The notes beneath the pieces are model-generated. The model was not told the origin of the DNA, did no database searches, and worked only from the letters and a program-made list of their open reading frames with translations. Shown here piece after piece: positions 1 through 64,000 of a stretch of DNA of 64,000 nucleotides. The stretch lies in NCBI GenBank assembly GCA_016235425.1, contig JACRLC010000016.1, forward strand, positions 62,001 through 126,000, written 5' to 3'. Both the position numbers and the translations under genes were made by a program. Position 1 is the first letter of the stretch, and each line of letters starts with the position of its first letter. Source of the DNA: Chloroflexota bacterium (GTDB taxonomy: Bacteria > Chloroflexota > Anaerolineae > Anaerolineales > Villigracilaceae).

Positions 1-815
1 GCGCAGGCGTACCGGCTGAAATCGTGTCCATGCCGCTTGCAGGCGCGGCCGCGCCAGTGACTTTGCTCGGTGCGGTCACGCAACATGCGGCGGAATGCCT
101 TTCGGGCATCGCCATCCATCAACTCGCTCATGCGGGTTCACCCATTGTTTGGGGCGGCGCGCCTTCGACGTTTGACATGCGAAAAGGCGGCACACCATTC
201 GGCTCAGTGGAAACCGGGATGATCGATTCATCTTACGCACAGGTCGGCAAATATCTTGGTTTGCCAACTCATGCCTATCTCGGCGCAACCGAATCGAAAG
301 TTTTGGATATGCAGGCAGGTCTCGAAAGCGGGCTGGGCGCGATGGTCGGCGCGTTGAGCGGCATCAACATGATCTCCGGTTCGGGCATGTTGGATTCGCT
401 CCTTTGCCAGAGTCCCGAAAAACTCGTTATCGATGCGGAAGGCATCGCAATGGCACAGCGCATGCTGCAGGGCATGAAGATTCACACCGAAACACTTGCG
501 ACGGGTTTTTACGAAGGCGTCAATTTCAAAGGCGGCGACTTCCTCAAACAGAAAATTACGATGCAGCTTTTTCAAAAAGAACAACACATGCCCGGCAACG
601 TCATTGACCGAGACTCGATGCGCGGCTGGAAAGCATCCGGTTCGATGGACACCTTCACCCGCGCAAGAATCCGCGTGACGGAAATCCTCGCATCCTACAA
701 GCGGCCTGAACTTGATCCCGATAAAGAGGCCAAACTCCGCGCCTTTGTGCTTGACCTCGCCAAACAGGCAGGCCTTGAGCACTTACCCAACATCGAGGAT
801 TTCCAACCCGCGTAA
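1..815 (+). CDS. MttB-family corrinoid methyltransferase, 5'-truncated by window edge
   Basis: C-terminal part of a trimethylamine methyltransferase (MttB/MtgB) family protein. The frame is open to the left edge, so the true start lies outside the window. Visible family features are the stretch with AECLSGIAIHQL, the GGAPSTFDMR turn and GSGMLDSLL near the middle of the TIM barrel, and a helical tail. No in-frame TAG is present in the visible part, so nothing suggests the pyrrolysine form. In this family non-Pyl members transfer a methyl group from a quaternary amine such as glycine betaine to a corrinoid protein; the substrate here is unknown. A second homologue lies at 2786-4195 and a methyltetrahydrofolate:corrinoid methyltransferase at 5550-6419, which supports a shared methyl-transfer pathway. 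The partner corrinoid protein is not in the window. Confidence 0.85.
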   Translation, partial: AGVPAEIVSMPLAGAAAPVTLLGAVTQHAAECLSGIAIHQLAHAGSPIVWGGAPSTFDMRKGGTPFGSVETGMIDSSYAQVGKYLGLPTHAYLGATESKVLDMQAGLESGLGAMVGALSGINMISGSGMLDSLLCQSPEKLVIDAEGIAMAQRMLQGMKIHTETLATGFYEGVNFKGGDFLKQKITMQLFQKEQHMPGNVIDRDSMRGWKASGSMDTFTRARIRVTEILASYKRPELDPDKEAKLRAFVLDLAKQAGLEHLPNIEDFQPA

Positions 816-816
816 C

Positions 817-861
817 GCGACATTCATGTCGCAACCACCAACAGGCGACATAAATGTCGCG
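817..861. repeat. Pair of 16-bp palindromes GCGACATnnATGTCGC
   Basis: Two copies of a short palindrome, 817-832 (centre TC) and 846-861 (centre TA), each with 7-bp arms GCGACAT/ATGTCGC. They lie between the mttB stop and the S9 peptidase start. The ATG at 826 lies inside the first copy, which is why it was not used as the peptidase start. They share their design with the GCGGACTTnAGTCCGC palindromes near 5476 and 46633. Confidence 0.75.
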
Positions 862-870
862 CTACCAAAC

Positions 871-2733
871 ATGCTTGACCTCACCCAACTCCTTCACGTT
901 CCACACATAGATAATGGTTTACGCTTCGACCTCTCGCCCGACGGCGAGAAGGCCGCGTTTTCGTGGAACGAGTCAGGGAATTGGGAGATCTATGAAATGT
1001 CATTGCCCCGCCGCAATTCGGCGGGGTTGCAAGCGAAGCGGAGCAATCCCCAACACGATGTAGAGATTGCTTCGTCGCAACGAACGCTCCTCGCAATGAC
1101 GAAAAATATAAAGGGCTCGAAATTCGCCCCACGATACTCCCCGGATGGCACAATGCTTGCCTACGCCCTCGATCTTGATGGCAGTGAGTCCTATCACATC
1201 GTTATCCATGACTTGAAAAGTAACATAGCAACAGACCTGACGCCCCAAATTGCCTACGCGCACCAACCAAATATTGCCTGGTCACCCGATGGAAAAACCC
1301 TGGCTGTGCTCTCCGATGCAAAGGGACAGTTCGCGTTATACCTGCTCCCCCTCGATGGAAGCGGAGCGCGGTTATTGTGGAATGTGTTTCACCCATGCTG
1401 GGACGTGGCATGGTCGCCGGATGGTCAGTGGATTGCGCTGGAGTCCGAGTCGACTGCAAGCGATAGAAGCATTCATCTTGTGCCGGTCAATCGTCCACGC
1501 AAAGGCGCGCGGGCGAAGACTATTCAATTAAAGATCGACAACCAAATTTCGAACGCGCAGCATCCCGCCTGGTCGCCTGACTCGAAATTCCTGGCATTCT
1601 CCGCTGAATTGGATGAATGGCACGATATTGGATTATTCAATGTCGAGTCGCAGGAGATAACCTGGGTCAATCAATCTGTTGGCGATGACACACAACCTGC
1701 ATGGTCACAGGATGGGAGTCGAATCGGGTGGGTACATGCCGAGGGCGCGCGAACCAGCTTTCAGTTCAGAGAAAGAGGCGATGTAGTTAAGGAGATAAAA
1801 GTTGGGGTGGGAGTCCATTATCTTCCGCGGTTTATATCTGATGGTGTGGTAATTCTTTATGAGGATCCAAACCGCCCATGCGACTTGTGGAAAATAAATC
1901 TGGATGACGGTTCGATTCAGCAATTAACAAATTCACTGCCTGACGAATTGAGCAACGCGGATTTCATTCAACCTGAGGAGGTTTTTTACGCTGGCAAAGA
2001 TGGCGCGCAAGTGCCTGCGCTGTTGTATCGCCCGAAAAATGCCGGCAAAGATTCACCTGCGGTGATTGATATTCATGGTGGGCCAAATTGGCATTTGCAA
2101 TTTTCATGGAATCCTGTTTTGAACTATATGACTTCACGCGGCTGGACGGTGCTCGCACCAAATTATCGCGGCTCGACGGGCTATGGCAAAAAGTGGCAGA
2201 ACGCCAGCCGCTTCGATATGGGCGGCGTGGACACGGACGATTGCGCGGCGGGGGTAAATTATTTAATTGGAAACGGACTCGCTGATAAAAACAAATTTGC
2301 CGTGACGGGAAGAAGTCATGGCGGTTATCTGACGATGACGTGCATGACGATGTGTCCTGAGTTATGGGCCGGCGGCTCGGCGGTAGTGCCATTCTTGAAT
2401 TGGATCAAGTCACATAAAAATTCGCGCGAAGATTTGCAACACTGGAATATCGAAAACATGGGCGACCCCGAAGACAATAAAGAGTTGTGGATCGCGCGTT
2501 CGCCTTACTTCTTCCTTGATAAAATCAATGCGCCCGTGCAAATAATCTGCGGTGAGAATGACCCGCGCTGCCCTGCAAGCGAGTCCATCAGTGCGCGTGA
2601 TAAACTTGTCGAGCTGGGACGTGAAGTGGATTTGATTTTGTACAAAGGCGAAGGTCATTCGTTTTTGGATACGGAGAATGTAATTGACTCCGAGATTCGA
2701 CGGATGGAGTTTTTGGCGAAGGTTCTGGAGTGA
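871..2733 (+). CDS. S9-family prolyl oligopeptidase-like serine peptidase with in-frame repeat
   Basis: About 620 residues. An N-terminal beta-propeller made of repeated WSPDG-type blades (APRYSPDG, IAWSPDG, VAWSPDG, PAWSPDS, PAWSQDG) is followed by an alpha/beta-hydrolase domain. The nucleophile is Ser482 in GRSHGGY; the acid is in GENDPRCP and the His in GEGHSF. This is the acylaminoacyl-peptidase (S9C) layout. No signal peptide is seen, so it is probably cytoplasmic. The start at 871 is where homology begins; a longer frame through 826 passes into a palindromic repeat. Bases 999-1100 (34 codons) are a dispersed repeat inserted between propeller residues and kept in frame, with terminal inverted repeats GTCATTGC/GCAATGAC. 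It lies between two MttB genes, but a direct role in methylamine metabolism is not evident. Confidence 0.88.
   Translation: MLDLTQLLHVPHIDNGLRFDLSPDGEKAAFSWNESGNWEIYEMSLPRRNSAGLQAKRSNPQHDVEIASSQRTLLAMTKNIKGSKFAPRYSPDGTMLAYALDLDGSESYHIVIHDLKSNIATDLTPQIAYAHQPNIAWSPDGKTLAVLSDAKGQFALYLLPLDGSGARLLWNVFHPCWDVAWSPDGQWIALESESTASDRSIHLVPVNRPRKGARAKTIQLKIDNQISNAQHPAWSPDSKFLAFSAELDEWHDIGLFNVESQEITWVNQSVGDDTQPAWSQDGSRIGWVHAEGARTSFQFRERGDVVKEIKVGVGVHYLPRFISDGVVILYEDPNRPCDLWKINLDDGSIQQLTNSLPDELSNADFIQPEEVFYAGKDGAQVPALLYRPKNAGKDSPAVIDIHGGPNWHLQFSWNPVLNYMTSRGWTVLAPNYRGSTGYGKKWQNASRFDMGGVDTDDCAAGVNYLIGNGLADKNKFAVTGRSHGGYLTMTCMTMCPELWAGGSAVVPFLNWIKSHKNSREDLQHWNIENMGDPEDNKELWIARSPYFFLDKINAPVQIICGENDPRCPASESISARDKLVELGREVDLILYKGEGHSFLDTENVIDSEIRRMEFLAKVLE
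999..1100. repeat. Family A palindromic repeat inside the S9 peptidase gene
   Basis: 102 bp with terminal inverted repeats GTCATTGC and GCAATGAC and inner arms GCAATCCCC / GATTGCTTCG. The same design recurs between genes at 45438-45515, 49617-49736, 53502-53612 and as a half copy near 52792-52813. The length is an exact multiple of three and leaves the reading frame open. It encodes an Arg/Ser/Gln-rich insert (RRNSAGLQAKR followed by SSQRTLLAMTKN) that does not resemble the flanking propeller. Confidence 0.8.
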
Positions 2734-2785
2734 AACGCATCTAACCTTTGGTGTACTTCGTGTTTGAAGAGTTTAAGGAGCCGCG

Positions 2786-4195
2786 ATGCACAGACTTGAA
2801 TTTTTATCACAGGAGCAAGTCAAGGACATTCACGAAGCGACGTTGCGCATCCTGAACGATGTCGGTTTCGTATGGACGCACAAACCCAGTCTCGATATTC
2901 TCACGGGCGCGGGATGCAGAGTGCAGGGTAACCGTGTTTATTTTCCTCCCGATCTTGTGGAAGACAGCATCAAGAAAGCGGGAAAGCAAGTCACTGTGAC
3001 TGGCCGAAATGGGGCAAGGAAAACGCTTGGCGATGGCAATTTGTATTTTCATAATTTAGGCGGCGCCCGCGATGTGTACGACGCGCGCGCAAACCAGCGC
3101 CGCATCGCGACCGAGCAGGATGTGATTGACGCCGCGCGCCTGCTCGACGCACTCGAAAATTGTCACACGGTCACGCCGTTCTTCACACCACGTGACGTGC
3201 CCGGCGAACTCATGTCACTTTACATGTACCGTCACTCCATCCCGCATACGACCAAACCCCTGCAGGGCCCCGGCATTCAATTCGGCCCCGAAGTGAAATA
3301 TGCGTTGATGATGGCGGAGGTGATTGGGACTTCCGCGCAGAATCTCACGCTTTCACTTTCCCCTGTCAGCCCGCTCACCATCCCGGACCATGAGGCGGAG
3401 GCCGTTATCGAAATGGCGCGCGCAGGCGTGGCCCTTGCCCTGCTCCCCTGTCCGATCGCAGGGGCAACCTCACCAATGACGATCGCGGGCAGTCTCGCGC
3501 AGCAAAATGCAGAGACGCTTGCATCGCTGGTGCTCACCCAACTAATTAATCCTGGTACATCATTCGTCTATTGCGGACGACTCGGGATGTTGGAGCCGCG
3601 CAACGGACTTATCTGGGGCGGCGTGGAACTGGGCTTATCCTCTGCCGCAACGGTTCAACTCGGACATTATTATGGGTTCTCGGTCAATGTGTATGGGTTT
3701 TCAACGAATGCGCACATCCTCGACGCGCAAAATGGCTTCGAGCGCGGACTGAATGCGGTCATCCCTGCCATGGCTGGCGCGGACGAACTCTCAGGAATCG
3801 GTGAAATGGAAGCTGGTGTGATGGGCTCCTACGCCCAGATGGTTTTGGACAACGAACTCGCGGGAAGCATCCTGCGCCTGCGCCGCGGCATTGAAGTGGG
3901 CGAGGATACTTTAGCCATTGCGAACGTAGCCAAAGTCATGGATGGCACGCGCAACTTCCTCGGCCAGAAGCACACCATGCAACATCTCAAGACCGAATTA
4001 AAGATGACGAAACTGGCCGAACGCAACACCTGGGAAACCTGGGAGAAGAATGAGCGCAAGAGCATCGCCGAATACGCGCAGACCGAAGCGGAGAGAATTT
4101 TGCGCGAACACGAGGTCCCGCCGCTCGAGCCGCAACAGGAGAAGGAATTGGATCGGATTATGGCCGCGGCTGAGAAGGAAATGGTGAAAAGGTAA
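2786..4195 (+). CDS. MttB-family trimethylamine/betaine:corrinoid methyltransferase
   Basis: 469 residues, close to the usual 470-500 of non-pyrrolysine MttB homologues. The start is preceded by AAGGAG (about 2776). Family features include the N-terminal HEATLRILNDVGF helix, the YFHNLGGARDVYD strand-turn, TKPLQGPG and the central GATSPMTIAGSLAQQNAE, followed by SSAATVQLG and the C-terminal tail. There is no in-frame amber codon, so it is not the Pyl enzyme. Such proteins demethylate quaternary amines and methylate a corrinoid protein, whose methyl group is then passed to tetrahydrofolate. The methyltetrahydrofolate enzyme at 5550-6419 fits that second step. The substrate cannot be read from sequence. 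Confidence 0.9.
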   Translation: MHRLEFLSQEQVKDIHEATLRILNDVGFVWTHKPSLDILTGAGCRVQGNRVYFPPDLVEDSIKKAGKQVTVTGRNGARKTLGDGNLYFHNLGGARDVYDARANQRRIATEQDVIDAARLLDALENCHTVTPFFTPRDVPGELMSLYMYRHSIPHTTKPLQGPGIQFGPEVKYALMMAEVIGTSAQNLTLSLSPVSPLTIPDHEAEAVIEMARAGVALALLPCPIAGATSPMTIAGSLAQQNAETLASLVLTQLINPGTSFVYCGRLGMLEPRNGLIWGGVELGLSSAATVQLGHYYGFSVNVYGFSTNAHILDAQNGFERGLNAVIPAMAGADELSGIGEMEAGVMGSYAQMVLDNELAGSILRLRRGIEVGEDTLAIANVAKVMDGTRNFLGQKHTMQHLKTELKMTKLAERNTWETWEKNERKSIAEYAQTEAERILREHEVPPLEPQQEKELDRIMAAAEKEMVKR

Positions 4196-4198
4196 ACC

Positions 4199-4286
4199 TC
4201 GCGCTGAGCGGAGTGAAACGAAGTTGAAGCGCACGTTACATACCGCCCTTCGACTTCGCTCCCTGTGGTCGCTCCGCTCAGGGCGA
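4199..4286. repeat. Family C palindromic repeat (CGCTGAGCGGAG ... CTCCGCTCAG)
   Basis: Intergenic block with outer arms CGCTGAGCGGAG and CTCCGCTCAGGGCG and inner arms rich in CTTCGACTTCGCT / GAAGTTGAAGCG. Related blocks are seen around 7501-7690, 32110-32310 and 54880-54995. It makes an artificial 5' extension of the next reading frame (4224-4307) that should not be called as protein. Confidence 0.65.
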
Positions 4287-4307
4287 ATCTTATTTATTGG
4301 AGACACT

Positions 4308-5471
4308 ATGCTCAAACAAGCACACGCAATATCAGAAGAAATCATCGAATGGCGGCGCGACTTCCATGTACACCCCGAACTTGGATTTGACGTCCATCGC
4401 ACCGCGGGAATTGTCGCGGATGAATTGGAAAAGATGGGATACAGAGTCAGGCGCGGGGTCGGAAAGACCGGCGTCGTCGCGGACATTGGCGAAGGCGGCA
4501 GGATGGTCGCCATCCGTGCAGACATGGACGCGCTTCCGATTTGCGAGCAAAACGAAACAGACTACGTTTCCCAAAATGTTGGCAAAATGCATGCCTGCGG
4601 ACATGACAGTCACACCGCGATGGCGCTCGGCGCGGCCATGTTATTCACAAAAGAGAAATTGCCGGGACGCGTCCGATTTCTGTTCCAGCCATCCGAAGAG
4701 ACATCCGACAAAGAAGGCTTGAGCGGCGCGCAACGCATGGAACGCGAAGGCGCGATGGATGGCGTGGATTACGTCATCGCACAGCACGTTGACCCGAATG
4801 CTCCCGTCGGCACGATTGAGATCAATTCCGGGCCGTGTTCGGGCGGTGTGGACACGTGGTATGCGACGATCACAGGCAAAGGCGGGCATGGCGCGTATCC
4901 GCACACCACAGTTGACCCGTTCTTTTTGCTCGCACAGGTGATTATCGCCCTGAACGGGATCGTCTCACGCAGACTCGACCCATTTGAACCTGCTGTTGTC
5001 AGCATTGGCTCGATCAACGGCGGAGAGGCGGAGAACGTCATCCCGGATAAAGTCACAATGAAAGGCACGATCCGCTTTACTTCCATGGATGTGCAAAAAC
5101 AGATTCGAGAAGAATTACAGCGCACATTTGAGATCGTCAAAGTGCTTGGCGGCGACTTTGAACTAAAGTTTGAATTCGGCGGGCCACCCATGGTCAATGA
5201 CGAGATGGTTTCGAGAGTCATCGAGCAGGCTGGCAAGGATCTGCTTGGACAGGACAAGGTACGCGAGTTGCATAAAACACTGGGGGCGGAGGACTTTGGA
5301 GAATTTCTAAAACACGCGCCGGGCGCAATGTACATGCTCGGCACACAAATTGAGGGACGTGAAGTTTATCAACTCCACCACCCCAAATTTGACCTCGACG
5401 AACGCGCCCTGCCCATTGGCACGGCAGTGTTGGTCGAGACGGCAATGAGGTTTTTGAAAGGAAATATTTAG
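4308..5471 (+). CDS. M20-family amidohydrolase / peptidase
   Basis: 387 residues from the ATG at 4308, which has a GGAG just upstream; the longer frame upstream is repeat sequence. Metal-ligand motifs are IRADMDALPI, MHACGHDSHTAM (Cys/His-Asp), QPSEE, and LGAEDFGEF near the C-terminus. A dimerisation lid lies in between (KGGHGAYPHTTVDP). The family includes N-acyl-L-amino-acid amidohydrolase, hippuricase and IAA-amino acid hydrolase. It is probably cytoplasmic and cleaves N-acyl or N-carbamoyl amino acids with a metal centre. It sits between an MttB homologue and the methyltetrahydrofolate methyltransferase on the same strand, so it may release a methylated amino acid, but that is inference. 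Confidence 0.88.
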   Translation: MLKQAHAISEEIIEWRRDFHVHPELGFDVHRTAGIVADELEKMGYRVRRGVGKTGVVADIGEGGRMVAIRADMDALPICEQNETDYVSQNVGKMHACGHDSHTAMALGAAMLFTKEKLPGRVRFLFQPSEETSDKEGLSGAQRMEREGAMDGVDYVIAQHVDPNAPVGTIEINSGPCSGGVDTWYATITGKGGHGAYPHTTVDPFFLLAQVIIALNGIVSRRLDPFEPAVVSIGSINGGEAENVIPDKVTMKGTIRFTSMDVQKQIREELQRTFEIVKVLGGDFELKFEFGGPPMVNDEMVSRVIEQAGKDLLGQDKVRELHKTLGAEDFGEFLKHAPGAMYMLGTQIEGREVYQLHHPKFDLDERALPIGTAVLVETAMRFLKGNI

Positions 5472-5475
5472 GGGC

Positions 5476-5519
5476 GCGGACTTTAGTCCGCTCTTCTGGA
5501 ATTGCGGATTGAAGTCCGC
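5476..5519. repeat. Two GCGGACTTnAGTCCGC-type palindromes
   Basis: 5476-5491 is a perfect 7-bp-arm palindrome (GCGGACT TT AGTCCGC). 5504-5519 is an imperfect copy (GCGGATT GA AGTCCGC). Both lie in the gap after the amidohydrolase. A perfect copy is found inside a glycosyltransferase gene at 46633-46648. Confidence 0.75.
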
Positions 5520-5549
5520 AGTCCAAGAATTTAATTTCGGGAGGGCAGT

Positions 5550-6419
5550 ATGCACACCATACTCAAAAGCAATACAAAGCAAGTCACCATCGGCATTGAC
5601 AAGCCATTCGTCACGATTGGTGAAAAATTGAATCCCACCGGCTTGAAGAAACTTGGCAAAGCCCTGGAAGAAAACAACATGGATTACGTCAAGCAACTCG
5701 CCCAGCGACAGGTTGCCTGGGGCGCGGATGTTCTCGATGTCAATGTGGGTCATCCGGGCATTGATGAAATCGAAATGATGGCCAAGGTCGTCGAAGCGGT
5801 TTTGTCCGTGACGGATGTGCCGCTTTGCATTGACTCAAACGAGCCGAAGATTCTCGAAGCGGGACTCAAACTTGCGCCGGGCAAACCGTTGGTGAACTCT
5901 GTCAACGGGGAGGAAAAGCAGTTGAGCACGATCCTGCCCATCGTCAAAGATAGAGGCGCCGCTGTCATCGGGCTGACAATTGACGATGACGGCATCCCTG
6001 CCACAGCGGAGAAAAGACTCGCCGCCGCGGGAATCGTCATCGAACGCGCCGCGAAGATTGGCATCCCCATCGAAGACATCATCATTGATCCGCTTGTGAT
6101 GACCGTCGGCGCGGACAGCAAGGCGGCAACGGTCACGCTCGAGACCATCCGGCTCGTGCGCGAAAAATTCGGCGTCAACATCAATCTTGGCGCAAGCAAC
6201 GTATCTTTTGGCCTGCCCGACAGACCAACAGTCAACAGCGCGTTTCTTTCGCTGGCAATTCAAGCGGGCGCGACGTGTTCCATCACCGACCCCATCAAAT
6301 TGGGCGGCACGATTCGCGCAACCGACCTTTTACTCGGCAAGGATGATTATTCGATGCGCTTCCTGAAATATTTCCGCGCGACGGAGAAGTTGAAAGAGCA
6401 GGAAGCGGCGGCAAAGTAA
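5550..6419 (+). CDS. Methyltetrahydrofolate:corrinoid methyltransferase (pterin-binding domain)
   Basis: 289 residues forming a single pterin-binding TIM barrel, the fold of AcsE, MtgA and the MetH pterin module. Visible motifs are TIGEKLNPTG at the N-terminus, ADVLDVNVGHPGIDE, LCIDSNEPKILEAGL, NSVNGEE and NLGASNVSFGLPDRP. The start has a GGGAGG about 10 nt upstream. It exchanges methyl groups between a corrinoid protein and tetrahydrofolate. With two MttB homologues in the same block, the likely use is to channel amine-derived methyl groups into the folate C1 pool (MtgA-like). It could also serve the Wood-Ljungdahl pathway as AcsE, but no other acs genes are in view. The next gene starts 3 nt after its stop. 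Confidence 0.88.
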   Translation: MHTILKSNTKQVTIGIDKPFVTIGEKLNPTGLKKLGKALEENNMDYVKQLAQRQVAWGADVLDVNVGHPGIDEIEMMAKVVEAVLSVTDVPLCIDSNEPKILEAGLKLAPGKPLVNSVNGEEKQLSTILPIVKDRGAAVIGLTIDDDGIPATAEKRLAAAGIVIERAAKIGIPIEDIIIDPLVMTVGADSKAATVTLETIRLVREKFGVNINLGASNVSFGLPDRPTVNSAFLSLAIQAGATCSITDPIKLGGTIRATDLLLGKDDYSMRFLKYFRATEKLKEQEAAAK

Positions 6420-6422
6420 GCA

Positions 6423-7502
6423 ATGCGAAAACCAATCTTAGTGGTTTTGAGCTTCATCATTTTCCTCACCGCCTGCGGACAGTCAACACCCGCCGCGCCT
6501 CCATTACCAACACAGTTAATTCCAACCAATACTCCTCCCATCCCAACAAGCACACAACCGCCCACACCCCTCCCCTCAAACACTTTCATCCCCACATCAA
6601 CTTCAATTCCAAACCCGATGACCATCGAGTCCATGCGCGCGGGGACTTATCCCGGCAGCGACATCGTCATCGTGGAGGAACTGGACAAAGGTTCAAACTA
6701 TCGCCGTTATTATGCGTATTATCTTTCTGAGGGCTTGAAGATTTACGCGCTGCTCACTGTTCCCGACGGCGAAATGCCTGAAGGCGGATGGCCTGCGATT
6801 GTCTTCAATCACGGATACATTCCTTCCAACGTTTACCGCACGACGGAAAGATACATCAACTACGTGGATAGAATTGCAGAGGCGGGCTACATTGTCTTCC
6901 GCATTGACTATCGCGGGCATGACGCGTCCGAAGGCGAAGCGACGGGCGCGTACGGAAGTCCAGGTTACACCGTTGACGTATTGAATGCAGTCGCATCGCT
7001 CAAGCGATTCCCCGAGGCCAACCCAGACAAAATTGGCATGTGGGGACATTCGATGGGCGGCTATCTGACGCTGCGCGCGATGGTCATTTCACAGGATGTC
7101 AAAGTCGGCGTGATTTGGGCGGGCGTTGTCGCATCGTACCCCGACATGTTGTATAACTGGCGTCGGAGAATTTCGGTCACACCTTCGCCAAGCTCGCGCG
7201 GCGTTGGTTGGCGGAGTCTCTGGATTGAGTCATATGGAACACCGGAAGATAATCCCACCTTCTGGGATTCTGTCTCCGCAACTGCATACCTGGGCGATTT
7301 ATCAGGCCCGCTCCAACTCCATCACGGCACCGCGGACGAAGATGTCCCGCTCGCGTTTTCCATCCGCCTCGCAGAACAAGCCCGCGCAGTTGGCAAAATC
7401 GCTGACTTGTACACCTACGAGGGCGACAATCACAATATCTCAAATTACTTCACCACTGCAATGGACAGGACGATTGAGTTTTTTGATTTGTATTTGAAGT
7501 AG
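6423..7502 (+). CDS. Secreted alpha/beta-hydrolase lipoprotein
   Basis: 359 residues. The N-terminus is a lipoprotein signal peptide with lipobox LTAC (Cys at about residue 18), then a Thr/Pro-rich linker of about 50 residues. The hydrolase domain follows, with FNHGY as oxyanion region, nucleophile in GHSMGG, acid in HGTADEDVPL and a C-terminal His in GDNHN. This is the DAP2/acyl-peptidase-like dienelactone hydrolase layout. It should act outside the membrane on esters or peptides; the substrate is unknown. The 3-nt gap after the methyltransferase gene suggests co-transcription, although a secreted esterase has no obvious place in that pathway. Confidence 0.85.
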   Translation: MRKPILVVLSFIIFLTACGQSTPAAPPLPTQLIPTNTPPIPTSTQPPTPLPSNTFIPTSTSIPNPMTIESMRAGTYPGSDIVIVEELDKGSNYRRYYAYYLSEGLKIYALLTVPDGEMPEGGWPAIVFNHGYIPSNVYRTTERYINYVDRIAEAGYIVFRIDYRGHDASEGEATGAYGSPGYTVDVLNAVASLKRFPEANPDKIGMWGHSMGGYLTLRAMVISQDVKVGVIWAGVVASYPDMLYNWRRRISVTPSPSSRGVGWRSLWIESYGTPEDNPTFWDSVSATAYLGDLSGPLQLHHGTADEDVPLAFSIRLAEQARAVGKIADLYTYEGDNHNISNYFTTAMDRTIEFFDLYLK

Positions 7503-7738
7503 TTCGTCCTGCCTGCACCGTGCGCAGGCACGTGTGAGCGGAGCCGCCCGTTCGTTGGGCGGCGTTGTCGAAGGACAGGTTGCAGGCAAAGTTGATATTT
7601 CCGTTGCCGCGCTTCGACCCTTCGACAGGCTCAGGGCAACGCTGCGGGACTAACGAACACAGCCCCTCCGCTCAGCGCGAATACTTCTCAGAGCGAAGCC
7701 ACACAACCAACGGGGACATCTGCTAAAATCAACTCGCC
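7503..7738. repeat. Repeat-filled intergenic stretch (family C and related)
   Basis: No gene seen. The stretch holds pieces of the family C repeat (CTTCGACCCTTCGACAGGCTCAGGG, split here as two arms around 7614-7640, and CCGCTCAGCGCGAA near 7669), and a GCCTGCACCGTGCGCAGGC hairpin at about 7510-7529. These may also act as transcription terminators for the hydrolase gene. Confidence 0.5.
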
Positions 7739-7787
7739 ACAACTTACCAATTACGCAACACGCAATACGAAACACACAACTCACATG
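7739..7787 (+). repeat. AC-initial heptad array running into the start codon
   Basis: Seven consecutive 7-bp units in one phase: ACAACTT, ACCAATT, ACGCAAC, ACGCAAT, ACGAAAC, ACACAAC, TCACATG. The last unit supplies the ATG (7785) of the pseudokinase gene. There is no Shine-Dalgarno sequence in this stretch, so the array replaces the normal leader. Confidence 0.7.
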
Positions 7788-9773
7788 CCATCCCTCCTCG
7801 GCCAAACCATCCTCAGCCAATATCACGTCGAGGCGTTCATCGCGCAGACACCTCTCGGTGAATATTATCGCGTCACCGATACCTGGCGAAACAGACCTCT
7901 CGGAATCATCATCCTCCCCAAATCCATCGCGGAAGATGGCGACGCGCTCAAGCAAATCGAAGCCGATTCAAACCGGCTACGAGCCATCACACATCCAAAT
8001 CTCGTTCCCTATCTCGGCCTCTTTCAAACCGCGAAACTTGCCTTTCTTCTCGAAGAGTGGATTGACGGCCCATCCCTCCGCGACGTTATCGCGTACGCGC
8101 CCATCTCTGTCAGCGAAGCGCTCATTTATCTCAAAGCCCTTTGCTCCGGCCTCAACCACCTCCACAAACAAGGTTACCTGCATCTCGCCCTCGCGCCCGA
8201 ATTGATTCACATCAACAAACACAGCGAGATTTTTCTCAGCGGCATTGGCGGCGCACGCTCACTTCGCACCAAAGGATTTTTGCGCGCGGGCAAAGTCCCT
8301 CCGCATTATGCCGCGCCCGAACAATTCAACGCCGAACCCCTCACGCCCGCCGCCGACACCTACGCCCTCGCGGCCCTTCTCTACGAGCTAACCACCGGCG
8401 CGTGGCTCAACGGCAAGTCCGCGCCGAAAACGGTTGAGTCGATTCGCAGACATCATCTCGAAACAACACCTCCAGCGCCCATCAAACTTAATCCTGAAAT
8501 TCCCGACCACTTCTCGCGCATGACTCTTTGGGCGCTTCGCAAAAAGCCAGCCGAGCGCCTCAAGACGACCACCGAACTTTTGACATCCCTGACTCTCGCG
8601 GCAGGAATCAATGTGGATGAAGTGCCGCTTCACGCCGACCCGGTAACTGCTCCCATTACCGCCAGTATTCTTTCCGAATGGGATTATCTGCCACCTGCCA
8701 AACCGACTCTCCTCGAAGAAGACAGGCCGCCTCTCGAACAGCGTCTCGCGCAAGCAACGCCGCCCTCCGCGAAAAGAACCAGGCCGCGCCCACGATTGAT
8801 ACCTATGCTGGGTTTGTTTGTTCTTGCTGGATTCATTTCGCTTTTCTTTTTCATTCGTCCCGCCGAAACACCGACAATCCCCACGCCGGTTTATCTGACT
8901 CCTTTTATTGCCGCGAAATTCACTCCCCCACCCACCATCACCTCCACCCCAAAACCGACTCACGCTCCCGGAAACCGAATCGCCTTCACCTGCACGCGCG
9001 GGGACTATAACCAAATTTGCCTTGTCAACGTGGATGGCACAGGCCTCGCACAACTCTCCGACATTCAGGCCAGCAATTATTATCCTGTCTTTCATCCGCA
9101 GGGCGGCGCGCTTTTGTTTTCATCCAATCGTAACGGCGCATTTGACCTGTACCTGCTGTCCTTCGATGAACGCCAACTAACGCAACTCACGCACAACGTC
9201 GGCAACGTTGTCTCACCGGATTATTCTCCCGACGGAAGACAAATCGTATTTGCCAATCTCGCCAAAGATGGGACATCCTCCATCTGGATTGCCAACTCGG
9301 ACGGATTGAACCCGCATCTCGTTTACGCGGGAATTAACACCATCGTCGCCACGAATTGGTCGCCCGATGGCGAGACGATTGCCTACGCCATGTCGCGCGG
9401 CATCGTCAATGAGTACGAAATCTTCTTGATGGACAAGAACGGAAAAAACAATCACCAAATCTCGCAAGGGATGCTCGGCATCGGCGGCAGTATTGACTGG
9501 TCGCCCGATGGCAAATACCTGCTGATTTACGCCGGCCCCGTCGGAGATAAAGACATCTTCCGCATCGAAATCGCCACCGGCGACTCAACACAACTAACAC
9601 ATGGCGGCAACAACGCCGCCGCATCCTACTCCCCCGACGGAAGATTCATCGCCTTCAACTCCCTCCGCAACGACGACCAGGCAGATATCTACATCATGAA
9701 CGCGGATGGAACGGGTGAACGCCAGCTCACCAATAATCCTGAACCAGATTGGGGACCGGTGTGGGAGCCGTGA
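7785..9773 (+). CDS. Membrane pseudokinase with C-terminal TolB-type beta-propeller
   Basis: 662 residues. Residues about 10-270 follow a Ser/Thr protein-kinase fold (LRAITHPNLVPYLG, LLEEWIDGPSLRDVI, AAPEQF, DTYALAALLYELTTG). The catalytic residues are gone: the HRDLKPxN loop reads HLALAPELI, DFG reads SGIGG, and no glycine-rich loop or VAIK lysine is clear. One transmembrane segment lies at about 345-365 after a basic stretch. A Thr/Pro linker follows, then a six-bladed PD40/TolB propeller from about 395 (YSPDGRQIVF, WSPDGETIAY, WSPDGKYLLI). It is probably anchored with the pseudokinase inside and the propeller outside, as in PASTA or propeller kinases. It may act as a scaffold or sensor. 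It begins at the ATG supplied by the upstream heptad array. Confidence 0.82.
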   Translation: MPSLLGQTILSQYHVEAFIAQTPLGEYYRVTDTWRNRPLGIIILPKSIAEDGDALKQIEADSNRLRAITHPNLVPYLGLFQTAKLAFLLEEWIDGPSLRDVIAYAPISVSEALIYLKALCSGLNHLHKQGYLHLALAPELIHINKHSEIFLSGIGGARSLRTKGFLRAGKVPPHYAAPEQFNAEPLTPAADTYALAALLYELTTGAWLNGKSAPKTVESIRRHHLETTPPAPIKLNPEIPDHFSRMTLWALRKKPAERLKTTTELLTSLTLAAGINVDEVPLHADPVTAPITASILSEWDYLPPAKPTLLEEDRPPLEQRLAQATPPSAKRTRPRPRLIPMLGLFVLAGFISLFFFIRPAETPTIPTPVYLTPFIAAKFTPPPTITSTPKPTHAPGNRIAFTCTRGDYNQICLVNVDGTGLAQLSDIQASNYYPVFHPQGGALLFSSNRNGAFDLYLLSFDERQLTQLTHNVGNVVSPDYSPDGRQIVFANLAKDGTSSIWIANSDGLNPHLVYAGINTIVATNWSPDGETIAYAMSRGIVNEYEIFLMDKNGKNNHQISQGMLGIGGSIDWSPDGKYLLIYAGPVGDKDIFRIEIATGDSTQLTHGGNNAAASYSPDGRFIAFNSLRNDDQADIYIMNADGTGERQLTNNPEPDWGPVWEP

Positions 9774-10063
9774 GGCAGTGAGCAGTAATCAGTGAACAGT
9801 TGCCAGCCCCAACCCTGAAGGGGTGGAACGATTGTAGAACGCAGAAGAGCGTCCACAAAAACCCCGAAGGCGGTGTGTTGAGCTTGTCGAAGCAGGCGAC
9901 AGGAGTTGTCAATAACGCGGAGAGAGAAAGCTTGTAAACGGCGGCAGGCTGAGGGGCGGAGGGATGCGTCTCTGGTTTATCGGGTTATTTTGAGGCGCCG
10001 GATTCTGTTTGAAAACGGAAAACTGACAAAGGGCGGATGTCAAAAAAGAAAATTTCAAAAACC
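9774..10063. other. Intergenic stretch with CAGTNNN heptads, no gene seen
   Basis: The first part (9776-9803) is an array of four in-phase heptads, CAGTGAG, CAGTAAT, CAGTGAA, CAGTTGC, starting 3 nt after the stop codon. The rest contains fragments resembling repeats (CCCCGAAGGCGG, GCTTGTCGAAGC). No reading frame with protein-like composition or homology was recognised. Confidence 0.55.
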
Positions 10064-10091
10064 TTTACATGCAGGAAATTTCATGTATCAT
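10064..10091 (+). promoter_or_regulatory. Candidate promoter of the SET-domain gene
   Basis: TTTACA at 10064-10069 and TATCAT at 10086-10091 with a 16-nt spacer. The predicted leader is about 85 nt and contains a small hairpin AACGC/GCGTT at 10094-10107 followed by T residues. Assigned by motif only. Confidence 0.4.
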
Positions 10092-10182
10092 TCAACGCAA
10101 TGGCGTTTTTCCCGGCTCGTCCACCGGGGGAGGCGCTGTTAATCTTTAATCCACATAACATGAAAGAAAGGAAGTTTTATGA

Positions 10183-10776
10183 ATGTCCAAACAGCCCAGT
10201 TCGTTTCTGTCTTCTAAGCTGGAGGGCCGCCCGAAAGCCGATGGCAGTGGAAATGGCATCTTTGCCCAAAAGCCCATTAACGAGGGCGAACTCGTTGCCG
10301 TTTTCGGGGGTGTCGTGTACGAATGGGACACCTTTATTCACCTTCCCGACCGCGAACGCAGTCTTTGCATTCAAGTGGAAGACCGACACTTTTTGGTGCC
10401 GAGACCGATCGGCGAAGGGGACTATGTCAATCACTCCTGCAATCCGAATGCAGGACTTTCGGGACAGATCGCACTGGTTGCCATGCGCGACATTCGTCCC
10501 GGTGAAGAAGTTTGTTTCGACTATGCCATGAGCGACACGATGCCGTACGATGAGTTCGATTGCGGCTGTGGTCAGCCCACCTGCCGCGGCAGGATCAGCG
10601 GCAATGACTGGCAAATGCCGGAACTTCAAAAGAAATACGCCGGCTTTTTTGCGCCGCACGTCCAGCGCAAAATTGACCACCTGCGTGCGGAGCGGCGCGC
10701 CTTTGTCCGCGAAGCCCGCGAGAAGACACACGGCTTTGCGACAAAGATCGCAACGCCAGCGCCGGTGTACAAGTAA
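10183..10776 (+). CDS. SET-domain protein (putative lysine methyltransferase)
   Basis: 197 residues; AGGAAG lies about 10 nt before the ATG. Residues 10-125 form a SET domain: GNGIFAQKPINEGELV (SAM-binding start), the NHSCNPN motif, and RPGEEVCFDYAM with the catalytic-region Tyr. A post-SET zinc motif follows, CGCGQPTCRG. Bacterial SET proteins methylate lysines on proteins such as ribosomal or nucleoid proteins; the target here is unknown. A clear paralogue lies at 33095-33628 (shared NHSCxPN, SGQI, PYDEF, CRG). The gene stands alone, with its own candidate promoter and a strong terminator about 100 nt downstream. Confidence 0.88.
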   Translation: MSKQPSSFLSSKLEGRPKADGSGNGIFAQKPINEGELVAVFGGVVYEWDTFIHLPDRERSLCIQVEDRHFLVPRPIGEGDYVNHSCNPNAGLSGQIALVAMRDIRPGEEVCFDYAMSDTMPYDEFDCGCGQPTCRGRISGNDWQMPELQKKYAGFFAPHVQRKIDHLRAERRAFVREAREKTHGFATKIATPAPVYK

Positions 10777-10790
10777 CTCACCTTGCATGG

Positions 10791-10846
10791 AACGTCCCGA
10801 AGGTTTCCTCGAAAGACCTCGTTGAGTCGTTCAAACCTTCGGGACG
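10791..10846. repeat. Family B palindromic repeat (AACGTCCCGAAGGTTT ... AAACCTTCGGGACGG)
   Basis: Long inverted repeat with arms CGTCCCGAAGGTTT and AAACCTTCGGGACG. Other copies are 11358-11456, 14469-14556 and 44258-44329; the fuller ones also have TTACGCA / TGCGTAA at their ends. Confidence 0.8.
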
Positions 10847-10872
10847 GTAGTAACATCAGCAATACAAAACCC

Positions 10873-10908
10873 AAACCGCCTTGTGGAACTCCGCAAGGCG
10901 GTTTTCAC
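10873..10908 (+). terminator. Rho-independent terminator after the SET gene
   Basis: Perfect 11-bp stem, AAACCGCCTTG (10873-10883) with CAAGGCGGTTT (10894-10904), and a 10-nt loop; the stem ends in the T-run. Confidence 0.75.
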
Positions 10909-11019
10909 TTGTGTAAGCTGTGAATGGCTCCCGCGGCAACTTGCAAAACTGTGAAGACCATTTTCCCGCCATTTCACTATAATGGAAACAGGATTAACTT
11001 GACCAACAGGAGCGATCCA

Positions 11020-11268
11020 ATGCCTAAAAAATATGAAGTGGATGGAAATATCTTTCGCGAAATCACCGAGAAGTGGCCTTTCGCTTACGTCAGTGAATTT
11101 CTCATCAAGGCACGTGCGCTTGAAACGGACCAGGCCGGAAACAAAGTCGAACTCATGCAATTGAACGATGGACGCGTCTTTTCGCGGGCAGTTCCCGAAC
11201 AGCAGGCAAGTATCGTTCCAGCAAAATCACATGCTCAAGCCAGGATGCCCAGACCAGTAAGCGAGTAG
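11020..11268 (+). CDS. Hypothetical protein, 82 residues
   Basis: Not recognised. The ATG at 11020 is preceded by AGGAG at a good distance and by a TATAAT box at 10978-10983. The product begins MPKKYEVDGNIFREITEKW and has a short alpha/beta part up to about residue 60 (ELMQLNDGRVFSRAVP), then a basic, probably disordered tail (KSHAQARMPRPVSE). No signal peptide, transmembrane segment or metal motif is visible. It has its own promoter and a strong terminator, so it is probably a real single-gene unit. The frame upstream of 11020 (from 10924) overlaps the promoter and is not coding. Confidence 0.6.
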   Translation: MPKKYEVDGNIFREITEKWPFAYVSEFLIKARALETDQAGNKVELMQLNDGRVFSRAVPEQQASIVPAKSHAQARMPRPVSE

Positions 11269-11298
11269 TGCAGGCAGACCTTTCCGAATACAAAAAAT

Positions 11299-11353
11299 AG
11301 TCAAACAAGAAATCCGCCGATGAAAAATTCATCGGCGGATTTCTTGTTTGACT
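11299..11353. terminator. Bidirectional terminator, 26-bp perfect hairpin
   Basis: Perfect inverted repeat of 26 bp per arm around an AAA loop (11325-11327). The core is AAATCCGCCGATGAA / TTCATCGGCGGATTT. It lies between the convergent 82-residue gene (+) and pckA (-) and can serve both. A/T-rich ends give T-runs on both strands. Confidence 0.8.
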
Positions 11354-11357
11354 CACC

Positions 11358-11456
11358 TTACGCAAAACGTCCCGAAGGTTTCCTTGAAAGGCCTTGTTGA
11401 CTCGTTCAAACCTTCCCTGTCCCGTCCGGGCCAGGACGGGGCGGGACGGTGCGTAA
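11358..11456. repeat. Family B repeat with TTACGCA/TGCGTAA ends and GC-rich insert
   Basis: Outer arms TTACGCA and TGCGTAA, inner arms CGTCCCGAAGGTTT and AAACCTTCC. A second GC-rich palindrome, GTCCCGTCC...GGACGGGGC, is nested on the right side. The same nested unit is present in the copy at 14469-14556. Confidence 0.78.
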
Positions 11457-11466
11457 CATTAGTTCT

Positions 11467-13113
11467 TTAAATCTTCGGCCCAGCGTCAGTAACCTCCTGC
11501 GGCGTCCCGTCTTTGAACTTGCCAAAATTCTCGATAAATCGCTGCGCCAGGTCTTTATATTTCTTATCGTACTCGGCGCGGCTTGGCCAGGATGACCACG
11601 GCTCCAGCACGGACTCTGGCACATCCGGACAGGTCTTGGGTACTTCAAAGCCAAAGACCGGGTCGCGATAATATTTCACATCCGCAAGCTTACCGGTCAG
11701 CGCGGCGTTGAGCAGTGCGCGCGTGTGCCTGATGCTGATGCGTTTGCCCACACCGTACGGCCCGCCCACCCAGCCGGTGTTGACCAGCCAGCAGGTCACG
11801 CCGTAACGCTCGATCTTGCGGTTGAGCAGTTCGGCATATTTATATGGATGATGAACCATGAACGGCCCTCCAAAGCACGCGCTGAACGTGATCTCCGGCT
11901 CTTTTCCCAGGCCGACTTCTGTTCCCGCTATTTTGGAGGTGTAGCCCGAAATGAATTGGTACAACGCCTGTTCGGGCGTGAGCCGCGCAATCGGAGGCAT
12001 GACGCCGGAGGCGTCGCACGTCAGGAAGATGACGTTCTTTGGATGCCCTGCCTTCTTTTCGGGAACGGCGTTGTCAATGAATTCCAGCGGATAGGATGCG
12101 CGCGTGTTCTCGGTGATCGAGTCATCATCGAGGTCAATGTAGCGCGTGACCGGGTCGAACGGCACGTTTTCAAGGATCGTCCCGAAGCGTTTCGTGGTGG
12201 CGTAAATTTCAGGCTCGGCGGTTTCGGAGAGTCCGATCACTTTGGCGTAGCATCCGCCTTCAAAGTTGAAAACGCCGTCGTCGCTCCAGCCATGTTCATC
12301 GTCCCCGATGAGGCGGCGTGTTGGGTCGGCGGAAAGAGTCGTTTTGCCGGTTCCGCTCAAGCCGAAGAATAAAGCCACGTCGTTGGCGTCATCCGGGTTT
12401 ACGTTCGCGGAACAGTGCATCGAAAGCACGCCTTCGAGCGGCAGGAGATAATTCAAAATCGTGAACACGGACTTCTTGATCTCGCCCGCGTAAGCCGTAT
12501 TGCCGACAATCGCCAGTTTCTTTTCAAACGACAAACAGATGAACGTTTCGCTGACCGTGTTATCCACCGCGGGCGCGGACTTGAAATCGGGCATGGCAAT
12601 GATCGTAAATTCAGGCACGAAGCGTTTGTATTCTTCCAACGAGCGCGGCAGGATGAACATGTTGCGGACAAACATGCTATGCCACGCAAGCCCGGTCACA
12701 ATGCGGACGGGGAGGCGATAGGTTTCGTCCGCGCCCGCGTAGACATCCTGGACAAAGACATCGCGTCCCTGCAAGAATCCCAACAAGCGATCATACAGGA
12801 CCTCGAACTTGTCCGCCGCAAATGGGCGGTTGTACACGCCCCACCAGATGTTCCCCTCCGAATCCGTTTCGCGGACAACGAACTTGTCATTCGCGGAGCG
12901 CGCCGTGTGTTTGCCTGTGTTGGCAACAAACGGGCCGCCGATGGCCGTCGCGCCTTCGCCGCGAAATACCGCTTCCTCATACAAGGCTTCGGTTGCAAGA
13001 TTCCAGTAAGCCAAACGCAAATTGCCAACGCCGTGGTTCGAAAGGTTGTAGTCCGCCTTGCGAAGCTGGGCAATCGATTCTGCCGGGGTTTTGATGTTGA
13101 GTAAGTTATTCAT
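11467..13113 (-). CDS. pckA: Phosphoenolpyruvate carboxykinase (ATP)
   Basis: 548 residues. It catalyses oxaloacetate + ATP to PEP + CO2 + ADP, the first committed step of gluconeogenesis, or the reverse carboxylation in fermenters. Diagnostic motifs are the P-loop GLSGTGKTTLS, the metal-binding DEHGWSDDGVFNFEGGCYAK, and NTGWVGGPYGVGKRI near the C-terminus. The start at 13113 (MNNLLNIKTP) is preceded by CAGGAAAA; a 9-residue longer frame is unlikely. Length and motifs match the ATP-dependent class. A heptad/inverted-repeat stretch separates it from the aminotransferase gene upstream on the same strand. The pair would interconvert oxaloacetate, aspartate and PEP. Confidence 0.96.
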   Translation of the reverse strand: MNNLLNIKTPAESIAQLRKADYNLSNHGVGNLRLAYWNLATEALYEEAVFRGEGATAIGGPFVANTGKHTARSANDKFVVRETDSEGNIWWGVYNRPFAADKFEVLYDRLLGFLQGRDVFVQDVYAGADETYRLPVRIVTGLAWHSMFVRNMFILPRSLEEYKRFVPEFTIIAMPDFKSAPAVDNTVSETFICLSFEKKLAIVGNTAYAGEIKKSVFTILNYLLPLEGVLSMHCSANVNPDDANDVALFFGLSGTGKTTLSADPTRRLIGDDEHGWSDDGVFNFEGGCYAKVIGLSETAEPEIYATTKRFGTILENVPFDPVTRYIDLDDDSITENTRASYPLEFIDNAVPEKKAGHPKNVIFLTCDASGVMPPIARLTPEQALYQFISGYTSKIAGTEVGLGKEPEITFSACFGGPFMVHHPYKYAELLNRKIERYGVTCWLVNTGWVGGPYGVGKRISIRHTRALLNAALTGKLADVKYYRDPVFGFEVPKTCPDVPESVLEPWSSWPSRAEYDKKYKDLAQRFIENFGKFKDGTPQEVTDAGPKI

Positions 13114-13136
13114 AAGTGTTTTCCTGTTGTGACAAC

Positions 13137-13185
13137 ACACGGAACACGTTACACGTTTTCATGTTGCGTGATGCGTGTTCCGTTC
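13137..13185. repeat. ACACGNN heptads with inverted TGCGTGN heptads
   Basis: ACACGGA, ACACGTT, ACACGTT (13137-13157) are three in-phase 7-bp units, followed by TGCGTGA, TGCGTGT (13165-13178) in the opposite sense. CGGAACACG and CGTGTTCCG form the outer arms of an inverted repeat. It lies between pckA and the aminotransferase gene. Confidence 0.6.
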
Positions 13186-13204
13186 ATGTATCGAGTCACG
13201 CGGC

Positions 13205-14422
13205 TTACATCCAATCTCGAATCATCTTCTTCTCGCCGATGTAAATTTCATTCGGGCTGGTAGGGTCGAGCGCCCATTTGATGCGCGCAATGCCTTCGGT
13301 TACGTCCTTCACCGTCCCTGAGAAAGAGATGCGGATGTGTCCTTCCATCCCAAACTCCTTGCCGGGAACCGTCACAACCATGGCTTTCTTGAGCAGGAAT
13401 CTCGATAACTCAACCGAATTGTTGTTGAACGCGCGCAGGTCAGGCAGGGCGTAGAACGTCCCTTTCGGTTCGATGAGACGCGCGCCATTGAAGGTCTTCA
13501 TCTCCTGTAAAAGGACATTGCGATTGTTTTCGATCTGCAAACGCAACGCCTCAATCACGGACTGCAAGCCGTTCAGCGCACCCTCCGCCGCACTCTGGCT
13601 GACAGGCGATACCCCGGAAGTCGTCTGCGCGGTGACGTTGGTCATCACGCGCACGAGTTCGCGCGGCGCAATCACCCAGCCCACACGGAAGCCGGTCATG
13701 CCGTATAGCTTCGCTACGCCGTTGATCACGATGACGTTCGTATTCTCAACGTCACGTTTCGTGAAGTTGTAGGCAGGGACAGCCACATTGCGGTCAAAGG
13801 TCAACCTGTGGTAGATGTCGTCACAGACCAGATAGATTCCCTTGCGCTCACAGAAATCCACCAGCTTCTCGATCAACTCCGGCGGGTAGATCGCACCGGA
13901 GGGATTGTTCGGGCTGTTGACGATGATCGCCCGCGTGTACGATGTGACCGATCTCTCGATATCTTCGAAGCGCGGCGTGAACGTCCCATCTTCGGGCGTG
14001 ACAATGACCGGGACGCCGTAGCACATCTTGATGATCTCCGGGTACGAGACCCAGTACGGAGCCAGCACGATCACTTCATCCTGCGGGTTCAGGATGGAGA
14101 AGAAAATATTGAACAGCGACTGCTTCGCCCCGTTGGTGACGATCACGTTCTCCGGCGCGGCGAGGCGGTTGTAATTGTCCTCCGTGTAACGGATGATGGC
14201 TTTCTTCAGCGCGAGCGTGCCATCCGCGGGCGTGTACTTCACCTCCCCGCTGGTCAGCTTTGCGGCGGACGAGAGAATGGCATTGATCGGCGTCTTGTTC
14301 TTCGGCTCGCCAATCCCCAGATGGATCACGGGTTCGCCGCGCTCGCGCAGGATGCGCGCTTCCTCATTCAACGCCAGGGTCGGCGACTCGGCAATTTCAC
14401 TTGCCAGTTTGCTAAGTTTCAT
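13205..14422 (-). CDS. Aspartate/aromatic aminotransferase, class I (PLP)
   Basis: 405 residues, PLP fold type I. Visible motifs are VTNGAKQSLFNIF (phosphate-binding region), NSPNNPSGAIY, VCDDIYHRLTF and the Schiff-base lysine in NGVAKLYGMTGFRVGW, then the distal RISFSGT. Class I members of this subgroup are aspartate aminotransferases, moving amino groups between aspartate and 2-oxoglutarate; prephenate or alanine specificity cannot be excluded. The start at 14422 has AAGGAG upstream. The product would supply oxaloacetate to the downstream pckA on the same strand. The cytoplasmic location is inferred from the absence of a signal peptide. Confidence 0.9.
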   Translation of the reverse strand: MKLSKLASEIAESPTLALNEEARILRERGEPVIHLGIGEPKNKTPINAILSSAAKLTSGEVKYTPADGTLALKKAIIRYTEDNYNRLAAPENVIVTNGAKQSLFNIFFSILNPQDEVIVLAPYWVSYPEIIKMCYGVPVIVTPEDGTFTPRFEDIERSVTSYTRAIIVNSPNNPSGAIYPPELIEKLVDFCERKGIYLVCDDIYHRLTFDRNVAVPAYNFTKRDVENTNVIVINGVAKLYGMTGFRVGWVIAPRELVRVMTNVTAQTTSGVSPVSQSAAEGALNGLQSVIEALRLQIENNRNVLLQEMKTFNGARLIEPKGTFYALPDLRAFNNNSVELSRFLLKKAMVVTVPGKEFGMEGHIRISFSGTVKDVTEGIARIKWALDPTSPNEIYIGEKKMIRDWM

Positions 14423-14468
14423 GATACTCCTTGATATACAAAGATTTCGGAAGTCTGATTACTGATGG

Positions 14469-14556
14469 TACGCACCGTCCCGCAGGTTTCCCGGCAAAAC
14501 GCGGTTGATTCATTCCAACCTGTCCTGTCCCGTCCAGGCCAGGACGGGGCGGGATA
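14469..14556. repeat. Family B palindromic repeat upstream of the aminotransferase gene
   Basis: Starts TACGCACCGTCCCGCAGGTTT and ends in the nested unit around CCCGTCCAGGCCAGGACGGG. It lies between the aminotransferase start and the yigZ terminator. The rest of the 14423-14718 gap holds no gene. Confidence 0.7.
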
Positions 14557-14618
14557 TTCTGCGCTGAGGTGATGGAGTCTTCAAAAAGACCTCCGAAATC
14601 TGGTACTGAAAATAAAAA

Positions 14619-14643
14619 CTGGTCAGGAGCTATTCCTGACCAG
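14619..14643 (-). terminator. Terminator of the YigZ-family gene
   Basis: Stem CTGGTCAGGA / TCCTGACCAG with a 5-nt loop. On the minus strand it is followed by TTTTTATTTT. It lies about 75 nt beyond the stop of the YigZ gene. Confidence 0.7.
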
Positions 14644-14718
14644 ATACACTTCCATAACCGCAAAGAAAGCGGCGCTGACAACTTGATTGTCAGACAAGGC
14701 CATCATGTCGTCATTATA

Positions 14719-15354
14719 CTACACCGGCACAACCGTCTCTTTCGTCTCGATCACCTCCGCCTGGGACTTCCCCGCCGAGAGTTCCCGCAGGTCATTTTGA
14801 AGCGAATCATAATTTTCCACCGGCACTTGCAGGGTCATCGTAATATCCGCCGCGAAATCCTCGCCGAGAATCTCCCCGCGCTGACGGTTCACCACCAATC
14901 GCACGCGCTCCAGCAGGTTGTACGGGATCGCAACCATCATCACATGCACAGGGACTCTCCGCCCGCGCCCCACCGCGTTGACCACCATCTGCGCCGACTC
15001 GGTGTACGCCTTCACCAACCCACCCGTTCCCAGCAGGGTACCGCCAAAATAGCGGGTGATCACCAACGCCGCATCGCCCAGCCCACTGCCGCGTAGGACG
15101 GCCAGGGCAGGCTTGCCCGCCGTGCCGGAGGGTTCGCCGTCGTCCGAGAAATACTCGGTCACCGTATTTCCCCCGCCGATAATATAAACCGGGACATTAT
15201 GCGTCGCATCCGCAAACTCGCTTTTGATGCGCGCGCTGAACGCCCGCGCCTCGTCCGTGCTGAAGGCGGGGGCAAGCGTGGCAATAAACCGCGAATTCAC
15301 CACCACATGCTCGCGGCGGATTTCGCTCAATGGAATGGAATAAGGCTTTGACAC
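14719..15354 (-). CDS. yigZ: YigZ/IMPACT family protein
   Basis: About 211 residues from a GTG at 15354; a TTG start 27 nt upstream is also open but would overlap the divergent promoter. The family signature is complete: SRFIATLAP near the N-terminus, then DDGEPSGTAGKPAL, VITRYFGGTLLGTGGLVKAYT, and a C-terminal domain with VPYNL-type beta strands. The N-terminal domain has a ribosomal protein S5 domain 2-like fold. IMPACT homologues in eukaryotes act on translation control through GCN1/GCN2; the bacterial role is not settled. The gene is divergent from the AlkZ-like gene. Confidence 0.88.
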   Translation of the reverse strand: MSKPYSIPLSEIRREHVVVNSRFIATLAPAFSTDEARAFSARIKSEFADATHNVPVYIIGGGNTVTEYFSDDGEPSGTAGKPALAVLRGSGLGDAALVITRYFGGTLLGTGGLVKAYTESAQMVVNAVGRGRRVPVHVMMVAIPYNLLERVRLVVNRQRGEILGEDFAADITMTLQVPVENYDSLQNDLRELSAGKSQAEVIETKETVVPV

Positions 15355-15397
15355 GGAGTGAATTGTAACGGAGGACGGCAAGGCGGCGAAATTCTAG

Positions 15398-15403
15398 TAT
15401 ACT
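15398..15403 (+). promoter_or_regulatory. -10 box TATACT 8 nt before the AlkZ-like start
   Basis: TATACT at 15398-15403 and ATG at 15412. The expected transcription start falls on or next to the start codon and no ribosome-binding site is present, which points to a leaderless mRNA. No convincing -35 box was found. Confidence 0.45.
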
Positions 15404-15411
15404 GCCCCCTT

Positions 15412-16491
15412 ATGAAAAATTTTGATATCGCACATCAGCGCCTCCTCAATCAAAAACTTGTCAATACAACATTCACAAGACCAGAAGACGTCGTGGGATG
15501 GCTTGGCGCGGTTCAAGCACAGGATTATGCGGGAGCAAAATGGGCGATCGGGCAACGGACAAAAGACGCGACCGATGCCGCGATTGAACAGGCCTTTACA
15601 AACGGTTCGATTCTCCGCTCTCACCTGCTGAGGCCGACCTGGCATTTTGTCACCCCCGCAGATATCCGCTGGATCATTCAACTCACCGCGCCGCGCGTCC
15701 ATGCGGCGAATGCCTATTACTATCGCAAAACTGGCTTGGACGCGTCCACTGTCAAACGCAGTAATTCCGCAATGGCCAAAGCCTTGCGAGGAGGGAATCA
15801 ACTCACGCGGACGGAGATCGCGTCTGCGCTGGAGAAGGCTGGTATCACCACGGATGGCGAGTTGCGCATGAGCTACATCATGATGCGCGCCGAACTGGAC
15901 GGGATCATCTGTAGCGGTCCGCGGCGGGGAAAGCAATTTACCTATGCCCTGTTGGAGGAACGCGTGCCTCAGGTCAAAGCACTGAAACGCGACGAAGCAT
16001 TGGCCGGGCTTGTCACCCGGTATTTCCCAAGCCGCGGTCCCGCAACCTTGCAGGATCTTATATGGTGGTCAGGGCTGACAATGACAGATGCCAAACGCGG
16101 TATTGAAATGGTCAAATCCCGGTTTTTGCATGAAGTCATAGGAGACCAGACTTATTGGTTTGCCGAGTCTGCGTCACCCGCAAAAGAGGTCTTCCCCACT
16201 GCCTACCTCCTGCCCAATTACGACGAATATTTTATTGGATTTAAAGACCGTAGTGCAATCGGAGAAGTGGTGAGACGTTCCAACCTGGACGAGAATGATC
16301 CCGCCTTCATTGCTTACGTCGTCATCATTGACGGTCAAATTGTCGGCGGCTGGAAGCGAACCCTGAAAAAGGATGCGGTTATCGTCGAATTGAACCTCAT
16401 AACAAATTTGACAAAAGCCGAACAACAGGCCGTCGCTGACGCGGCAGGTCGATACGGCGCTTTTCTTGGTTTGCCGGTTGAGTTGACCTAA
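15412..16491 (+). CDS. AlkZ-like winged-helix DNA glycosylase family protein
   Basis: 359 residues. It belongs to the winged-helix family (HTH_42) of Streptomyces AlkZ and E. coli YcaQ, which unhook interstrand crosslinks or excise alkylated bases. The catalytic QxQ motif is present as QAQ at residues 35-37 (AVQAQDY). Further family features are LRPTWHFVTPADIRWI, a winged-helix stretch around GNQLTRTEIASALEKAGI, and LLPNYDEYFIGFKDR near the C-terminus. A role in repair of alkylation or crosslink damage is inferred from the family. The start at 15412 fits homology and a -10 box 8 nt upstream. Confidence 0.8.
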   Translation: MKNFDIAHQRLLNQKLVNTTFTRPEDVVGWLGAVQAQDYAGAKWAIGQRTKDATDAAIEQAFTNGSILRSHLLRPTWHFVTPADIRWIIQLTAPRVHAANAYYYRKTGLDASTVKRSNSAMAKALRGGNQLTRTEIASALEKAGITTDGELRMSYIMMRAELDGIICSGPRRGKQFTYALLEERVPQVKALKRDEALAGLVTRYFPSRGPATLQDLIWWSGLTMTDAKRGIEMVKSRFLHEVIGDQTYWFAESASPAKEVFPTAYLLPNYDEYFIGFKDRSAIGEVVRRSNLDENDPAFIAYVVIIDGQIVGGWKRTLKKDAVIVELNLITNLTKAEQQAVADAAGRYGAFLGLPVELT

Positions 16492-16538
16492 CGTCACTAT
16501 CCCCTTGATGGGGGAGGGGGACAAAAATTGTTGATGGA

Positions 16539-16544
16539 TATAAT
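16539..16544 (+). promoter_or_regulatory. -10 box TATAAT upstream of the LSDAT gene
   Basis: TATAAT at 16539-16544, 53 nt before the ATG at 16598, with AGAGG as a fair ribosome-binding site just before the start. The preceding stretch holds a short C-run/G-run palindrome (16501-16520). Confidence 0.45.
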
Positions 16545-16597
16545 TCAGCCCAATAACAGGACCCCTTTTCCGTCGTTAAATAGATAAGAGGTGTCTC

Positions 16598-17314
16598 ATG
16601 AATAATCTTCTGGAGCTCGAAAAAATCCATTTTGCCTATGACCAAGAGGCAATTTGTGTGTTTCCAAATGATGTTGATGAACTGGAACAGGCCATTCTTC
16701 TTATGGGGATCAAGGATCATCCCGTAATTGTCCTGATCGGCGGACATATCCTTCCAGAGCATGATGCCGTTCACCGGCGGGCCATCGAAATCATCGCCAA
16801 AACTGCGGAGGAAATGGACGCGGTGATTATCTGCGGCGGCACAGACGTTGGGGTCATGTCCGCCATTGGTCAGGAGCGTGGACGTGAGCAATATCAATTC
16901 CCATTGATAGGCATTGCGCCGGAAGATCTCGTTACCTGGCCGGGGGCCGCAAAGGATAGTCATCCCCTGGCTTCGTCGGTCGACGACAGGGTGCCGCTGG
17001 AACCGCACCATTCGCACTTTATCCTCATCCCCGGCAATGAGTTCGGTGACGAATCTTCGTGGATAGTGCACGCCGCATCATTCATTTCAAAAGACAGGCA
17101 TAAATCCGTGACCATCCTCGCCAATGGCGGGGCCGTCTCCCAAAAGGACATTGAACTTGGCCTGCTCGCAGACCGGCCGCTCATCGTCCTGAAAGGTACG
17201 GGCCGCCTGGCCGATGAGATCGCACACCGCCCCAAAAAGAACAATCTGGTGAAGGTCGTGCAAGCCAATAACAAACGGATGCTCACAGCGACCATCAATT
17301 CCCTGCTTTGGTGA
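16598..17314 (+). CDS. SLOG-superfamily LSDAT domain protein
   Basis: 238 residues forming one Rossmann-like domain of the SLOG group, LSDAT type. The glycine-rich nucleotide-binding pattern is present: VIVLIGGHILPEHD at the first strand, AVIICGGTDVGVMSAIGQ, then PLIGIAPEDLVTWPG and a long HSHFILIPGNEFGDES segment, ILANGGAVSQKDI and ADRPLIVLKGTG. SLOG domains bind nucleotides or nucleotide-derived ligands, and LSDAT proteins are often linked to TRPM-type channels or to conflict systems. Here it stands without such partners, so the ligand and role are unknown. It appears soluble. Confidence 0.75.
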   Translation: MNNLLELEKIHFAYDQEAICVFPNDVDELEQAILLMGIKDHPVIVLIGGHILPEHDAVHRRAIEIIAKTAEEMDAVIICGGTDVGVMSAIGQERGREQYQFPLIGIAPEDLVTWPGAAKDSHPLASSVDDRVPLEPHHSHFILIPGNEFGDESSWIVHAASFISKDRHKSVTILANGGAVSQKDIELGLLADRPLIVLKGTGRLADEIAHRPKKNNLVKVVQANNKRMLTATINSLLW

Positions 17315-17350
17315 GCAGAACCCAAAAGCAGGCGCTTACAAATCTCCCGC

Positions 17351-17378
17351 CCCAAACAGAGCGTTTTTTCTTTATAAT
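17351..17378 (+). promoter_or_regulatory. T-rich promoter CCCAA-N17-TATAAT, leaderless
   Basis: CCCAA at 17351-17355 and TATAAT at 17373-17378 with a T-rich spacer (GCGTTTTTTCTT). The GTG of the DUF1697 gene is 6 nt after the -10 box. A nearly identical 28-nt block precedes the phosphoesterase gene (18517-18544), and similar ones lie at 20359-20386 and 27148-27175. Confidence 0.5.
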
Positions 17379-17384
17379 TACGGC

Positions 17385-17909
17385 GTGAACAAATTCATTG
17401 CTTTTCTGCGCGCCATTAACGTCGGCGGACACAAGAGCGTCAAAATGGAAGACTTGAGGCAAATTTTCGAGTCTTTTGGTTTGGCGAACGTACAGACTTA
17501 CATCCAAAGCGGAAATGTCATTTTTGACTGGAAAGATAACGACGCCGCTCAACCGGACAAGCTCGAAGACCAACTGGAGAAAGAATTGGGATACAAGGTT
17601 GATATCTTCCTGAGAACGCTGAAGGAGGTAACAGCCATCGCGAACCAAAAACTGTACGAACCAAAAGACAATGAGACCCTGCACATCGTTTTCCTGAATG
17701 AGCCTCCCGGCAAAAAACTGCAGCGGGCCCTCATGGCCTTCAACAGCGAAGCAGACGATTTTACGGTCAAAGGCCGGGAAGTTTACAACCTGCGCCGCGA
17801 TCGGGAGAAATCCGTTTTCTCGAATAACTTTGTCGAGAAGATACTTAAAGTCCCTGCCACCACCCGCAACCTTACGACCATTCGCAAGATTGTTGAAAAA
17901 TTCAAATAA
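17385..17909 (+). CDS. DUF1697 family protein
   Basis: 174 residues with a GTG start. The protein matches the DUF1697 pattern from its first residues: FIAFLRAINVGGHKSVKMEDLR, written here in two parts as FIAFLRAINVGG and HKSVKMEDLR, then the YIQSGNVIF strand, VDIFLRTLKEV and TTRNLTTIRKI at the end. The family is small (170-185 residues), common in soil and anaerobic bacteria, and has no established function; the fold is thought to be alpha/beta with a repeated half. The start codon lies 6 nt after a TATAAT box, implying translation without a leader. It is probably soluble. Confidence 0.85.
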   Translation: MNKFIAFLRAINVGGHKSVKMEDLRQIFESFGLANVQTYIQSGNVIFDWKDNDAAQPDKLEDQLEKELGYKVDIFLRTLKEVTAIANQKLYEPKDNETLHIVFLNEPPGKKLQRALMAFNSEADDFTVKGREVYNLRRDREKSVFSNNFVEKILKVPATTRNLTTIRKIVEKFK

Positions 17910-17939
17910 GCGGAAATCGCACACCGGATAATCAGTCCA

Positions 17940-18472
17940 ATGTCAACCATAAAACGCCTGACCACCGAAGAACTCACCGCCGGGCTTGAATACATCCGCC
18001 GGTCCCCAAAGGACAATGGAATGCTGGAGTTGATCGCGCGCCGGCCCGAGGTCGGGGAGCGCGAAGCGTTGAAGGGTTGGTCGGCGATAATTGGCGTACG
18101 CGCGGCAGTTCACGCATGCCAGATGGATCGGCTCATCCCGAGATGCAAATCAACGTCATGAACTCACGCGTCATTGCCTTGATCGCACAGGCCAAGGACC
18201 GCTGGCAGCTTGCAGGAGACCAACTCTACATCGACCTGGACTTGAGCGCCGAAAATCTTCCTGCAGGCACGCGCCTCGCCCTCGGCTCCGCGATCATCGA
18301 AGCCACCGCACAGCCTCACACCGGTTGCAAAAAATTTGTCACACGCTTCGGCGCGGATGCGATGAATTTCGTCAATTCCGAAGTGGGAAGAAAACTTCGT
18401 CTACGCGGGATCAACGCAAAGGTGATTCAAGCCGGGCTGATCCACGCTGGAGACGTTGTGAAAAAACTGTGA
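17940..18472 (+). pseudogene. MOSC-domain protein, frameshifted
   Basis: The first frame (17940 to about 18073) gives the N-terminus of a small MOSC protein ending RRPEVGEREALKG. The second frame, shifted by one base from about 18074, continues LVGDNWRTRGSSRMPDG and runs to 18472 with the MOSC core (MNSRVIALIAQ, LPAGTRLALG, TAQPHTGCKKF with the conserved Cys, GIVxA-like end). Joined, the product is nearly full length but appears about 10 residues short at the junction, judged from memory of the family. So a small deletion is likely, either real or a sequencing error. MOSC proteins carry sulfur from PLP or molybdenum-cofactor enzymes. The intact gene would lie on the same strand as the Mo-dependent FDH locus 2.4 kb downstream. 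Confidence 0.7.
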
Positions 18473-18516
18473 AGACCGGGTTCCTGCAAATCCCATAAAT
18501 AACCCCAAGGTCCTGC

Positions 18517-18569
18517 CCCCAAACGAGCGTTTTTTCTTTATAATGAGAGTATGCCCGTAGAACGGGCAT
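18517..18569 (+). promoter_or_regulatory. T-rich promoter plus 5' hairpin of the phosphoesterase gene
   Basis: TATAAT at 18539-18544 with the same upstream block as at 17351-17378 (GAGCGTTTTTTCTTTATAAT shared). The predicted transcript would open with a tight hairpin, ATGCCCGT / ACGGGCAT, at 18551-18569. The leader is about 45 nt and the start has GAAGGTG upstream. Confidence 0.5.
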
Positions 18570-18594
18570 CACTATTTTTTGCAGAAGGTGTGGT

Positions 18595-19335
18595 ATGCGT
18601 ATCGCCTTGATATCGGATATTCACGGAAATAAAGTCGCGCTGGACGCTGTGCTTGCGGATATCCGCGCCCAAAACATAGACTCGCTCGTCTGTCTCGGAG
18701 ATGTCGCCACACTCGGCCCGCAACCCGTCGAAGTATTGCGTATGCTCAAGAGACTCGATTGCGTTTTTATTCTTGGCAATCACGACTCTTCAATACTGGA
18801 ACCGGTGAAAGCGCTCGAGTACAAGATCGCCCCGTTCCTCATTCCCACTTTTGAATGGTGCCTCCCCAAACTCTCAGAAGACGACTTCGAATTCCTGCAT
18901 TCATTCACACCCACGTATCGCCTTGCCCTCGGAAACGGCGACGAGATGTTCTGTTATCACGGTTCCCCAAAATCGAACATCGACAACATCTTCTCCGAAA
19001 CGCCCCCAAATGAAGTGGACAAATTCCTGAATGGTCATACAGCCAAGGTTATGGCAGGCGGCCACACCCACATTCAAATGCTCCGGCAGCACAACGGCAG
19101 GATGATCATCAATCCGGGAAGCGTGGGCAACGTTTTTCTCGCCCCGCCAAAATTGGATACCCAGCCAACCCTTCTACCCTGGGCCGAATACGCAATCGTC
19201 AACTGGCAGGACGGGCAGGTCAGCGCCGAGTTCAAACGTGTCGCATACAATATCGAACGCCTCTATCAAACCATCAGGGACAGCAGTATTCCGCTAAAGG
19301 ATTGGCTCCTCACCCAATTCAAATGGCCGATTTAA
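18595..19335 (+). CDS. Metallophosphoesterase, calcineurin-like (YfcE/MJ0936 type)
   Basis: 246 residues. All metal-binding blocks of the calcineurin-like family are visible: ISDIHGN, CLGDVATLGP, LGNHDSS, a YHGSP loop, AGGHTHIQM and NPGSVGN. The dinuclear centre hydrolyses phosphomono- or phosphodiesters. The compact size and the NPGSVG ending match the small cytoplasmic YfcE/MJ0936 group, for which the natural substrate is mostly unknown. The gene has its own T-rich promoter and a 5' hairpin. The following 316 nt hold no gene. Confidence 0.9.
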   Translation: MRIALISDIHGNKVALDAVLADIRAQNIDSLVCLGDVATLGPQPVEVLRMLKRLDCVFILGNHDSSILEPVKALEYKIAPFLIPTFEWCLPKLSEDDFEFLHSFTPTYRLALGNGDEMFCYHGSPKSNIDNIFSETPPNEVDKFLNGHTAKVMAGGHTHIQMLRQHNGRMIINPGSVGNVFLAPPKLDTQPTLLPWAEYAIVNWQDGQVSAEFKRVAYNIERLYQTIRDSSIPLKDWLLTQFKWPI

Positions 19336-19651
19336 AACTGGAAGACAAGCCCGACGGACGGCCTCCGCGCAAATTATTTCGACGTCCCTGCAACTGATTC
19401 GCCCAAACCAAATTGCCTCGCCTCCACCCGGGCCTCGAACTTGCTCCCGTTAAATCGGCATCGCTCGCTCCGATAAAATGAATTGGGACTTACGCACAAT
19501 GATTTTTCTCCACGAATTCGCGGACAGCCTTTTGAGTTTTGCGTAAGTTCAGTTAATATCACCTCTGCCGCCAGCAATGCATCCCAACCCCGAAGGGGGC
19601 ATAGGATGATTTCTCATTACCCATCATCAAAAACCGAAAGGACTCACACAC
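19336..19651. other. Intergenic stretch, no gene seen
   Basis: No convincing frame. It contains an inverted repeat with arms ACTTACGCA (about 19489) and TGCGTAAGT (about 19543), the same ends seen in family B repeats, around an unrelated 45-nt centre. GAAAGGACTC before 19652 is the probable ribosome-binding site of the racemase gene. Confidence 0.5.
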
Positions 19652-20344
19652 ATGAAAACCATCGGTCTCCTGGGCGGAATGAGTTGGGAAAGCACCGAAC
19701 TCTATTACCGCAAAATCAACGAGGGGATCAAAAAACGGCTCGGCGGATTACACTCCGCCAGGATCGCCATGTACAGCGTGGACTTTCACGAGATCGAAGA
19801 ATTGCAACGCATTGGCAAATGGGATCATGCCGGGGAAATCCTCGCCGAAGCCGCCGCACGCATCCAATCCGCGGGCGCTGACTTTCTCGTTATTTGCACC
19901 AACACCATGCACAAATCCATTCCCATCATCGAAAAGAAGATCAGCATCCCTATCCTGCACATCGCAGATGCCACCGCACAGCAAATCCAGGCCAGGGGAC
20001 TCAAAACGATTGGCTTGCTCGGCACCAACTTCACCATGGAACAGGACTTTTACAAAGGCCGCCTCACCGAAAACCACGGCCTGAATGTCATCATTCCAAA
20101 TGAAGCAGACCGTCAAATCGTCCACCATGCCATCTATGACGAGCTATGCCTGGGCATCGTCAAAGACGACTCGCGCCGTGAATACCTCCGCATCATGAAG
20201 CAAATGCAAGCCGACGGCGCGCAGGCGATCATCGAAGGCTGCACCGAGATCGTCATGCTCGTCAAACAGGAACACACCGACATCCCATTATTCGACACCA
20301 CCGCCATCCACGCCGAAGCGGCAGTTGAAATGGCACTGGCATAA
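19652..20344 (+). CDS. Aspartate/glutamate racemase family protein
   Basis: 230 residues, the full length of the Asp/Glu racemase family (YgeA/RacD type). It starts KTIGLLGGMSWEST, with the first catalytic cysteine in ICTNTMHK and the second in EGCTEIVMLV. The two cysteines take and return the alpha-proton from opposite faces, without a cofactor. The substrate could be aspartate, glutamate or a broader set; YgeA-like enzymes act on homoserine and others. D-amino acids would serve peptidoglycan or signalling. It is followed by a terminator-like hairpin merged with the promoter of the next gene. Confidence 0.9.
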   Translation: MKTIGLLGGMSWESTELYYRKINEGIKKRLGGLHSARIAMYSVDFHEIEELQRIGKWDHAGEILAEAAARIQSAGADFLVICTNTMHKSIPIIEKKISIPILHIADATAQQIQARGLKTIGLLGTNFTMEQDFYKGRLTENHGLNVIIPNEADRQIVHHAIYDELCLGIVKDDSRREYLRIMKQMQADGAQAIIEGCTEIVMLVKQEHTDIPLFDTTAIHAEAAVEMALA

Positions 20345-20351
20345 AAACGGA

Positions 20352-20386
20352 AAATCGTCCCAATAACGGACGATTTTCTTTATAAT
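20352..20386 (+). promoter_or_regulatory. Terminator hairpin merged with the promoter of the next gene
   Basis: AAAATCGTCC / GGACGATTTT form a hairpin (about 20351-20377) that ends in the T-run of the -10 region, TATAAT at 20381-20386. The same bases can end the racemase transcript and start the cytochrome b5-like transcript, whose ATG is 7 nt downstream. Confidence 0.5.
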
Positions 20387-20393
20387 CCACTGT

Positions 20394-20651
20394 ATGAATG
20401 TCTCCGATAGAATCGTCTCGACAATGGAGTTGAAACGCAACACAGGCGACCGCGGCACACGAATGTGGATCGCTTACAATGGACTGGTCTACGACGTGAC
20501 CGATTGCCCAAAATGGCGCACGAGACTGCACGAACAACTGCATTTCGCAGGCCAGGACTTGACTTCTGAACTGCCCGATGCGCCGCACATGATCGAGGTC
20601 TTTAAACATGGCTGTGTGAAAATAATTGGAAAGCTTGAAAGTGAAGGCTAA
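20394..20651 (+). CDS. Cytochrome b5-like heme/steroid-binding domain protein
   Basis: 85 residues consisting of a single small b5-like domain. The pattern WIAYNGLVYDVTDCPKWR and LHFAGQDLTSELPDAPH is that of the short prokaryotic 'predicted heme/steroid-binding protein' group, with a His-containing heme loop (LHEQLHF) and a second His in DAPH. It may carry an electron or bind a small hydrophobic ligand in the cytoplasm. It opens a compact run of genes that ends in fdhD (20394-22283), with overlaps to the next two genes. The ATG is 7 nt after a TATAAT box, so the mRNA is probably leaderless. Confidence 0.78.
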   Translation: MNVSDRIVSTMELKRNTGDRGTRMWIAYNGLVYDVTDCPKWRTRLHEQLHFAGQDLTSELPDAPHMIEVFKHGCVKIIGKLESEG

Positions 20652-20874
20652 TTCTTTGATATCAAAGGTCTCGACCCCGTGCAAATTCGTCACCCTCTGC
20701 GGACGAATTTTCCGCGAGACCGACCCCGCATATTTCCCCCGCGCCAGGCACCGCGGAAGGACGATATACTTCTGCACAGAAACCTGCCTCGACGCGTTCC
20801 TGTCGGACCCGGATGCTTTTTACAAAACACACCGAAACTCGGAGAAGGGCAAAGACCATGTGGAAATCAGGTGA
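20641..20874 (+). CDS. Small YHS/TRASH-like cysteine protein
   Basis: About 77 residues from a GTG at 20641 that overlaps the stop of the preceding gene; a TTG 15 nt upstream is the alternative. The C-terminal part reads RGRTIYFCTETCLDAFLSDPDAFY, matching in shorter blocks (TIYFCTETC, LDAFLSDPDAFY) the YHS domain, which has a Cys-x3-Cys metal-binding knuckle. A further Cys pair lies upstream (CKFVTLCG). Such domains bind transition metals in metallochaperones and metal-transporting enzymes. Position between a b5-like protein and fdhD suggests a metal or redox-maturation role, which is inference. Confidence 0.6.
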   Translation: MKANSLISKVSTPCKFVTLCGRIFRETDPAYFPRARHRGRTIYFCTETCLDAFLSDPDAFYKTHRNSEKGKDHVEIR

Positions 20875-21490
20875 TGTTGTTACCTTGCGCGGCATTTATA
20901 ACCGGCGCGCCTGGTATGTTCAATCAGCAGTTGTGGTTCAGGATAGGCCCGAAGAAGTTGCGCTTGCAATCCTGCCCGGCGCGGAATGTTTCGCTCCTGA
21001 AGGTTATATCAACGGAAAACACGGAGCAAAACGGGGATGGGACCGCTGGGATGATTACGTGAACGACAACTGGAAAATGCAAAGATACAATTGGCACACC
21101 AATCGCCTGCTGATCCTGCTTGAACCTGAAAAGTATTACGCCAGCATCTATTTTTGGCAGGACGATGTCAACGAGTTCCTGTGTTACTACATCAATTTTC
21201 AACTTCCATTTCGGCGAAGCGCGATCGGGTTCGACACACTCGACCTGGAATTGGACATTATCGTCGAACCGTCACACGAATGGCGCTGGAAGGATTTGGA
21301 CGACTACCAAAGAGGAATTGACCGCGGCATCATCCTGAAAGAATGGACGAACGAGATAGACTGCGCCAAACAGGAAATCTTCGAGAAACTTGCAAAGCGG
21401 CAATATCCGCTGGATGGTAAATGGCTGAATTGGAAACCAGACCCAAGCTGGCCGACGCCAAAATTACCTGAGAGTTGGAACGAGGTTTAA
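20858..21490 (+). CDS. DUF402 domain protein
   Basis: 210 residues from the ATG at 20858 (MWKSGDVVTLRG), with GGAGAAGG upstream; the frame upstream of it is inside the YHS gene. DUF402 features are RRAWYVQSAVVVQD, GWDRWDDYVNDNW, the YYASIYFWQDD strand and a characteristic ELDIIVEP...WKDLDDYQRGI stretch. The fold is an FomD-like beta-barrel. Known members hydrolyse nucleoside di- or triphosphates or related phosphate esters; the role in this operon is unknown. It overlaps the preceding gene by 17 nt and precedes fdhD by 19 nt, so it is probably co-translated with them. Confidence 0.75.
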   Translation: MWKSGDVVTLRGIYNRRAWYVQSAVVVQDRPEEVALAILPGAECFAPEGYINGKHGAKRGWDRWDDYVNDNWKMQRYNWHTNRLLILLEPEKYYASIYFWQDDVNEFLCYYINFQLPFRRSAIGFDTLDLELDIIVEPSHEWRWKDLDDYQRGIDRGIILKEWTNEIDCAKQEIFEKLAKRQYPLDGKWLNWKPDPSWPTPKLPESWNEV

Positions 21491-21509
21491 CTTAATGGTT
21501 GGAGCAACT

Positions 21510-22283
21510 ATGATCACCCCTCAAAAATCAATCCACTATGACCGGTACGAATTCAAGAAGTGGGAGCCGGTCAATGCGGAAACAATTGTGGAAACACCTG
21601 TCTCGCTCACCGTCAACGGTGAAGTCTGGCTGACGTTCATGTGTACGCCCGTGGATCTCGAAGCGATGGCTTTGGGATTCCTGTACAACGAAGGCATCCT
21701 CGAAAGCATGGACGAAGTCGAAAACGTTCACATCTGCGAACATGGCGATAACGTGGACGTGTGGCTGGATCACGCCGCGGAACAGCCCAAATCCTGGCGG
21801 CGGACATCGGGTTGCACAGGCGGCATCACCGCGGTGGATCTGCTGTCGAGGCCGGATGTTTCGTTTAACGGGAGCGGGCCCAAGGTCCAGCCTGAAGCGA
21901 TTATGAATTTGGTCGAGCAGTTGTTCGAAGCCCAGTCCTTGTATCGCGAGACCGGCGGAGTCCACACGTCTGCATTAAGCAATGGGGAAAAAATCCTGCT
22001 CATGGCCGAGGACATCGGGCGGCACAACACGCTCGATAAAATCGCCGGCCTGTGCCTGATGAAAAACATCTGGCCGGAAACCCGCATCCTGATCACCACC
22101 GGGCGCATCAGCTCGGAAATGCTGCAAAAGGCCGCGCGCATACAAGCCCCCATTTTGATCTCGCGCACATCGCCGAGTTCGCTTTCGATTGAGATGGCGG
22201 AACGATATGGAGTTACGTTGATTGGGTACGCGAGGAAACACAGGTTCAACGTGTATTCAAATTCGTACCGCGTTGGACTTTAA
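21510..22283 (+). CDS. fdhD: FdhD, formate dehydrogenase sulfurtransferase
   Basis: About 257 residues. FdhD moves sulfur from the cysteine desulfurase IscS to the molybdenum/tungsten cofactor of formate dehydrogenase, which is required for its activity. Diagnostic features are EVWLTFMCTPVDLEALGFLYNEG-like blocks (here LTFMCTPVDLEAMALGFLY), TSGCTGG with the conserved loop cysteine, GGVHTSAL and AEDIGRHNTLDKI, ending GYARKHRFNVYS. The start at 21510 has GGAG 5 nt upstream; an ATG at 21495 is in frame but lacks such a site. It lies directly before the FDH structural genes, which supports its role. Confidence 0.93.
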   Translation: MITPQKSIHYDRYEFKKWEPVNAETIVETPVSLTVNGEVWLTFMCTPVDLEAMALGFLYNEGILESMDEVENVHICEHGDNVDVWLDHAAEQPKSWRRTSGCTGGITAVDLLSRPDVSFNGSGPKVQPEAIMNLVEQLFEAQSLYRETGGVHTSALSNGEKILLMAEDIGRHNTLDKIAGLCLMKNIWPETRILITTGRISSEMLQKAARIQAPILISRTSPSSLSIEMAERYGVTLIGYARKHRFNVYSNSYRVGL

Positions 22284-22360
22284 TCAAGGGCCTTTTGTGC
22301 TATACTGATTGTGAAAAATGTCACGATTATTAATGACAATCTTCCCGTCAATGGATGAGT

Positions 22361-22423
22361 AAAGGAACTTACCCTTACCGGGTAAAAAGAGAATAATGGT
22401 GGTAACGGCGAAGCCATTCCTTT
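22361..22423 (+). ncRNA. Structured leader of the FDH genes, possible riboswitch
   Basis: In the 156-nt gap before the fdh genes, AAAGGAA (22361-22367) can pair with TTCCTTT (22417-22423). This encloses a perfect 6-bp hairpin TTACCC / GGGTAA (22369-22385) and an AATGG / CCATT stem (22395-22418). The layout is a possible three-way junction between a TATACT box (about 22300) and the ATG at 22440. Mo/W-cofactor riboswitches are known before FDH genes, but the sequence was not matched to one. Confidence 0.3.
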
Positions 22424-22439
22424 GCAAGCGTGAGGAACC

Positions 22440-24224
<1,785 letters not shown>

Positions 24225-24226
24225 CC

Positions 24227-27028
24227 ATGACCATTAATATCATCATCAATGGAAAGAAAATCGAAGCCCAGGCTGGTCAAACCATCCTGCAGGCCGCGAA
24301 AGAGCATGACCTTCACATTCCCACGCTGTGTTATCACAAGGACCTATCCCCCACTGGCAACTGCCGCATGTGTGTGGTCGAAGTCAAAGGCGGACGTTTC
24401 CTTCAAGCCGCGTGCGTGACTCCTGTGTGGGAAGGCATGGACATCCAGACCGACAGCGAGAAGGTTGTCAAAGACCGCAGGCTGACCCTGCAGTTGATGC
24501 TCGCCAATCACACCGCCAATTGCGCCTGTTGCGACGTGAGCAACGAATGCGAATTGCAGGAATTGGTCTACGAATATCAGGCCGAGACTCCCGCCTGGGG
24601 AACCAAAGGCACGCGCTACAAAGTGGACAGCGACCCGAACCCCTTCATCCACGTGGACATGAATAAGTGCATCCTGTGCCGCCGCTGCGTGCAGGCCTGC
24701 GCGGAGATTCAAGTGCGGGATGTGTGGGGCGTGGCTTATCGCGGTTTCCAGGAACAAATCGTGGCAGGCGCGGGGACGACCCTGCTCGAAGCGCGGTGCG
24801 AATCCTGCGGCCAGTGTGTGGCATACTGCCCCACCGGGGCTTTGTCCACCAAGATTAATTACGGGCAGGGAATGGCACGCGCGCACCAGGTGACTAAAGT
24901 CACCACTACGTGTTCGTACTGTGGCGTCGGCTGCCAGTTTGATTTGGTCGTCAAACGCGGCAAGGTGATCGGCGTGGCATCCAACCCGAATTCCCCGGTC
25001 AACGGGATGGCATTGTGCGTCAAAGGACGTTTCGGCTATGATTACATCCATCACCCCGACAGGCTGACAAAACCAAAGGTCCGCCGCTATCTTCTCGAAG
25101 GCGGCGAGAAACTAAAAACCAATCGCAAATCTGAAATCGCAAATCCAAAATTGGAATGGGTTGAAACCGACTGGGATACCGCGCTCAACATCACGGCCAA
25201 AAAGCTGGGCGAAGCGCGCGATTATTTCGGCTCGGACAGCATCGGCATTCTCACTTCGGCGAAATGCCTGAACGAAGAAAACTACCTCATGAACAAACTG
25301 GCGCGGCAGGTCATAGGGACGAACAACATTGACCACTGCGCCCGTCTCTGACACTCCAGCACGGTGGCCGGTCTGGCCGCCTCCTTCGGTTCGGGCGCGA
25401 TGTCCAACAGCATGGACGATGTCGCCAAAAATGCAAAAGCCTTTTTCATCATCGGTTCGAATACAACCGAACAACATCCTGTTTTCGGCACAATGCTGAG
25501 ACGCGCGGTGCGGTTCCGCGGCGCGAAGCTCGTCGTCGCTGACCCGCGCAAGATCGACATCACCGAATTTGCCACGCTTCACCTGCGCCAAAAACCCGGC
25601 ACAGACATTGCGCTGATCAACGGCTTGATGTACATCATCCTTGAAAAAGATTGGGCAGACAAGCAGTTCATCGAAGAGCGCACCGAGGGCCTTGAAGAAT
25701 TCAAAGCCACGGTCATGCAATATCCGCCGACATTGGTGAGTGAGATCACAGGCGTTCCCGTCAGCCAGCTTTATGAGGCGGCGGAGATCATCGCGCGGAA
25801 CAAACCCACTGCGGTCATCTGGGCGATGGGCATTACGCAGCACATTTCCGGCGTTCGCAACGTGATGGATCTCGCCAATCTCCAGATGCTTCTCGGCAAC
25901 ATGGGCGTGCCCGGCGGCGGCGTCAACCCACTGCGCGGACAGAACAACGTCCAGGGCGCGTGTGACATGGGCGGCCTGCCGAACGTCTATCCATCCTACC
26001 AGCCTGTGACAAGCGAAGAGGCGCGCAAAAAATTCGATGATGCCTGGGGCCTGACCAGCAGCACTAAAGTGGGATTAACCGCCACCGAGATTATCCCCGG
26101 CATTCTCGAAGACAAGATCCACGCGCTGTACATTCTGGGCGAAGACCCGGTCATGTCCGACCCGGACACGCATCACATCCGCAAATGCCTCGAAGCGATT
26201 GACTTCCTCGTCTTGCAGGAAATCTTCCCCTCTGAAACCGCGGCCTACGCGGACGTCCTGCTCCCCGGCGTTTCGTTCGCCGAGAAGACCGGGACGTTCA
26301 CGAATACCGAGCGACGCGTGCAAATGGTTCACAAAGCGATTGAGCCGCTCGGAGACTCGCGTCCCGATTGGTGGATCACTGCTGAGGTGGCGAAGCGCGT
26401 ATTAATCGGGACCAATAACCGGGTCCCGCGTGAAGCGCCTTTTTCAGGCTGGGAGTATCGCGACACGAACGAGATCATGTCCGAGATCAACGCGGTCACT
26501 CCGTCCTACGGGGGAATCACACATCAGCGGCTCGAAAAGGGCGAGCGGCTGCAATGGCCGTGCCCATCCGCCGATCATCCCGGCACGCCGGTTTTGCACA
26601 CCAAACAGTTCACGCGCGGCAAAGGAAAGTTCGCGCCGATTGACCACGTGCCGCCCGCCGAAGAACCGACCGACGATTACCCGATGGTGCTCAGCACGGG
26701 ACGCGTGTTGTATCACTGGCACGGCGGACAGATGACGCGCCGCGCGAAGGGACTCATGGAAGTGTACGGCGAAGCGCTGGTGGAATTGAGCCCGAACGAT
26801 GCCGAGAAGTTGGGCGTAAATGGCAAGGGCATTGTGCGCGTGACTTCGCGGCGCGGAAGCATCGAAGCACAAGCCTGGGTCACAGACCGCGTGCCGCCCG
26901 GCATGGTCTATGCCAACTTCCATTTCCCTGAAGCATCGGCAAACGAATTGACTCTCGCCGCGCTCGACCCTGTTTCAAAGATACCGGAATATAAGGTGGC
27001 GGCGGTGAAGGTGGAATTAGTTGGGTAG
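24227..27028 (+). CDS. fdhA: Selenocysteine-containing formate dehydrogenase catalytic subunit
   Basis: 933 residues with selenocysteine at position 375, encoded by TGA at 25349-25351. The context HCARL-U-HSSTVAGLA is the FDH active-site signature. The same frame continues from 24227 to 25351 and on to 27028. N-terminal domains: 2Fe-2S ferredoxin (CYHKDLSPTGNCRMC), His-Cys cluster (HTANCACCDVSNEC), two 4Fe-4S sites (CILCRRC and CESCGQC), then the molybdopterin 4Fe-4S motif CSYCGVGC. Bis-MGD binding regions follow, with a C-terminal MopB_CT domain. It oxidises formate to CO2 or reduces CO2. A heptad array lies inside the gene at 25118-25152, and the stop codon falls in an octad array. Confidence 0.93.
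25118..25152 (+). repeat. NNNAATC heptad array inside fdhA
   Basis: Five in-phase 7-bp units, ACCAATC, GCAAATC, TGAAATC, GCAAATC, CAAAATT. On the other strand they read GATTNNN, the same family as the array at 51261-51316. It encodes the insert TNRKSEIANPKLE between the conserved RRYLLEGGEK region and the following WVETDWDTAL. Confidence 0.65.
25352..25381 (+). promoter_or_regulatory. Bacterial SECIS element
   Basis: Directly after the TGA at 25349-25351, GGTGGCC (25363-25369) pairs with GGCCGCC (25375-25381) around a GGTCT loop (25370-25374). A hairpin a short distance after the UGA with a GGU-containing apical loop is the form recognised by SelB; the E. coli fdhF element also has a GGUCU loop. 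Confidence 0.82.
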
Positions 27029-27058
27029 TTGGATGGTTGGATAGTTTAGATAGTTCAG
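27018..27058 (+). repeat. TAGTTNNN octad array over the fdhA stop codon
   Basis: TAGTTGGG, TAGTTGGA, TGGTTGGA, TAGTTTAGA, TAGTTCAG run consecutively. The second unit supplies the TAG stop codon of fdhA (27026-27028). The same family lies on the minus strand in the ileS leader (58332-58363). Confidence 0.65.
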
Positions 27059-27065
27059 TAATGGC

Positions 27066-27100
27066 AGACCTCCGAGTTCTTCGAGAACTCGGAGGTCTTT
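27066..27100 (+). terminator. Terminator of the FDH genes
   Basis: 15-bp perfect stem AGACCTCCGAGTTCT / AGAACTCGGAGGTCT around a TCG loop, followed by TT. Confidence 0.75.
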
Positions 27101-27147
27101 CAGCCTGGAAATAATTCTGCAACCCGTTTATTACACTTCTGTAGATA

Positions 27148-27175
27148 CGCAATCTGCTTTTTTTTTGTTTATAAT
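27148..27175 (+). promoter_or_regulatory. T-rich promoter before the membrane protein gene
   Basis: CGCAA (27148-27152), a 17-nt spacer rich in T, then TATAAT (27170-27175). The layout is the same as at 17351-17378 and 18517-18544. Confidence 0.45.
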
Positions 27176-27222
27176 CGTCCCACCGGCGATAAGCTGGAAA
27201 TAAAATCACAGGAGTATGCGCA

Positions 27223-27813
27223 ATGAAGTTCCTACGTTTTCTCGGCAACGAGATATTGCTCGGCACGATGATCGCCGTCCTGAGCGTTTTCACCGCAGTT
27301 GCAAGCTATCAAGGTTCCATGGCTGATTCGGATCAAAACAAATCTGAACTCGAGGGGATGCAGCTTTTGAACGACGGCAACGCCGAATATCTCACCGCCA
27401 ACCAGCAGGTCAGCCAGGATTACACCTATTTTGACAACTGGTACTTGAACCAGGACGAACGCCCCGATATCGCCGAATACTATCAAAACGATTTCTCCGA
27501 ATCCTTGCAGGCCGCAATCGAGCGCGATCCCGATGCAGTGTGGGACGATCAATACTACGAAGAGATGTACGCCATCTCGACTGACCTGTTCGATCAATCT
27601 GAGGCCGCCTTCAGCAAGGGCGCCGAATGGGATGAACGCGGCGATGCCTTACAAGGGGTCATGCTCATTCTGGCGCTGGCGCTGGCCTTCGCGGCGTGGG
27701 CATCCCTGATGAAGGATGAAAGCAACATGCGTATCCTGTTTGCGCTCTTCTCCGTCATAATGTTCGTTTGGGGTGTCATCGCATTTCTCAACGTACCGGT
27801 GGTCGCAGGGTAG
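27223..27813 (+). CDS. Membrane protein of unknown function, three TM segments
   Basis: 196 residues, not matched to a named family with confidence. A first transmembrane helix lies at about residues 8-28 (LLGTMIAVLSVFTAVASY). A long acidic, Tyr/Gln/Asp-rich middle domain follows (about 35-140, NDGNAEYLTANQQVS, DERPDIAEYY, DDQYYEEMY), then two helices at about 145-165 and 172-192. The layout resembles the DUF4337-type membrane proteins. The acidic middle would face the outside or inside according to topology, which cannot be settled here. It starts at an ATG with CAGGAG upstream and ends at a hairpin-type terminator at 27880. Confidence 0.55.
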   Translation: MKFLRFLGNEILLGTMIAVLSVFTAVASYQGSMADSDQNKSELEGMQLLNDGNAEYLTANQQVSQDYTYFDNWYLNQDERPDIAEYYQNDFSESLQAAIERDPDAVWDDQYYEEMYAISTDLFDQSEAAFSKGAEWDERGDALQGVMLILALALAFAAWASLMKDESNMRILFALFSVIMFVWGVIAFLNVPVVAG

Positions 27814-27879
27814 GATCAAGCCATAGAAAACAGGACCAGTTCAAACGTCCGGCTACGAAGCGCCCGACAAAATTGGCAA

Positions 27880-27910
27880 CAGACCCGCCGCGCGGCGGGT
27901 CTGTTTGTTG
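27880..27910 (+). terminator. Terminator CAGACCCGCCG / CGGCGGGTCTG
   Basis: 11-bp perfect stem (27880-27890 with 27893-27903) and a 2-nt loop, followed by TTTGTTG. It ends the membrane protein gene and directly abuts the -10 box of the DUF1684 gene. Confidence 0.7.
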
Positions 27911-27913
27911 AGT

Positions 27914-27919
27914 TATAAT
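27914..27919 (+). promoter_or_regulatory. -10 box TATAAT 6 nt before the DUF1684 start
   Basis: TATAAT at 27914-27919 and ATG at 27926. No ribosome-binding site lies between, so the mRNA is probably leaderless. The expected -35 position falls inside the preceding terminator stem. Confidence 0.5.
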
Positions 27920-27925
27920 ACGAAT

Positions 27926-28756
27926 ATGATGTCCACAAAAACCTATCGTCAAACGATTTTGGACTGGCGCAAGGAACGCAATGAAGGCATTCGCCGTGAA
28001 AACGGCTGGCTTGCGCTTGCAGGATTATTCTGGTTGAAGCTCGGAAAGAATCGCGTGGGTTCCGATCCCGCCAACGAAATCCAACTGCCCGATCACACAC
28101 CGGCCAGCCTCGGTTATCTTGATTACAACGGCAGGTCGGTTACACTGCGTACCACCGGCGGAATCAAAGTGAACGTCAACGATAAGCCTGTGGACTTTGC
28201 CATCCTTCAACCGGATATCGCCGAAAACCCAAGCTTTATTACCGTGGATGATGCGCGGCTCGTTGTGATCCAGCGCGGAAACAGACTCGGCGTGCGCATG
28301 TGGGATAACCGGCGGGAAGCGCGTCGTTCCTTCCCCGCCCGAACCTGGTTCGACATTGATGAACAGTTTCGCATCCCCGCGCATTACACCCCATACGACC
28401 GCCCGAAGATGGCTTTCTTCCCCGATCTTACCGGCGAGAAATCCGAATTTCCCGTGGATGGTTACATCGCATTTAACTTTGGCGGCAACGAATATCAACT
28501 GGACGTGATCAAGGAAGACGACGGCAGTTTATTCGTCCGCTTTTGGGACCCGACGAGCGAAACACAGACTTATCCCACCGGGCGTTACATGGTGGTTGAC
28601 GTGGATGGAAGCGGCAGTGTTACGCTCGATTTCAATTACGCCTATAACCCTCCCTGCGCCTTCACTGATTTTGCCACCTGCGTTTTCGCCCCCGAACAAA
28701 ACCGGCTCGATTTCAAAGTGACAGCCGGGGAAACCTATGAGGCGCATCACAGCTAA
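27926..28756 (+). CDS. DUF1684 family protein
   Basis: About 276 residues, matching the DUF1684 pattern through the whole length: ENGWLALAGLFWLKLGKNRVGSD is divided here as ENGWLALAGLFWL and GKNRVGSDP, then GNRLGVRMWDN, RTWFDIDEQF, DLTGEKSEFPV, FVRFWDPTSETQTYPTGRYM, and a C-terminal FNYAYNPPCAF. The family is mostly soluble, predicted to be a beta-rich fold, and has no assigned function; some members are annotated as heme-binding or as hydrolase-like without proof. The start at 27926 or 27929 (two ATGs) follows a TATAAT box by 6 nt. It is a single-gene unit with a hairpin after the stop. Confidence 0.8.
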   Translation: MMSTKTYRQTILDWRKERNEGIRRENGWLALAGLFWLKLGKNRVGSDPANEIQLPDHTPASLGYLDYNGRSVTLRTTGGIKVNVNDKPVDFAILQPDIAENPSFITVDDARLVVIQRGNRLGVRMWDNRREARRSFPARTWFDIDEQFRIPAHYTPYDRPKMAFFPDLTGEKSEFPVDGYIAFNFGGNEYQLDVIKEDDGSLFVRFWDPTSETQTYPTGRYMVVDVDGSGSVTLDFNYAYNPPCAFTDFATCVFAPEQNRLDFKVTAGETYEAHHS

Positions 28757-28761
28757 TTGAA

Positions 28762-28861
28762 AACGCTGATTCAAAAAATGAATTCTGCGTTCGACAGCGA
28801 AATCAGCGTTCTATTGGTTTAAAGGTGAGACCCACCGCGAAATTGTCTTTCGCGGTGGGTC
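28762..28861. terminator. Terminators between DUF1684 and ecfT genes
   Basis: Two hairpins in the convergent gap. AACGCTGAT / ATCAGCGTT (28762-28810) ends in T-rich sequence on the plus strand. GACCCACCGCGAAA / TTTCGCGGTGGGTC (28829-28861, 14-bp stem) can serve the minus-strand ecfT gene and is followed by TTTT on the plus strand. Confidence 0.65.
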
Positions 28862-28905
28862 CTGTTTTAACCAACTCTCGGCGATTGAAGTCTTTTCTGA
28901 ATGCC

Positions 28906-29796
28906 TTATCGCACAACGAACTGCGTAAAAAAGTCTGGCACGAAGAATCCGCCGATGCCAAATCCCCATTTCAGTACACAACAGGTAATGAAGATCGCTG
29001 CGCCGAGGCCGAGGAGCATGTAATCGCGCGGCGCATAATGCAATTCCTTTAGCCACGTTCGCTGGGAAGTTCCGAACGCGCGCAAGTCCATCGCGTCGAT
29101 CACCTCCTCGCCTGTGACCGTGGACTGCATCACCACCGGAATGATCAGCGGGGCCAGCCGCCGAATGCGGCCCGCAATGCCGCCTTTCAACTTGTCCATT
29201 TCATAGCCGCGGGCGCGCTGGGCATCCATCGTGATCGTCAAATCCCGCGCGAAGGTGGGCAGGAACCGGAAGGCAAGGTCCATCGTGAATGAGACCTTGT
29301 CCGATGCGCCCATGCGGCGAAACGCCGTGCCGTAAATATTCGGGTCCATCGTGTACGGGATCGGAATGGCAAGGATCGCCATCGTGATCATGCGCGTCAT
29401 CTGGTTAAGCGCGAACCATAACTTGGAAACCGTCACCGGGACCATCCAACCCCAGTCGGTTCCGGGAATCACAAACGGGACTTCAAACAAGACAGGCGAA
29501 GGAAGGTTGGTCACCGAGGAAGGCCCGCCGCGCCCCGATAAAAGGCCGTTCAACCCAACGATGAAAAACACCAGAATGGAGATATATAACCAGGCGCGTC
29601 TCACATCCTTCCACTCGATCCGTGCAAGCAGGTATAGGGTCAGCGAAACGAAAAAGAGCGGAAGGACAATGCGGTAATCCCAAATCTCCGGAATGGTCAA
29701 TGCAAAGATGATGCAGACCATGAAGATCAGTCTGGTGCGGGGATCCAATCGTTGGACGAAGGTGTTGCGGGGACGGTACTTCCAGGTGACCAACAT
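28906..29796 (-). CDS. ECF transporter transmembrane component (EcfT)
   Basis: 296 residues with about five transmembrane helices and a long cytoplasmic loop. The two XRX-type coupling motifs of EcfT are present: DAQRARGYEMDK and DAMDLRAFGTSQR. EcfT links the ATPases to the substrate-specific S subunit and transmits the power stroke. It is the last gene of the ecfA-ecfS-ecfT run on this strand, with 7 nt between it and the S component. Together with a fused ATPase and a UPF0397-like S protein the set resembles the YkoEDC-type arrangement. The end lies close to the convergent DUF1684 terminator. Confidence 0.85.
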   Translation of the reverse strand: MLVTWKYRPRNTFVQRLDPRTRLIFMVCIIFALTIPEIWDYRIVLPLFFVSLTLYLLARIEWKDVRRAWLYISILVFFIVGLNGLLSGRGGPSSVTNLPSPVLFEVPFVIPGTDWGWMVPVTVSKLWFALNQMTRMITMAILAIPIPYTMDPNIYGTAFRRMGASDKVSFTMDLAFRFLPTFARDLTITMDAQRARGYEMDKLKGGIAGRIRRLAPLIIPVVMQSTVTGEEVIDAMDLRAFGTSQRTWLKELHYAPRDYMLLGLGAAIFITCCVLKWGFGIGGFFVPDFFTQFVVR

Positions 29797-29803
29797 AATT
29801 TAA

Positions 29804-30355
29804 CTAGCGGCCCCTGCGCGCCGCCACCGCGGCAAATGCAATCATCAGGACGGGCAGTAAGATGGCTACCACAACGAGGTTGCCAACGAAGGCCGGAACA
29901 AAGTAACCGACCAGCGCCGTGTTGAAGTCAATACCGCCGACGAACATTTCAGTCAGCGACGCAAACAACATGCCGACTGCAATGCCGAGCGTGCCCCAGC
30001 CAACGGCTTTCATGATGTCGGCGCGTTCCTTGAAATTGCTGATCGCCGCCATCACCAAACCGGGAACCATGCCCATCAAGCCGTTGCCCAGACTCCAGTT
30101 CCAGTAGAAGCCCCAGCCGCTGAGCGCGTCGCCGAGGGTGTTGCCGATGAAACCAGCCAGCAGTCCAACCCACGGGCCATAGGCTACGCCGAAGAAGATC
30201 AACACAGCCACTGCCGGGCGGAAGGTGACGTTGCCCGCCGCGGGCAGAGGGAAGATATTCGTTGCCCAGGAAAATACACCGTACAGGGCGGCACCGATGG
30301 CGCCGTACACAACCTGACGTGTGCCAAATTCCCAGGTATTCTTGCTTTCGTTCAT
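29804..30355 (-). CDS. ECF transporter substrate-binding component, UPF0397-like
   Basis: 183 residues with five to six predicted transmembrane helices. The pattern RPAVAVLIFFGVAYGPWVG, GFIGNTLGDALSGWG and WNWSLGNGLMGMVPGLV follows the UPF0397/YkoE-like S components. In such systems the S protein captures a vitamin or related small molecule and docks to EcfT. The substrate is not known. Neighbouring genes for a SAM hydroxide adenosyltransferase (upstream in the same direction) and for EcfA/EcfT suggest a substrate related to SAM breakdown, such as adenosine or methionine derivatives, or a vitamin. That is inference. Confidence 0.82.
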   Translation of the reverse strand: MNESKNTWEFGTRQVVYGAIGAALYGVFSWATNIFPLPAAGNVTFRPAVAVLIFFGVAYGPWVGLLAGFIGNTLGDALSGWGFYWNWSLGNGLMGMVPGLVMAAISNFKERADIMKAVGWGTLGIAVGMLFASLTEMFVGGIDFNTALVGYFVPAFVGNLVVVAILLPVLMIAFAAVAARRGR

Positions 30356-30445
30356 GGCTTCTCTCCTTTTTCAGACAAAGTTTGGAAAATAAAGCTGACC
30401 CTATTTTGATAACCCTGCACGCATCCTCGCGTTACAGGGAAAATC

Positions 30446-32086
30446 CTACGCAAACGCGGCCAATGCCTCGGCTGGCAAAAACTGTCCGGTACGCGGAAGC
30501 AATTCAAGGTTCAGGTGAAGAAGCGACGTGGGGCGGACGCGATACTTGAGCAACAGGTCAACGTCTTTGAGCACTTCCTCCGGCGGACCGTCTGCAACAA
30601 TGTGCTTATCTCCAAACAACAAAACGCGGTTGGCGTATGTAACAGCCAGGTCAAGATCGTGGGTGATGAATAACGTTGCCGCGAAATTCGCAGAGACAAT
30701 GGATTGCGAGCCGTTCACGGGCCGGCACAGCGCGTCCATGAAGCGCGTGTAATTGGCAAAATCCTGCCCGGCGGTTGGCTCGTCCATGATCATGATCTTC
30801 GATTGCATCGCCAGCACCGCCGCAATGGTCGTGCGTTTCTGCTGGCCGAACGAAAGTCCGAGCGGCGGATATTCTTCCAGGCCGCTCAAATTCACAGTGG
30901 ATACACTTTCGGCCACAGCCTTCTCGATCACGGCCTGCTCGTAGTGCAGATTTTTCGGGCCAAACTCCAGTTCTTCGCGAACCGTCGGCGCATACAGCAT
31001 GTGTGTGGGGCTTTGAAAAACATAACCGAGCGTGCGCGCAATTTGAGCCACGCTGATCTTGCGCGTATCGTGTCCCTCGACCAGCACATGCCCGCGCGTC
31101 GGCTTGAGCAGGCCAATCGCATGTTTGACGAGCGTGGACTTCCCCGCCCCATTCGGGCCCAGTATCGCGATCAGATCGCCGCGCCGAATCTCCAAATCGA
31201 CATTTTGCAGGATCAGCGGACTCTCATCGTTGTAACGGAAATCCACATCATCAAAGACGACAAGCGCCTCGCCTCTTTCCCGGGCCTCTGGTCTGCTAAC
31301 CGCTTTGACGGTTTCATCCGCCGCCTTGACCCGATCCACCACCCACTGCGCCGGGAGTTTCACCTGGTGATGATCAATCTCCTTCGGCAAATCGTGAATG
31401 GGCCCGAGATACTTCACGTGTCCATCTTCCATATAAAGCAGGCGATCCGGTTTTGCAGAAATGGCATCTTCCACGCGATGCTCAATCAACACGACCGTTT
31501 TCCCCTCATCTGCAAGACTGCGAAACACATCAAGCGCCTCGTACGCGGAAGCGGGATCGAGCGAGGCAAGCGGCTCATCCAGCAACAGAATGGACGGGTT
31601 CATCGTCAACACACCGGCGAGGGCAACCTTTTGCTTTTCACCGCCGGAAAGATTGAACGTCTCGCGGTCGCGCAGGTATTCGATGTTTAGACGCTTCATC
31701 GCTTTTTCGACGCGCGCCAAAATCTCATCGCGCGGCAAACCGAGATTCTCCGGCCCGAACGCAATTTCATTGTAGACATTGCTGGCAACGATCTGTCGTT
31801 CCGGGTCTTGCAGGAGGGTACCCACCACCTGCGCCACCTCGGCGATCTGCATTTCCGCAACATCTTTGCCGTGCAGTAAAACCCGTCCCTGGCGTTTGCC
31901 GCCGTAACTGCGCGGGATCAGTCCGTTGATGCAGCGCGCAAGTGTGGTCTTGCCGCATCCGCTGGAACCGGCGATTAAAAGCATCTCGCCCGGCTCGAGA
32001 TCGAATGAAATAGCTTCAATCGCCAATTCCGGGCGTGTGCGATATTGGAATGTAAGGTTTTCTATAACGAGGGGAGAATTAGGCAT
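30446..32086 (-). CDS. ECF transporter ATPase, fused double ATP-binding protein
   Basis: About 546 residues containing two full ABC domains in one chain. The first has Walker A GSSGCGKTT, signature LSGGEKQKVAL and Walker B ILLLDEPLASLD. The second has GPNGAGKST, LSFGQQKR and IMIMDEPTAGQD. A linker of about 60 residues sits between them. This is the fused EcfA1-EcfA2 (YkoD-like) form. The ATG at 32086 lies 7 nt after a TAAAAT box with no ribosome-binding site; a GTG two codons upstream is less likely. It leads the ecfA-ecfS-ecfT run (90-nt gap to ecfS). Confidence 0.9.
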   Translation of the reverse strand: MPNSPLVIENLTFQYRTRPELAIEAISFDLEPGEMLLIAGSSGCGKTTLARCINGLIPRSYGGKRQGRVLLHGKDVAEMQIAEVAQVVGTLLQDPERQIVASNVYNEIAFGPENLGLPRDEILARVEKAMKRLNIEYLRDRETFNLSGGEKQKVALAGVLTMNPSILLLDEPLASLDPASAYEALDVFRSLADEGKTVVLIEHRVEDAISAKPDRLLYMEDGHVKYLGPIHDLPKEIDHHQVKLPAQWVVDRVKAADETVKAVSRPEARERGEALVVFDDVDFRYNDESPLILQNVDLEIRRGDLIAILGPNGAGKSTLVKHAIGLLKPTRGHVLVEGHDTRKISVAQIARTLGYVFQSPTHMLYAPTVREELEFGPKNLHYEQAVIEKAVAESVSTVNLSGLEEYPPLGLSFGQQKRTTIAAVLAMQSKIMIMDEPTAGQDFANYTRFMDALCRPVNGSQSIVSANFAATLFITHDLDLAVTYANRVLLFGDKHIVADGPPEEVLKDVDLLLKYRVRPTSLLHLNLELLPRTGQFLPAEALAAFA

Positions 32087-32109
32087 CGGCACTATTTTAC
32101 TCTAAAAAT

Positions 32110-32296
32110 ATGAGCGTCCTCCGTCCTGCCTGCACCGCCGTTCGCTGCGCGAAGACGCAGTGCGCAGGCACAGGTGAGCGGAGTGAGGAGCGATAGCGAC
32201 GAACGCAGTCGAAGGAGGCGGTTTCATGCAAAGTTTATGTTTCCAGATCACCTGCACTTCGACTGCATTCGGACGAAGAACACGTCCTCATTCCGC
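32110..32296. repeat. Family C repeat block between ecfA and the SAM-hydrolase gene
   Basis: Contains TCCTGCCTGCACCG..CGCAGGCACAGG hairpin arms (about 32122-32174), GAGCGGAGTGAGGAGCG, CAGTCGAAGGAGGCG and ACTTCGACTGCATTCGGACG. This is the family C composition seen at 4199, 7503 and 54880. No gene seen. Confidence 0.55.
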
Positions 32297-33091
32297 TCAG
32301 CGCGGAGGAAGTATTACTTCAACCTCATCCCCCACCTTCGCGCCCAATTTCTCCGCCGCGCTTCCGTTGACCACGGCAATCTCGATGTAATCTTCGCTAT
32401 CCACGACGGCGACAAGGTCACCGGGTCGTTTGTGGCCGTAGGACTCAACTATCCCGTTCACTTGTGCTCCTCGGAGGCGAAGCAGGATATCGGTCCGGCC
32501 TTGAAGCGCAGAGAATGGCAGATCGGTGGTGAGATTGCCGAAGGTGTCAATCATGGTCAAGTGCGCGATCCAGCCGGTTGACGTTTTCTGCGGTCGAGTC
32601 AATTGAATGCGGACTGGGTCGGAGAACGGCGTGCCCATTTCGTTCAACGCGACGCCGTTCGCAAGGTGGGCCGCGGCGGGCACAAAGATGTCGCGCCCAT
32701 GAAACGTGCGGCTGACTTTGGGCAGATGGAATTTGGGATTTTCGAGGTGGACGAACTCGATTTCCTGGTTCTCGCGCCCGGCATCTTCGAGGATGGGCGT
32801 GAGCAGACCATTATCCGGCCCGACGAAGAAATGAGCGCCGATGCGCGCGGCCAGCGGACGCCGCATCGTTCCCACACCGGGATCAACCACGTAGACATGC
32901 ACCGCGCCTTCGGGGAAGAACGAATAAGCGCGCCACAGGGCAAACGCACCTTCGCGAATATCCTGCGGCGCGATGAGGTGACTGATGTCAACGATCTTCG
33001 CTTCGGGAGCGATTTTATAGATGACACCTTTCATGACGCCCACAAATCCATTGCGAAGACCAAAGTCAGTGGTGAGGGAAATGGTGGTCAT
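32297..33091 (-). CDS. SAM hydroxide adenosyltransferase (DUF62)
   Basis: 264 residues, the length of the DUF62/fluorinase-like family. It hydrolyses S-adenosylmethionine to adenosine and methionine. The proposed catalytic Asp-Arg-His set is in place: VVDPGVGTMRRPL contains Asp and, seven residues on, Arg, and FHGRDIF supplies the His. TTDFGLRNGFVGVMKG starts the first domain; GPDNGLLTP binds the adenosine side. It lacks the chlorinase/fluorinase halide insertions as far as can be seen. It starts 3 nt after the stop of a SET gene (33095-33628) and precedes the ECF genes, so SAM chemistry and transport are linked here. Confidence 0.88.
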   Translation of the reverse strand: MTTISLTTDFGLRNGFVGVMKGVIYKIAPEAKIVDISHLIAPQDIREGAFALWRAYSFFPEGAVHVYVVDPGVGTMRRPLAARIGAHFFVGPDNGLLTPILEDAGRENQEIEFVHLENPKFHLPKVSRTFHGRDIFVPAAAHLANGVALNEMGTPFSDPVRIQLTRPQKTSTGWIAHLTMIDTFGNLTTDLPFSALQGRTDILLRLRGAQVNGIVESYGHKRPGDLVAVVDSEDYIEIAVVNGSAAEKLGAKVGDEVEVILPPR

Positions 33092-33094
33092 TGA

Positions 33095-33628
33095 TTACTG
33101 CCGGGTGATTCCGTTTTTATCCTTGAGCGCTTCGATGCGCCGCGCAAGGTAGGGTGAGAAATAGCCGTCGTATTTTTTCCATAGCTCCGGGTTCTTCCAA
33201 TCATCACCGCCGACATGGCCGCGGCATGACTTTGCACCACAGTTGCAATTGAACTCGTCGTAGGGTGTGCCGTCGCACATGGCGTAATCGAAATTGAGTT
33301 CTTCGCCTGCTTCGATATCGCGCATGGCCCTGAGACCGATCTGCCCGCTAAAACCGACGTTCGGTTCGCAGGAATGATTGAAGCAATCGGCGGGTTCAAG
33401 CGGTTCCGGCGTTTGGAGATACAGGGCCTCGTCAATTTGCAGGACGCGCTGGTTGAAATTGCTCATGCTTGGGTCAAGCTCATCCTCCGCGACCACGCGC
33501 CCGCCCCACAGACAAACCAACTCGCCTTTGCGTATTCTTTCGGCGGCGAAGACTCCGCACCCGCCCTTTTCATCGTACGCTCCCGATTTGCACTTCGGGT
33601 TCAAATAGGAGAAATACTTGCCGGCCAT
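33095..33628 (-). CDS. SET-domain protein, second paralogue
   Basis: 177 residues from the ATG at 33628 (MAGKYFSYLN) with AGAAAGGAAAG as ribosome-binding site; the 23-residue upstream extension is not coding. The SET domain shows GGCGVFAAERIRKGELV, CFNHSCEPNVGF, MRDIEAGEELNFDYAMC and the post-SET CNCGAKSCRG. It is a clear relative of 10183-10776. The protein needs SAM to methylate lysine on an unknown target. Its gene lies 3 nt before the SAM hydroxide adenosyltransferase start, so the two SAM-using enzymes are very probably co-translated. Confidence 0.87.
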   Translation of the reverse strand: MAGKYFSYLNPKCKSGAYDEKGGCGVFAAERIRKGELVCLWGGRVVAEDELDPSMSNFNQRVLQIDEALYLQTPEPLEPADCFNHSCEPNVGFSGQIGLRAMRDIEAGEELNFDYAMCDGTPYDEFNCNCGAKSCRGHVGGDDWKNPELWKKYDGYFSPYLARRIEALKDKNGITRQ

Positions 33629-33697
33629 TCTTTCCTTTCTATTTGGAAGACAACGACTCCGTATCAGTTTTTTTCGTAAGCAATTCCGCCGCCTCAC

Positions 33698-33991
33698 CGG
33701 AATTTCGGGGGCGGCGGAATTGTATCGGATTAAGCTGAAAAGTCAATTATCAGAATCTGACCTTCGGACATAAGTTCGAACATCGCTTAGCTCGAATTTT
33801 TTAGCCACGGATTAACCCAAGTTACCGCTTTGCCAATCGGCTAAAAATGGCTTTCTCGCATTAGACGGGATTGCATCACGAAGAACCAGTTCTTTGCCGC
33901 GGATTACACCCTGGTCTATCCGCCAGGACAGGCTAATTCACACGGATTTTTTGAATCAAATTCGCGAAAATTCGCGTAATTCGCGGCTACA
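33698..33991. repeat. Degenerate inverted repeat, no gene seen
   Basis: TTAGCCACGGATT near 33801 and the AATTCGCGAAAATTCGCGTAATTCGCGG series near 33960, split here as AATTCGCG units (33961-33983), face each other as ends of a dispersed element. CCTGGTCTATCCGCCAGGACAGG (about 33910-33932) resembles part of 52510-52530. Nothing coding was recognised. Confidence 0.4.
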
Positions 33992-34816
33992 TCATTTATC
34001 AGAATCCGATGAGTGAGCGGTAAGCTGTTGAGCGAACAGGATGGGCAACGCGGTCAACAGGACAACCAGCATGGCGGTCACATTTGTGATGGGACGGTTC
34101 CGCGGCTTGAGCATCTGGCTGAAGATCCAGATCGGCAAAGTCTGCTGGTTGCCTGCGGTAAAGGTGGTCACGATGACTTCGTCGAAGGAGAGCGAGAAGG
34201 CCAGGATCGCGCCTGCCAGCAATGCCGTGCCGATATTTGGCAGGACGATATGCCAAAACGTTTGAAACGAATTCGCGCCCAAATCCATGGAGGCTTCGAC
34301 CTGCGAACCGGCTGTCCGCCTGAAGCGGGCGAGGACATTGTTGTAGACGACGACCACGCAAAATGTGGCGTGACCAATCACAATGGTCCAGAAGGAGAAC
34401 GGGATTTTCATCAGGCTGATGGCCGAACGCATGGCAATTCCGGTGACAATGCCCGGCAGGGCAAGCGGGAGCACCAGCATGAACGAGATCGATTCCTTGC
34501 CAAAGAAGTCATAGCGGTAGACCGCCGAGGCGGCCAATGTGCCAAGAATGAGGGCGGCCGCGGTGGCAAGAAAGGCCACGCGCAGGGTCAAAAAGAGGGC
34601 GTCCTGCATGGCAGGGTTGGCAATGGCTTGCGGAATCCATTTGAGGGTCAGGCCTGGCGGCGGGAAAGTGTAGGCCGATTCATCCGTCGTAAAAGAGTAG
34701 ATGAATATCAACCACAGGGGGATGTGAAGAAAGAGCAGTGTGCCCAACGCGGCCAATTTCAGAAACATCGAAGAACGCTCGCCCGAAGATTGTTTGGAGG
34801 GAGTCTTAGAGAGCAT
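33992..34816 (-). CDS. potC: Polyamine-type ABC transporter permease (PotC-like)
   Basis: 274 residues with six transmembrane helices and the binding-protein-dependent permease EAA motif near the C-terminus (GSQVEASMDLGANSFQTFWHIVLP, seen as EASMDLGANSFQTFW and HIVLPNIG). PotC-type proteins form half of the pore for spermidine/putrescine import. It overlaps the end of the PotB-like gene by 11 nt (start 34816, stop of potB at 34806), indicating co-translation. The full set is potD-potA-potB-potC on the minus strand, a standard order. The substrate is inferred from family only; related systems carry other cationic compounds. Confidence 0.85.
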   Translation of the reverse strand: MLSKTPSKQSSGERSSMFLKLAALGTLLFLHIPLWLIFIYSFTTDESAYTFPPPGLTLKWIPQAIANPAMQDALFLTLRVAFLATAAALILGTLAASAVYRYDFFGKESISFMLVLPLALPGIVTGIAMRSAISLMKIPFSFWTIVIGHATFCVVVVYNNVLARFRRTAGSQVEASMDLGANSFQTFWHIVLPNIGTALLAGAILAFSLSFDEVIVTTFTAGNQQTLPIWIFSQMLKPRNRPITNVTAMLVVLLTALPILFAQQLTAHSSDSDK

Positions 34817-35711
34817 CGAAAGCTCCTAACTTGCGGGCAACAAGCAAATAAATCGACATGATGATAATCGGCCCCATGGTAAACGCCGCCGCAAGGGGGA
34901 TGTTTCCAGACGTACCCTGATACGTCAGCACGGCTTTTCCAATGTAAAAACTTGAATTTCCAAACAAGGACGGGACAATAAAATCGCCCAATGTGAGAGA
35001 GAAAGTAAAGATGGAACCGGCGATCACACCCGGAAACGCAAGAGGCAGGATGACCGTTCGGAAAGTTTGCACGGGCGTTGCGCCCAGGTCGCTGGACGCC
35101 TCAATCAAGGATTTTGGTACCCGCTCAAGGGCCGTCTGAATCGGAATGATCATATAAGGAAGCCAAATATAAACAAAGACCAGGAAAATTCCCGTCGCCG
35201 AAACCGACAGCGACGGCCCGCCCACAACAGGCAGACTCAAATACCAGTTCAACAGCCCGTCCAAATGAACCAGCCTGGCAAACCAGGAAATGATTCCTTC
35301 CTGTGCGAGAATCAGTTTCCACGAATAGACACGCACAACGTAACTGGACCACAACGGAAGAGTCACGGCGAGATAGAGAAAAGTTTTCATGCGCGCCGAG
35401 GCAAAGCGCGCCATGTAATATGCAAGCGGAAATGCCAGCACAATGGACATCAGTGTAACAGCCACCGCCATTGATGTCGTCCGGGCAAAGATTTGAACAT
35501 TGGCGGGAATGAGGAGTTTGGCGTATGTCTTCAGCGTAAACTCCCTCACGACCTGACCCGTAAAACCATCCAAGTAAAAGAAGCTGTTCACCAGCATGGT
35601 GAACAGGGAGCCGATGTAGACCACCAGAAACCAAATCAATGGAGGCAATAACAGCAGAGCAAGCACCAGTTTTGGCCGCAGGTACAAAAACGTCGAGAGG
35701 CGATTGAGCAT
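34806..35711 (-). CDS. potB: Polyamine-type ABC transporter permease (PotB-like)
   Basis: 301 residues with six predicted transmembrane helices. The EAA loop is near the C-terminus (EASSDLGATPVQTFRTVILPLAFPG, seen as EASSDLGATPVQTFR and VILPLAFPG). It pairs with PotC to form the transmembrane channel. The start lies 1 nt after the stop of the ATPase gene, and the stop overlaps the potC start, so translation is coupled. A basic first stretch (LSTFLYLRPK) and the LLLLPPLIWF helix follow the usual N-terminal pattern. The functional name follows from family and order; the substrate has not been shown. Confidence 0.86.
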   Translation of the reverse strand: MLNRLSTFLYLRPKLVLALLLLPPLIWFLVVYIGSLFTMLVNSFFYLDGFTGQVVREFTLKTYAKLLIPANVQIFARTTSMAVAVTLMSIVLAFPLAYYMARFASARMKTFLYLAVTLPLWSSYVVRVYSWKLILAQEGIISWFARLVHLDGLLNWYLSLPVVGGPSLSVSATGIFLVFVYIWLPYMIIPIQTALERVPKSLIEASSDLGATPVQTFRTVILPLAFPGVIAGSIFTFSLTLGDFIVPSLFGNSSFYIGKAVLTYQGTSGNIPLAAAFTMGPIIIMSIYLLVARKLGAFDAL

Positions 35712-35712
35712 C

Positions 35713-36768
35713 CTACCCTCCCACGTAGCGCGCGTGTTCTTTTTTCCAGAACAGGCGGACGTTTTGCGATTTGACCTTCATCACATCCATCGAGGTGGTC
35801 TTCAAATTTTGCTCGACCACCACGAGATCACCGCCGCCATCCAGCTCGACGAGATAACGGGTATACAAGCCCAGGTAGATCACGTCGCGCACCCTGCCAT
35901 CGGCAGCGTACATATCGCCATCAATCTCCGCACTGGAAGCCGCCAAATGGATTTTTTCAGGACGAATGGAAAAGGTCCTGTCCGAATTGGTAATACGCTT
36001 CGCCACCGGACCTGTTACCAGATTCGAAACACCGACGAATCCCGCCACGAACGGAGTTTGCGGATGTTCGTAGATTTCCGCAGGCGTGCCCACCTGTTCG
36101 ATCTTTCCCTGATTGAAAACCGCGATGCGGTCACTCATGGTGAGCGCTTCCTCCTGGTCATGAGTGACGAAGATAAACGTGATCCCAACCCGCTGTTGAA
36201 TGGACTTAAGCTCAACCTGCATCTGCTGGCGCAGTTTCAAATCCAGCGCGCCCAGGGGTTCGTCGAGCAACAAGACTTTCGGATGATTAATCAAAGCGCG
36301 GGCAAGCGCAACACGCTGGCGCTGTCCGCCGGATAACTGCAGCGGTTTACGTCCCGCAAACCCAGGCAATTGCACGAGATCCAGCATTTCATCCATGCGC
36401 TTTTCACGCTCCGCCCTGGCTACCTTTTTGATCATCAATCCATAGGCCACATTCTCACCCACCGTCATGTGCGGGAAAAGGGCATAATCCTGAAAGACCG
36501 TATTCACGTCACGCGCATAGGGCGGGAGGCTGGAAACATTCTGTCCATAAAGCAGGATTTGACCGGAGGTGGGACGATCAAAACCGGCGATCATGCGCAG
36601 GCTGGTGGTTTTACCGGAACCGGACGGACCGAGAAGAGAAAAGAACTCCCCATCCTTGATTTGCAGGGACACATTATCCACCGCCCGAACCTCACCGGAT
36701 TGATTTTCGTGCTTTACAGAAAAGACACGGCTGACATCCCTAAATTCAATTGCAGTGTTATCGCTCAT
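35713..36768 (-). CDS. potA: Polyamine-type ABC transporter ATPase (PotA-like)
   Basis: About 351 residues. Walker A is GPSGSGKTT, the signature [15 protein letters not shown], Walker [13 protein letters not shown], and the switch His is in [16 protein letters not shown]-terminal TOBE-type domain (about 240-345) is present, as in PotA and other CUT1-type ATPases. The start at 36768 (MSDNTAIEF) was chosen over an upstream in-frame codon because homology begins there. It lies 62 nt after the binding-protein gene and 1 nt before potB. It energises import by the PotB-PotC pore. Confidence 0.9.
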
Positions 36769-36830
36769 CTGTGTGCTCGCAAATGCTTCCAGCCGCGCCA
36801 AACCGGCGCGGCTGGAATTTATGAATCGTA

Positions 36831-38066
36831 TTACTGGCCGACAATCGCCGTGAACTCTTCCGTCCAGCGATCATAGGTAACGCAGGATGTATCGCCGTTG
36901 CCGCAGTCAGCAATCGGCGTCTTCCAGAAGTAGATCTGGTCGAAGGTGTCGAAGCCATTGGCGGCGCAACCTTCGGTGCCAAGAAGTTCGCTGGCGCCGC
37001 CACAGGCGGCGGGAACTGCGGGTGCAGAACCAAACCAGGAAGCCACGTCACCCTGAACTTTGGGGTCAATGGAATGCTCGAGCCACAGATAGGCACAAGT
37101 GGGATGAGGCGCAGCGGCAGACATCATGGTCGTGTCCGCCCAACCCGTCGCGCCTTCTTCGGGAACGACACTGGCAATCGGCTGACCATCAGCCTGCAGC
37201 AGGTTGACTTGAAGCGGCCAGGAGGAAGAAGCAACAAAGCCTTCGCTCGTGAAGTCCTCGATCTGGAGCAGGTAGTCACCCCAATATTTCGGAGCGAGTT
37301 CACGCTGCTGACGAAGCAGGTCGAGCGCCGCGTTGAACTGCTCTTCCGTCAATTCATACGGATCGGTGATGCCGAGTTCGGGGTTGCGAGCCTTCAAATA
37401 AAGCGCCGCATCGGCGATATAGATCGGGCCTGAATAACCCTGAACACGATCCTTGTTGGATTTGCCATCGGGCAGGGTCGTTTCCTCGAAAACTACGCTC
37501 CAGGATGTGGGCGCTTCGGGAAAGACCTCGGTGTTGTACATCAGAACATTTGGCCCCCATTGATAGGGAACGCCGTAATGTTTTCCGTCCACAGTATGCC
37601 AGGGGGCATCCTGCAGGCGCGGATCTACGTTTGAGTAGGACGGGATCTTTGAAATATCAATTTCCTGCACCGTGCCGCCGTAAACCAAACGCAGACTGGC
37701 GTCACCGGAAGCAGTCACGAGATCGTAACCACCGGCCGTCATCAAGGCAACCATTTCATCGGACGTGGCCGCCTCTTTTACCGTGACCTTACAGCCGGTT
37801 TCCGTTTCAAAGGCAGTGACCCAATCGTAAGCAGGATCGTTCGCGCCGCGTTCGATGTAGGCGGGCCAGGCCACGATGGCAACTTCACCTTCGCCTTCCA
37901 TCGAGGCAGGCGCCTCGGTGGCGGGAGCCTCCGTCGCGGCAGGTGCTTCAGTGGCCGGCGACTCTGTGGCAACTGGGGCCTCCGTTACCGCTCCTCCACA
38001 GGCCGACAACAGCAGGCTTGTGAGAACAAGCACCGCTAAAAGCGAAAATACGAATCTGGATTTCAT
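36831..38066 (-). CDS. potD: Polyamine-type substrate-binding lipoprotein (PotD-like)
   Basis: 411 residues. The N-terminus is a lipoprotein signal ([19 protein letters not shown], lipobox LSAC, Cys at about 23). Then comes a Thr/Glu/Ala/Pro linker with repeated TEAPA units (about 28-55), followed by a type II periplasmic-binding domain: [54 protein letters not shown]. The arrangement matches PotD/PotF-type polyamine binders, but the specificity residues cannot be assigned safely. It leads the transporter operon, and the upstream gap (38067-38326) is shared with a divergent acyl-CoA dehydrogenase gene. Confidence 0.85.
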
Positions 38067-38326
38067 AACTCTCTCTCCTTTGGAATATTATGAATCGAAC
38101 GGATCAATGGATAAAGATTGGGTAGGTCTCTTCCTTTACCTTTACCTCCTTTCAGGCACATGTATTTACACCTCGCATCCTATCTGGATACGGCATGTAT
38201 GAATTTTGGAATATTATATTGTACGGAGGCAGGAAGTCAATTCTATATTTCCGAATAGGTATAACGATCGTAACAAATGGCACAGGCTGGCGGTATAATC
38301 GTCGTAGAAACTATCCGGAGGATTCA
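38067..38326. promoter_or_regulatory. Divergent promoter region, potD / acyl-CoA dehydrogenase
   Basis: 260 nt. TTTGGAATATTAT-type blocks occur at about 38081 and 38206. On the plus strand TATAAT (38294-38299) and CCGGAGG (about 38315) precede the acyl-CoA dehydrogenase ATG. A candidate operator pair cannot be proved. No gene was seen. Confidence 0.4.
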
Positions 38327-39496
38327 ATGACCGATCTTGCTATTTTCCCCTTGAGCGCTGAACACAAAATGATCCGCGACGCGGCGCGCGATTTCGCCCA
38401 AAAGGAGATCGCCCCCATTGCCGCAGAGTTTGACGAAAGCGGCGAATTCCCCATGCAAACCGTCAGGAAAATGGGCGATTTGGGATTCATGGGTATCGAA
38501 GTGCCGGAGACCTATGGCGGCGCCGGCATGGATGCGCTGGCCTACGTGCTGGCGCTGGAAGAAATCTGCAAAGTGGACGCGGCACACGGGGTGGTGATGT
38601 CGGTCAATAATTCATTGTATTGCCACGGCATCCTGAAATTTGGGACGGAGGAACAAAAGCAAAAATTTGTCACCCCCATTGCATCGGGAAAGGCCATCGG
38701 CGCGTACTCCCTGACCGAACCCATGTCCGGTTCGGATGCCGGCACGATGAGGAGCCGGGCCGTTTGTGATGGCAACGAATATGTATTAAACGGACGCAAG
38801 TCCTGGGTCACGAGCGGACCCGTTGCCGATTACGTGGTTGTATTTATGATGACGGATCCAGCCAAAAAACAGAAGGGCATCTCGGCCTTCGTCGTCGATG
38901 CAAAAACACCCGGATTTATTCGCGGCAAGAAGGAACCCAAGCTCGGCATCCGCGCGTCCGCGACCAGTGAGTTGCTTTTCGAGAGCTGCCGCGTACCCAT
39001 TGATAGTCGACTCGGCGAGGAAGGCGAAGGGTTCAAGATTGCAATGACTGTGCTCGATGCAGGGCGCATCGGGATCGCGTCACAGGCATTGGGTATCGCC
39101 GAAGCCGCTTACGAAGCATCGCGCCAGTATGCCACGCAACGTGAAGCTTTCGGCCAGCCAATCGGCGCTTTCCAAGGGACTGGATTCAAACTGGCAGACA
39201 TGAAAACACGCATCGAGGCCGCGCGCCTGCTGACCTACAACGCCGCACTCGCAAAAGAAAATTCAAAGCAAAGCGGCGGACGTTATTCGCTCGAAGCATC
39301 CATGGCAAAACTCTTTGCTTCTGAAACCGCCATGTTTGTCACGCACCAGGCCGTCCAAATTCACGGCGGCATGGGATACAGCAAGGAACTTCCGATTGAA
39401 CGCTACTTCCGCGACGCAAAGATCACCGAGATTTACGAGGGAACGAGCGAGATTCAGAGAATGGTGATCTCGCGAGCGGAGCTGGGGATGAAATAA
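38327..39496 (+). CDS. Acyl-CoA dehydrogenase
   Basis: 389 residues, the length of short/medium-chain acyl-CoA dehydrogenases. Motifs include AHGVVMSVNNSLYCHGI, AYSLTEPMSGSDAGTM (FAD-binding loop), and the catalytic Glu in IYEGTSEIQRM. The start at 38327 has GGAGGAT upstream; the longer frame begins within the promoter region. It oxidises an acyl-CoA to the 2-enoyl-CoA with FAD and an electron-transfer partner. No etf genes are in view. The exact chain length is not readable. The downstream propionyl-CoA carboxylase genes make fatty or amino acid breakdown a plausible context. Confidence 0.92.
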   Translation: MTDLAIFPLSAEHKMIRDAARDFAQKEIAPIAAEFDESGEFPMQTVRKMGDLGFMGIEVPETYGGAGMDALAYVLALEEICKVDAAHGVVMSVNNSLYCHGILKFGTEEQKQKFVTPIASGKAIGAYSLTEPMSGSDAGTMRSRAVCDGNEYVLNGRKSWVTSGPVADYVVVFMMTDPAKKQKGISAFVVDAKTPGFIRGKKEPKLGIRASATSELLFESCRVPIDSRLGEEGEGFKIAMTVLDAGRIGIASQALGIAEAAYEASRQYATQREAFGQPIGAFQGTGFKLADMKTRIEAARLLTYNAALAKENSKQSGGRYSLEASMAKLFASETAMFVTHQAVQIHGGMGYSKELPIERYFRDAKITEIYEGTSEIQRMVISRAELGMK

Positions 39497-39635
39497 AGCA
39501 TCCGCACATTTAAGCACCCGCGTGGCAAAGCTGAAAAAGCCAGCTGATTAAAAATCCGCTGGCTGATTGTCTTGGGCGGCTTCCAGACCGGTTCCACCCC
39601 CAAGTCTCCAACCAATTTTTACAAACCTTTCAAAG

Positions 39636-42212
39636 ATGACTCTATCGAAAGCTGATCCAGCCGATCCGAAAAATGCCTTCGCCTTGCCGGCAATTAATGT
39701 GCCAGACGCCATGTTGCTGGCCTCCGCGGTTGGATTGGCCTGCGGGGGCCAGATCTTAATTAGCAACCAATGGACATTGCCTGGCGCATTGGCCTACCTT
39801 GACAGTGCGATCATATTGTTCGTGTGGAACTACAAAAATCCAAAACGGAATTTTGTCTTTACCAGCCAATTACATCTGAACCCGCGCGGTGAATATATCT
39901 TGCTGGGCTTTATTCTACTGCTAACAATTGGCACTCGTTTCTTTGACCTCGACACGCGTGTCTACGGTCTCGAAGCAGACGAAACCAAGTGGACGGTGCA
40001 ATCCTGGTATTCGACCATTCTGCTTAAAAATGTGGGCGAATTCTCCTCGATGCACTATAAGCATCTCCCTGTGGATTTTTGGCTGCGCTCATTCTTCCTG
40101 CGCGTCTTCGGCCTAAACTTTATATCTGCGCGCATCGAAAGCGCCGCGCTTAGTTTGATTGCCGTGATCTGCCTCTATTTCGTTGTCCGCATGTTAACAA
40201 GTAATTCCGCAATTGCATTACTCTCATCATTGCTGTACAGTCTTTCATTCATCGAACTGAATGCCTCTCATCAGGCACTCCACGATACGCATCCGGCAGG
40301 ATGGATGATGAGTTCGCTTTTCTTTTTGGTTTTGGGGATCAGGCATCGAAAGCTTTGGCAATTTCAGATGGCCGGCATATTACTGGCGCTTGGCATGCTC
40401 ACCTACGAGACCTTTTACCCTACACCGCTGATCGCCGCGCTCTACCTCGTAATGCTTGCGTTCATCGAAATCCATAAGAAAAGGGCAACTGTAAAGGATT
40501 GGATCAAAATCCTGTTTGTCGTTGCCTGGCCTATGATGCTTGTTTATTTTGGCTTCACACGACAATATCTGTCGGAACAGGCCTACCATTACGCCCCCCT
40601 TCGTGATGCTCTCGATGGTGGAATCGGCTGGTTTATAAACTTTATTTGGGAATCCATGGCGGCTATATTTACGACGACCTTTTCATATGTAAAGTGGCCG
40701 GACTCTCTCATCAATTGGGCTGGACCACTAATCAACCCTTTGCTCCTCCCTTTCGTGGCGATCGGATTCGTTTACAACATCTGGAATATTCGGCGTCCGC
40801 ATTACGCTTTTATCATGCTCTGGTACATGGGACAAATCATCCCTGCGCCTGTCATGCTGGGCGCCGCCTGGCCGCGGGTAATGTATACAGCCATTGCTCC
40901 ATTAATGATCTGGGGAGCGCTGGGCCTGTGGACAGCGTTTGCGGCGTTGCGCGCCATTTTCAATAATCAGCAATTACGAACGACGCTGCCAGCCTTCCTA
41001 TCGCTTCTCGTGTTCATCATTGGCAACGACTATTATATTTTCAGCAACCGGCTTATTGACCCGGAAGAACGCCAGAAACGGCGCGAACTGGCCGATTTAA
41101 CCATGGCAACAGCAAAGGATACAACATCCATGCTTTTGTTTCCCTACTTGGCGCACCAGAACGACGCGGTTGAACTGGAAGACCAAATACTCATTTATTC
41201 GATGGCGGGAGCGCGCAATCTGGGGTTGGACGCTGCTGACCATTTTAAACAGATCGAGATGAACTCGCTTCTCCCGGAGTTGTGGCAACTTAAAGACAAG
41301 GATGGTTTGGACGTTGTCTTTGATAAAACCGCCCCGGAGTTCAAAGAGGAACGCGAGAAATCCCTGAAAGTTGTCCTCAATTGCTATGCACAAGCCAACA
41401 TTACCCGCAAAGGTCGATTCTTTGATGTTTATCATTTTGATCGGCAAGCGCTTCAATCACCGCAATGTTATAACCCTCCGCCGCCGCTCAATGTCGCCCC
41501 GAGGGATGGCTTGTCTCTTATAGACGGAAACCAAACGACCCTCCAATGGGACACAAACGGCACGGCAACCACCGGCTTCGACATCACCCTCCAACGTAAA
41601 CGCGAAAACATTTTCTGGATTGAAGTTGAGGAAAATTTTCAAGGTGAAGGATGGATACCAGAGAATGGCTTTGTCCTTGACTATAACGGTACGGGATTTC
41701 TTCTCGATGACTGGCAAGCCGAAGAGACAAGATACTCCTTTGAAAGCCCGCAAACGGACAAATATCGCGTGTGGGTTCGCTATTACAAACGCATTAATAA
41801 CGATCAACGGAACTTTATTAACGTGAACAAACAGGTCTCAGAATTTGCTAAAAATGGTACTCTGCTCAACAAATGGATGTGGGCATCCATTGGCTCCTAC
41901 GATTTCCCAACTGGCTCAATTCCGATCTCTTTCACACGCACATACGGTGCAGATGGTCAATACAGCATTTTTATAGATACAATTGTCATCACATCAAATA
42001 TAAATTTTCGACCCAACATCGAAAAGGATGCCTGGCAAGATATCCTATCCACCGGCGAGATCAATTCCAACGCCAACTACTACACTCTGACAGAAAATCT
42101 TTCACCTGGAGAATATCGCTGGAGTGTCCGTATTTTTGATGGGAATACACTGATTGACTCGACCGGCGCTCGAGGGGTTGAAAGCACTCCAACATACTTC
42201 ACCGTTCCATAG
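39636..42212 (+). CDS. PMT/GT39-like membrane glycosyltransferase with C-terminal beta-domain
   Basis: About 858 residues from the ATG at 39636. The first 480 residues hold some ten to twelve transmembrane helices; the first large loop has the acidic motif GLEADETKW typical of PMT/ArnT-type enzymes that use lipid-linked sugars. The C-terminal 380 residues have no membrane helices. Within them, about 640-800 (IEVEENFQGEGW, YRVWVRYYKR, IFIDTIVIT) recall a carbohydrate-binding module of the CBM6/35 sort. The extracytoplasmic tail may bind a glycan acceptor. The substrates are unknown. It is the first of several cell-envelope glycosylation genes on this strand. Confidence 0.72.
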   Translation: MTLSKADPADPKNAFALPAINVPDAMLLASAVGLACGGQILISNQWTLPGALAYLDSAIILFVWNYKNPKRNFVFTSQLHLNPRGEYILLGFILLLTIGTRFFDLDTRVYGLEADETKWTVQSWYSTILLKNVGEFSSMHYKHLPVDFWLRSFFLRVFGLNFISARIESAALSLIAVICLYFVVRMLTSNSAIALLSSLLYSLSFIELNASHQALHDTHPAGWMMSSLFFLVLGIRHRKLWQFQMAGILLALGMLTYETFYPTPLIAALYLVMLAFIEIHKKRATVKDWIKILFVVAWPMMLVYFGFTRQYLSEQAYHYAPLRDALDGGIGWFINFIWESMAAIFTTTFSYVKWPDSLINWAGPLINPLLLPFVAIGFVYNIWNIRRPHYAFIMLWYMGQIIPAPVMLGAAWPRVMYTAIAPLMIWGALGLWTAFAALRAIFNNQQLRTTLPAFLSLLVFIIGNDYYIFSNRLIDPEERQKRRELADLTMATAKDTTSMLLFPYLAHQNDAVELEDQILIYSMAGARNLGLDAADHFKQIEMNSLLPELWQLKDKDGLDVVFDKTAPEFKEEREKSLKVVLNCYAQANITRKGRFFDVYHFDRQALQSPQCYNPPPPLNVAPRDGLSLIDGNQTTLQWDTNGTATTGFDITLQRKRENIFWIEVEENFQGEGWIPENGFVLDYNGTGFLLDDWQAEETRYSFESPQTDKYRVWVRYYKRINNDQRNFINVNKQVSEFAKNGTLLNKWMWASIGSYDFPTGSIPISFTRTYGADGQYSIFIDTIVITSNINFRPNIEKDAWQDILSTGEINSNANYYTLTENLSPGEYRWSVRIFDGNTLIDSTGARGVESTPTYFTVP

Positions 42213-42345
42213 GCATTCGCTCCGCTTCAAACCTGACCTCATCATTTTCGGACGCTTGGCAAACCTGCCGAAATGGACGTAACATCAGTAAATGAGTCAC
42301 TTCCCTGGCTTTACGAATACCCCACAAGCCAATAAAATACTCTTG

Positions 42346-43368
42346 ATGCCAAAAAAAATCCCCAAACGACGAATCGAACTTTCTGTCATCATGCCCGCCT
42401 ACAACGAAGGCCCGCACATTCACGAGAACGTCCTCAAAGTGTGCCGTGCCCTTAAAGGCAAACGCTGCGAGGTCATCGTAGTGGACGATGGCAGTTCGGA
42501 CGACACTTTCCGGGAAAGCAAACGCGCCGCCAAACAAGGACTGCCCGTGAAGGCCATCCAAATGGATGGCAACCGCGGCAAGGGAGCCTCGCTCTTTCGC
42601 GGCTTCGAGGAAGCAAGCGGCGAACTCATCGTCTTTCTCGATTCCGATTTGGAGATTGCGCCGGATTACATAGTAAAATTGCTCGCCGCCATGCAGAAAT
42701 CGAACGCGGATGTGGCGGCCGGCGTGAAGGATCCCATCGCAAATCGCTTCCCCCTGCCGCGCCAATTCATGAGCAGGGTCTATCGCGCCACGGTGGATTT
42801 TTTGTTCGGCCTCAACATCACCGATACCCAAACCGGCATCAAACTCTTCAAACGCGAAGTGCTCGAAGCAACCGCCCCGCGTTTGCGCGTCAGCCGCTTT
42901 GCATTCGACATTGAACTGCTCGTCGCCGCGAATCGTTTCGGTTACGAAATCGTGGAATATCCGGTGGAAGTCTCTTACACTCGCGCAGGCGGGCTTGGCC
43001 GGATGCGCCTCGGTCATGTCTTCGGCACATTTGCCGATACCCTCGCCATTTATTTCCGCGCAAGTTTTTGGCGTTGGCTCGAGCCAAGCGCCAGCACACA
43101 AATTTGGATGCTCCTTTTCGTGCTGGGCGTTTTCCTCGCAGGCGTGGGCTTCGCAAAAATCCTCACGCCCATCATCCTGCAGCCGCCATTTAATGAAGTC
43201 GCCCGCATCATCTTTCTGCAATTCCTCCCGACCGCCTTCCGCGACAAACTCCTCGCCATCGGCGGAACCTTGATGGTTTTGATCTCACTCATTCAATTGA
43301 ACAAGAGTCTACTTAACGCCTTCGCCCGGCGGGACCGCGGCGACCTGGCCGGAATCCTACGTAAATGA
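42346..43368 (+). CDS. Family 2 glycosyltransferase, dolichol-phosphate mannosyltransferase-like
   Basis: About 340 residues. The catalytic domain shows VIMPAYNEGPH, VVDDGSSDDT, GNRGKGASLFRGF and FLDSDLEI (metal-binding DxD). Residues after about 220 hold two membrane helices (WMLLFVLGVFLAGVGF, and one near the C-terminus). It probably makes a polyprenyl-phosphate sugar, the donor for the PMT-like enzyme upstream. The ATG at 42346 has a TAAAAT box 7 nt upstream and no ribosome-binding site; an ATG at 42292 is in frame but the extra residues do not look like the family. It overlaps the methyltransferase start by 4 nt. Confidence 0.85.
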   Translation: MPKKIPKRRIELSVIMPAYNEGPHIHENVLKVCRALKGKRCEVIVVDDGSSDDTFRESKRAAKQGLPVKAIQMDGNRGKGASLFRGFEEASGELIVFLDSDLEIAPDYIVKLLAAMQKSNADVAAGVKDPIANRFPLPRQFMSRVYRATVDFLFGLNITDTQTGIKLFKREVLEATAPRLRVSRFAFDIELLVAANRFGYEIVEYPVEVSYTRAGGLGRMRLGHVFGTFADTLAIYFRASFWRWLEPSASTQIWMLLFVLGVFLAGVGFAKILTPIILQPPFNEVARIIFLQFLPTAFRDKLLAIGGTLMVLISLIQLNKSLLNAFARRDRGDLAGILRK

Positions 43369-44249
43369 CAAACGCATCTCCCTTGGACCTCGAAACTGCC
43401 GCGTGCCCAATTTGCGGACCCAGCGCCTCAGCCTCTGTCCGCTACGACTTCGACCCGTATAAAGTCGTTGCCTGCTCCTCCTGCGGGTTGAATTATCTTT
43501 CCCCGCGCCTGACTGAATCTGCCATCCTGAAACTTTACAAGGATGAAGCCTATTACAACTCAAACATCTCAGGCCAGGGCTATGACGAGTATCTCGACAT
43601 CGGCCACAACTGGGAAAAGACCTTCACCCGGCGCTTGAAACAGATTGCCCCGTACAAATCCTCCGGCCGCGCCCTCGATATTGGATGCGGCCCCGGCTAC
43701 TTCCTCACCGCCGCCCAAAAACTGGGATACGATGTCTACGGCCTCGACCCATCCGATTACATCGTTTCGCAGGCAGGCAAAACCTGGGGCGACCGCATCC
43801 AACTCGGCACCATCGAAACCGCAGACTATGAACCGGAGAGTTTTGATTTGGTTGTTGCGTTCGATACATTTGAACACATCTACGACCCCAAACTTTTCGT
43901 TAAGTCAATTCATCGCCTGCTCAAACCCGGCGGCGTGCTTGCCATCACCACACCCGACCCGACAAGCACGTTATCAAAAATATCCGGCAAAAATTGGGTC
44001 TCATTCAAATTGCCCGAACACGTCTTCTACTGGTCGCCCGCCACGATACGGCGAGTGCTCGAAGAAGAGTATGACGTGCTGGAAGTCCGAAGCGCGGGAC
44101 AATATGCCACACTCGGATTCCTGTTCCGCCGCCTGTTCCGTTTATCAAACAATCCCGGCAAATTTCTGAATGCGGTCATTGATTTCCTGAACCGATTCAG
44201 CATTTACTCGGACAATGGCTCGTTGACGGCCACTGCGCGAAAGAAGTAG
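43365..44249 (+). CDS. Class I SAM-dependent methyltransferase with N-terminal zinc ribbon
   Basis: 294 residues. Two CxxC pairs near the N-terminus (CPICGPS and CSSCGL) form a zinc-ribbon-like head, followed by a class I methyltransferase core: ALDIGCGPGYFL (motif I), VYGLDPSDY (motif II), DLVVAFDTFEHIYDP (motif IV) and LLKPGGVLAITTPDP. This arrangement is common in methyltransferases of polysaccharide or lipid clusters and does not identify the substrate. The ATG overlaps the stop of the glycosyltransferase gene (ATGA), so the two are co-translated, and methylation of the glycan is a reasonable inference. A family B repeat follows. Confidence 0.85.
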   Translation: MTNASPLDLETAACPICGPSASASVRYDFDPYKVVACSSCGLNYLSPRLTESAILKLYKDEAYYNSNISGQGYDEYLDIGHNWEKTFTRRLKQIAPYKSSGRALDIGCGPGYFLTAAQKLGYDVYGLDPSDYIVSQAGKTWGDRIQLGTIETADYEPESFDLVVAFDTFEHIYDPKLFVKSIHRLLKPGGVLAITTPDPTSTLSKISGKNWVSFKLPEHVFYWSPATIRRVLEEEYDVLEVRSAGQYATLGFLFRRLFRLSNNPGKFLNAVIDFLNRFSIYSDNGSLTATARKK

Positions 44250-44257
44250 TAACTGTG

Positions 44258-44329
44258 TTACGCACCGTCCCGAAGGTTTTGACAGAAAACAGGCCTGAAC
44301 TTCGGAAACCTTCGGGACGTTCTGCGTAA
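44258..44329. repeat. Family B palindromic repeat
   Basis: TTACGCA at the left end and TGCGTAA at the right, with inner arms CCGTCCCGAAGGTTT and AAACCTTCGGGACG. It is one of the clearest copies of this family in the window. Confidence 0.82.
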
Positions 44330-44348
44330 GATGAGGTAGTAAATAAAG

Positions 44349-45407
44349 ATGAAAGCTGTCCTCTTTCACCAACACGGCGGGCCGGAAGTTCTGGAATACA
44401 CCGACTTCCCCACGCCAGAACCCAAACCCGGCGAAGCCCTTATCCGCTTGCGCGCCGCGGCGTTGAACCGCATGGACGTATTTGTCCGAAACGGCTGGCC
44501 GGGACTCAGGCTCGAACTCCCCCACATCAACGGCGCGGATGGCGCGGGCGAAATTGAGTCTCGATCCCCCCTTTCATCCCCCCCAACTTTGGGGGGGACA
44601 GAGGGAGGGCTGAGGGCAGGCGGCCGCGTCGTCATCAACCCCAACCTCGGATGCGGCCAATGCGAATTCTGCCAAAACGGACAGGACAACATGTGTCTCA
44701 ACTGGCATTTGCTCGGCGAGACCATCCGCGGAACATACGCAGAATACGTCTGCGTGCCGGTTCGACAGCTTTACAAACTGCCGGATGATTTTGACTTTCA
44801 CAAGGCCGCCGCGGCCGCGCTGGTATATCAGACCGCGTGGCATTCGATGGTCAAGCGCGGGGGCGTGAAGGCCGGTGAAACGGTGGCAATTGTCGGGGCG
44901 GGTGGAGGCGTGAATTCGTCCAGCATACAGATCGCGAAGTACCTCGGCGCGCGTGTCGTGGTGGTTGGGTCAAATGCAGAGAAACTCAAGCAGGCCGAGT
45001 CCCTCGGCGCAGACGTCCTCATTGACCGGTCAAAAAATGAAGACTGGTCAAAGTCCATTTTTATCGCAACAAACAAGCGCGGCGTGGATGCAATCGTGGA
45101 TAACGTCGGTACGACTTTTCCGATGAGCCTGCGCGCCCTGCGAAAAGGCGGGCGTCTGCTGACGGTTGGCAACAGCGGCGGCCCGCGCTTCGAAATTGAC
45201 AACCGCTATATTTTTGCTAAGCATCTTTCGATCATCGGCTCGACGATGAGCACGCTGGCAGACTTTGCCGAAGTGATGGATTTGATCGTGGCGGGCAGGC
45301 TCGTGCCCGTGATTGACAGCACCTTCCCGCTCAAGGAAGCCGCCGCCGCGCAGGAACGCCTGTGGCACGGCGAGCAATTTGGAAAGATCACACTGGATAT
45401 TTCATAA
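44349..45407 (+). CDS. Zinc-dependent alcohol dehydrogenase/quinone oxidoreductase-like protein
   Basis: 352 residues, medium-chain dehydrogenase superfamily. The structural-zinc lobe is present (CGQCEFCQNGQDNMC). The catalytic-zinc cysteine and GHE motif are not: the N-terminal site reads LNRMDVFVRNG and GADGAGEI. So it fits the quinone oxidoreductase-like branch that reduces enals or quinones with NADPH. The Rossmann motif is IVGAGGGVNSSSI. Residues about 73-91, normally VGSGV-like, are replaced by a sequence coming from a C-run/G-run palindromic repeat (44562-44620) that stays in frame. The start follows a family B repeat. Confidence 0.82.
   Translation: MKAVLFHQHGGPEVLEYTDFPTPEPKPGEALIRLRAAALNRMDVFVRNGWPGLRLELPHINGADGAGEIESRSPLSSPPTLGGTEGGLRAGGRVVINPNLGCGQCEFCQNGQDNMCLNWHLLGETIRGTYAEYVCVPVRQLYKLPDDFDFHKAAAAALVYQTAWHSMVKRGGVKAGETVAIVGAGGGVNSSSIQIAKYLGARVVVVGSNAEKLKQAESLGADVLIDRSKNEDWSKSIFIATNKRGVDAIVDNVGTTFPMSLRALRKGGRLLTVGNSGGPRFEIDNRYIFAKHLSIIGSTMSTLADFAEVMDLIVAGRLVPVIDSTFPLKEAAAAQERLWHGEQFGKITLDIS
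44562..44620. repeat. Family E C-run/G-run palindrome inside an oxidoreductase gene
   Basis: A CCCCCCC-AACTTT-GGGGGGG palindrome (44578-44597) with flanks CGATCCCCCCTTTCAT and ACAGAGGGAGGGCTGAGGG. A shorter C/G-run palindrome is at about 16500-16520. It encodes SRSPLSSPPTLGGTEGGLR in place of the usual loop before the GDRV-like strand. Confidence 0.7.
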
Positions 45408-45408
45408 C

Positions 45409-45515
45409 GCGGCTTTCAGCCGCAACCGAACCTGGCCGTCATTGCGAGCGTTCTTTGCGAAGCAATCCCCTTGCCTGCCAGGAGACTGCTTCGGGAAGAA
45501 CACCCTCGCAGTGAC
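45409..45515. repeat. GCGGCT-TTC-AGCCGC hairpin and family A repeat
   Basis: A short palindrome (45409-45423) directly after the oxidoreductase stop, then a family A repeat (45438-45515) with ends GTCATTGCGAG / CTCGCAGTGAC and inner GAAGCAATCCCC / GACTGCTTCG. A GTTGGTT / AACCAAC hairpin (about 45563-45596) lies before the next gene. Confidence 0.7.
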
Positions 45516-45606
45516 GACAAGAATCTTCGCGGTTGACGTAGTTTTCACAGGGTAATACTATAAGTTGGTTGGGCAACTAAACTGCCGAACCAACCATATT
45601 CGATAA

Positions 45607-47688
45607 ATGAATTTCATCAAACGCATTCCTCCTTTTGAGACCGCGCTGGTCGCAGTCATTCTTGTCATTCACACATACGCGGCGTTATCGGATGCGTTCA
45701 ACCTGCCGAACGCGTGGTTCACGCGCGATGACGCCTATTACTATTTCAAAGTCGCGCAGAACATCACGGAGGGATATGGCATCACGTTCGATGGCATCAA
45801 CCCAACCAACGGTTACCACCCGCTGTGGATGCTGGTTTGCATTCCCATCTTTGCGCTGGCGCGCTTTGATTTGATTCTGCCCCTGCGTGTTCTTCTGATA
45901 GTGGTGGCAATCTTGAATGCGTGGACGGCCATGTTGATTTACCGCCTGGTCAGCCGCTCTCTTGCCCAGCCGATTGCGATGCTGGCCGCCGTGTTTTGGG
46001 CATTCAACGCTTACATCCATTACACCGTCTATGAGTTCGGGCTTGAGACTCCGCTTGCGGCGTTTGGAATTGTGCTTCTCATTTATTCCCTGTCCAAATT
46101 TGAATCGGCGTGGCGCACACAGCCTGTCCAGCCAAAACAGATTGCCGTTTTATCCATCATCGCAACGATCATGATGTTCAGCCGCCTTGATCTTGTGTTT
46201 CTCGCGGCGATCGTTGGTTTGTGGATCGTCTTTCGCAAACATCCCCTGCGCTTCCTGCTCCCGCTGGATTTGGTCGCAATCTTTGCTTCAATGGTCGCTT
46301 CGTTCGCGTTGCGGACGGGTTTCCCCGGTTACAACTTGTATGTGGAAACGGCAGTGCTGGCAGGTTTGCTTGCGCTGGTCGTCAAAATTCCCGTCTTTTA
46401 TTTTTTCAGTTTGTATGAACATCCGCGCTCGGTTCCTTTTTATCGCTCGATCACAAGGATTGCGCTGGCAAATCTCACGGGCACAGTCCTTGTTTCCGCC
46501 ATCCTTTTCACCCTCACGCAGACAGGCATCGCGCAAAGTTTTCCGCGCACGGCGTTGTTTTATGATTTCGGCATCACCTTTGCACTCATTCTCCTCGTGA
46601 GATTATCCGCGCTGTGGTTTGGCAATCGGAATGCGGACTTAAGTCCGCGCTCCGAAAATCCACTCGCTGAACTAAAAAGCAAATGGAAAACATGGCTGGC
46701 AGACGGCACAATTTACTATGGCATTCTCGGCGGCGCACTGGCTGCTTACATGCTTTACAACAAGATCGCCTTCGGCACCTCCAGCCCTGTGAGCGGACAA
46801 ATCAAACGTTGGTGGGGTTCCATCGTTGAAACCGCCTACGACGGCCCCGCCCCGAACTGGACTTCCTTTTTGGGCATCAGCTACCAGTGGATATACGACG
46901 CCTGGCAACCAGCCTCCAATCTCTTCCTGTGGATCGCGGGATACCTGCGGCCGCTTATCCGCGGCGCAAACACATTGGACGAGCGCTATTATCTTGCGAT
47001 GTTTTCCATTGTTGTCATTGCACTGGTTATTCTTTTCATCAACCCCAGGCGCGTTCGAAATATTTTTACAAAACTTGGCCTCGTTCCATTGATCGCAGGC
47101 AGTGGCATACACATCCTTTCGTACACAACCACAGGCTACGCGGGCGCAAAGGAATGGTATTGGATCAGCCAGATGGTTCTCGTGACCCTGCTCGGCAGTG
47201 TCCTGCTCGACCTCATCACGCGTCCGCTTTTGAAAGCCCGTACCGGGCGCATTGCGCTGAATATCGCATCGGCACTCGCCAGTTTGTATCTCGTCTATTC
47301 TTTCGCTGATCAAGTCCGCGTTAGAATGCCGTACAATTACTTCCCGCCGGATAGGCCATTTATGGACGTGCTTCCCTTCCTCGAAGAAAACACACCTCCC
47401 GGCTCGGTCATCGGCATGACAGGTGGCGGCAACGTCGGTTACTTCATCCATGATCGAACCATCGTCAACATGGACGGCCTGATCAACAGCTATGATTATT
47501 TCCTCGCGCTTCAAAGCGGCACAGCTCCCGTTTACCTCAAACAAAAAGGCATGGACATCGTCTTCGCCAATCCGGGGTTATTGGCCCTCGCGCCTTACAA
47601 CGGGCAGTTTGCGCCGTATCTCGAACGCTTCGGTGGCTATGGCGGAAAAGCCTTGCTGTATCTCTTAGAGGAGCCTAAGTATCGATGA
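45607..47688 (+). CDS. ArnT/GT83-like membrane glycosyltransferase
   Basis: 693 residues with about eleven transmembrane helices. The first outer loop holds the acidic motif RDDAYYYFKVAQNI and NPTNGYHPLWML, as in glycosyltransferases that take sugars from polyprenyl phosphates. A large soluble part near the C-terminus (about 575-690: NYFPPDRPFMDVL, GSVIGMTGGGNVGYFI) is extracytoplasmic. Inside the gene a perfect palindrome, GCGGACTTAAGTCCGC (46633-46648), encodes NADLSPRSE within a cytoplasmic or outer loop. The stop overlaps the start of the next small membrane protein by 4 nt. The sugar and acceptor are unknown. Confidence 0.78.
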   Translation: MNFIKRIPPFETALVAVILVIHTYAALSDAFNLPNAWFTRDDAYYYFKVAQNITEGYGITFDGINPTNGYHPLWMLVCIPIFALARFDLILPLRVLLIVVAILNAWTAMLIYRLVSRSLAQPIAMLAAVFWAFNAYIHYTVYEFGLETPLAAFGIVLLIYSLSKFESAWRTQPVQPKQIAVLSIIATIMMFSRLDLVFLAAIVGLWIVFRKHPLRFLLPLDLVAIFASMVASFALRTGFPGYNLYVETAVLAGLLALVVKIPVFYFFSLYEHPRSVPFYRSITRIALANLTGTVLVSAILFTLTQTGIAQSFPRTALFYDFGITFALILLVRLSALWFGNRNADLSPRSENPLAELKSKWKTWLADGTIYYGILGGALAAYMLYNKIAFGTSSPVSGQIKRWWGSIVETAYDGPAPNWTSFLGISYQWIYDAWQPASNLFLWIAGYLRPLIRGANTLDERYYLAMFSIVVIALVILFINPRRVRNIFTKLGLVPLIAGSGIHILSYTTTGYAGAKEWYWISQMVLVTLLGSVLLDLITRPLLKARTGRIALNIASALASLYLVYSFADQVRVRMPYNYFPPDRPFMDVLPFLEENTPPGSVIGMTGGGNVGYFIHDRTIVNMDGLINSYDYFLALQSGTAPVYLKQKGMDIVFANPGLLALAPYNGQFAPYLERFGGYGGKALLYLLEEPKYR
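46633..46648. repeat. Palindrome GCGGACTTAAGTCCGC inside a glycosyltransferase gene
   Basis: 16-bp perfect palindrome in the reading frame, the same sequence family as the intergenic ones at 5476-5519. It encodes part of NADLSPRSE in a hydrophilic loop. Confidence 0.7.
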
Positions 47689-48101
47689 GCAAACGTCCCT
47701 TCGGTGTAACCCTGTCACTGTGGCTGGTGTTATTCCTAACAGTATGGAACGGGTTTCGCCTGTGGACAGCCATCGCATGGCGTGACGTATTGAATGAGTT
47801 TGCAGTGCGGCCAGGCCCAATTATCACGGCAATCAGCGGCGCATTCTGGCTGGTGACTGGCAGTATCCTGTTGTGGGGCATTTTGCTGAAAAAAGCATGG
47901 GCGGGGAAAATGCTGATCGGAGCCGCGGCAGGTTACTCGGTCTGGTATTGGAGCGAGAGACTGGTTTGGCAGGAACCGCGTCAAAACTGGCCGTTCGCTG
48001 TTATATTGAATCTGATCCTGCTTGTCTTCATCTTCTTGACAACCAAATCATTGACGAGAGAGGCCTATGATCGAAAAGTCGAAAATCCACGAGTTGAATG
48101 A
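47685..48101 (+). CDS. Small membrane protein, four TM segments
   Basis: 138 residues, not recognised as a named family. Four hydrophobic stretches are visible at about residues 9-28, 45-65, 75-92 and 103-122 ([34 protein letters not shown]). Basic residues on the ends suggest both termini inside. The ATG overlaps the stop of the glycosyltransferase gene (ATGA), and the end overlaps the carboxylase start by 35 nt. This implies tight co-translation, or a 5' end of the next gene chosen too early. The role is unknown. Confidence 0.6.
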
Positions 48102-49614
48102 ACTAAAGTCACAATCACGCATGGGCGGGGGCTCGGAACGAATCGAAGCACAGCACAAAAAGGGGCGCCTGACCGCGCGCGAGCGCCTCGATTTACTGCT
48201 CGACAAAGGCTCCTTCCGCGAAGTGGACCCATTCGTCGTGCATCGCACGCATGACTTTGACCTGGACAAACAAAAATTCATGAGCGACTCAGTTGTAACG
48301 GGCTGGGGCACGATTGACGGGCGGCTCGTGTACGTGTTCTCACAGGATTTCACTGTTTTCGGCGGGAGCCTGGGCGAAGTCCATGCCGAAAAGATTTGCA
48401 AGATCATGGACATGGCAATGAAGAACGGCGCGCCGCTGATCGGCCTGAACGATTCGGGCGGCGCGCGCATTCAGGAGGGTGTGGTTGCCCTCGGCGGATA
48501 TGCGGATATTTTCCTTCGCAACACCATGGCATCCGGTGTGATCCCGCAAATCTCGGCCATCATGGGGCCCTGCGCGGGCGGCGCGGTTTACTCACCGGCG
48601 TTGACCGATTTTATTTTCATGACGCGAAGCACCTCCTACATGTTCGTCACCGGGCCGGATGTGGTCAAGACGGTGACACACGAGGAAGTGACGCAGGAGG
48701 AACTCGGCGGCGCAAGTGTGCACTCCGAAAAATCGGGCGTCTGCCACGTGGCCGCGGATAGCGAAGCGGATACGCTCTACCTGATCCGCAAACTGCTCGG
48801 ATACCTGCCGCAAAACAACATGGAAGACGCGCCCTTCGTCAATGGCGACGATCCGCTTCGCATGGAGGAAGCCTTGAATTCCATCGTGCCGGATGATCCC
48901 AACAAGCCGTACGATATCAAGGATGTCATCGGCCTGATCGTGGACAACGGACAGTTCTACGAAATCCATGAAAATTATGCGCTGAACATTGTCGTCGGTT
49001 TTGCGCGGCTGGGCGGGCACTCCATCGGCATCATCGCCAACCAGCCGGCCATGCTGGCGGGCGTACTGGATATTGACGCATCCGAGAAAGCGGCGCGCTT
49101 CGTGCGTTTCTGCGACTCGTTCAACATTCCCATCCTCACCTTCGTGGATGTTCCGGGCTTCCTGCCCGGGACAAACCAGGAGCATCACGGCATCATCCGC
49201 TCCGGCGCGAAATTGCTGTATGCGTATTGCGAAGCGACCGTGCCAAAACTAACCGTCATCACCCGCAAGGCTTATGGCGGCGCGTACGACGTGATGTCGA
49301 GCAAGCACATCCGCGGCGACGTAAATCTCGCCTGGCCTACCGCCGAGATCGCCGTCATGGGCCCGGACGGCGCGGTGAACATCATCTTCCGCAAGGAACT
49401 GGAAAAAGCCAAAGACCCGGTCAAGAAGAAGGCCGAGCTTGTGGCAGATTACAAGGATAAATTCGCCAATCCTTATGTTGCGGCGGCGCGCGGATACGTG
49501 GACGACGTGATCGAGCCAAAGGAGACCCGTCCGCGCCTGATCAACGCGCTGGAAATGTTGAGCAATAAGCGCGATGCAAACCCGGCGAAGAAGCACGGGA
49601 ATATTCCGCTATAG
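48067..49614 (+). CDS. Propionyl-CoA carboxylase carboxyltransferase subunit
   Basis: 515 residues, the usual length of PccB/MmdA. It moves carboxyl from carboxybiotin to propionyl-CoA to give methylmalonyl-CoA. Motifs are [50 protein letters not shown], and [13 protein letters not shown]. The Asp in GGAYDVM sits where propionyl-CoA-preferring Streptomyces enzymes have Asp and acetyl-CoA-preferring ones Ile, so propionyl-CoA is the likely substrate. No ribosome-binding site but GAGAGG lies before the ATG. The biotin carboxylase and the biotin carrier follow on the same strand. Confidence 0.92.
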
Positions 49615-49616
49615 CC

Positions 49617-49736
49617 ATGTCATTGCGAGCGCAAGCCGCGAAGCAATCTCCCGTTAAGTGAGAATATCCCGTTCAGGATTTCGCACTGTTTAATAGGGGA
49701 TTGCTTCGTCGCTGCGAACGCTCCTCGCAATGACAT
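49617..49736. repeat. Family A palindromic repeat between the carboxylase genes
   Basis: 120 bp with ends CATGTCATTGCGAG / CTCGCAATGACATG and inner GAAGCAATCTCCC / GGGGATTGCTTCG. It starts 3 nt after the carboxyltransferase stop and ends shortly before the ATG of the biotin carboxylase. Confidence 0.85.
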
Positions 49737-49750
49737 GAAAATGAGGTGTC

Positions 49751-51259
49751 ATGTTCAAAAAAGTTTTAGTAGCTAATCGCGGTGAGATTGCCGTCCGCAT
49801 TATTCGTGCCTGCCGTGAGCTGGGCATGGAAACGGTTGCGGTCTTCTCGGAAGCAGACCGTAACGCCCTGCACGTCCGTTATGCGGATGAAGCCTACCTG
49901 CTTGGGCCGGCGCCTTCGCGCGAGTCGTATCTGCGCGCAGATAAAATTTTCGAGGTTGCGCGCAAATCCGGTGCGGACGCGATCCACCCCGGCTATGGGT
50001 TTTTAGCGGAGCGCGAAGATTTCGCGGAAAAATGTGCGGAGGCAGGCATCAAATTCATCGGCCCCAAGGCTTCGTCCATTGCGGCGATGGGTGACAAAGC
50101 CGAAGCGCGTGCGACCGTCATCAAGGCCGGCGTTCCCGTTGTCCCGGGCACCGAAGACGTGGGCAACATGACCAACGAGCAACTGCTCGCAAAAGCGCCG
50201 CTGATCGGTTTCCCCCTTCTGATCAAAGCGACCGCGGGCGGCGGCGGAAAAGGCATGAGGGAGGTCAAAAGCCTCGAGGAAATGCCGGCCCTCCTCCAGT
50301 CCGCGCGACGCGAGGCTGAATCCTCCTTTGGCGATGGAAACGTCTATCTTGAAAAATTGGTCGAGGGCGCGCGCCACATCGAATTTCAAATCCTGGCCGA
50401 TTCCCACGGCAACGTCGTCCATCTCGGCGAACGCGAATGTTCCATCCAGCGCCGCCACCAGAAACTGCTCGAAGAAGCGCCTTCGCCTTTCCTCAGCGAA
50501 GAACTTCGACAGAAAATGGGCAGTGTGGCCGTCAAAGCCGCGCAAGCCGTGGACTACGTCAACGCGGGCACAATTGAATTTTTAGTGGACAAGGATGAGA
50601 ATTATTATTTCCTTGAGATGAACACCCGCCTGCAAGTGGAACATCCCGTGACGGAAATGGCAACGGGCATTGACATCGTCGCCGAACAGATACGCATCGC
50701 GCGGGGCCGACAGTTGTCTTACGCGCAAGAGCAGATTCGCTTCAACGGGCATGCCATCGAATGCCGCGTCAATGCGGAGGATCCGTTTAATGGATTCATG
50801 CCTTCGACCGGACGCATCACCCACTCCCTGCTCCCCACCGGCCCCGGTGTGCGCGTGGATACGGGTGTGTATCCCGGCTTCGAGATCACGCCGTTCTATG
50901 ACCCGATGATCGCCAAGCTGATCGTCTGGGGCGAGACGCGCGCGCAGGCCATCCTTCGCATGAGACGCGCGCTGGAGGAATATCGCATCGTCGGTGTGCG
51001 GACGAACATCCCCTTCCACCAAACGTTGATGGACTCGCACCGTTTCATGGGCGGCCAGTTCGATACGCGCTTCGTGGAGGAACGCTTCACGATGAACGAC
51101 TCTGCGGAGAGAGATGCCACCAGCGCGGAGATTGCGGCAATCCTGGCAACGCTCGTGGCTCACCAGGAAAGCGAACGCTCAGCGCACATTGTCCGCCGCG
51201 GGGAACGCGACACGAGCAACTGGAAGTGGGTTGGCCGCTGGGAACGAATGCACCGGTAG
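49751..51259 (+). CDS. accC: Biotin carboxylase subunit of acyl-CoA carboxylase
   Basis: 502 residues, ATP-grasp fold. ATP- and bicarbonate-binding features are IHPGYGFLAE, KATAGGGGKGMR, the GARHIEFQ strand, ECSIQRRHQKL and MNTRLQVEHPVTE. It carboxylates biotin on the carrier protein using ATP and bicarbonate. The ATG at 49751 has GAGG about 6 nt upstream. The extra C-terminal tail after about 450 is somewhat longer than E. coli AccC. With the PccB-like protein before it and the carrier after it, the three form one acyl-CoA carboxylase, probably for propionyl-CoA. Spacer repeats separate all three genes. Confidence 0.92.
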   Translation: MFKKVLVANRGEIAVRIIRACRELGMETVAVFSEADRNALHVRYADEAYLLGPAPSRESYLRADKIFEVARKSGADAIHPGYGFLAEREDFAEKCAEAGIKFIGPKASSIAAMGDKAEARATVIKAGVPVVPGTEDVGNMTNEQLLAKAPLIGFPLLIKATAGGGGKGMREVKSLEEMPALLQSARREAESSFGDGNVYLEKLVEGARHIEFQILADSHGNVVHLGERECSIQRRHQKLLEEAPSPFLSEELRQKMGSVAVKAAQAVDYVNAGTIEFLVDKDENYYFLEMNTRLQVEHPVTEMATGIDIVAEQIRIARGRQLSYAQEQIRFNGHAIECRVNAEDPFNGFMPSTGRITHSLLPTGPGVRVDTGVYPGFEITPFYDPMIAKLIVWGETRAQAILRMRRALEEYRIVGVRTNIPFHQTLMDSHRFMGGQFDTRFVEERFTMNDSAERDATSAEIAAILATLVAHQESERSAHIVRRGERDTSNWKWVGRWERMHR

Positions 51260-51260
51260 C

Positions 51261-51316
51261 GATTTACGATTTACGATTTTGGATTTTCGATTGACGATTA
51301 GCGATTAAGGATTGCG
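51261..51316 (+). repeat. GATTNNN heptad array filling the accC-carrier gap
   Basis: Eight consecutive in-phase 7-bp units: GATTTAC, GATTTAC, GATTTTG, GATTTTC, GATTGAC, GATTAGC, GATTAAG, GATTGCG. They begin 2 nt after the accC stop codon and end 4 nt before the ATG at 51321, so the array is the whole intergenic space. There is no ribosome-binding site. Confidence 0.85.
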
Positions 51317-51320
51317 GACG

Positions 51321-51818
51321 ATGAAATACATCACAACGATTGAAAGCCAGGAATTTGAAGTCGAAGTCATTGACGAGCGCCACATCCGCATCGGTGAGCG
51401 CCTGATCGAGGTGGACTTCGAAGCGGTCAGCGGCCAGCCGGTATTTTCGTTGATCGTAGACGGCAGGTCTTACGAATCATTTGTCTACCCCGGCGATGAA
51501 GATTGGGAAGTGCTGTTACACGGACGGCAATACCAGGTCAAGGTGGAGGATGAGCGCGAGAAACGCCTGCGCGCCGCGGCAGGCGGAGGCGTGGCCGAAA
51601 CAGGCGAATTCCATTTGAAAGCGCCGATGCCGGGGCTGGTGGTCGCGACTCCGGTCAGCGAGGGGCAGGAAGTGAAAAAGGGACAGGTAATCCTGATCCT
51701 TGAGTCGATGAAGATGCAGAACGAACTCAAAGCGCCGCGCGATGGAGTCGTGGGACGCGTGCGCGTGAAGGCTGGCGAGAGCGTGGAGCAGAAACAGAGG
51801 CTGTTGAGTTTGCATTGA
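51321..51818 (+). CDS. Biotin carboxyl carrier protein
   Basis: 165 residues. The C-terminal biotinyl domain ends the protein: LKAPMPGLVVATPVSEGQ, then the biotinyl lysine in ESMKMQNEL, KAPRDGVVGRVRVKAGE. The first 80 residues (KYITTIESQEFEVEVIDE...) form a beta-rich head typical of the carriers of propionyl-CoA and oxaloacetate carboxylases rather than the short E. coli AccB. The carrier takes CO2 from the AccC reaction to the carboxyltransferase. The ATG at 51321 was chosen because the preceding codons (51312-51320) come from the end of the heptad array. Confidence 0.92.
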   Translation: MKYITTIESQEFEVEVIDERHIRIGERLIEVDFEAVSGQPVFSLIVDGRSYESFVYPGDEDWEVLLHGRQYQVKVEDEREKRLRAAAGGGVAETGEFHLKAPMPGLVVATPVSEGQEVKKGQVILILESMKMQNELKAPRDGVVGRVRVKAGESVEQKQRLLSLH

Positions 51819-51844
51819 GTGATGGCTGGCGAACAGTGAACAGT

Positions 51845-52447
51845 ATGCAGGAAATTGAAGCCAAGTTTTACGTGAATGAACTAACGCAAATTGAGGCGCG
51901 CCTTCGGAACCTGGGGGCGCGTTTGATCCAGCCGCGCACGCACGAAGCCAACCTCCGTTTCGACACGCCGAATCACGATTTGCGCCGCGAAGGCCGCGTG
52001 TTGAGATTGCGGCAGGACGATAAAGCCCGCATGACTTATAAAGGCGCAAGCCAAAAGGATGAAGGCGTCTTGAGCCGCGTCGAGATCGAATTTATCGTTG
52101 ATGATTTTGAAAGCGCAAAACTTTTTCTTGAATCGCTCGGCTACGAGCGGTTATTGTTCTACGAAAAATACCGCACCACCTACGAGTTGGACAGCACGCA
52201 CGTCATGCTCGACGAATTACCCATTGGAAATTTCATCGAAATCGAAGGAAAGGGCATCCCATCCATTCAAGCCGGCGCCGGGCAGATTGGCTTGAATTGG
52301 AATGCGGCTGTTGCCGCAAGTTACTCCGCCTTGTTTGACCGCGTTCGCAAGGCACAAAAATTGAACGTCAGGGATTTGAGTTTCGAGAACTTCCAGGGGC
52401 TGAGAATTTCGCAGGATGACCTGGGTGTCCAACCTGCGGATTTGTGA
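51845..52447 (+). CDS. CYTH-domain protein (class IV adenylate cyclase family)
   Basis: About 200 residues. The N-terminal ExExK signature is present as EIEAKF just after the start, with paired basic and acidic residues down the tunnel (LRFDTPNHDLRREGRVLRLRQ is shown here as FDTPNHDLRREGRVLRLR; KARMTYKG; VEIEF; IEIEGKG). CYTH proteins bind a triphosphate in a metal-lined barrel; the CyaB subgroup makes cAMP, and others hydrolyse thiamine or inorganic triphosphate. Which applies is not clear. The ATG at 51845 is supplied by a CAGTGAA CAGTATG heptad pair and has no ribosome-binding site. Confidence 0.82.
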   Translation: MQEIEAKFYVNELTQIEARLRNLGARLIQPRTHEANLRFDTPNHDLRREGRVLRLRQDDKARMTYKGASQKDEGVLSRVEIEFIVDDFESAKLFLESLGYERLLFYEKYRTTYELDSTHVMLDELPIGNFIEIEGKGIPSIQAGAGQIGLNWNAAVAASYSALFDRVRKAQKLNVRDLSFENFQGLRISQDDLGVQPADL

Positions 52448-52824
52448 AATTCACCTTACGCAGGAGTAAGTCCACAGCGAAAAAGAGCAAAGAAACAAGA
52501 CCTCAGCCGCGAATGACACCCTGGACTGTCCGTCCAGGACAGGCTTGCACGTTTGCCCAATTTACCGCTTTGGCTCCTGATTGCATCGGGCTTCGTTGTC
52601 TCATGCCAACTCGCCCTGCCTCGCGGCCTCTTATCGGGTTTGTGTTCCTCAAACTGCAAGTTTGCTTCCGGCTTCATCCAGACCTCACCTCACGATGACG
52701 CCCTTGCCTTCCACTAATGGTTGGTGCAATCAATCTCCATAAGGGTCTTTCACCCTTTGGTCAACGCTCATGCTGGGCGCACATGCGAGATGCTTCGCTC
52801 CGCTCGCAATGACATCACACTCAT
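52448..52824. other. Intergenic stretch with remnants, no gene seen
   Basis: 377 nt. Starts with CACCTTACGCAGG (family B end), then a block with CCTGGACTGTCCGTCCAGG (52520-52538), then a stretch (52670-52780) that reads like the degraded end of a mobile element or coding remnant (CCTCACGATGACGCC, CCATAAGGGTCTTTCACCC). A family A half copy with GCTTCGCTCCGCTCGCAATGAC closes it (52792-52813). No reading frame with protein-like composition was found. Confidence 0.45.
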
Positions 52825-53499
52825 ATGAATCCCATCCACTGGTTTGTCAACTTTGTCATCCGCGTATACACACGCATCACCTGCCGCATCGACGCGCCTG
52901 ACTTGCAGCAAAAAGTCCCCATGCAGGGACCGCTCATTGTCATCACCAATCACACGGGTCAAATTGAAGTGCCGCTGTTGTTCGCGCATCTGCAACCGCG
53001 CAAGATGACAGGCTGGGCAAAAATCGAAACCTGGGACAACTGGTTCCTGAACTGGGTCTTCAATCTCTGGCAAATTATCCCCGTCCGCCGCGGCGAAGCG
53101 GACATGAACGCGCTCAAGAAGGCTCTGCAAGCGTTGAAAGATGGCTGCATCTTTGGTCTCGCGCCCGAAGGCACGCGCAACAAGACAGGCCGACTGCGCC
53201 GCGCGCTCCCCGGTGCGGTGATTGTCGCGTTTCACTCAGGTGCGCCGATCCTGCCGATTGTCCATTGGGGCGGGGAAAAATATCTCAGCAACCTCAAACG
53301 CTTCAAACGCACCGATTTTCACATCCGCGTGGGTGAACCGTTCAAGATAAACACGAATGGCGTGAAAGTGACAGGTGAAATCCGCCAGGAAATCGTGGAC
53401 GATATGATGTATCGCCTTGCGTCCATGCTGCCAGAGGAGTATCGCGGGGAATATTCAGATTTGGGTAAGGCGACGGGGAAGTATATAAAGCCAACATGA
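52825..53499 (+). CDS. Lysophospholipid acyltransferase (PlsC-like)
   Basis: 224 residues. The PlsC motifs are present: block I NHTGQIEVP, block II LWQIIPVRRGEAD, block III LAPEGTRNKTG, block IV LPIVHWG. In block I the usual HxxxxD has Glu in place of Asp (His-Thr-Gly-Gln-Ile-Glu), which is uncommon. The enzyme should transfer an acyl group to lysophosphatidic acid or a related lipid at the membrane. A hydrophobic stretch at the N-terminus (HWFVNFVIRVYTRI) could dip into the membrane. No ribosome-binding site is seen before the ATG. It is near a phosphatidylcholine synthase gene on the other strand. Confidence 0.83.
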   Translation: MNPIHWFVNFVIRVYTRITCRIDAPDLQQKVPMQGPLIVITNHTGQIEVPLLFAHLQPRKMTGWAKIETWDNWFLNWVFNLWQIIPVRRGEADMNALKKALQALKDGCIFGLAPEGTRNKTGRLRRALPGAVIVAFHSGAPILPIVHWGGEKYLSNLKRFKRTDFHIRVGEPFKINTNGVKVTGEIRQEIVDDMMYRLASMLPEEYRGEYSDLGKATGKYIKPT

Positions 53500-53501
53500 A
53501 T

Positions 53502-53612
53502 GTCATTGCGAGCAACAGCGAAGCAATCCCCCATTTAACGGAAGAATCTCATCAAGAGTTTTACCGTTTAAACGGGGATTGCTTCGGCGGAAGAACACCG
53601 CCTCGCAATGAC
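53502..53612. repeat. Family A palindromic repeat
   Basis: 111 bp, ends GTCATTGCGAG / CTCGCAATGAC with inner GAAGCAATCCCCC / GGGGATTGCTTCGG. It lies in the convergent gap between the acyltransferase and GNAT genes and could form a strong hairpin on both strands. Confidence 0.82.
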
Positions 53613-53616
53613 ATGG

Positions 53617-54045
53617 TTAAAACTTATAAATATACGCGTTTGTTTCCCGCTTCTTAAACCCCATCCGAACATACAGCCGATTTGCCGCCTCCCGCATGGG
53701 ATTGGAGGTGAGCGCCAGATGCGCGGCGCCTTTTTCTTTGGCAATCTCCAAGGCACGGCGCATTAATGCTTCGCCAATTCCCTGCCCACGCGCGGACTTG
53801 TCCACGACGACATCTTCGATGATGGAGCGAATACCTGTCGGCACGCGGTACACCGTCAGCGAGAGCGCACCGACGATGGAAGAGTCGTCGGCGCGGGCGA
53901 TTAGGAGGGTGGATGATTCTGATTTAACGAGAGCAGCCAAATCGGTCAGGGAAGGAGGCGGGTTATTTTTGGTCAGTTGAGGGACGAGGCGCTGGAACGC
54001 GTCAAATAGCTCGCCGTCCGCCTCAGCCGCGATTTCAATCCACAT
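53617..54045 (-). CDS. GNAT-family N-acetyltransferase
   Basis: 142 residues, a single GNAT domain. Motif A for acetyl-CoA is VVVDKSARGQGIGEAL; a hydrophobic strand with AHLALTSNP follows, then NRLYVRMGFKKRE at the C-terminal end. The substrate can be an amine, a protein N-terminus or an antibiotic and is not readable. The start overlaps the end of the phosphatidylcholine synthase gene by 11 nt on the same strand, so it is co-translated with it; a link to phospholipid metabolism is not implied by the family. Confidence 0.88.
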   Translation of the reverse strand: MWIEIAAEADGELFDAFQRLVPQLTKNNPPPSLTDLAALVKSESSTLLIARADDSSIVGALSLTVYRVPTGIRSIIEDVVVDKSARGQGIGEALMRRALEIAKEKGAAHLALTSNPMREAANRLYVRMGFKKRETNAYIYKF

Positions 54046-54769
54046 CCAATTTTTTTTCCTTTTTCGGGATGAGACTCAAAACAACGTAGTAGGCAACGTA
54101 TACAAAGGATGCCCATATCGCCCACTGCGGGACCCTGGGATATTGGATAACTCCCCAAATGCCAACGATGCCGTAAAGATAGGTGAGAATCAACGTGAAG
54201 CCGCGAAGATAGGTGTTGCGGCTTGGATAAATATATTTGACCGGCACGAAGACGAGAATGTTGAAAAGCATCAAAAACGTGAAATTAATCCAGGGGTTGA
54301 GCCCCATCACCAGCATGTAAATCGCGACGACATTCCAATAGGATGGAAAGCCTTTGAAATGATGGTCGTCGGTCTTGGCGTCGGTCTGCGTGAATTGATA
54401 CGCAGATGTGATGAGAATCGCGCAGGCGCTCAACATGCGCAGGCCATATGGCAGAATTTCCGCTTCAATCAAAAACAGCGCAGGCACAACAACGTAATTC
54501 AGGTAATCGAGAATGTTGTCGAGCAATGCGCCGTCAATGCCGTCGGCATAAGTTTTTACATCCGCCCAGCGCGCCAACATGCCGTCGAAACCGTCCACGA
54601 ACATGGCGAGAATCATCCAAAAAATCATCATGCGCCAGTCATGCTCGAAGACCGCGCGCAATGCGAGGAAGCCCCATACCGCTCCCGTCGCCGTAAACAA
54701 ATGAACCCCGTACGCGAGCGCGACGCGAACGGGATTTTTCTGTCGAAGAATCGAAATCTCTGTGCTCAT
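54035..54769 (-). CDS. pcs: Phosphatidylcholine synthase (CDP-alcohol phosphatidyltransferase)
   Basis: 244 residues with about eight transmembrane helices. The spacing of the CDP-alcohol motif is that of Pcs, not of the common family: D62-G63-x2-A66-R67-x12-G80-x3-D84-x3-D88. In general CDP-alcohol transferases the middle spacer is eight. FKGFPSYWNVVA (about 138-150) is also typical of Pcs. Pcs joins CDP-diacylglycerol and choline to make phosphatidylcholine in one step. This needs choline from outside. The MttB block at the left of the window could relate to choline or betaine, but the two are 48 kb apart and no link is shown. Confidence 0.8.
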   Translation of the reverse strand: MSTEISILRQKNPVRVALAYGVHLFTATGAVWGFLALRAVFEHDWRMMIFWMILAMFVDGFDGMLARWADVKTYADGIDGALLDNILDYLNYVVVPALFLIEAEILPYGLRMLSACAILITSAYQFTQTDAKTDDHHFKGFPSYWNVVAIYMLVMGLNPWINFTFLMLFNILVFVPVKYIYPSRNTYLRGFTLILTYLYGIVGIWGVIQYPRVPQWAIWASFVYVAYYVVLSLIPKKEKKLDVD

Positions 54770-54879
54770 GCAAGCCTCACTTTGGTTATTTGCGACGGTG
54801 ATTATAAAGGATTAAAACAAAAATGACGGCGGAAGTTGCGCCGTCATTTTTGTTATCCAACATTCCATTCGCGTCGAGC

Positions 54880-54995
54880 GGAGGCTTTCGTGTGCCTCCT
54901 GAGCCTGTCGAAGGACGAAAGCCGCAGTCGAGACGCAGGAACTGCTCAAACATGCGCTTCGACTTCGCTGCGCTCCGCTCAGCGCGAAAACGAAT
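54880..54995. repeat. Family C repeat block between pcs and ileS
   Basis: Contains CCTGAGCCTGTCGAAGGACG (54899-54918) and CGCTTCGACTTCGCTGCGC with TCCGCTCAGCGCGAAAACG (about 54956-54995). A short hairpin GACGGCGGAAGTTGCGCCGTC (54828-54848) is between it and the pcs start. No gene seen. Confidence 0.55.
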
Positions 54996-55001
54996 ACCGC
55001 G

Positions 55002-58000
55002 TTACGCCTTCTTCAACCCGACCTTGACTTTCTCACCATCGAAACCGTCTTCGACAACGGACGAATCGGCGGGCGGTGTGGCGAACGCGAGGCGAGTCGT
55101 CAGCGTTTCGGAGGTGACGTAGTCCTGGTGCGCCTCCACCGCGGACCTCAAGCCTGCTGAGGCCTCGACGAATAATTCTATTCTGTCAGCGACATCCAGG
55201 TTCGCGGCCTTGCGTAAATCCTGCACGCGGCGGACGAATTCGCGCGCAAGACCTTCCTGCGCGAGTTCGGGAGTCAATTCGGTGACGAGCGCCGCGACAT
55301 ACGCGCCTTCTTCTGCAACCGCGAAACCAGTCTTGGCCTGCGCTTTGACTTCCACATCGTTGGGCAAAACTTCATACGTCTCACCATCCACTTTCACTTG
55401 CAGGGCATTGCCCGAAAGCAAAGTGCGTGCGGTTTCTTCGGCTTCCATCGCCAACACAGCCTTCTGGATGGCGGGGAACTTGTTGCCATATTTTTGTCCG
55501 AGTTGTTTGGGCAGCGGCTTGACCGTATGCGAGACCGCTTCCGTGGACGCGTCCAGCAGGCGGACTTGTTTGACGTTCAATTCGTCGGCCACGATGTCAG
55601 CGTGAGTCTGCAATGCCTTTTGCTCGGTCGCGTTGCCGACAGAGAACGCGGCTTCCGCCAGCGGCTGGCGGACCTTGCGATTGGCCTTCTGGCGGGCGGA
55701 ATGTCCAAGCGAGACAAGTTTCATCACCACATCCATATCGCGGTTGAGGGACTCGTCAATGAACTCGGGCAAAACCTTCGGCCATTCAGCAAGGTGCACA
55801 GATTCGGGCGCGCTCTCGTCCACAGAACGGACGAGGTTCTGGTACAACTCCTCGGCGAGGAACGGCATGGCAGGCGCGAGCAGCTTCGCCACGGTCACGA
55901 GCGCCGTGTAAAGAGTGGAATACGCGGCCTGTTTATCGGAATCAGATTCCGATTTCCAGAAGCGGCGGCGGGAGCGGCGCAGATACCACGTCGAGAGTTT
56001 TTCCACAAAGCCTTCGATGGGGCGCGTCGCATTTGTCGTGTCGTAATTCTCATACGCGTTCGTCACGTCACGGACGAGTACATTGAGTTCAGAAAGTAAC
56101 CAGCGGTCGAGTTCGTTGGTCGCGGCGGGGACGGTGGTTACGGTGGGTTTGTCGAGGTTCGCGTACGTCACGAAGAACGAGTACACGTTCCACAACGTGA
56201 GCGTGAAGTTACGGATCACCTCGCCCACCAGATCGGAAGAGAAGCGGCGCTCGTTCCCTGGCGGAGTGGCCGTGTAGAGATACCAGCGGAAGGCATCCGC
56301 GCCGTGCGCGCTGAGCACATCCCACGGGGCAATGATGTTACCCTTGGACTTGGACATCTTGTAGCCGTCGCCGTCGAGAATCAGGCCGAGGCAGGCCACG
56401 TTTTTGAAGGACACTTCATCAAACAGCAGCGTGCTGATGGCATGAAGCGAGTAGAACCAACCGCGCGTCTGGTCAACCGCTTCGCAGATGTAATCCGCAG
56501 GGAATTGTTGCTTGAATTTTTCCTGATTCTCAAATGGATAGTGCCACTGCGCCACGGGCATGGAACCAGAGTCGAACCACACGTCAATCAGGTCTGGGAC
56601 GCGGGTCATCTTGCCGTCGCAGTCCGAGCAAGTCCAACCGACATTGTCCACGTACGGACGGTGCAGGTCAAGATCGCTCAGGTCACGGCCAACTTTCTCG
56701 GAGAGTTCGGCAACGGAGCCGACACACTCGCGATGCTTGCATGACTCACACTCCCAGACGGGAAGCGGCGTGCCCCAATACCGTTCACGCGACAAAGCCC
56801 AGTCGATGTTGTTGGAGAGCCAATTGCCAAAGCGACCTTCGCGCACATGCTCAGGAACCCAGTTGATGGTGTTGTTCAATTCCACAAGGCGGTCACGGAA
56901 TTTGCTCGTGCGGATGTACCACGACTCGCGCGCGTAATACAAAAGCGGAGTCTTGCACCGCCAGCAGAATGGATAGGTATGCGTGTACGCCTCGGACTTG
57001 AACAATAATCCACGCGCCTGCAAATCCTGGATGATGAGCGGGTCGGCCTCCTTGACGAAGACGCCGCGCCACGGGGTCACCTCGGGGATAAATGTGCCAT
57101 CAGGCTGGACGGTCATCAAAACAGGCAGGTCATACAATTTGCCCGTTTCCATATCTTCCTGACCAAACGCAGGAGCCGTGTGAACCAATCCGGTGCCGTC
57201 TTCGGTGGTCACGTAATCGCCCGTCACAACGTAATAGGCAGGCTTGTCGGGAGGCAGGAAGGTATAAAGCGGATGATATTTCATCCCTTTCAACTTCCTG
57301 CCCTTGAACGTGTCCACCACCTTGACTTCTTCATCGCCAAAGACTTTTTGCACGAGCGCCTTGGCAAGGATCAGTTTTTCTTTTGTGCCATTGTTGTCGC
57401 GTTCAACGGTCACATAATCTACGTCGGGATGCGCGACGACTGCAACATTGCCAGGTAATGTCCACGGGGTCGTCGTCCACACCAAAAGCGAGGTATCGGG
57501 TTTATCCATCAGCGGCATACAGACAAAGACCGAAGGGTCGGTCGCTTCGTCGTAACCGAGGGCAACTTCATGGTCGGAAAGAGGCGTGCCACAACGCGGG
57601 CAATACGGCACAACCTTGTAGCCTTTGAACAGCAAGTCCTTTTCCCAGAAGTTCTTCAGAATCCACCAGACCGACTCGATGTAGTCGTTGGTATAGGTCA
57701 CGTACGCGTCTTCGAGGTCGACCCAAAATGCAATACGCTCGGTCAGCCGCTCCCAATCTCCAATATAAGTAAACACGGACTTCTTGCAAAGTTCGTTGAA
57801 TTTGTCGATGCCGTATTCTTCGATTTGCTGTTTGTTGGTGAAGCCGAGCTGCTTCTCCACTTCGATTTCAACAGGCAGGCCGTGCGTATCCCAGCCGCCG
57901 CGGCGCGAGCAATGATGGCCCTGCATGATCTTGTAGCGCGGGAACATATCCTTGAAGGCGCGCGCCAGCACATGATGCACGCCCGGCTTTCCATTTGCAG

Positions 58001-58145
58001 TCGGCGGGCCTTCGTAGAAAACATACTCGGGAGCGCCCTTGCGCTGGTCAACGGTCTTCTTGAATATGTCGGCTTGCTTCCAGAATTTCAGCACGCCTTC
58101 CTCCATCGAAGTGACGTTGAGTTTGGGGTTGACGGGTTTGAACAT
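55002..58145 (-). CDS. ileS: Isoleucyl-tRNA synthetase
   Basis: 1047 residues, class I synthetase of the long eukaryote-like IleS2 type. Motifs are YEGPPTANGKPGVHHVLAR (HIGH-type site; shown here within 20 residues), WDTHGLPVEIEVEKQLG, CPRCGTPLSDHEVALGY, the KMSKSKGN loop, and a C-terminal anticodon-binding part. A CP1 editing domain separates the two halves. IleS2 enzymes can be less sensitive to mupirocin. The ATG at 58145 follows an octad array and an extended T-box leader, which senses uncharged tRNA-Ile and so controls this gene. Confidence 0.95.
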   Translation of the reverse strand: MFKPVNPKLNVTSMEEGVLKFWKQADIFKKTVDQRKGAPEYVFYEGPPTANGKPGVHHVLARAFKDMFPRYKIMQGHHCSRRGGWDTHGLPVEIEVEKQLGFTNKQQIEEYGIDKFNELCKKSVFTYIGDWERLTERIAFWVDLEDAYVTYTNDYIESVWWILKNFWEKDLLFKGYKVVPYCPRCGTPLSDHEVALGYDEATDPSVFVCMPLMDKPDTSLLVWTTTPWTLPGNVAVVAHPDVDYVTVERDNNGTKEKLILAKALVQKVFGDEEVKVVDTFKGRKLKGMKYHPLYTFLPPDKPAYYVVTGDYVTTEDGTGLVHTAPAFGQEDMETGKLYDLPVLMTVQPDGTFIPEVTPWRGVFVKEADPLIIQDLQARGLLFKSEAYTHTYPFCWRCKTPLLYYARESWYIRTSKFRDRLVELNNTINWVPEHVREGRFGNWLSNNIDWALSRERYWGTPLPVWECESCKHRECVGSVAELSEKVGRDLSDLDLHRPYVDNVGWTCSDCDGKMTRVPDLIDVWFDSGSMPVAQWHYPFENQEKFKQQFPADYICEAVDQTRGWFYSLHAISTLLFDEVSFKNVACLGLILDGDGYKMSKSKGNIIAPWDVLSAHGADAFRWYLYTATPPGNERRFSSDLVGEVIRNFTLTLWNVYSFFVTYANLDKPTVTTVPAATNELDRWLLSELNVLVRDVTNAYENYDTTNATRPIEGFVEKLSTWYLRRSRRRFWKSESDSDKQAAYSTLYTALVTVAKLLAPAMPFLAEELYQNLVRSVDESAPESVHLAEWPKVLPEFIDESLNRDMDVVMKLVSLGHSARQKANRKVRQPLAEAAFSVGNATEQKALQTHADIVADELNVKQVRLLDASTEAVSHTVKPLPKQLGQKYGNKFPAIQKAVLAMEAEETARTLLSGNALQVKVDGETYEVLPNDVEVKAQAKTGFAVAEEGAYVAALVTELTPELAQEGLAREFVRRVQDLRKAANLDVADRIELFVEASAGLRSAVEAHQDYVTSETLTTRLAFATPPADSSVVEDGFDGEKVKVGLKKA

Positions 58146-58152
58146 GGTTATC

Positions 58153-58183
58153 TCCTAGTCGAATAGTCGCTAGTCTTCTGGTC
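58153..58183 (-). repeat. GACTANNN-type octads between the T-box terminator and ileS
   Basis: On the plus strand TCCTAGTC, GAATAGTC, GCTAGTC, TTCTGGTC follow one another. On the minus strand this is GACTA-NNN with one heptad. The array fills the space between the T-run of the T-box terminator and the ileS start codon, and displaces a normal ribosome-binding site. Confidence 0.55.
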
Positions 58184-58192
58184 AAAAGAAAA

Positions 58193-58502
58193 CTCTCGCC
58201 TCAATACAGAGACGAGAGCATTGCTCACGCGGTACCACTCTGATTTCCATCCAAAAGATGGACTCTCGGTGAATGACAGATTCATCATTCTGTTTTGATA
58301 ACGAAGCACAACTCCGGATTCCCTACTCTCAGCCAACCGCCTAACTACTCAACTATCGAACTACAAAACCAATTGGCTAATTTCAGTTCACAGCTTCGGG
58401 AGGATTTTCAATTCGCCTGCACGTATCCGCTTCGCACCTGACCTCGGACTCGCTGACCGTTTCGACGAATTTACTCGTTCCCATCATCGCTTTTGTTTCG
58501 CA
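58193..58502 (-). promoter_or_regulatory. T-box leader of ileS
   Basis: The antiterminator T-box sequence AGAGTGGTACCGCG lies at 58241-58228 (minus). It is followed by a terminator stem CTCTCGTCTC / GAGGCGAGAG (58218-58193) and TTTTCTTTT. Upstream the leader has a long stem I region including GATGATGGGAACGAG (about 58470-58490). The specifier codon was not placed with confidence. When tRNA-Ile is uncharged, pairing to the TGGTACC bulge should allow read-through to ileS. Confidence 0.88.
58332..58363 (-). repeat. TAGTTNNN octad array inside the T-box leader
   Basis: In-phase 8-bp units on the minus strand, TAGTTCGA, TAGTTGAG, TAGTTAGG, CGGTTGGC. They lie within the ileS T-box leader between stem I and the antiterminator. 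The family matches the array at the fdhA stop codon (27018-27058). Confidence 0.6.
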
Positions 58503-58503
58503 G

Positions 58504-58532
58504 ATTATACACACATGAGAAAGATAAGACAA
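58504..58532 (-). promoter_or_regulatory. Promoter of ileS
   Basis: On the minus strand TTGTCT (58532-58527), a 17-nt spacer, and TATAAT (58509-58504). It lies just before the T-box leader and is divergent from the S1 gene promoter. Confidence 0.6.
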
Positions 58533-58571
58533 GGCCCGCGTTTACAGTTTTGATATGAAATGAATTTTACG

Positions 58572-58600
58572 TTGACGATTTTTTGTCAGACAGGTATAAT
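58572..58600 (+). promoter_or_regulatory. Promoter of the S1-domain gene
   Basis: TTGACG (58572-58577), a 17-nt spacer, TATAAT (58595-58600). It is close to the sigma-70 consensus and the strongest promoter match in the window. Confidence 0.75.
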
Positions 58601-58640
58601 CCTTTTTCGGCATTATTCCCAACTTGCAGGAGCACAAATT

Positions 58641-59447
58641 ATGGCAACACTCGATATCGCGCCCGCCGTTGCGCTGGAACCAAAAACCAAACTTAGCGGC
58701 AAAATTGTAAAGACCACACTTGCGGGGGCGCTCGTGGACATCGGACAGGAACTTCCAGGTGTCATCCACATTTCACAGCTTCAAAAAGAACCGGTCAATA
58801 AAGTAGAAGATGTTGTGCAGGAAGGACAAACTGTTGACGTGTGGGTCCGCCGTGTCAAAAAAGACCGCATTGAGTTGACAATGATCGAACCGCTCGCCTT
58901 CGAGTGGAAGGAGATCCAACCCGATATCGTCGTCAAAGGCAAAGTCGTCCGCCTGGAAAGCTATGGCGCTTTCGTTGACTTCGGTGCGGAACGCCCCGGC
59001 CTGATCCACGTCAGCGAACTGGCCCGCGGCTTCGTCAAGACCGCCAGCGAAGTGGTCAAGGAAGGCGATGAAATCGAAGCGAAAGTATTGGATGTGGATC
59101 GCCGCAAGCGCCAAATCCGCTTGAGCATGAAAGCTCTCCAACCCGAGATCGTCGAAGAAGAAAAGCCCCAGCGCACCGAACGCTTTAATCGCCCCGAACG
59201 CGAAGAACGCAAAGGCCGCGGCGAAGGCAAACGCAAAAGCAAGAAACACGACGAACATTACGAGATGGAGGCCGAAGGTCCGAGCGAGCCTCAGCTCACT
59301 GCAATGCAAATTGCATGGGCGGAAGCCCTCGAACGTTCCAAAGGCCGAAACAAGCACAATCGCGTAAAATCCTCCAAGTCCGTTTCACATGAGCAGGAAG
59401 ATCTTCTCGAACGCACACTGGAAAAACGTCTGCCCACCGGTGGATAA
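58641..59447 (+). CDS. S1 RNA-binding domain protein
   Basis: 268 residues from the ATG at 58641, with CAGGAG upstream; a longer frame starts inside the promoter region. Two S1 domains are visible: about 20-85 (GKIVKTTLAGALVDIGQELPGVIHISQL, shown as GKIVKTTLAGALVDIG and PGVIHISQL) and about 100-175 (GKVVRLESYGAFVDFG, PGLIHVSELA, DRRKRQIRLSMKA). A highly charged tail of Arg/Glu/Lys follows (about 180-230). S1 proteins bind single-stranded RNA in translation or RNA decay. The double-S1 form with a charged tail is common in Chloroflexota but its target is unknown. It ends at a strong bidirectional terminator. Confidence 0.88.
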   Translation: MATLDIAPAVALEPKTKLSGKIVKTTLAGALVDIGQELPGVIHISQLQKEPVNKVEDVVQEGQTVDVWVRRVKKDRIELTMIEPLAFEWKEIQPDIVVKGKVVRLESYGAFVDFGAERPGLIHVSELARGFVKTASEVVKEGDEIEAKVLDVDRRKRQIRLSMKALQPEIVEEEKPQRTERFNRPEREERKGRGEGKRKSKKHDEHYEMEAEGPSEPQLTAMQIAWAEALERSKGRNKHNRVKSSKSVSHEQEDLLERTLEKRLPTGG

Positions 59448-59450
59448 ACG

Positions 59451-59489
59451 AAAAAATGACGGTCACTTTGGAAGTGACCGTCATTTTTT
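59451..59489. terminator. Bidirectional terminator, 18-bp stem
   Basis: AAAAAATGACGGTCACTT (59451-59468) pairs with AAGTGACCGTCATTTTTT (59472-59489) around a TGG loop. It serves the S1 gene on the plus strand and the acyl-AMP ligase gene on the minus strand, whose stop (59488) falls inside the stem. Confidence 0.85.
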
Positions 59490-61158
59490 ACGCCAACTCT
59501 TTCAAAAACTTCTCTTTATTCGCCGAACGCGCCGTCTTGCCGCTGGATGTTTTCAGGATCCACTTTGGGCCGACCACTTTCACATAACGCAACGCGATCG
59601 CAGAATTCTTCGTCACGTGTTTGCGAATCTCGTCGGCAACGCGCTGATGTTCGGCTTCATCTTCCGAATCCACTTCGGCGATAATCACAACATCCTCCGT
59701 TCCCTCTTCCTCGTCGAATATCCCAAACGCCACTGAGCGGCCCGCATGCACGCCAGGCACTTCGTACGTCAGCGACTCCAAATCCTGCGGGTACACGTTC
59801 TTGCCGCCGACAATAATCATATCCTTCTTGCGCCCCGAAACAAACACCTCCCCCTCCGCAACAAAACCGAAATCGCCCGTCAGATACCAGCCATCCAAAA
59901 ATGCCTTCCCGGTCGCGTCGGCGCGGTTGTAATAACCTGTCAACATGCAATCGCTTTGCAGGGCGATCTCGCCGACAACCCGCTCAGGCACATCATTCCC
60001 CTTTTCGTCAAGAACTCTTATTTTGACATTCGGAAGCGGACGTCCCGACGACATGATTTTCATCGCTGGACGGCCATTCGCGGCCCTCGCGATTTTTTCC
60101 GTCATAAACGCTTCCCGCTCCACTTCCTCGACTTTGGGCTGCCGCGCCAAACCAGACTGGGTCACCCCGAAGACATTTTCCGCCATCGCATAGGATGTCT
60201 GCAACGCCTCGGGTTTCAGGCCATAATTTTTGAACTTCTCGTAAAACGCGTGATGACTTTCCCAACGCACAGGCTCCGAGCAATTGATGATCGCGCGCCA
60301 CGTGGACAGATCCACGCCTTCGAGGTGCCGGTCACGGATTTTGTGCGCGCAGAAGTTGTAGGCAAAGTTAGGGAGCCACGAAAGCGTGCCGCGATATTGC
60401 GAGACGGAGTGCATCAATTTGTATGGAGCGCGCACCCAATCGAACGGTGACATCAACACGAGGCGCACACCCATCAGAATCGGTTGCAGGAATCCGGCAA
60501 TCAGTCCCATATCGTGATACAGCGGCAGCCACGAGACGATCACATCACTTTCAGTCAGCCCCAACACGCGGCTATACGCAACAAGTTGATTGAACACTGC
60601 CTGATGCGAAAGCGCCACGCCTTTTTGCAAGCCTGTCGTACCGGAGGAGTGCTGAAGCAAAACAATATCTTCGGGCTTGCGCGTCATTCCCGCCAAAGAC
60701 GAAAAATCAGTCTCGTCCAGCACTTCCACCTTCTCAGCGACAATTACTGCCCGCACCGAATCATCCTCCGTCAGCGCCGCGCGGACTTCACTCTCGAACT
60801 CGGCATACGTCACAATCGCGGCGGGACGCGTCACCGAAATCAGCGCGGACAAGTCTGCGCGGTAACGCTCGGGCGAAAGTTTCTCCGTCAGAAACGGCAT
60901 GATCGCGGGAATCGCGCCATGCAAGACCGCTCCAAAAAACGAGTAAATCAATTCTTCGCCATGTTGGAGAATCAAGACAATGACTTCACCAGGCTGGATG
61001 TTTTCCTTTTCAAGTGCGCGGGCAAATCCATTTGCGCCCTGCATTAATCGCAGGTAGGTGATGTCAAAGTCCGGGTGGCCGGACCTCTGCATTGTAACGG
61101 CGGCCCGTTCCGGGGTCCGCGCGAGATGCGATTGCAATCGCCCGGTAAATGTCGTCAT
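59488..61158 (-). CDS. Fatty-acyl-AMP ligase-like protein
   Basis: 556 residues of the ANL adenylating superfamily. It has the AMP-binding P-loop SSGTTGLQKGVALSHQ, SWLPLYHDMGLIAGFLQPI, LSWLPNFAYNFCAHKI and the ligase end WYLTGDFGFVAEGEVFVSGRKKDMIIVGG with the C-terminal lysine region KTSSGK. The HDMGL and PNFAYN blocks are typical of fatty-acyl-AMP ligases, which make acyl-AMP and pass the acyl group to a carrier protein rather than to CoA. Its start overlaps the stop of the carrier gene by 4 nt. Together with two SGNH proteins and an MBOAT, it forms a dlt-like cassette. D-alanine is unlikely as substrate. Confidence 0.85.
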   Translation of the reverse strand: MTTFTGRLQSHLARTPERAAVTMQRSGHPDFDITYLRLMQGANGFARALEKENIQPGEVIVLILQHGEELIYSFFGAVLHGAIPAIMPFLTEKLSPERYRADLSALISVTRPAAIVTYAEFESEVRAALTEDDSVRAVIVAEKVEVLDETDFSSLAGMTRKPEDIVLLQHSSGTTGLQKGVALSHQAVFNQLVAYSRVLGLTESDVIVSWLPLYHDMGLIAGFLQPILMGVRLVLMSPFDWVRAPYKLMHSVSQYRGTLSWLPNFAYNFCAHKIRDRHLEGVDLSTWRAIINCSEPVRWESHHAFYEKFKNYGLKPEALQTSYAMAENVFGVTQSGLARQPKVEEVEREAFMTEKIARAANGRPAMKIMSSGRPLPNVKIRVLDEKGNDVPERVVGEIALQSDCMLTGYYNRADATGKAFLDGWYLTGDFGFVAEGEVFVSGRKKDMIIVGGKNVYPQDLESLTYEVPGVHAGRSVAFGIFDEEEGTEDVVIIAEVDSEDEAEHQRVADEIRKHVTKNSAIALRYVKVVGPKWILKTSSGKTARSANKEKFLKELA

Positions 61159-61406
61159 TTGGAGAGTCTGGATTCGATGAGAGAGGCCAGTTGGGCGAGA
61201 TTGTCAAAAGTATTTGCATTCAACTCAGTATCCTCGATGCGGACGCCGAAAGTATCCTCGACAAATAAAGCCAGATCCATCAGGCTGAACGAGTCTACCA
61301 ACCCGCTTGAAATGAGCGGCTCGGCAGGTTGAAGGGTGCGGTTTGGCTGCTTGAGAATTTGCGAGGCAATATATTTTTCGACAACAGGGATGACTGAATC
61401 GTTCAT
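61155..61406 (-). CDS. Acyl carrier protein
   Basis: 83 residues. The phosphopantetheine serine is in GLVDSFSLMDLA (about residue 38), with the acidic helix II after it. It starts at the ATG at 61406, preceded by AGGAG; the longer upstream frame is not coding. The C-terminal half (VRIEDTELNANTFDNLAQLA) is acidic, as in carrier proteins. It would hold the acyl chain made by the adjacent acyl-AMP ligase and pass it to a membrane acyltransferase. The start lies 8 nt after the SGNH stop and the stop overlaps the ligase start. Confidence 0.9.
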   Translation of the reverse strand: MNDSVIPVVEKYIASQILKQPNRTLQPAEPLISSGLVDSFSLMDLALFVEDTFGVRIEDTELNANTFDNLAQLASLIESRLSK

Positions 61407-61414
61407 TTTTGCTC

Positions 61415-62548
61415 CTAAGGATTTGAACAGGAATAATTTATAACGGAAGGCGCCAATTGTCCGGCCATCATCCTTTCGCCCTCCGGTGATAGGTGAAAGG
61501 ATGAATCGCCGAACTCTTTTCCCGGAATCGCATTCCACAGGTCCACGTAAAAGTAGCCCTTTTCTTTCATCCACAGGTCCATGTAGCTGCGATAAAGATC
61601 GTACGCCCAACGCGGATAGGATGAATTATAGCGAACTTCGCCCGCGGTTCCATCGGCAATATAAATCGGCTCGTTGACAAAAACAACAGGCGCGTTTCCC
61701 GCCGCCTGATGGCCGGCATCAATAACGTCGAGCATAAAGGTGCGTTTCAATTTGTTCCAGTCATCCGCAGAACGATAGGTCAGATACTCCGCGTTGGAGC
61801 CGATTTCATCCTTCCATAAGGTGGAGACTTGAATACGATGATCAATGGACGTGGATGCCCACAGGAAGGAATCAAGCTGTAATAAAATGCCGCGCTTCAA
61901 ACTGCCCCGCTGGCCCACAATGGTCTGTTCCAGGAAAGATTCGGGGCTGAAGCCGCGCGTGTAGTTTCGCAGGTTATACTCTTCGACCAGGCGATTGACC
62001 TCATCGAAATGCGGGACCAAAAAATCATCCCGGCCGTCCTCTGAATTCAAGGTGTACAGGGTTATGAACCACAACACCATGTCCGGCTGGTAGGCAATCG
62101 CCCGATCGAGGATCAGGAGATCTTTGATGATAAACGCCCTGGGATAACCTAAATTGTAAAAGTGTATCGGCCTGCCATCACAAGTTTTCAGGTCAAGCCG
62201 GTTCAACTGCCCTTCAATTGTCTTGTCCGGTTGATTGCCAATTCCCCAAATCGACGAATCGCCCAGCAAAACGACGCGGTATTCATCAGGCTGTTTTGCC
62301 GTCCCGGAAATTTCATGCGACGCAAAGGTCGCATCCAAATCCTCGAACAACGGGACGTTATAACCCGTAGCCATGTTTTCCGGCTGCTCGAATGGAAACC
62401 TGCTTCTGCCGGGAACCAGCCAATTGTAGAAAGTGAGTTTTCCAATCGGCGGCCGGAACGCGGCAAATAACACATTGGCAAGGACAAATAATGCCAATGA
62501 TTTCAAAATTACCCGAACAGGACTGATCGTATTATTCTTCAATTCCAT
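61415..62548 (-). CDS. SGNH/GDSL-like membrane-anchored hydrolase or acyltransferase, copy 2
   Basis: About 377 residues. An N-terminal membrane anchor (about 13-30, LKSLALFVLANVLFAAF) is followed by an SGNH-type domain with the catalytic serine in VVLLGDSSIWGIG and the C-terminal Asp-x3-His in FGDSSFHLSPEGE. The arrangement is as in AlgJ/DltD-like partners of MBOAT acyltransferases. The start at 62548 overlaps the end of its neighbour by 17 nt. It shares many positions with the copy at 62532-63671 (GKLxxYNWLVPGR, GDSS/GDSA, TIVGQR, NEPI, YPRWAYD), so the two are tandem paralogues. Confidence 0.82.
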   Translation of the reverse strand: MELKNNTISPVRVILKSLALFVLANVLFAAFRPPIGKLTFYNWLVPGRSRFPFEQPENMATGYNVPLFEDLDATFASHEISGTAKQPDEYRVVLLGDSSIWGIGNQPDKTIEGQLNRLDLKTCDGRPIHFYNLGYPRAFIIKDLLILDRAIAYQPDMVLWFITLYTLNSEDGRDDFLVPHFDEVNRLVEEYNLRNYTRGFSPESFLEQTIVGQRGSLKRGILLQLDSFLWASTSIDHRIQVSTLWKDEIGSNAEYLTYRSADDWNKLKRTFMLDVIDAGHQAAGNAPVVFVNEPIYIADGTAGEVRYNSSYPRWAYDLYRSYMDLWMKEKGYFYVDLWNAIPGKEFGDSSFHLSPEGERMMAGQLAPSVINYSCSNP

Positions 62549-63671
62549 TTCCCTCTTGTGATGCGCAGGCCATCTCAAGCAGTTTGGGGGCGAGTAAATC
62601 TGCCAGCATCTTTTCGCCCTCCGGGCTTCGGTGAAAGGGTGTGTCCGTGAACTCAGCGGAAGGGATTGCATTCCACAGATCGAGATACTCATGTTGATTT
62701 GTATTCATCCAGCCTGAAAGGTACTCCAGGTAATAATCGTATGCCCAACGCGGATAGAACTCGTCGTAGCGAATATCGCTGTTTGCGCCGGTTGCAATAA
62801 AGATCGGTTCGTTGACCACAAGAAGCGGAACATCCCCGGCAACTCCATACCCGGCACCGAGAACGTCGAACAACAATTCATCCAGATCGAGTTTCCCCGG
62901 TTTGTACACATCGAAGAGCAGGCTGTCAGACTGGTCATTGGAAAGCGGCTCATATGAGTAATAATAATGATCGACGCCGGTTGCTTTCCATGCAAGGCCA
63001 TGGATTTGCAGAAGAAATATTCTTTTTATTCTGCTCCGCTGGCCCACAATCGTTTTATCCCAAAAGGCCGGCGACTCGAGTTTCTTGATGTCAAGGTTGT
63101 TCAGCCGGTACCTGTCTATCAAAGAGAAAACATGATCCGCATACGGGTTTAAAAAATAATCGGTGTAAATCGTGCGGTTGCGGAAGGCATCGAGTGTGAT
63201 CATCCAGATGAACATGTCCGGGTCATACTCCCGCACCTTGTCCATGATCAACACATCCTTCATCACGTAAGGTAAAGGAAAAGCCGTGTTATAGGCTGTC
63301 ACTCTTTTGCCATCGCACGTGGTGAGATTCAGCGCGGTCAATTGTGCAGCAAGCATATCCTGCGGATGAAGCCCAAAAGCCCACGCCGCCGAATCGCCAA
63401 CCAACGCCACCCGAAATTCATCCTTCGCTTTCGGCTGTGAAATCACATGCGACTGGAACATGGCGTCCATATCTTCATAAACAGGAACGATATGCGAAAC
63501 AGGATAGTATTCCGCCTCACGTTCATAAGGCACACGCAGGCGCCCCGGCACAAGCCAGTTATAAATTGACAGCTTTCCAATCGCAGGTTCAAAATAAGCA
63601 AAAAGCAGGTTGGAAATTAAATAAAATACAAGCGCCTTGAAAACCACGCGCAGAGGGTTTACATCACTCAT
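62532..63671 (-). CDS. SGNH/GDSL-like membrane-anchored hydrolase or acyltransferase, copy 1
   Basis: 379 residues from the ATG at 63671, which overlaps the end of the MBOAT gene by 4 nt. An N-terminal anchor (about 10-28, VFKALVFYLISNLLFAYF) is followed by an SGNH-like domain with VALVGDSAAWAFG for the serine and FTDTPFHRSPEGE for the Asp/His part. These residues match copy 2. The protein would work outside the membrane, taking the acyl group from the MBOAT protein or removing it from the product. The role is inferred from the AlgI-AlgJ and DltB-DltD pairs. Confidence 0.82.
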   Translation of the reverse strand: MSDVNPLRVVFKALVFYLISNLLFAYFEPAIGKLSIYNWLVPGRLRVPYEREAEYYPVSHIVPVYEDMDAMFQSHVISQPKAKDEFRVALVGDSAAWAFGLHPQDMLAAQLTALNLTTCDGKRVTAYNTAFPLPYVMKDVLIMDKVREYDPDMFIWMITLDAFRNRTIYTDYFLNPYADHVFSLIDRYRLNNLDIKKLESPAFWDKTIVGQRSRIKRIFLLQIHGLAWKATGVDHYYYSYEPLSNDQSDSLLFDVYKPGKLDLDELLFDVLGAGYGVAGDVPLLVVNEPIFIATGANSDIRYDEFYPRWAYDYYLEYLSGWMNTNQHEYLDLWNAIPSAEFTDTPFHRSPEGEKMLADLLAPKLLEMACASQEGNGIEE

Positions 63672-64000
63672 TTTGCAAAACCAAACAGCACTTGAAAGGC
63701 GCTCCATGACAAATCCGGCGTCGAGAGGGTAAAGAACAGCCAGCCAAGCGAAACAAAATTGAAGGTCAGAAACACCCCTGCCGCGTTAAAAATCATCGCC
63801 CCCGCACGCGTTTGAAGCCAGGAAGGCTGTTTCCCGCGCGCCCACTCACTCCACCGGTTTTGAACAAATAAACCGAGGCCGTGCCAAAGTCCCCAAAGCG
63901 CAAATCCCCACGTCACGCCATGCCACAGGCCGATCAAAACCATCGCAGCGGCCTGGGTAATCAAAATGATTACAGGAACAGGCCACGAGATTTTGCTCGA
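63668..64000 (-). CDS. MBOAT-family membrane O-acyltransferase, N-terminus outside window
   Basis: C-terminal 110 residues of a membrane-bound O-acyltransferase (AlgI/DltB-type). The frame is open to the right edge, so the start lies beyond the window. The core motif is in IGLWHGVTWGFALWGLWHG, which contains the invariant His of the family, followed by a helix with FNFVSLGWLFFTLSTPD typical of the AlgI/PatA end. These proteins move an acyl group from a carrier across or into the membrane for transfer to a polymer. Its stop overlaps the start of the first SGNH gene by 4 nt, so the cassette is read as one unit. Confidence 0.85.
   Translation of the reverse strand, partial: SSKISWPVPVIILITQAAAMVLIGLWHGVTWGFALWGLWHGLGLFVQNRWSEWARGKQPSWLQTRAGAMIFNAAGVFLTFNFVSLGWLFFTLSTPDLSWSAFQVLFGFAK

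Follow-up and report, generated by a model that had tools for sequence, protein, structure and literature searches.

A Dlt-like gene cassette with a fatty acyl-AMP ligase in an Anaerolineae genome: a probable relay of a fatty-acid-like group to the cell surface

What does a gene set with the parts of a dlt operon carry when its ligase resembles a fatty acyl-AMP ligase, and do its parts serve a single pathway? The question is raised by one end of a 64,000-nucleotide stretch of DNA (the window, G000:C106:62001-126000), and the upstream DNA beyond the window end (L003) was also read. The genes are as follows.

59488..61158, minus strand: FAAL (fatty acyl-AMP ligase), 556 aa
61155..61406, minus strand: ACP (acyl carrier protein), 83 aa
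61415..62548, minus strand: SGNH2, second SGNH protein, with an N-terminal hydrophobic segment, 377 aa
62532..63671, minus strand: SGNH1, SGNH acyltransferase-like, with an N-terminal hydrophobic helix, 379 aa
63668..64000 in the window (last 110 codons and stop), continuing to the equivalent of 65086 (L003:6669-8087), minus strand: MBOAT (DltB-like), 472 aa
Equivalent of 65087-65215 (L003:8088-8216), beyond the window, minus strand: DltX-like microprotein, 42 aa, directly upstream of the MBOAT

The first-pass annotation had described a Dlt-like set of five genes on one strand, and its spacings were reproduced exactly: the MBOAT stop (63668) and the SGNH1 start (63671) overlap by 4 nt, SGNH1 and SGNH2 overlap by 17 nt, SGNH2 and the ACP are 8 nt apart, and the ACP and FAAL genes overlap by 4 nt. 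It had left the completeness of the MBOAT to be checked, and the reading frame proved whole (472 aa) once the upstream DNA was read. All five genes are present, but the set extends to a sixth, the candidate DltX-like shuttle, which had been missed because it lies beyond the window end. The Dlt-like architecture thus stands, with ligase, carrier, MBOAT and SGNH protein all present and a separate DltX-like microprotein added. The six genes (shuttle microprotein, MBOAT, SGNH1, SGNH2, ACP and FAAL) probably form one operon. The same order recurs in relatives, as a survey of other genomes had been proposed to find out, and the arrangement is therefore more than chance. Glycan genes, which were to be looked for upstream, were not seen beside this cassette when the translations were read; its neighbours, read in the same way, are prfB, ftsY and a gene with an S1 domain. 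Some relatives carry a gene for a predicted lipoprotein of ~130 aa upstream of the MBOAT.

The ligase matches the Pfam AMP-binding family (2.7e-54), and its best PDB matches are 3kxw (5.6e-75) and 3pbk (2.1e-71). Among the best 25 of 106 NCBIfam families, the top match is the fatty acyl-AMP ligase PRK09192 (362.2 bits, below its 600-bit cut-off). Passages of PMC8460268 describe W224, P226, M231 and F279 of EcFAAL as pocket residues together with a proline. At these four positions the cassette ligase has W210, P212, M217 and F265, each found in 99/99 aligned ligases (rows with 540 aa or more and 700 bits or more, duplicates removed). The set occurs in none of the 14 other enzymes of this superfamily in the same genome, which are the 16 AMP-binding matches minus one without an alignable match (L191) and the FAAL itself (L189); the weakest (L190, 13 bits) entered the residue and insertion comparison and was left out of the tree. 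The insertion region (positions 333 to 372) is 39 residues long, compared with 40–41 in three solved FAALs and 12–24 in the 14 other enzymes; the genome's true DltA reads QPVS at the four positions and has an 18-residue insertion region. In one relative of the cassette (L055) this region is shorter, at 25 residues. The distant FAAL of L171, where an ACP-FAAL pair occurs in Aminicenantes, reads WPFS, so the four-residue set is not universal among relatives. In the tree, the ligase falls in a 10-row branch with the three solved FAALs (support 100/100), outside DltA. Tree, diagnostic residues and insertion length agree with the earlier reading of this enzyme as FAAL-like rather than a D-alanine ligase, and together with the NCBIfam scores they rule out that it is a DltA or an acyl-CoA synthetase. 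We conclude from these comparisons that the cassette ligase is a FAAL.

The same relay might instead carry something other than a long or medium fatty acid: if the FAAL-like enzyme activates an acid that is short, branched, hydroxylated or aromatic, the product would be a small ester resembling acetyl or D-alanyl decoration. The MBOAT-SGNH systems treated in the consulted parts of PMC12148441 do carry small groups (D-Ala, acetyl). However, the nearest solved relatives of the ligase are fatty acyl-AMP ligases and the FAAL-type residues and insertion tested are retained, and we regard a cargo of this kind as unlikely, though worth keeping in mind.

The part list is the same as that of dlt, and the MBOAT (Pfam match 1.5e-19) is clearly homologous to DltB by sequence, matching NCBIfam DltB TIGR04091 at 216.2 bits (E 8.4e-64; cut-off of 375 not reached). 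Both features could suggest a degenerate or relocated dlt operon that D-alanylates teichoic acid. Yet DltC, DltD, DltA and DltB, each above its NCBIfam cut-off, lie together with a Pfam-positive DltX on another contig of the same genome (C19), which led us to reject relocation. The own DltA scores 571.8 and 582.2 bits against TIGR01734 and NF003417 (cut-offs 559.85 and 476), whereas the cassette ligase reaches at most 362.2 bits in any of the best 25 of 106 families and lies in the FAAL clade, apart from that DltA. Against DltC PRK05087 (cut-off 68), the cassette ACP scores 16.4 bits and the own DltC 75.1. The ligase, MBOAT and ACP thus all stay below the DltA, DltB and DltC cut-offs, and Pfam DltD is found in 4/298 genomes of the class versus 70/298 for the cassette SGNH. 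A degenerate or relocated dlt operon is therefore highly improbable. With an ordinary dlt operon elsewhere in the genome, the cassette is a parallel system.

The alignments of ligase, ACP and MBOAT relatives comprise the rows that passed limits on length and score, each kept once. His342 and His389 of the MBOAT are identical in 69/69 aligned relatives and stand 47 residues apart, the spacing of His289 and His336 in DltB. The motif FXYXXF is found in 0/69 aligned C termini, including that of the cassette MBOAT itself, and these C termini rule out an MBOAT with its own fused shuttle motif; such motifs (FIYFQF, FIYVQF, FLYVQF or similar) do occur at the C termini of other MBOATs encoded in these neighbourhoods. 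A separate observation concerns Elusimicrobia, where a FAAL (L169) lies near two MBOATs bearing fused motifs. Before the microprotein was discovered, a shuttle tyrosine in the SGNH N-terminal segment was a candidate; it was rejected.

The microprotein consists of 42 aa with a single strongly hydrophobic stretch and the C-terminal sequence WIYQGF, and its gene abuts the MBOAT start. The motif begins with Trp where FXYXXF has Phe. Sixty-four motif hits were obtained, one of which (L078) looks like chance; in the 26 that were aligned, W37, Y39, G41 and F42 are invariant. Variants are WIYLGF (L118, L130), WIYQGY (L127) and WFLYEGF (L132). Of 72 MBOAT ORFs, 65 have an ORF with the motif no more than 800 nt upstream and seven do not, in one case through missing sequence; the 72 are partly non-independent, since some loci are the same contig (e.g. 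L042/L131, L045/L128). The microprotein has no match to Pfam DltX (PF12459), to which the DltX candidate of the genome's own dlt operon scores 27.3 bits (cut-off 25), and its profile aligns with that DltX over the last 10 residues only (E 1.3e-4, probability 54%). The predicted product resembles DltX, the acyl shuttle of Dlt, by its size, its place and its C-terminal motif.

The ACP matches Pfam PP-binding (30.3 bits, cut-off 20.8; 4.9e-7), and its Asp-Ser-Phe, whose serine is the expected phosphopantetheine site, is identical across 97 aligned relatives. SGNH1 and SGNH2 share 43% identity. Neither matches any Pfam family above cut-off; up to E 1, SGNH1 has no match at all and SGNH2 none to DltD (PF04914). 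According to its AlphaFold2 model (pLDDT 89.6, pTM 0.90), SGNH1 is a protein of SGNH fold. The model aligns with DltD structures over 269–283 residues (Z 13.8–14.0, rmsd 4.6–4.9), the longest alignments among the 50 matches listed; E. coli thioesterase I, however, scores higher (Z 16.0), over 170–171 residues. The GDS (block I) serine and the block V His are identical in 108/108 aligned rows, and SGNH2 keeps both. The block V Asp of the SGNH superfamily lies three residues before the His, as described in passages of PMC9487903. In the cassette proteins the acid position lies four residues before the His; of the 108 rows, 48 have Asp there, 57 have Asn and 3 have a gap, which makes the triad non-canonical. 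The doubling of the SGNH gene noted at first pass is real here, but the number varies from none to four across loci and is not a constant trait.

Do these parts work together? We counted them in 298 genomes, all of one class, as raw numbers that ignore kinship. The microprotein was found in 71 (by a profile built partly from the same set), and MBOAT, SGNH and FAAL in 70 each, the MBOAT figure being 77 minus seven weak matches (G037, G096, G135, G153, G211, G243 and G290; E 2e-44 to 9e-50). The microprotein matches include all 70 genomes with the cassette MBOAT. FAAL and SGNH occur together in 65 genomes, SGNH alone in 5, FAAL alone in 5 and neither in 223. In a separate profile search of 400 genomes of the phylum, the cassette SGNH was found in 34, every one of its own class. 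A plasmid collection yielded a single SGNH match (38%), which comes from Leptolinea sp. HRD-7 and lies among mostly hypothetical genes.

The cassette might nevertheless be two independent adjoining modules, with the FAAL feeding a cytoplasmic lipid pathway and the MBOAT-SGNH pair using acetyl-CoA like PatA/PatB or AlgI/AlgJ. FAAL and SGNH lie more than 12 kb apart or unlinked in 27/65 genomes having both, some of them on short contigs, and three genomes (G011, G200, G280) have a FAAL match without SGNH, MBOAT or microprotein. An ACP-FAAL pair directly follows prfB in L105 and, by ORF length, in L111–L115, and of the 55 FAAL loci whose upstream sequence extends for 5 kb or more, 21 have no cassette-type MBOAT; ACP-FAAL might thus serve other routes as well. 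On the other hand, all four parts (microprotein, MBOAT, SGNH, FAAL) are present together in 63/77 genomes carrying any of them. In G232, whose best SGNH and MBOAT matches are on another contig, the FAAL gene and the microprotein ORF overlap, at the 3' end of the former. In the consulted parts of PMC12148441, CoA-using MBOATs are linked with the fused shuttle motif, and the cassette MBOAT has none. Independent modules are accordingly an improbable explanation.

Our preferred reading, which we consider likely, is that the products of the cassette form a transmembrane acyl relay of the Dlt type, with a FAAL in place of the D-alanine ligase, and pass a fatty-acid-like group to a putative surface acceptor. 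Starting from the gene content, family assignments, conserved residues and co-occurrence described above, we infer the following steps and their order. As expected of its family, the FAAL would form an acyl-AMP, most likely a fatty one, and load its acyl group onto the ACP phosphopantetheine and not onto CoA. By analogy with the Dlt and PatA/PatB literature, the acyl-ACP would dock from the cytoplasmic side on the DltB-like MBOAT, which would use His342 and His389 to transfer the acyl group to the extracytoplasmic tyrosine of WIYQGF in the microprotein. From the acyl-tyrosine the group would move to the GDS serine of either SGNH protein, which would transfer it to a hydroxyl of the putative surface acceptor; this is probably a glycan or glycolipid. 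Because an amino-acid-loading ligase is replaced by a member of a fatty-acid-loading family, the group of environmental bacteria that carries the cassette probably acylates something on its surface, with a fatty acid as the likeliest group. The broader view, of a fatty-acyl counterpart of the whole Dlt pathway that is typical of Anaerolineae, one class of Chloroflexota, with a dedicated FAAL-ACP donor, a DltX-like tyrosine shuttle and an already exported polymer acylated outside the membrane to yield a fatty-acylated surface glycan, is more tentative, and we stop just short of favouring it.

If the relay is real, it would be a second carrier-fed MBOAT-SGNH pathway, supplied by a fatty acyl-AMP ligase; FAALs would gain a role in surface modification, and the ligase-carrier-MBOAT-shuttle-SGNH relay would be a general export route in which the ligase sets the cargo. 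The cassette gives a testable prediction on the Anaerolineae cell envelope, for which the true dlt operon in the same genome is a natural control.

The annotation had known of no described system with this exact set, and none was found in the titles and abstracts searched, a coverage outside which bioRxiv and most subscription papers fall. The terms MBOAT, O-acyltransferase and Dlt never occur in the main text of the FAAL review PMC11837247, and D-alanylation is the one carrier-protein-fed MBOAT-SGNH pathway in the consulted parts of PMC12148441. The cassette shares with the Dlt pathway (DltX, DltA, DltB, DltC, DltD; D-alanylation of teichoic acids) a ligase, a carrier, an MBOAT without its own shuttle motif, a free-standing hydrophobic microprotein that ends in a Tyr motif, and an SGNH protein with an N-terminal membrane helix. 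It differs in that its ligase is a FAAL and not DltA, its carrier, microprotein, MBOAT and SGNH proteins stay below the Dlt family cut-offs tested, its SGNH number varies (two here) and its SGNH is confined to its own class among the 400 phylum genomes. PatA/PatB, AlgI/AlgJ/AlgX and Wss, which perform MBOAT-SGNH O-acetylation, likewise pair an MBOAT with an SGNH protein and move an acyl group across the membrane. In the portion of PMC12148441 consulted, they take acyl-CoA as donor and their MBOAT ends in the hexapeptide motif, whereas the cassette has a ligase and a carrier, and its shuttle candidate is a protein of its own. Finally, the FAAL-ACP pairs of polyketide, lipopeptide and mycobacterial lipid pathways also combine a FAAL with its own ACP, but the partner in the cassette is a putative surface acyltransferase, not a PKS or NRPS.

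The first-pass annotation had described five open reading frames in Dlt-like order, and both the reading frames and their order were the same when the sequence was re-read, as were the spacings (overlaps of 4, 17 and 4 nt and one gap of 8 nt). The MBOAT gene is complete (472 aa) once the sequence past window position 64000 is included. The contig is 170,671 bases long, in a 5.0 Mb genome of 109 contigs; prfB and ftsY lie upstream of the cassette on the same strand and an S1-domain gene lies downstream and convergent (all three named from their translated sequences). Outside the window a sixth gene was found, a 42-aa ORF immediately before the MBOAT gene, whose ATG directly follows the microprotein stop codon. 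The layout at this locus is microprotein-MBOAT-SGNH-SGNH-ACP-FAAL.

The ligase had been called FAAL-like, and a tree bears this out by grouping it with three solved FAALs (support 100/100); several other rows were long-branched and the FAAL grouping alone was used. Its top matches are FAAL structures. The FAAL feature residues named in PMC8460268 are present in the ligase and kept in 99/99 aligned relatives; a distant relative, L171, reads WPFS at these positions. None of 14 other adenylate-forming enzymes encoded in its own genome, the true DltA included, has this residue set or the long insertion, and the ligase is the genome's sole FAAL by these criteria (15 of 16 AMP-binding matches could be aligned).

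The possibility that the cassette is simply the dlt operon of this genome was ruled out, because a separate, true operon occurs on contig C19:

L005:6536-10761 (contig C19, window's genome), true dlt operon: DltC, DltD, DltX, DltA, DltB

DltC, DltD, DltA and DltB each score above an NCBIfam cut-off, and the DltX ORF between DltD and DltA is positive in Pfam. Pfam DltD was detected in 4 of the 298 class genomes (this one and 3 of the other 297).

According to PMC12148441, the tyrosine of the FXYXXF acyl-shuttle motif receives the acyl group at the MBOAT and carries it on to the SGNH protein, and the motif is located on the separate microprotein DltX in Dlt and at the MBOAT C terminus in PatA-type MBOATs. 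The 42-aa microprotein has a single strongly hydrophobic stretch and ends in TPTWIYQGF. The W, Y, G and F of this motif are invariant in 26 aligned rows, out of 64 motif hits; outside these rows, the ending is QGY at L127 and YLGF at L118 and L130. Of 72 cassette-type MBOAT ORFs, 65 have a motif ORF upstream at a distance of no more than 800 nt. The microprotein has no match to the Pfam DltX family, and its alignment with the DltX of this genome's dlt operon is confined to the last 10 residues; the name DltX-like therefore refers to its position, size and motif. Genome G232 has its DltX-like ORF apart from the MBOAT-SGNH pair: at locus L222 (C1:161940-163735) this ORF overlaps the FAAL stop codon, and the top-scoring hits for MBOAT and SGNH are on a different contig.

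The cassette MBOAT is homologous to DltB, with a score below the DltB equivalog cut-off, and its two invariant histidines are 47 residues apart, the spacing of DltB His289/His336. Its C terminus lacks the shuttle motif, with which other MBOATs of the same neighbourhoods do end. At L048, L146, L151 and L163 there are additional, different MBOAT genes whose C terminus carries a fused FXYXXF motif, no more than a few kb from the cassette MBOAT or the ACP-FAAL pair. One serine of the ACP is invariant among aligned relatives. The predicted structure of SGNH1 is a good model with an SGNH fold; DltD had the widest coverage among the structure matches listed, not the highest Z. The GDS serine and block V histidine are invariant in the aligned rows; the acid position of block V holds Asp or Asn and is unusually spaced. 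The doubled SGNH may reflect two acceptors, or separate roles like those that the title of PMC4148444 gives AlgJ and AlgX.

Among the 298 genomes of the class sample, SGNH and FAAL were each found in 70, the cassette MBOAT in 77 (70 after removal of seven weak matches) and the microprotein in 71 (the 70 with the cassette MBOAT and 1 more). FAAL and SGNH co-occur (65 genomes with both, 5 and 5 with one alone, 223 with neither; Fisher p 3e-53, uncorrected for ancestry). All four parts are present in 63 of the 77 genomes having any, and G011, G200 and G280 have a FAAL match without SGNH, MBOAT or microprotein. FAAL and SGNH lie at most 12 kb apart in 38 of the 65 genomes; in the remaining 27 they are not within this distance, some being on short contigs. 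By manual count, FAAL was within the stretch read at 33 of 60 SGNH-anchored loci. The best 80 of 524 relatives, minus six from other groups or distant, left 74 FAAL-anchored loci with Chloroflexota titles, mostly Anaerolineae, Anaerolineales or just Chloroflexi, with one Herpetosiphon (L137). At the 55 with at least 5 kb of sequence upstream of FAAL, we found MBOAT in 34, SGNH in 34 and ACP in 52. Sampling 400 genomes of the phylum gave 34 SGNH matches, every one inside the window's own class.

Layouts vary among relatives. Some loci carry three or four SGNH genes; L097 and L098 read MBOAT-ACP-FAAL with no SGNH detected, and at L105 ACP-FAAL directly follows prfB (L111-L115 likewise, by ORF length). 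Many relatives have a predicted lipoprotein of ~310 aa, usually between SGNH and ACP, for example:

L128:6712-7638, predicted lipoprotein
L042:6760-7713, predicted lipoprotein
L118:6715-7662, predicted lipoprotein

Its model (pLDDT 80.5) has an SGNH-like fold, and top Foldseek hits include SGNH esterases and thioesterases. Cysteine replaces the block I serine (GDC), invariantly in 37 aligned proteins, and two further cysteines, C163 and C172, are invariant; the protein is possibly a cysteine-nucleophile or disulfide-bearing SGNH variant. A different protein lies between ACP and FAAL at L137:6941-7978 and L129:6868-7980; its THW motif makes it a candidate AlgJ-like protein. At L169 (Elusimicrobia), a FAAL with 39% identity to that of the window has as neighbours a pair of MBOAT genes that carry fused shuttle motifs, and each of the pair adjoins a 332-aa gene that is SGNH-like by reading.

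The first-pass remark that no described system was known to have this exact set held in the titles and abstract beginnings searched, where no FAAL with an MBOAT-SGNH pair was found; preprints (bioRxiv) and most subscription journals were outside this scope. The terms MBOAT, O-acyltransferase and Dlt gave no hits in a search of the FAAL review PMC11837247. The cassette is most economically read as a Dlt-type relay in which the ligase has been exchanged. A fatty acid would be converted to acyl-AMP and loaded as acyl-ACP, from which the MBOAT would transfer the acyl group to the microprotein tyrosine; it would then pass to a serine of SGNH and finally to a surface hydroxyl, an order modelled on published work on Dlt and PatAB.
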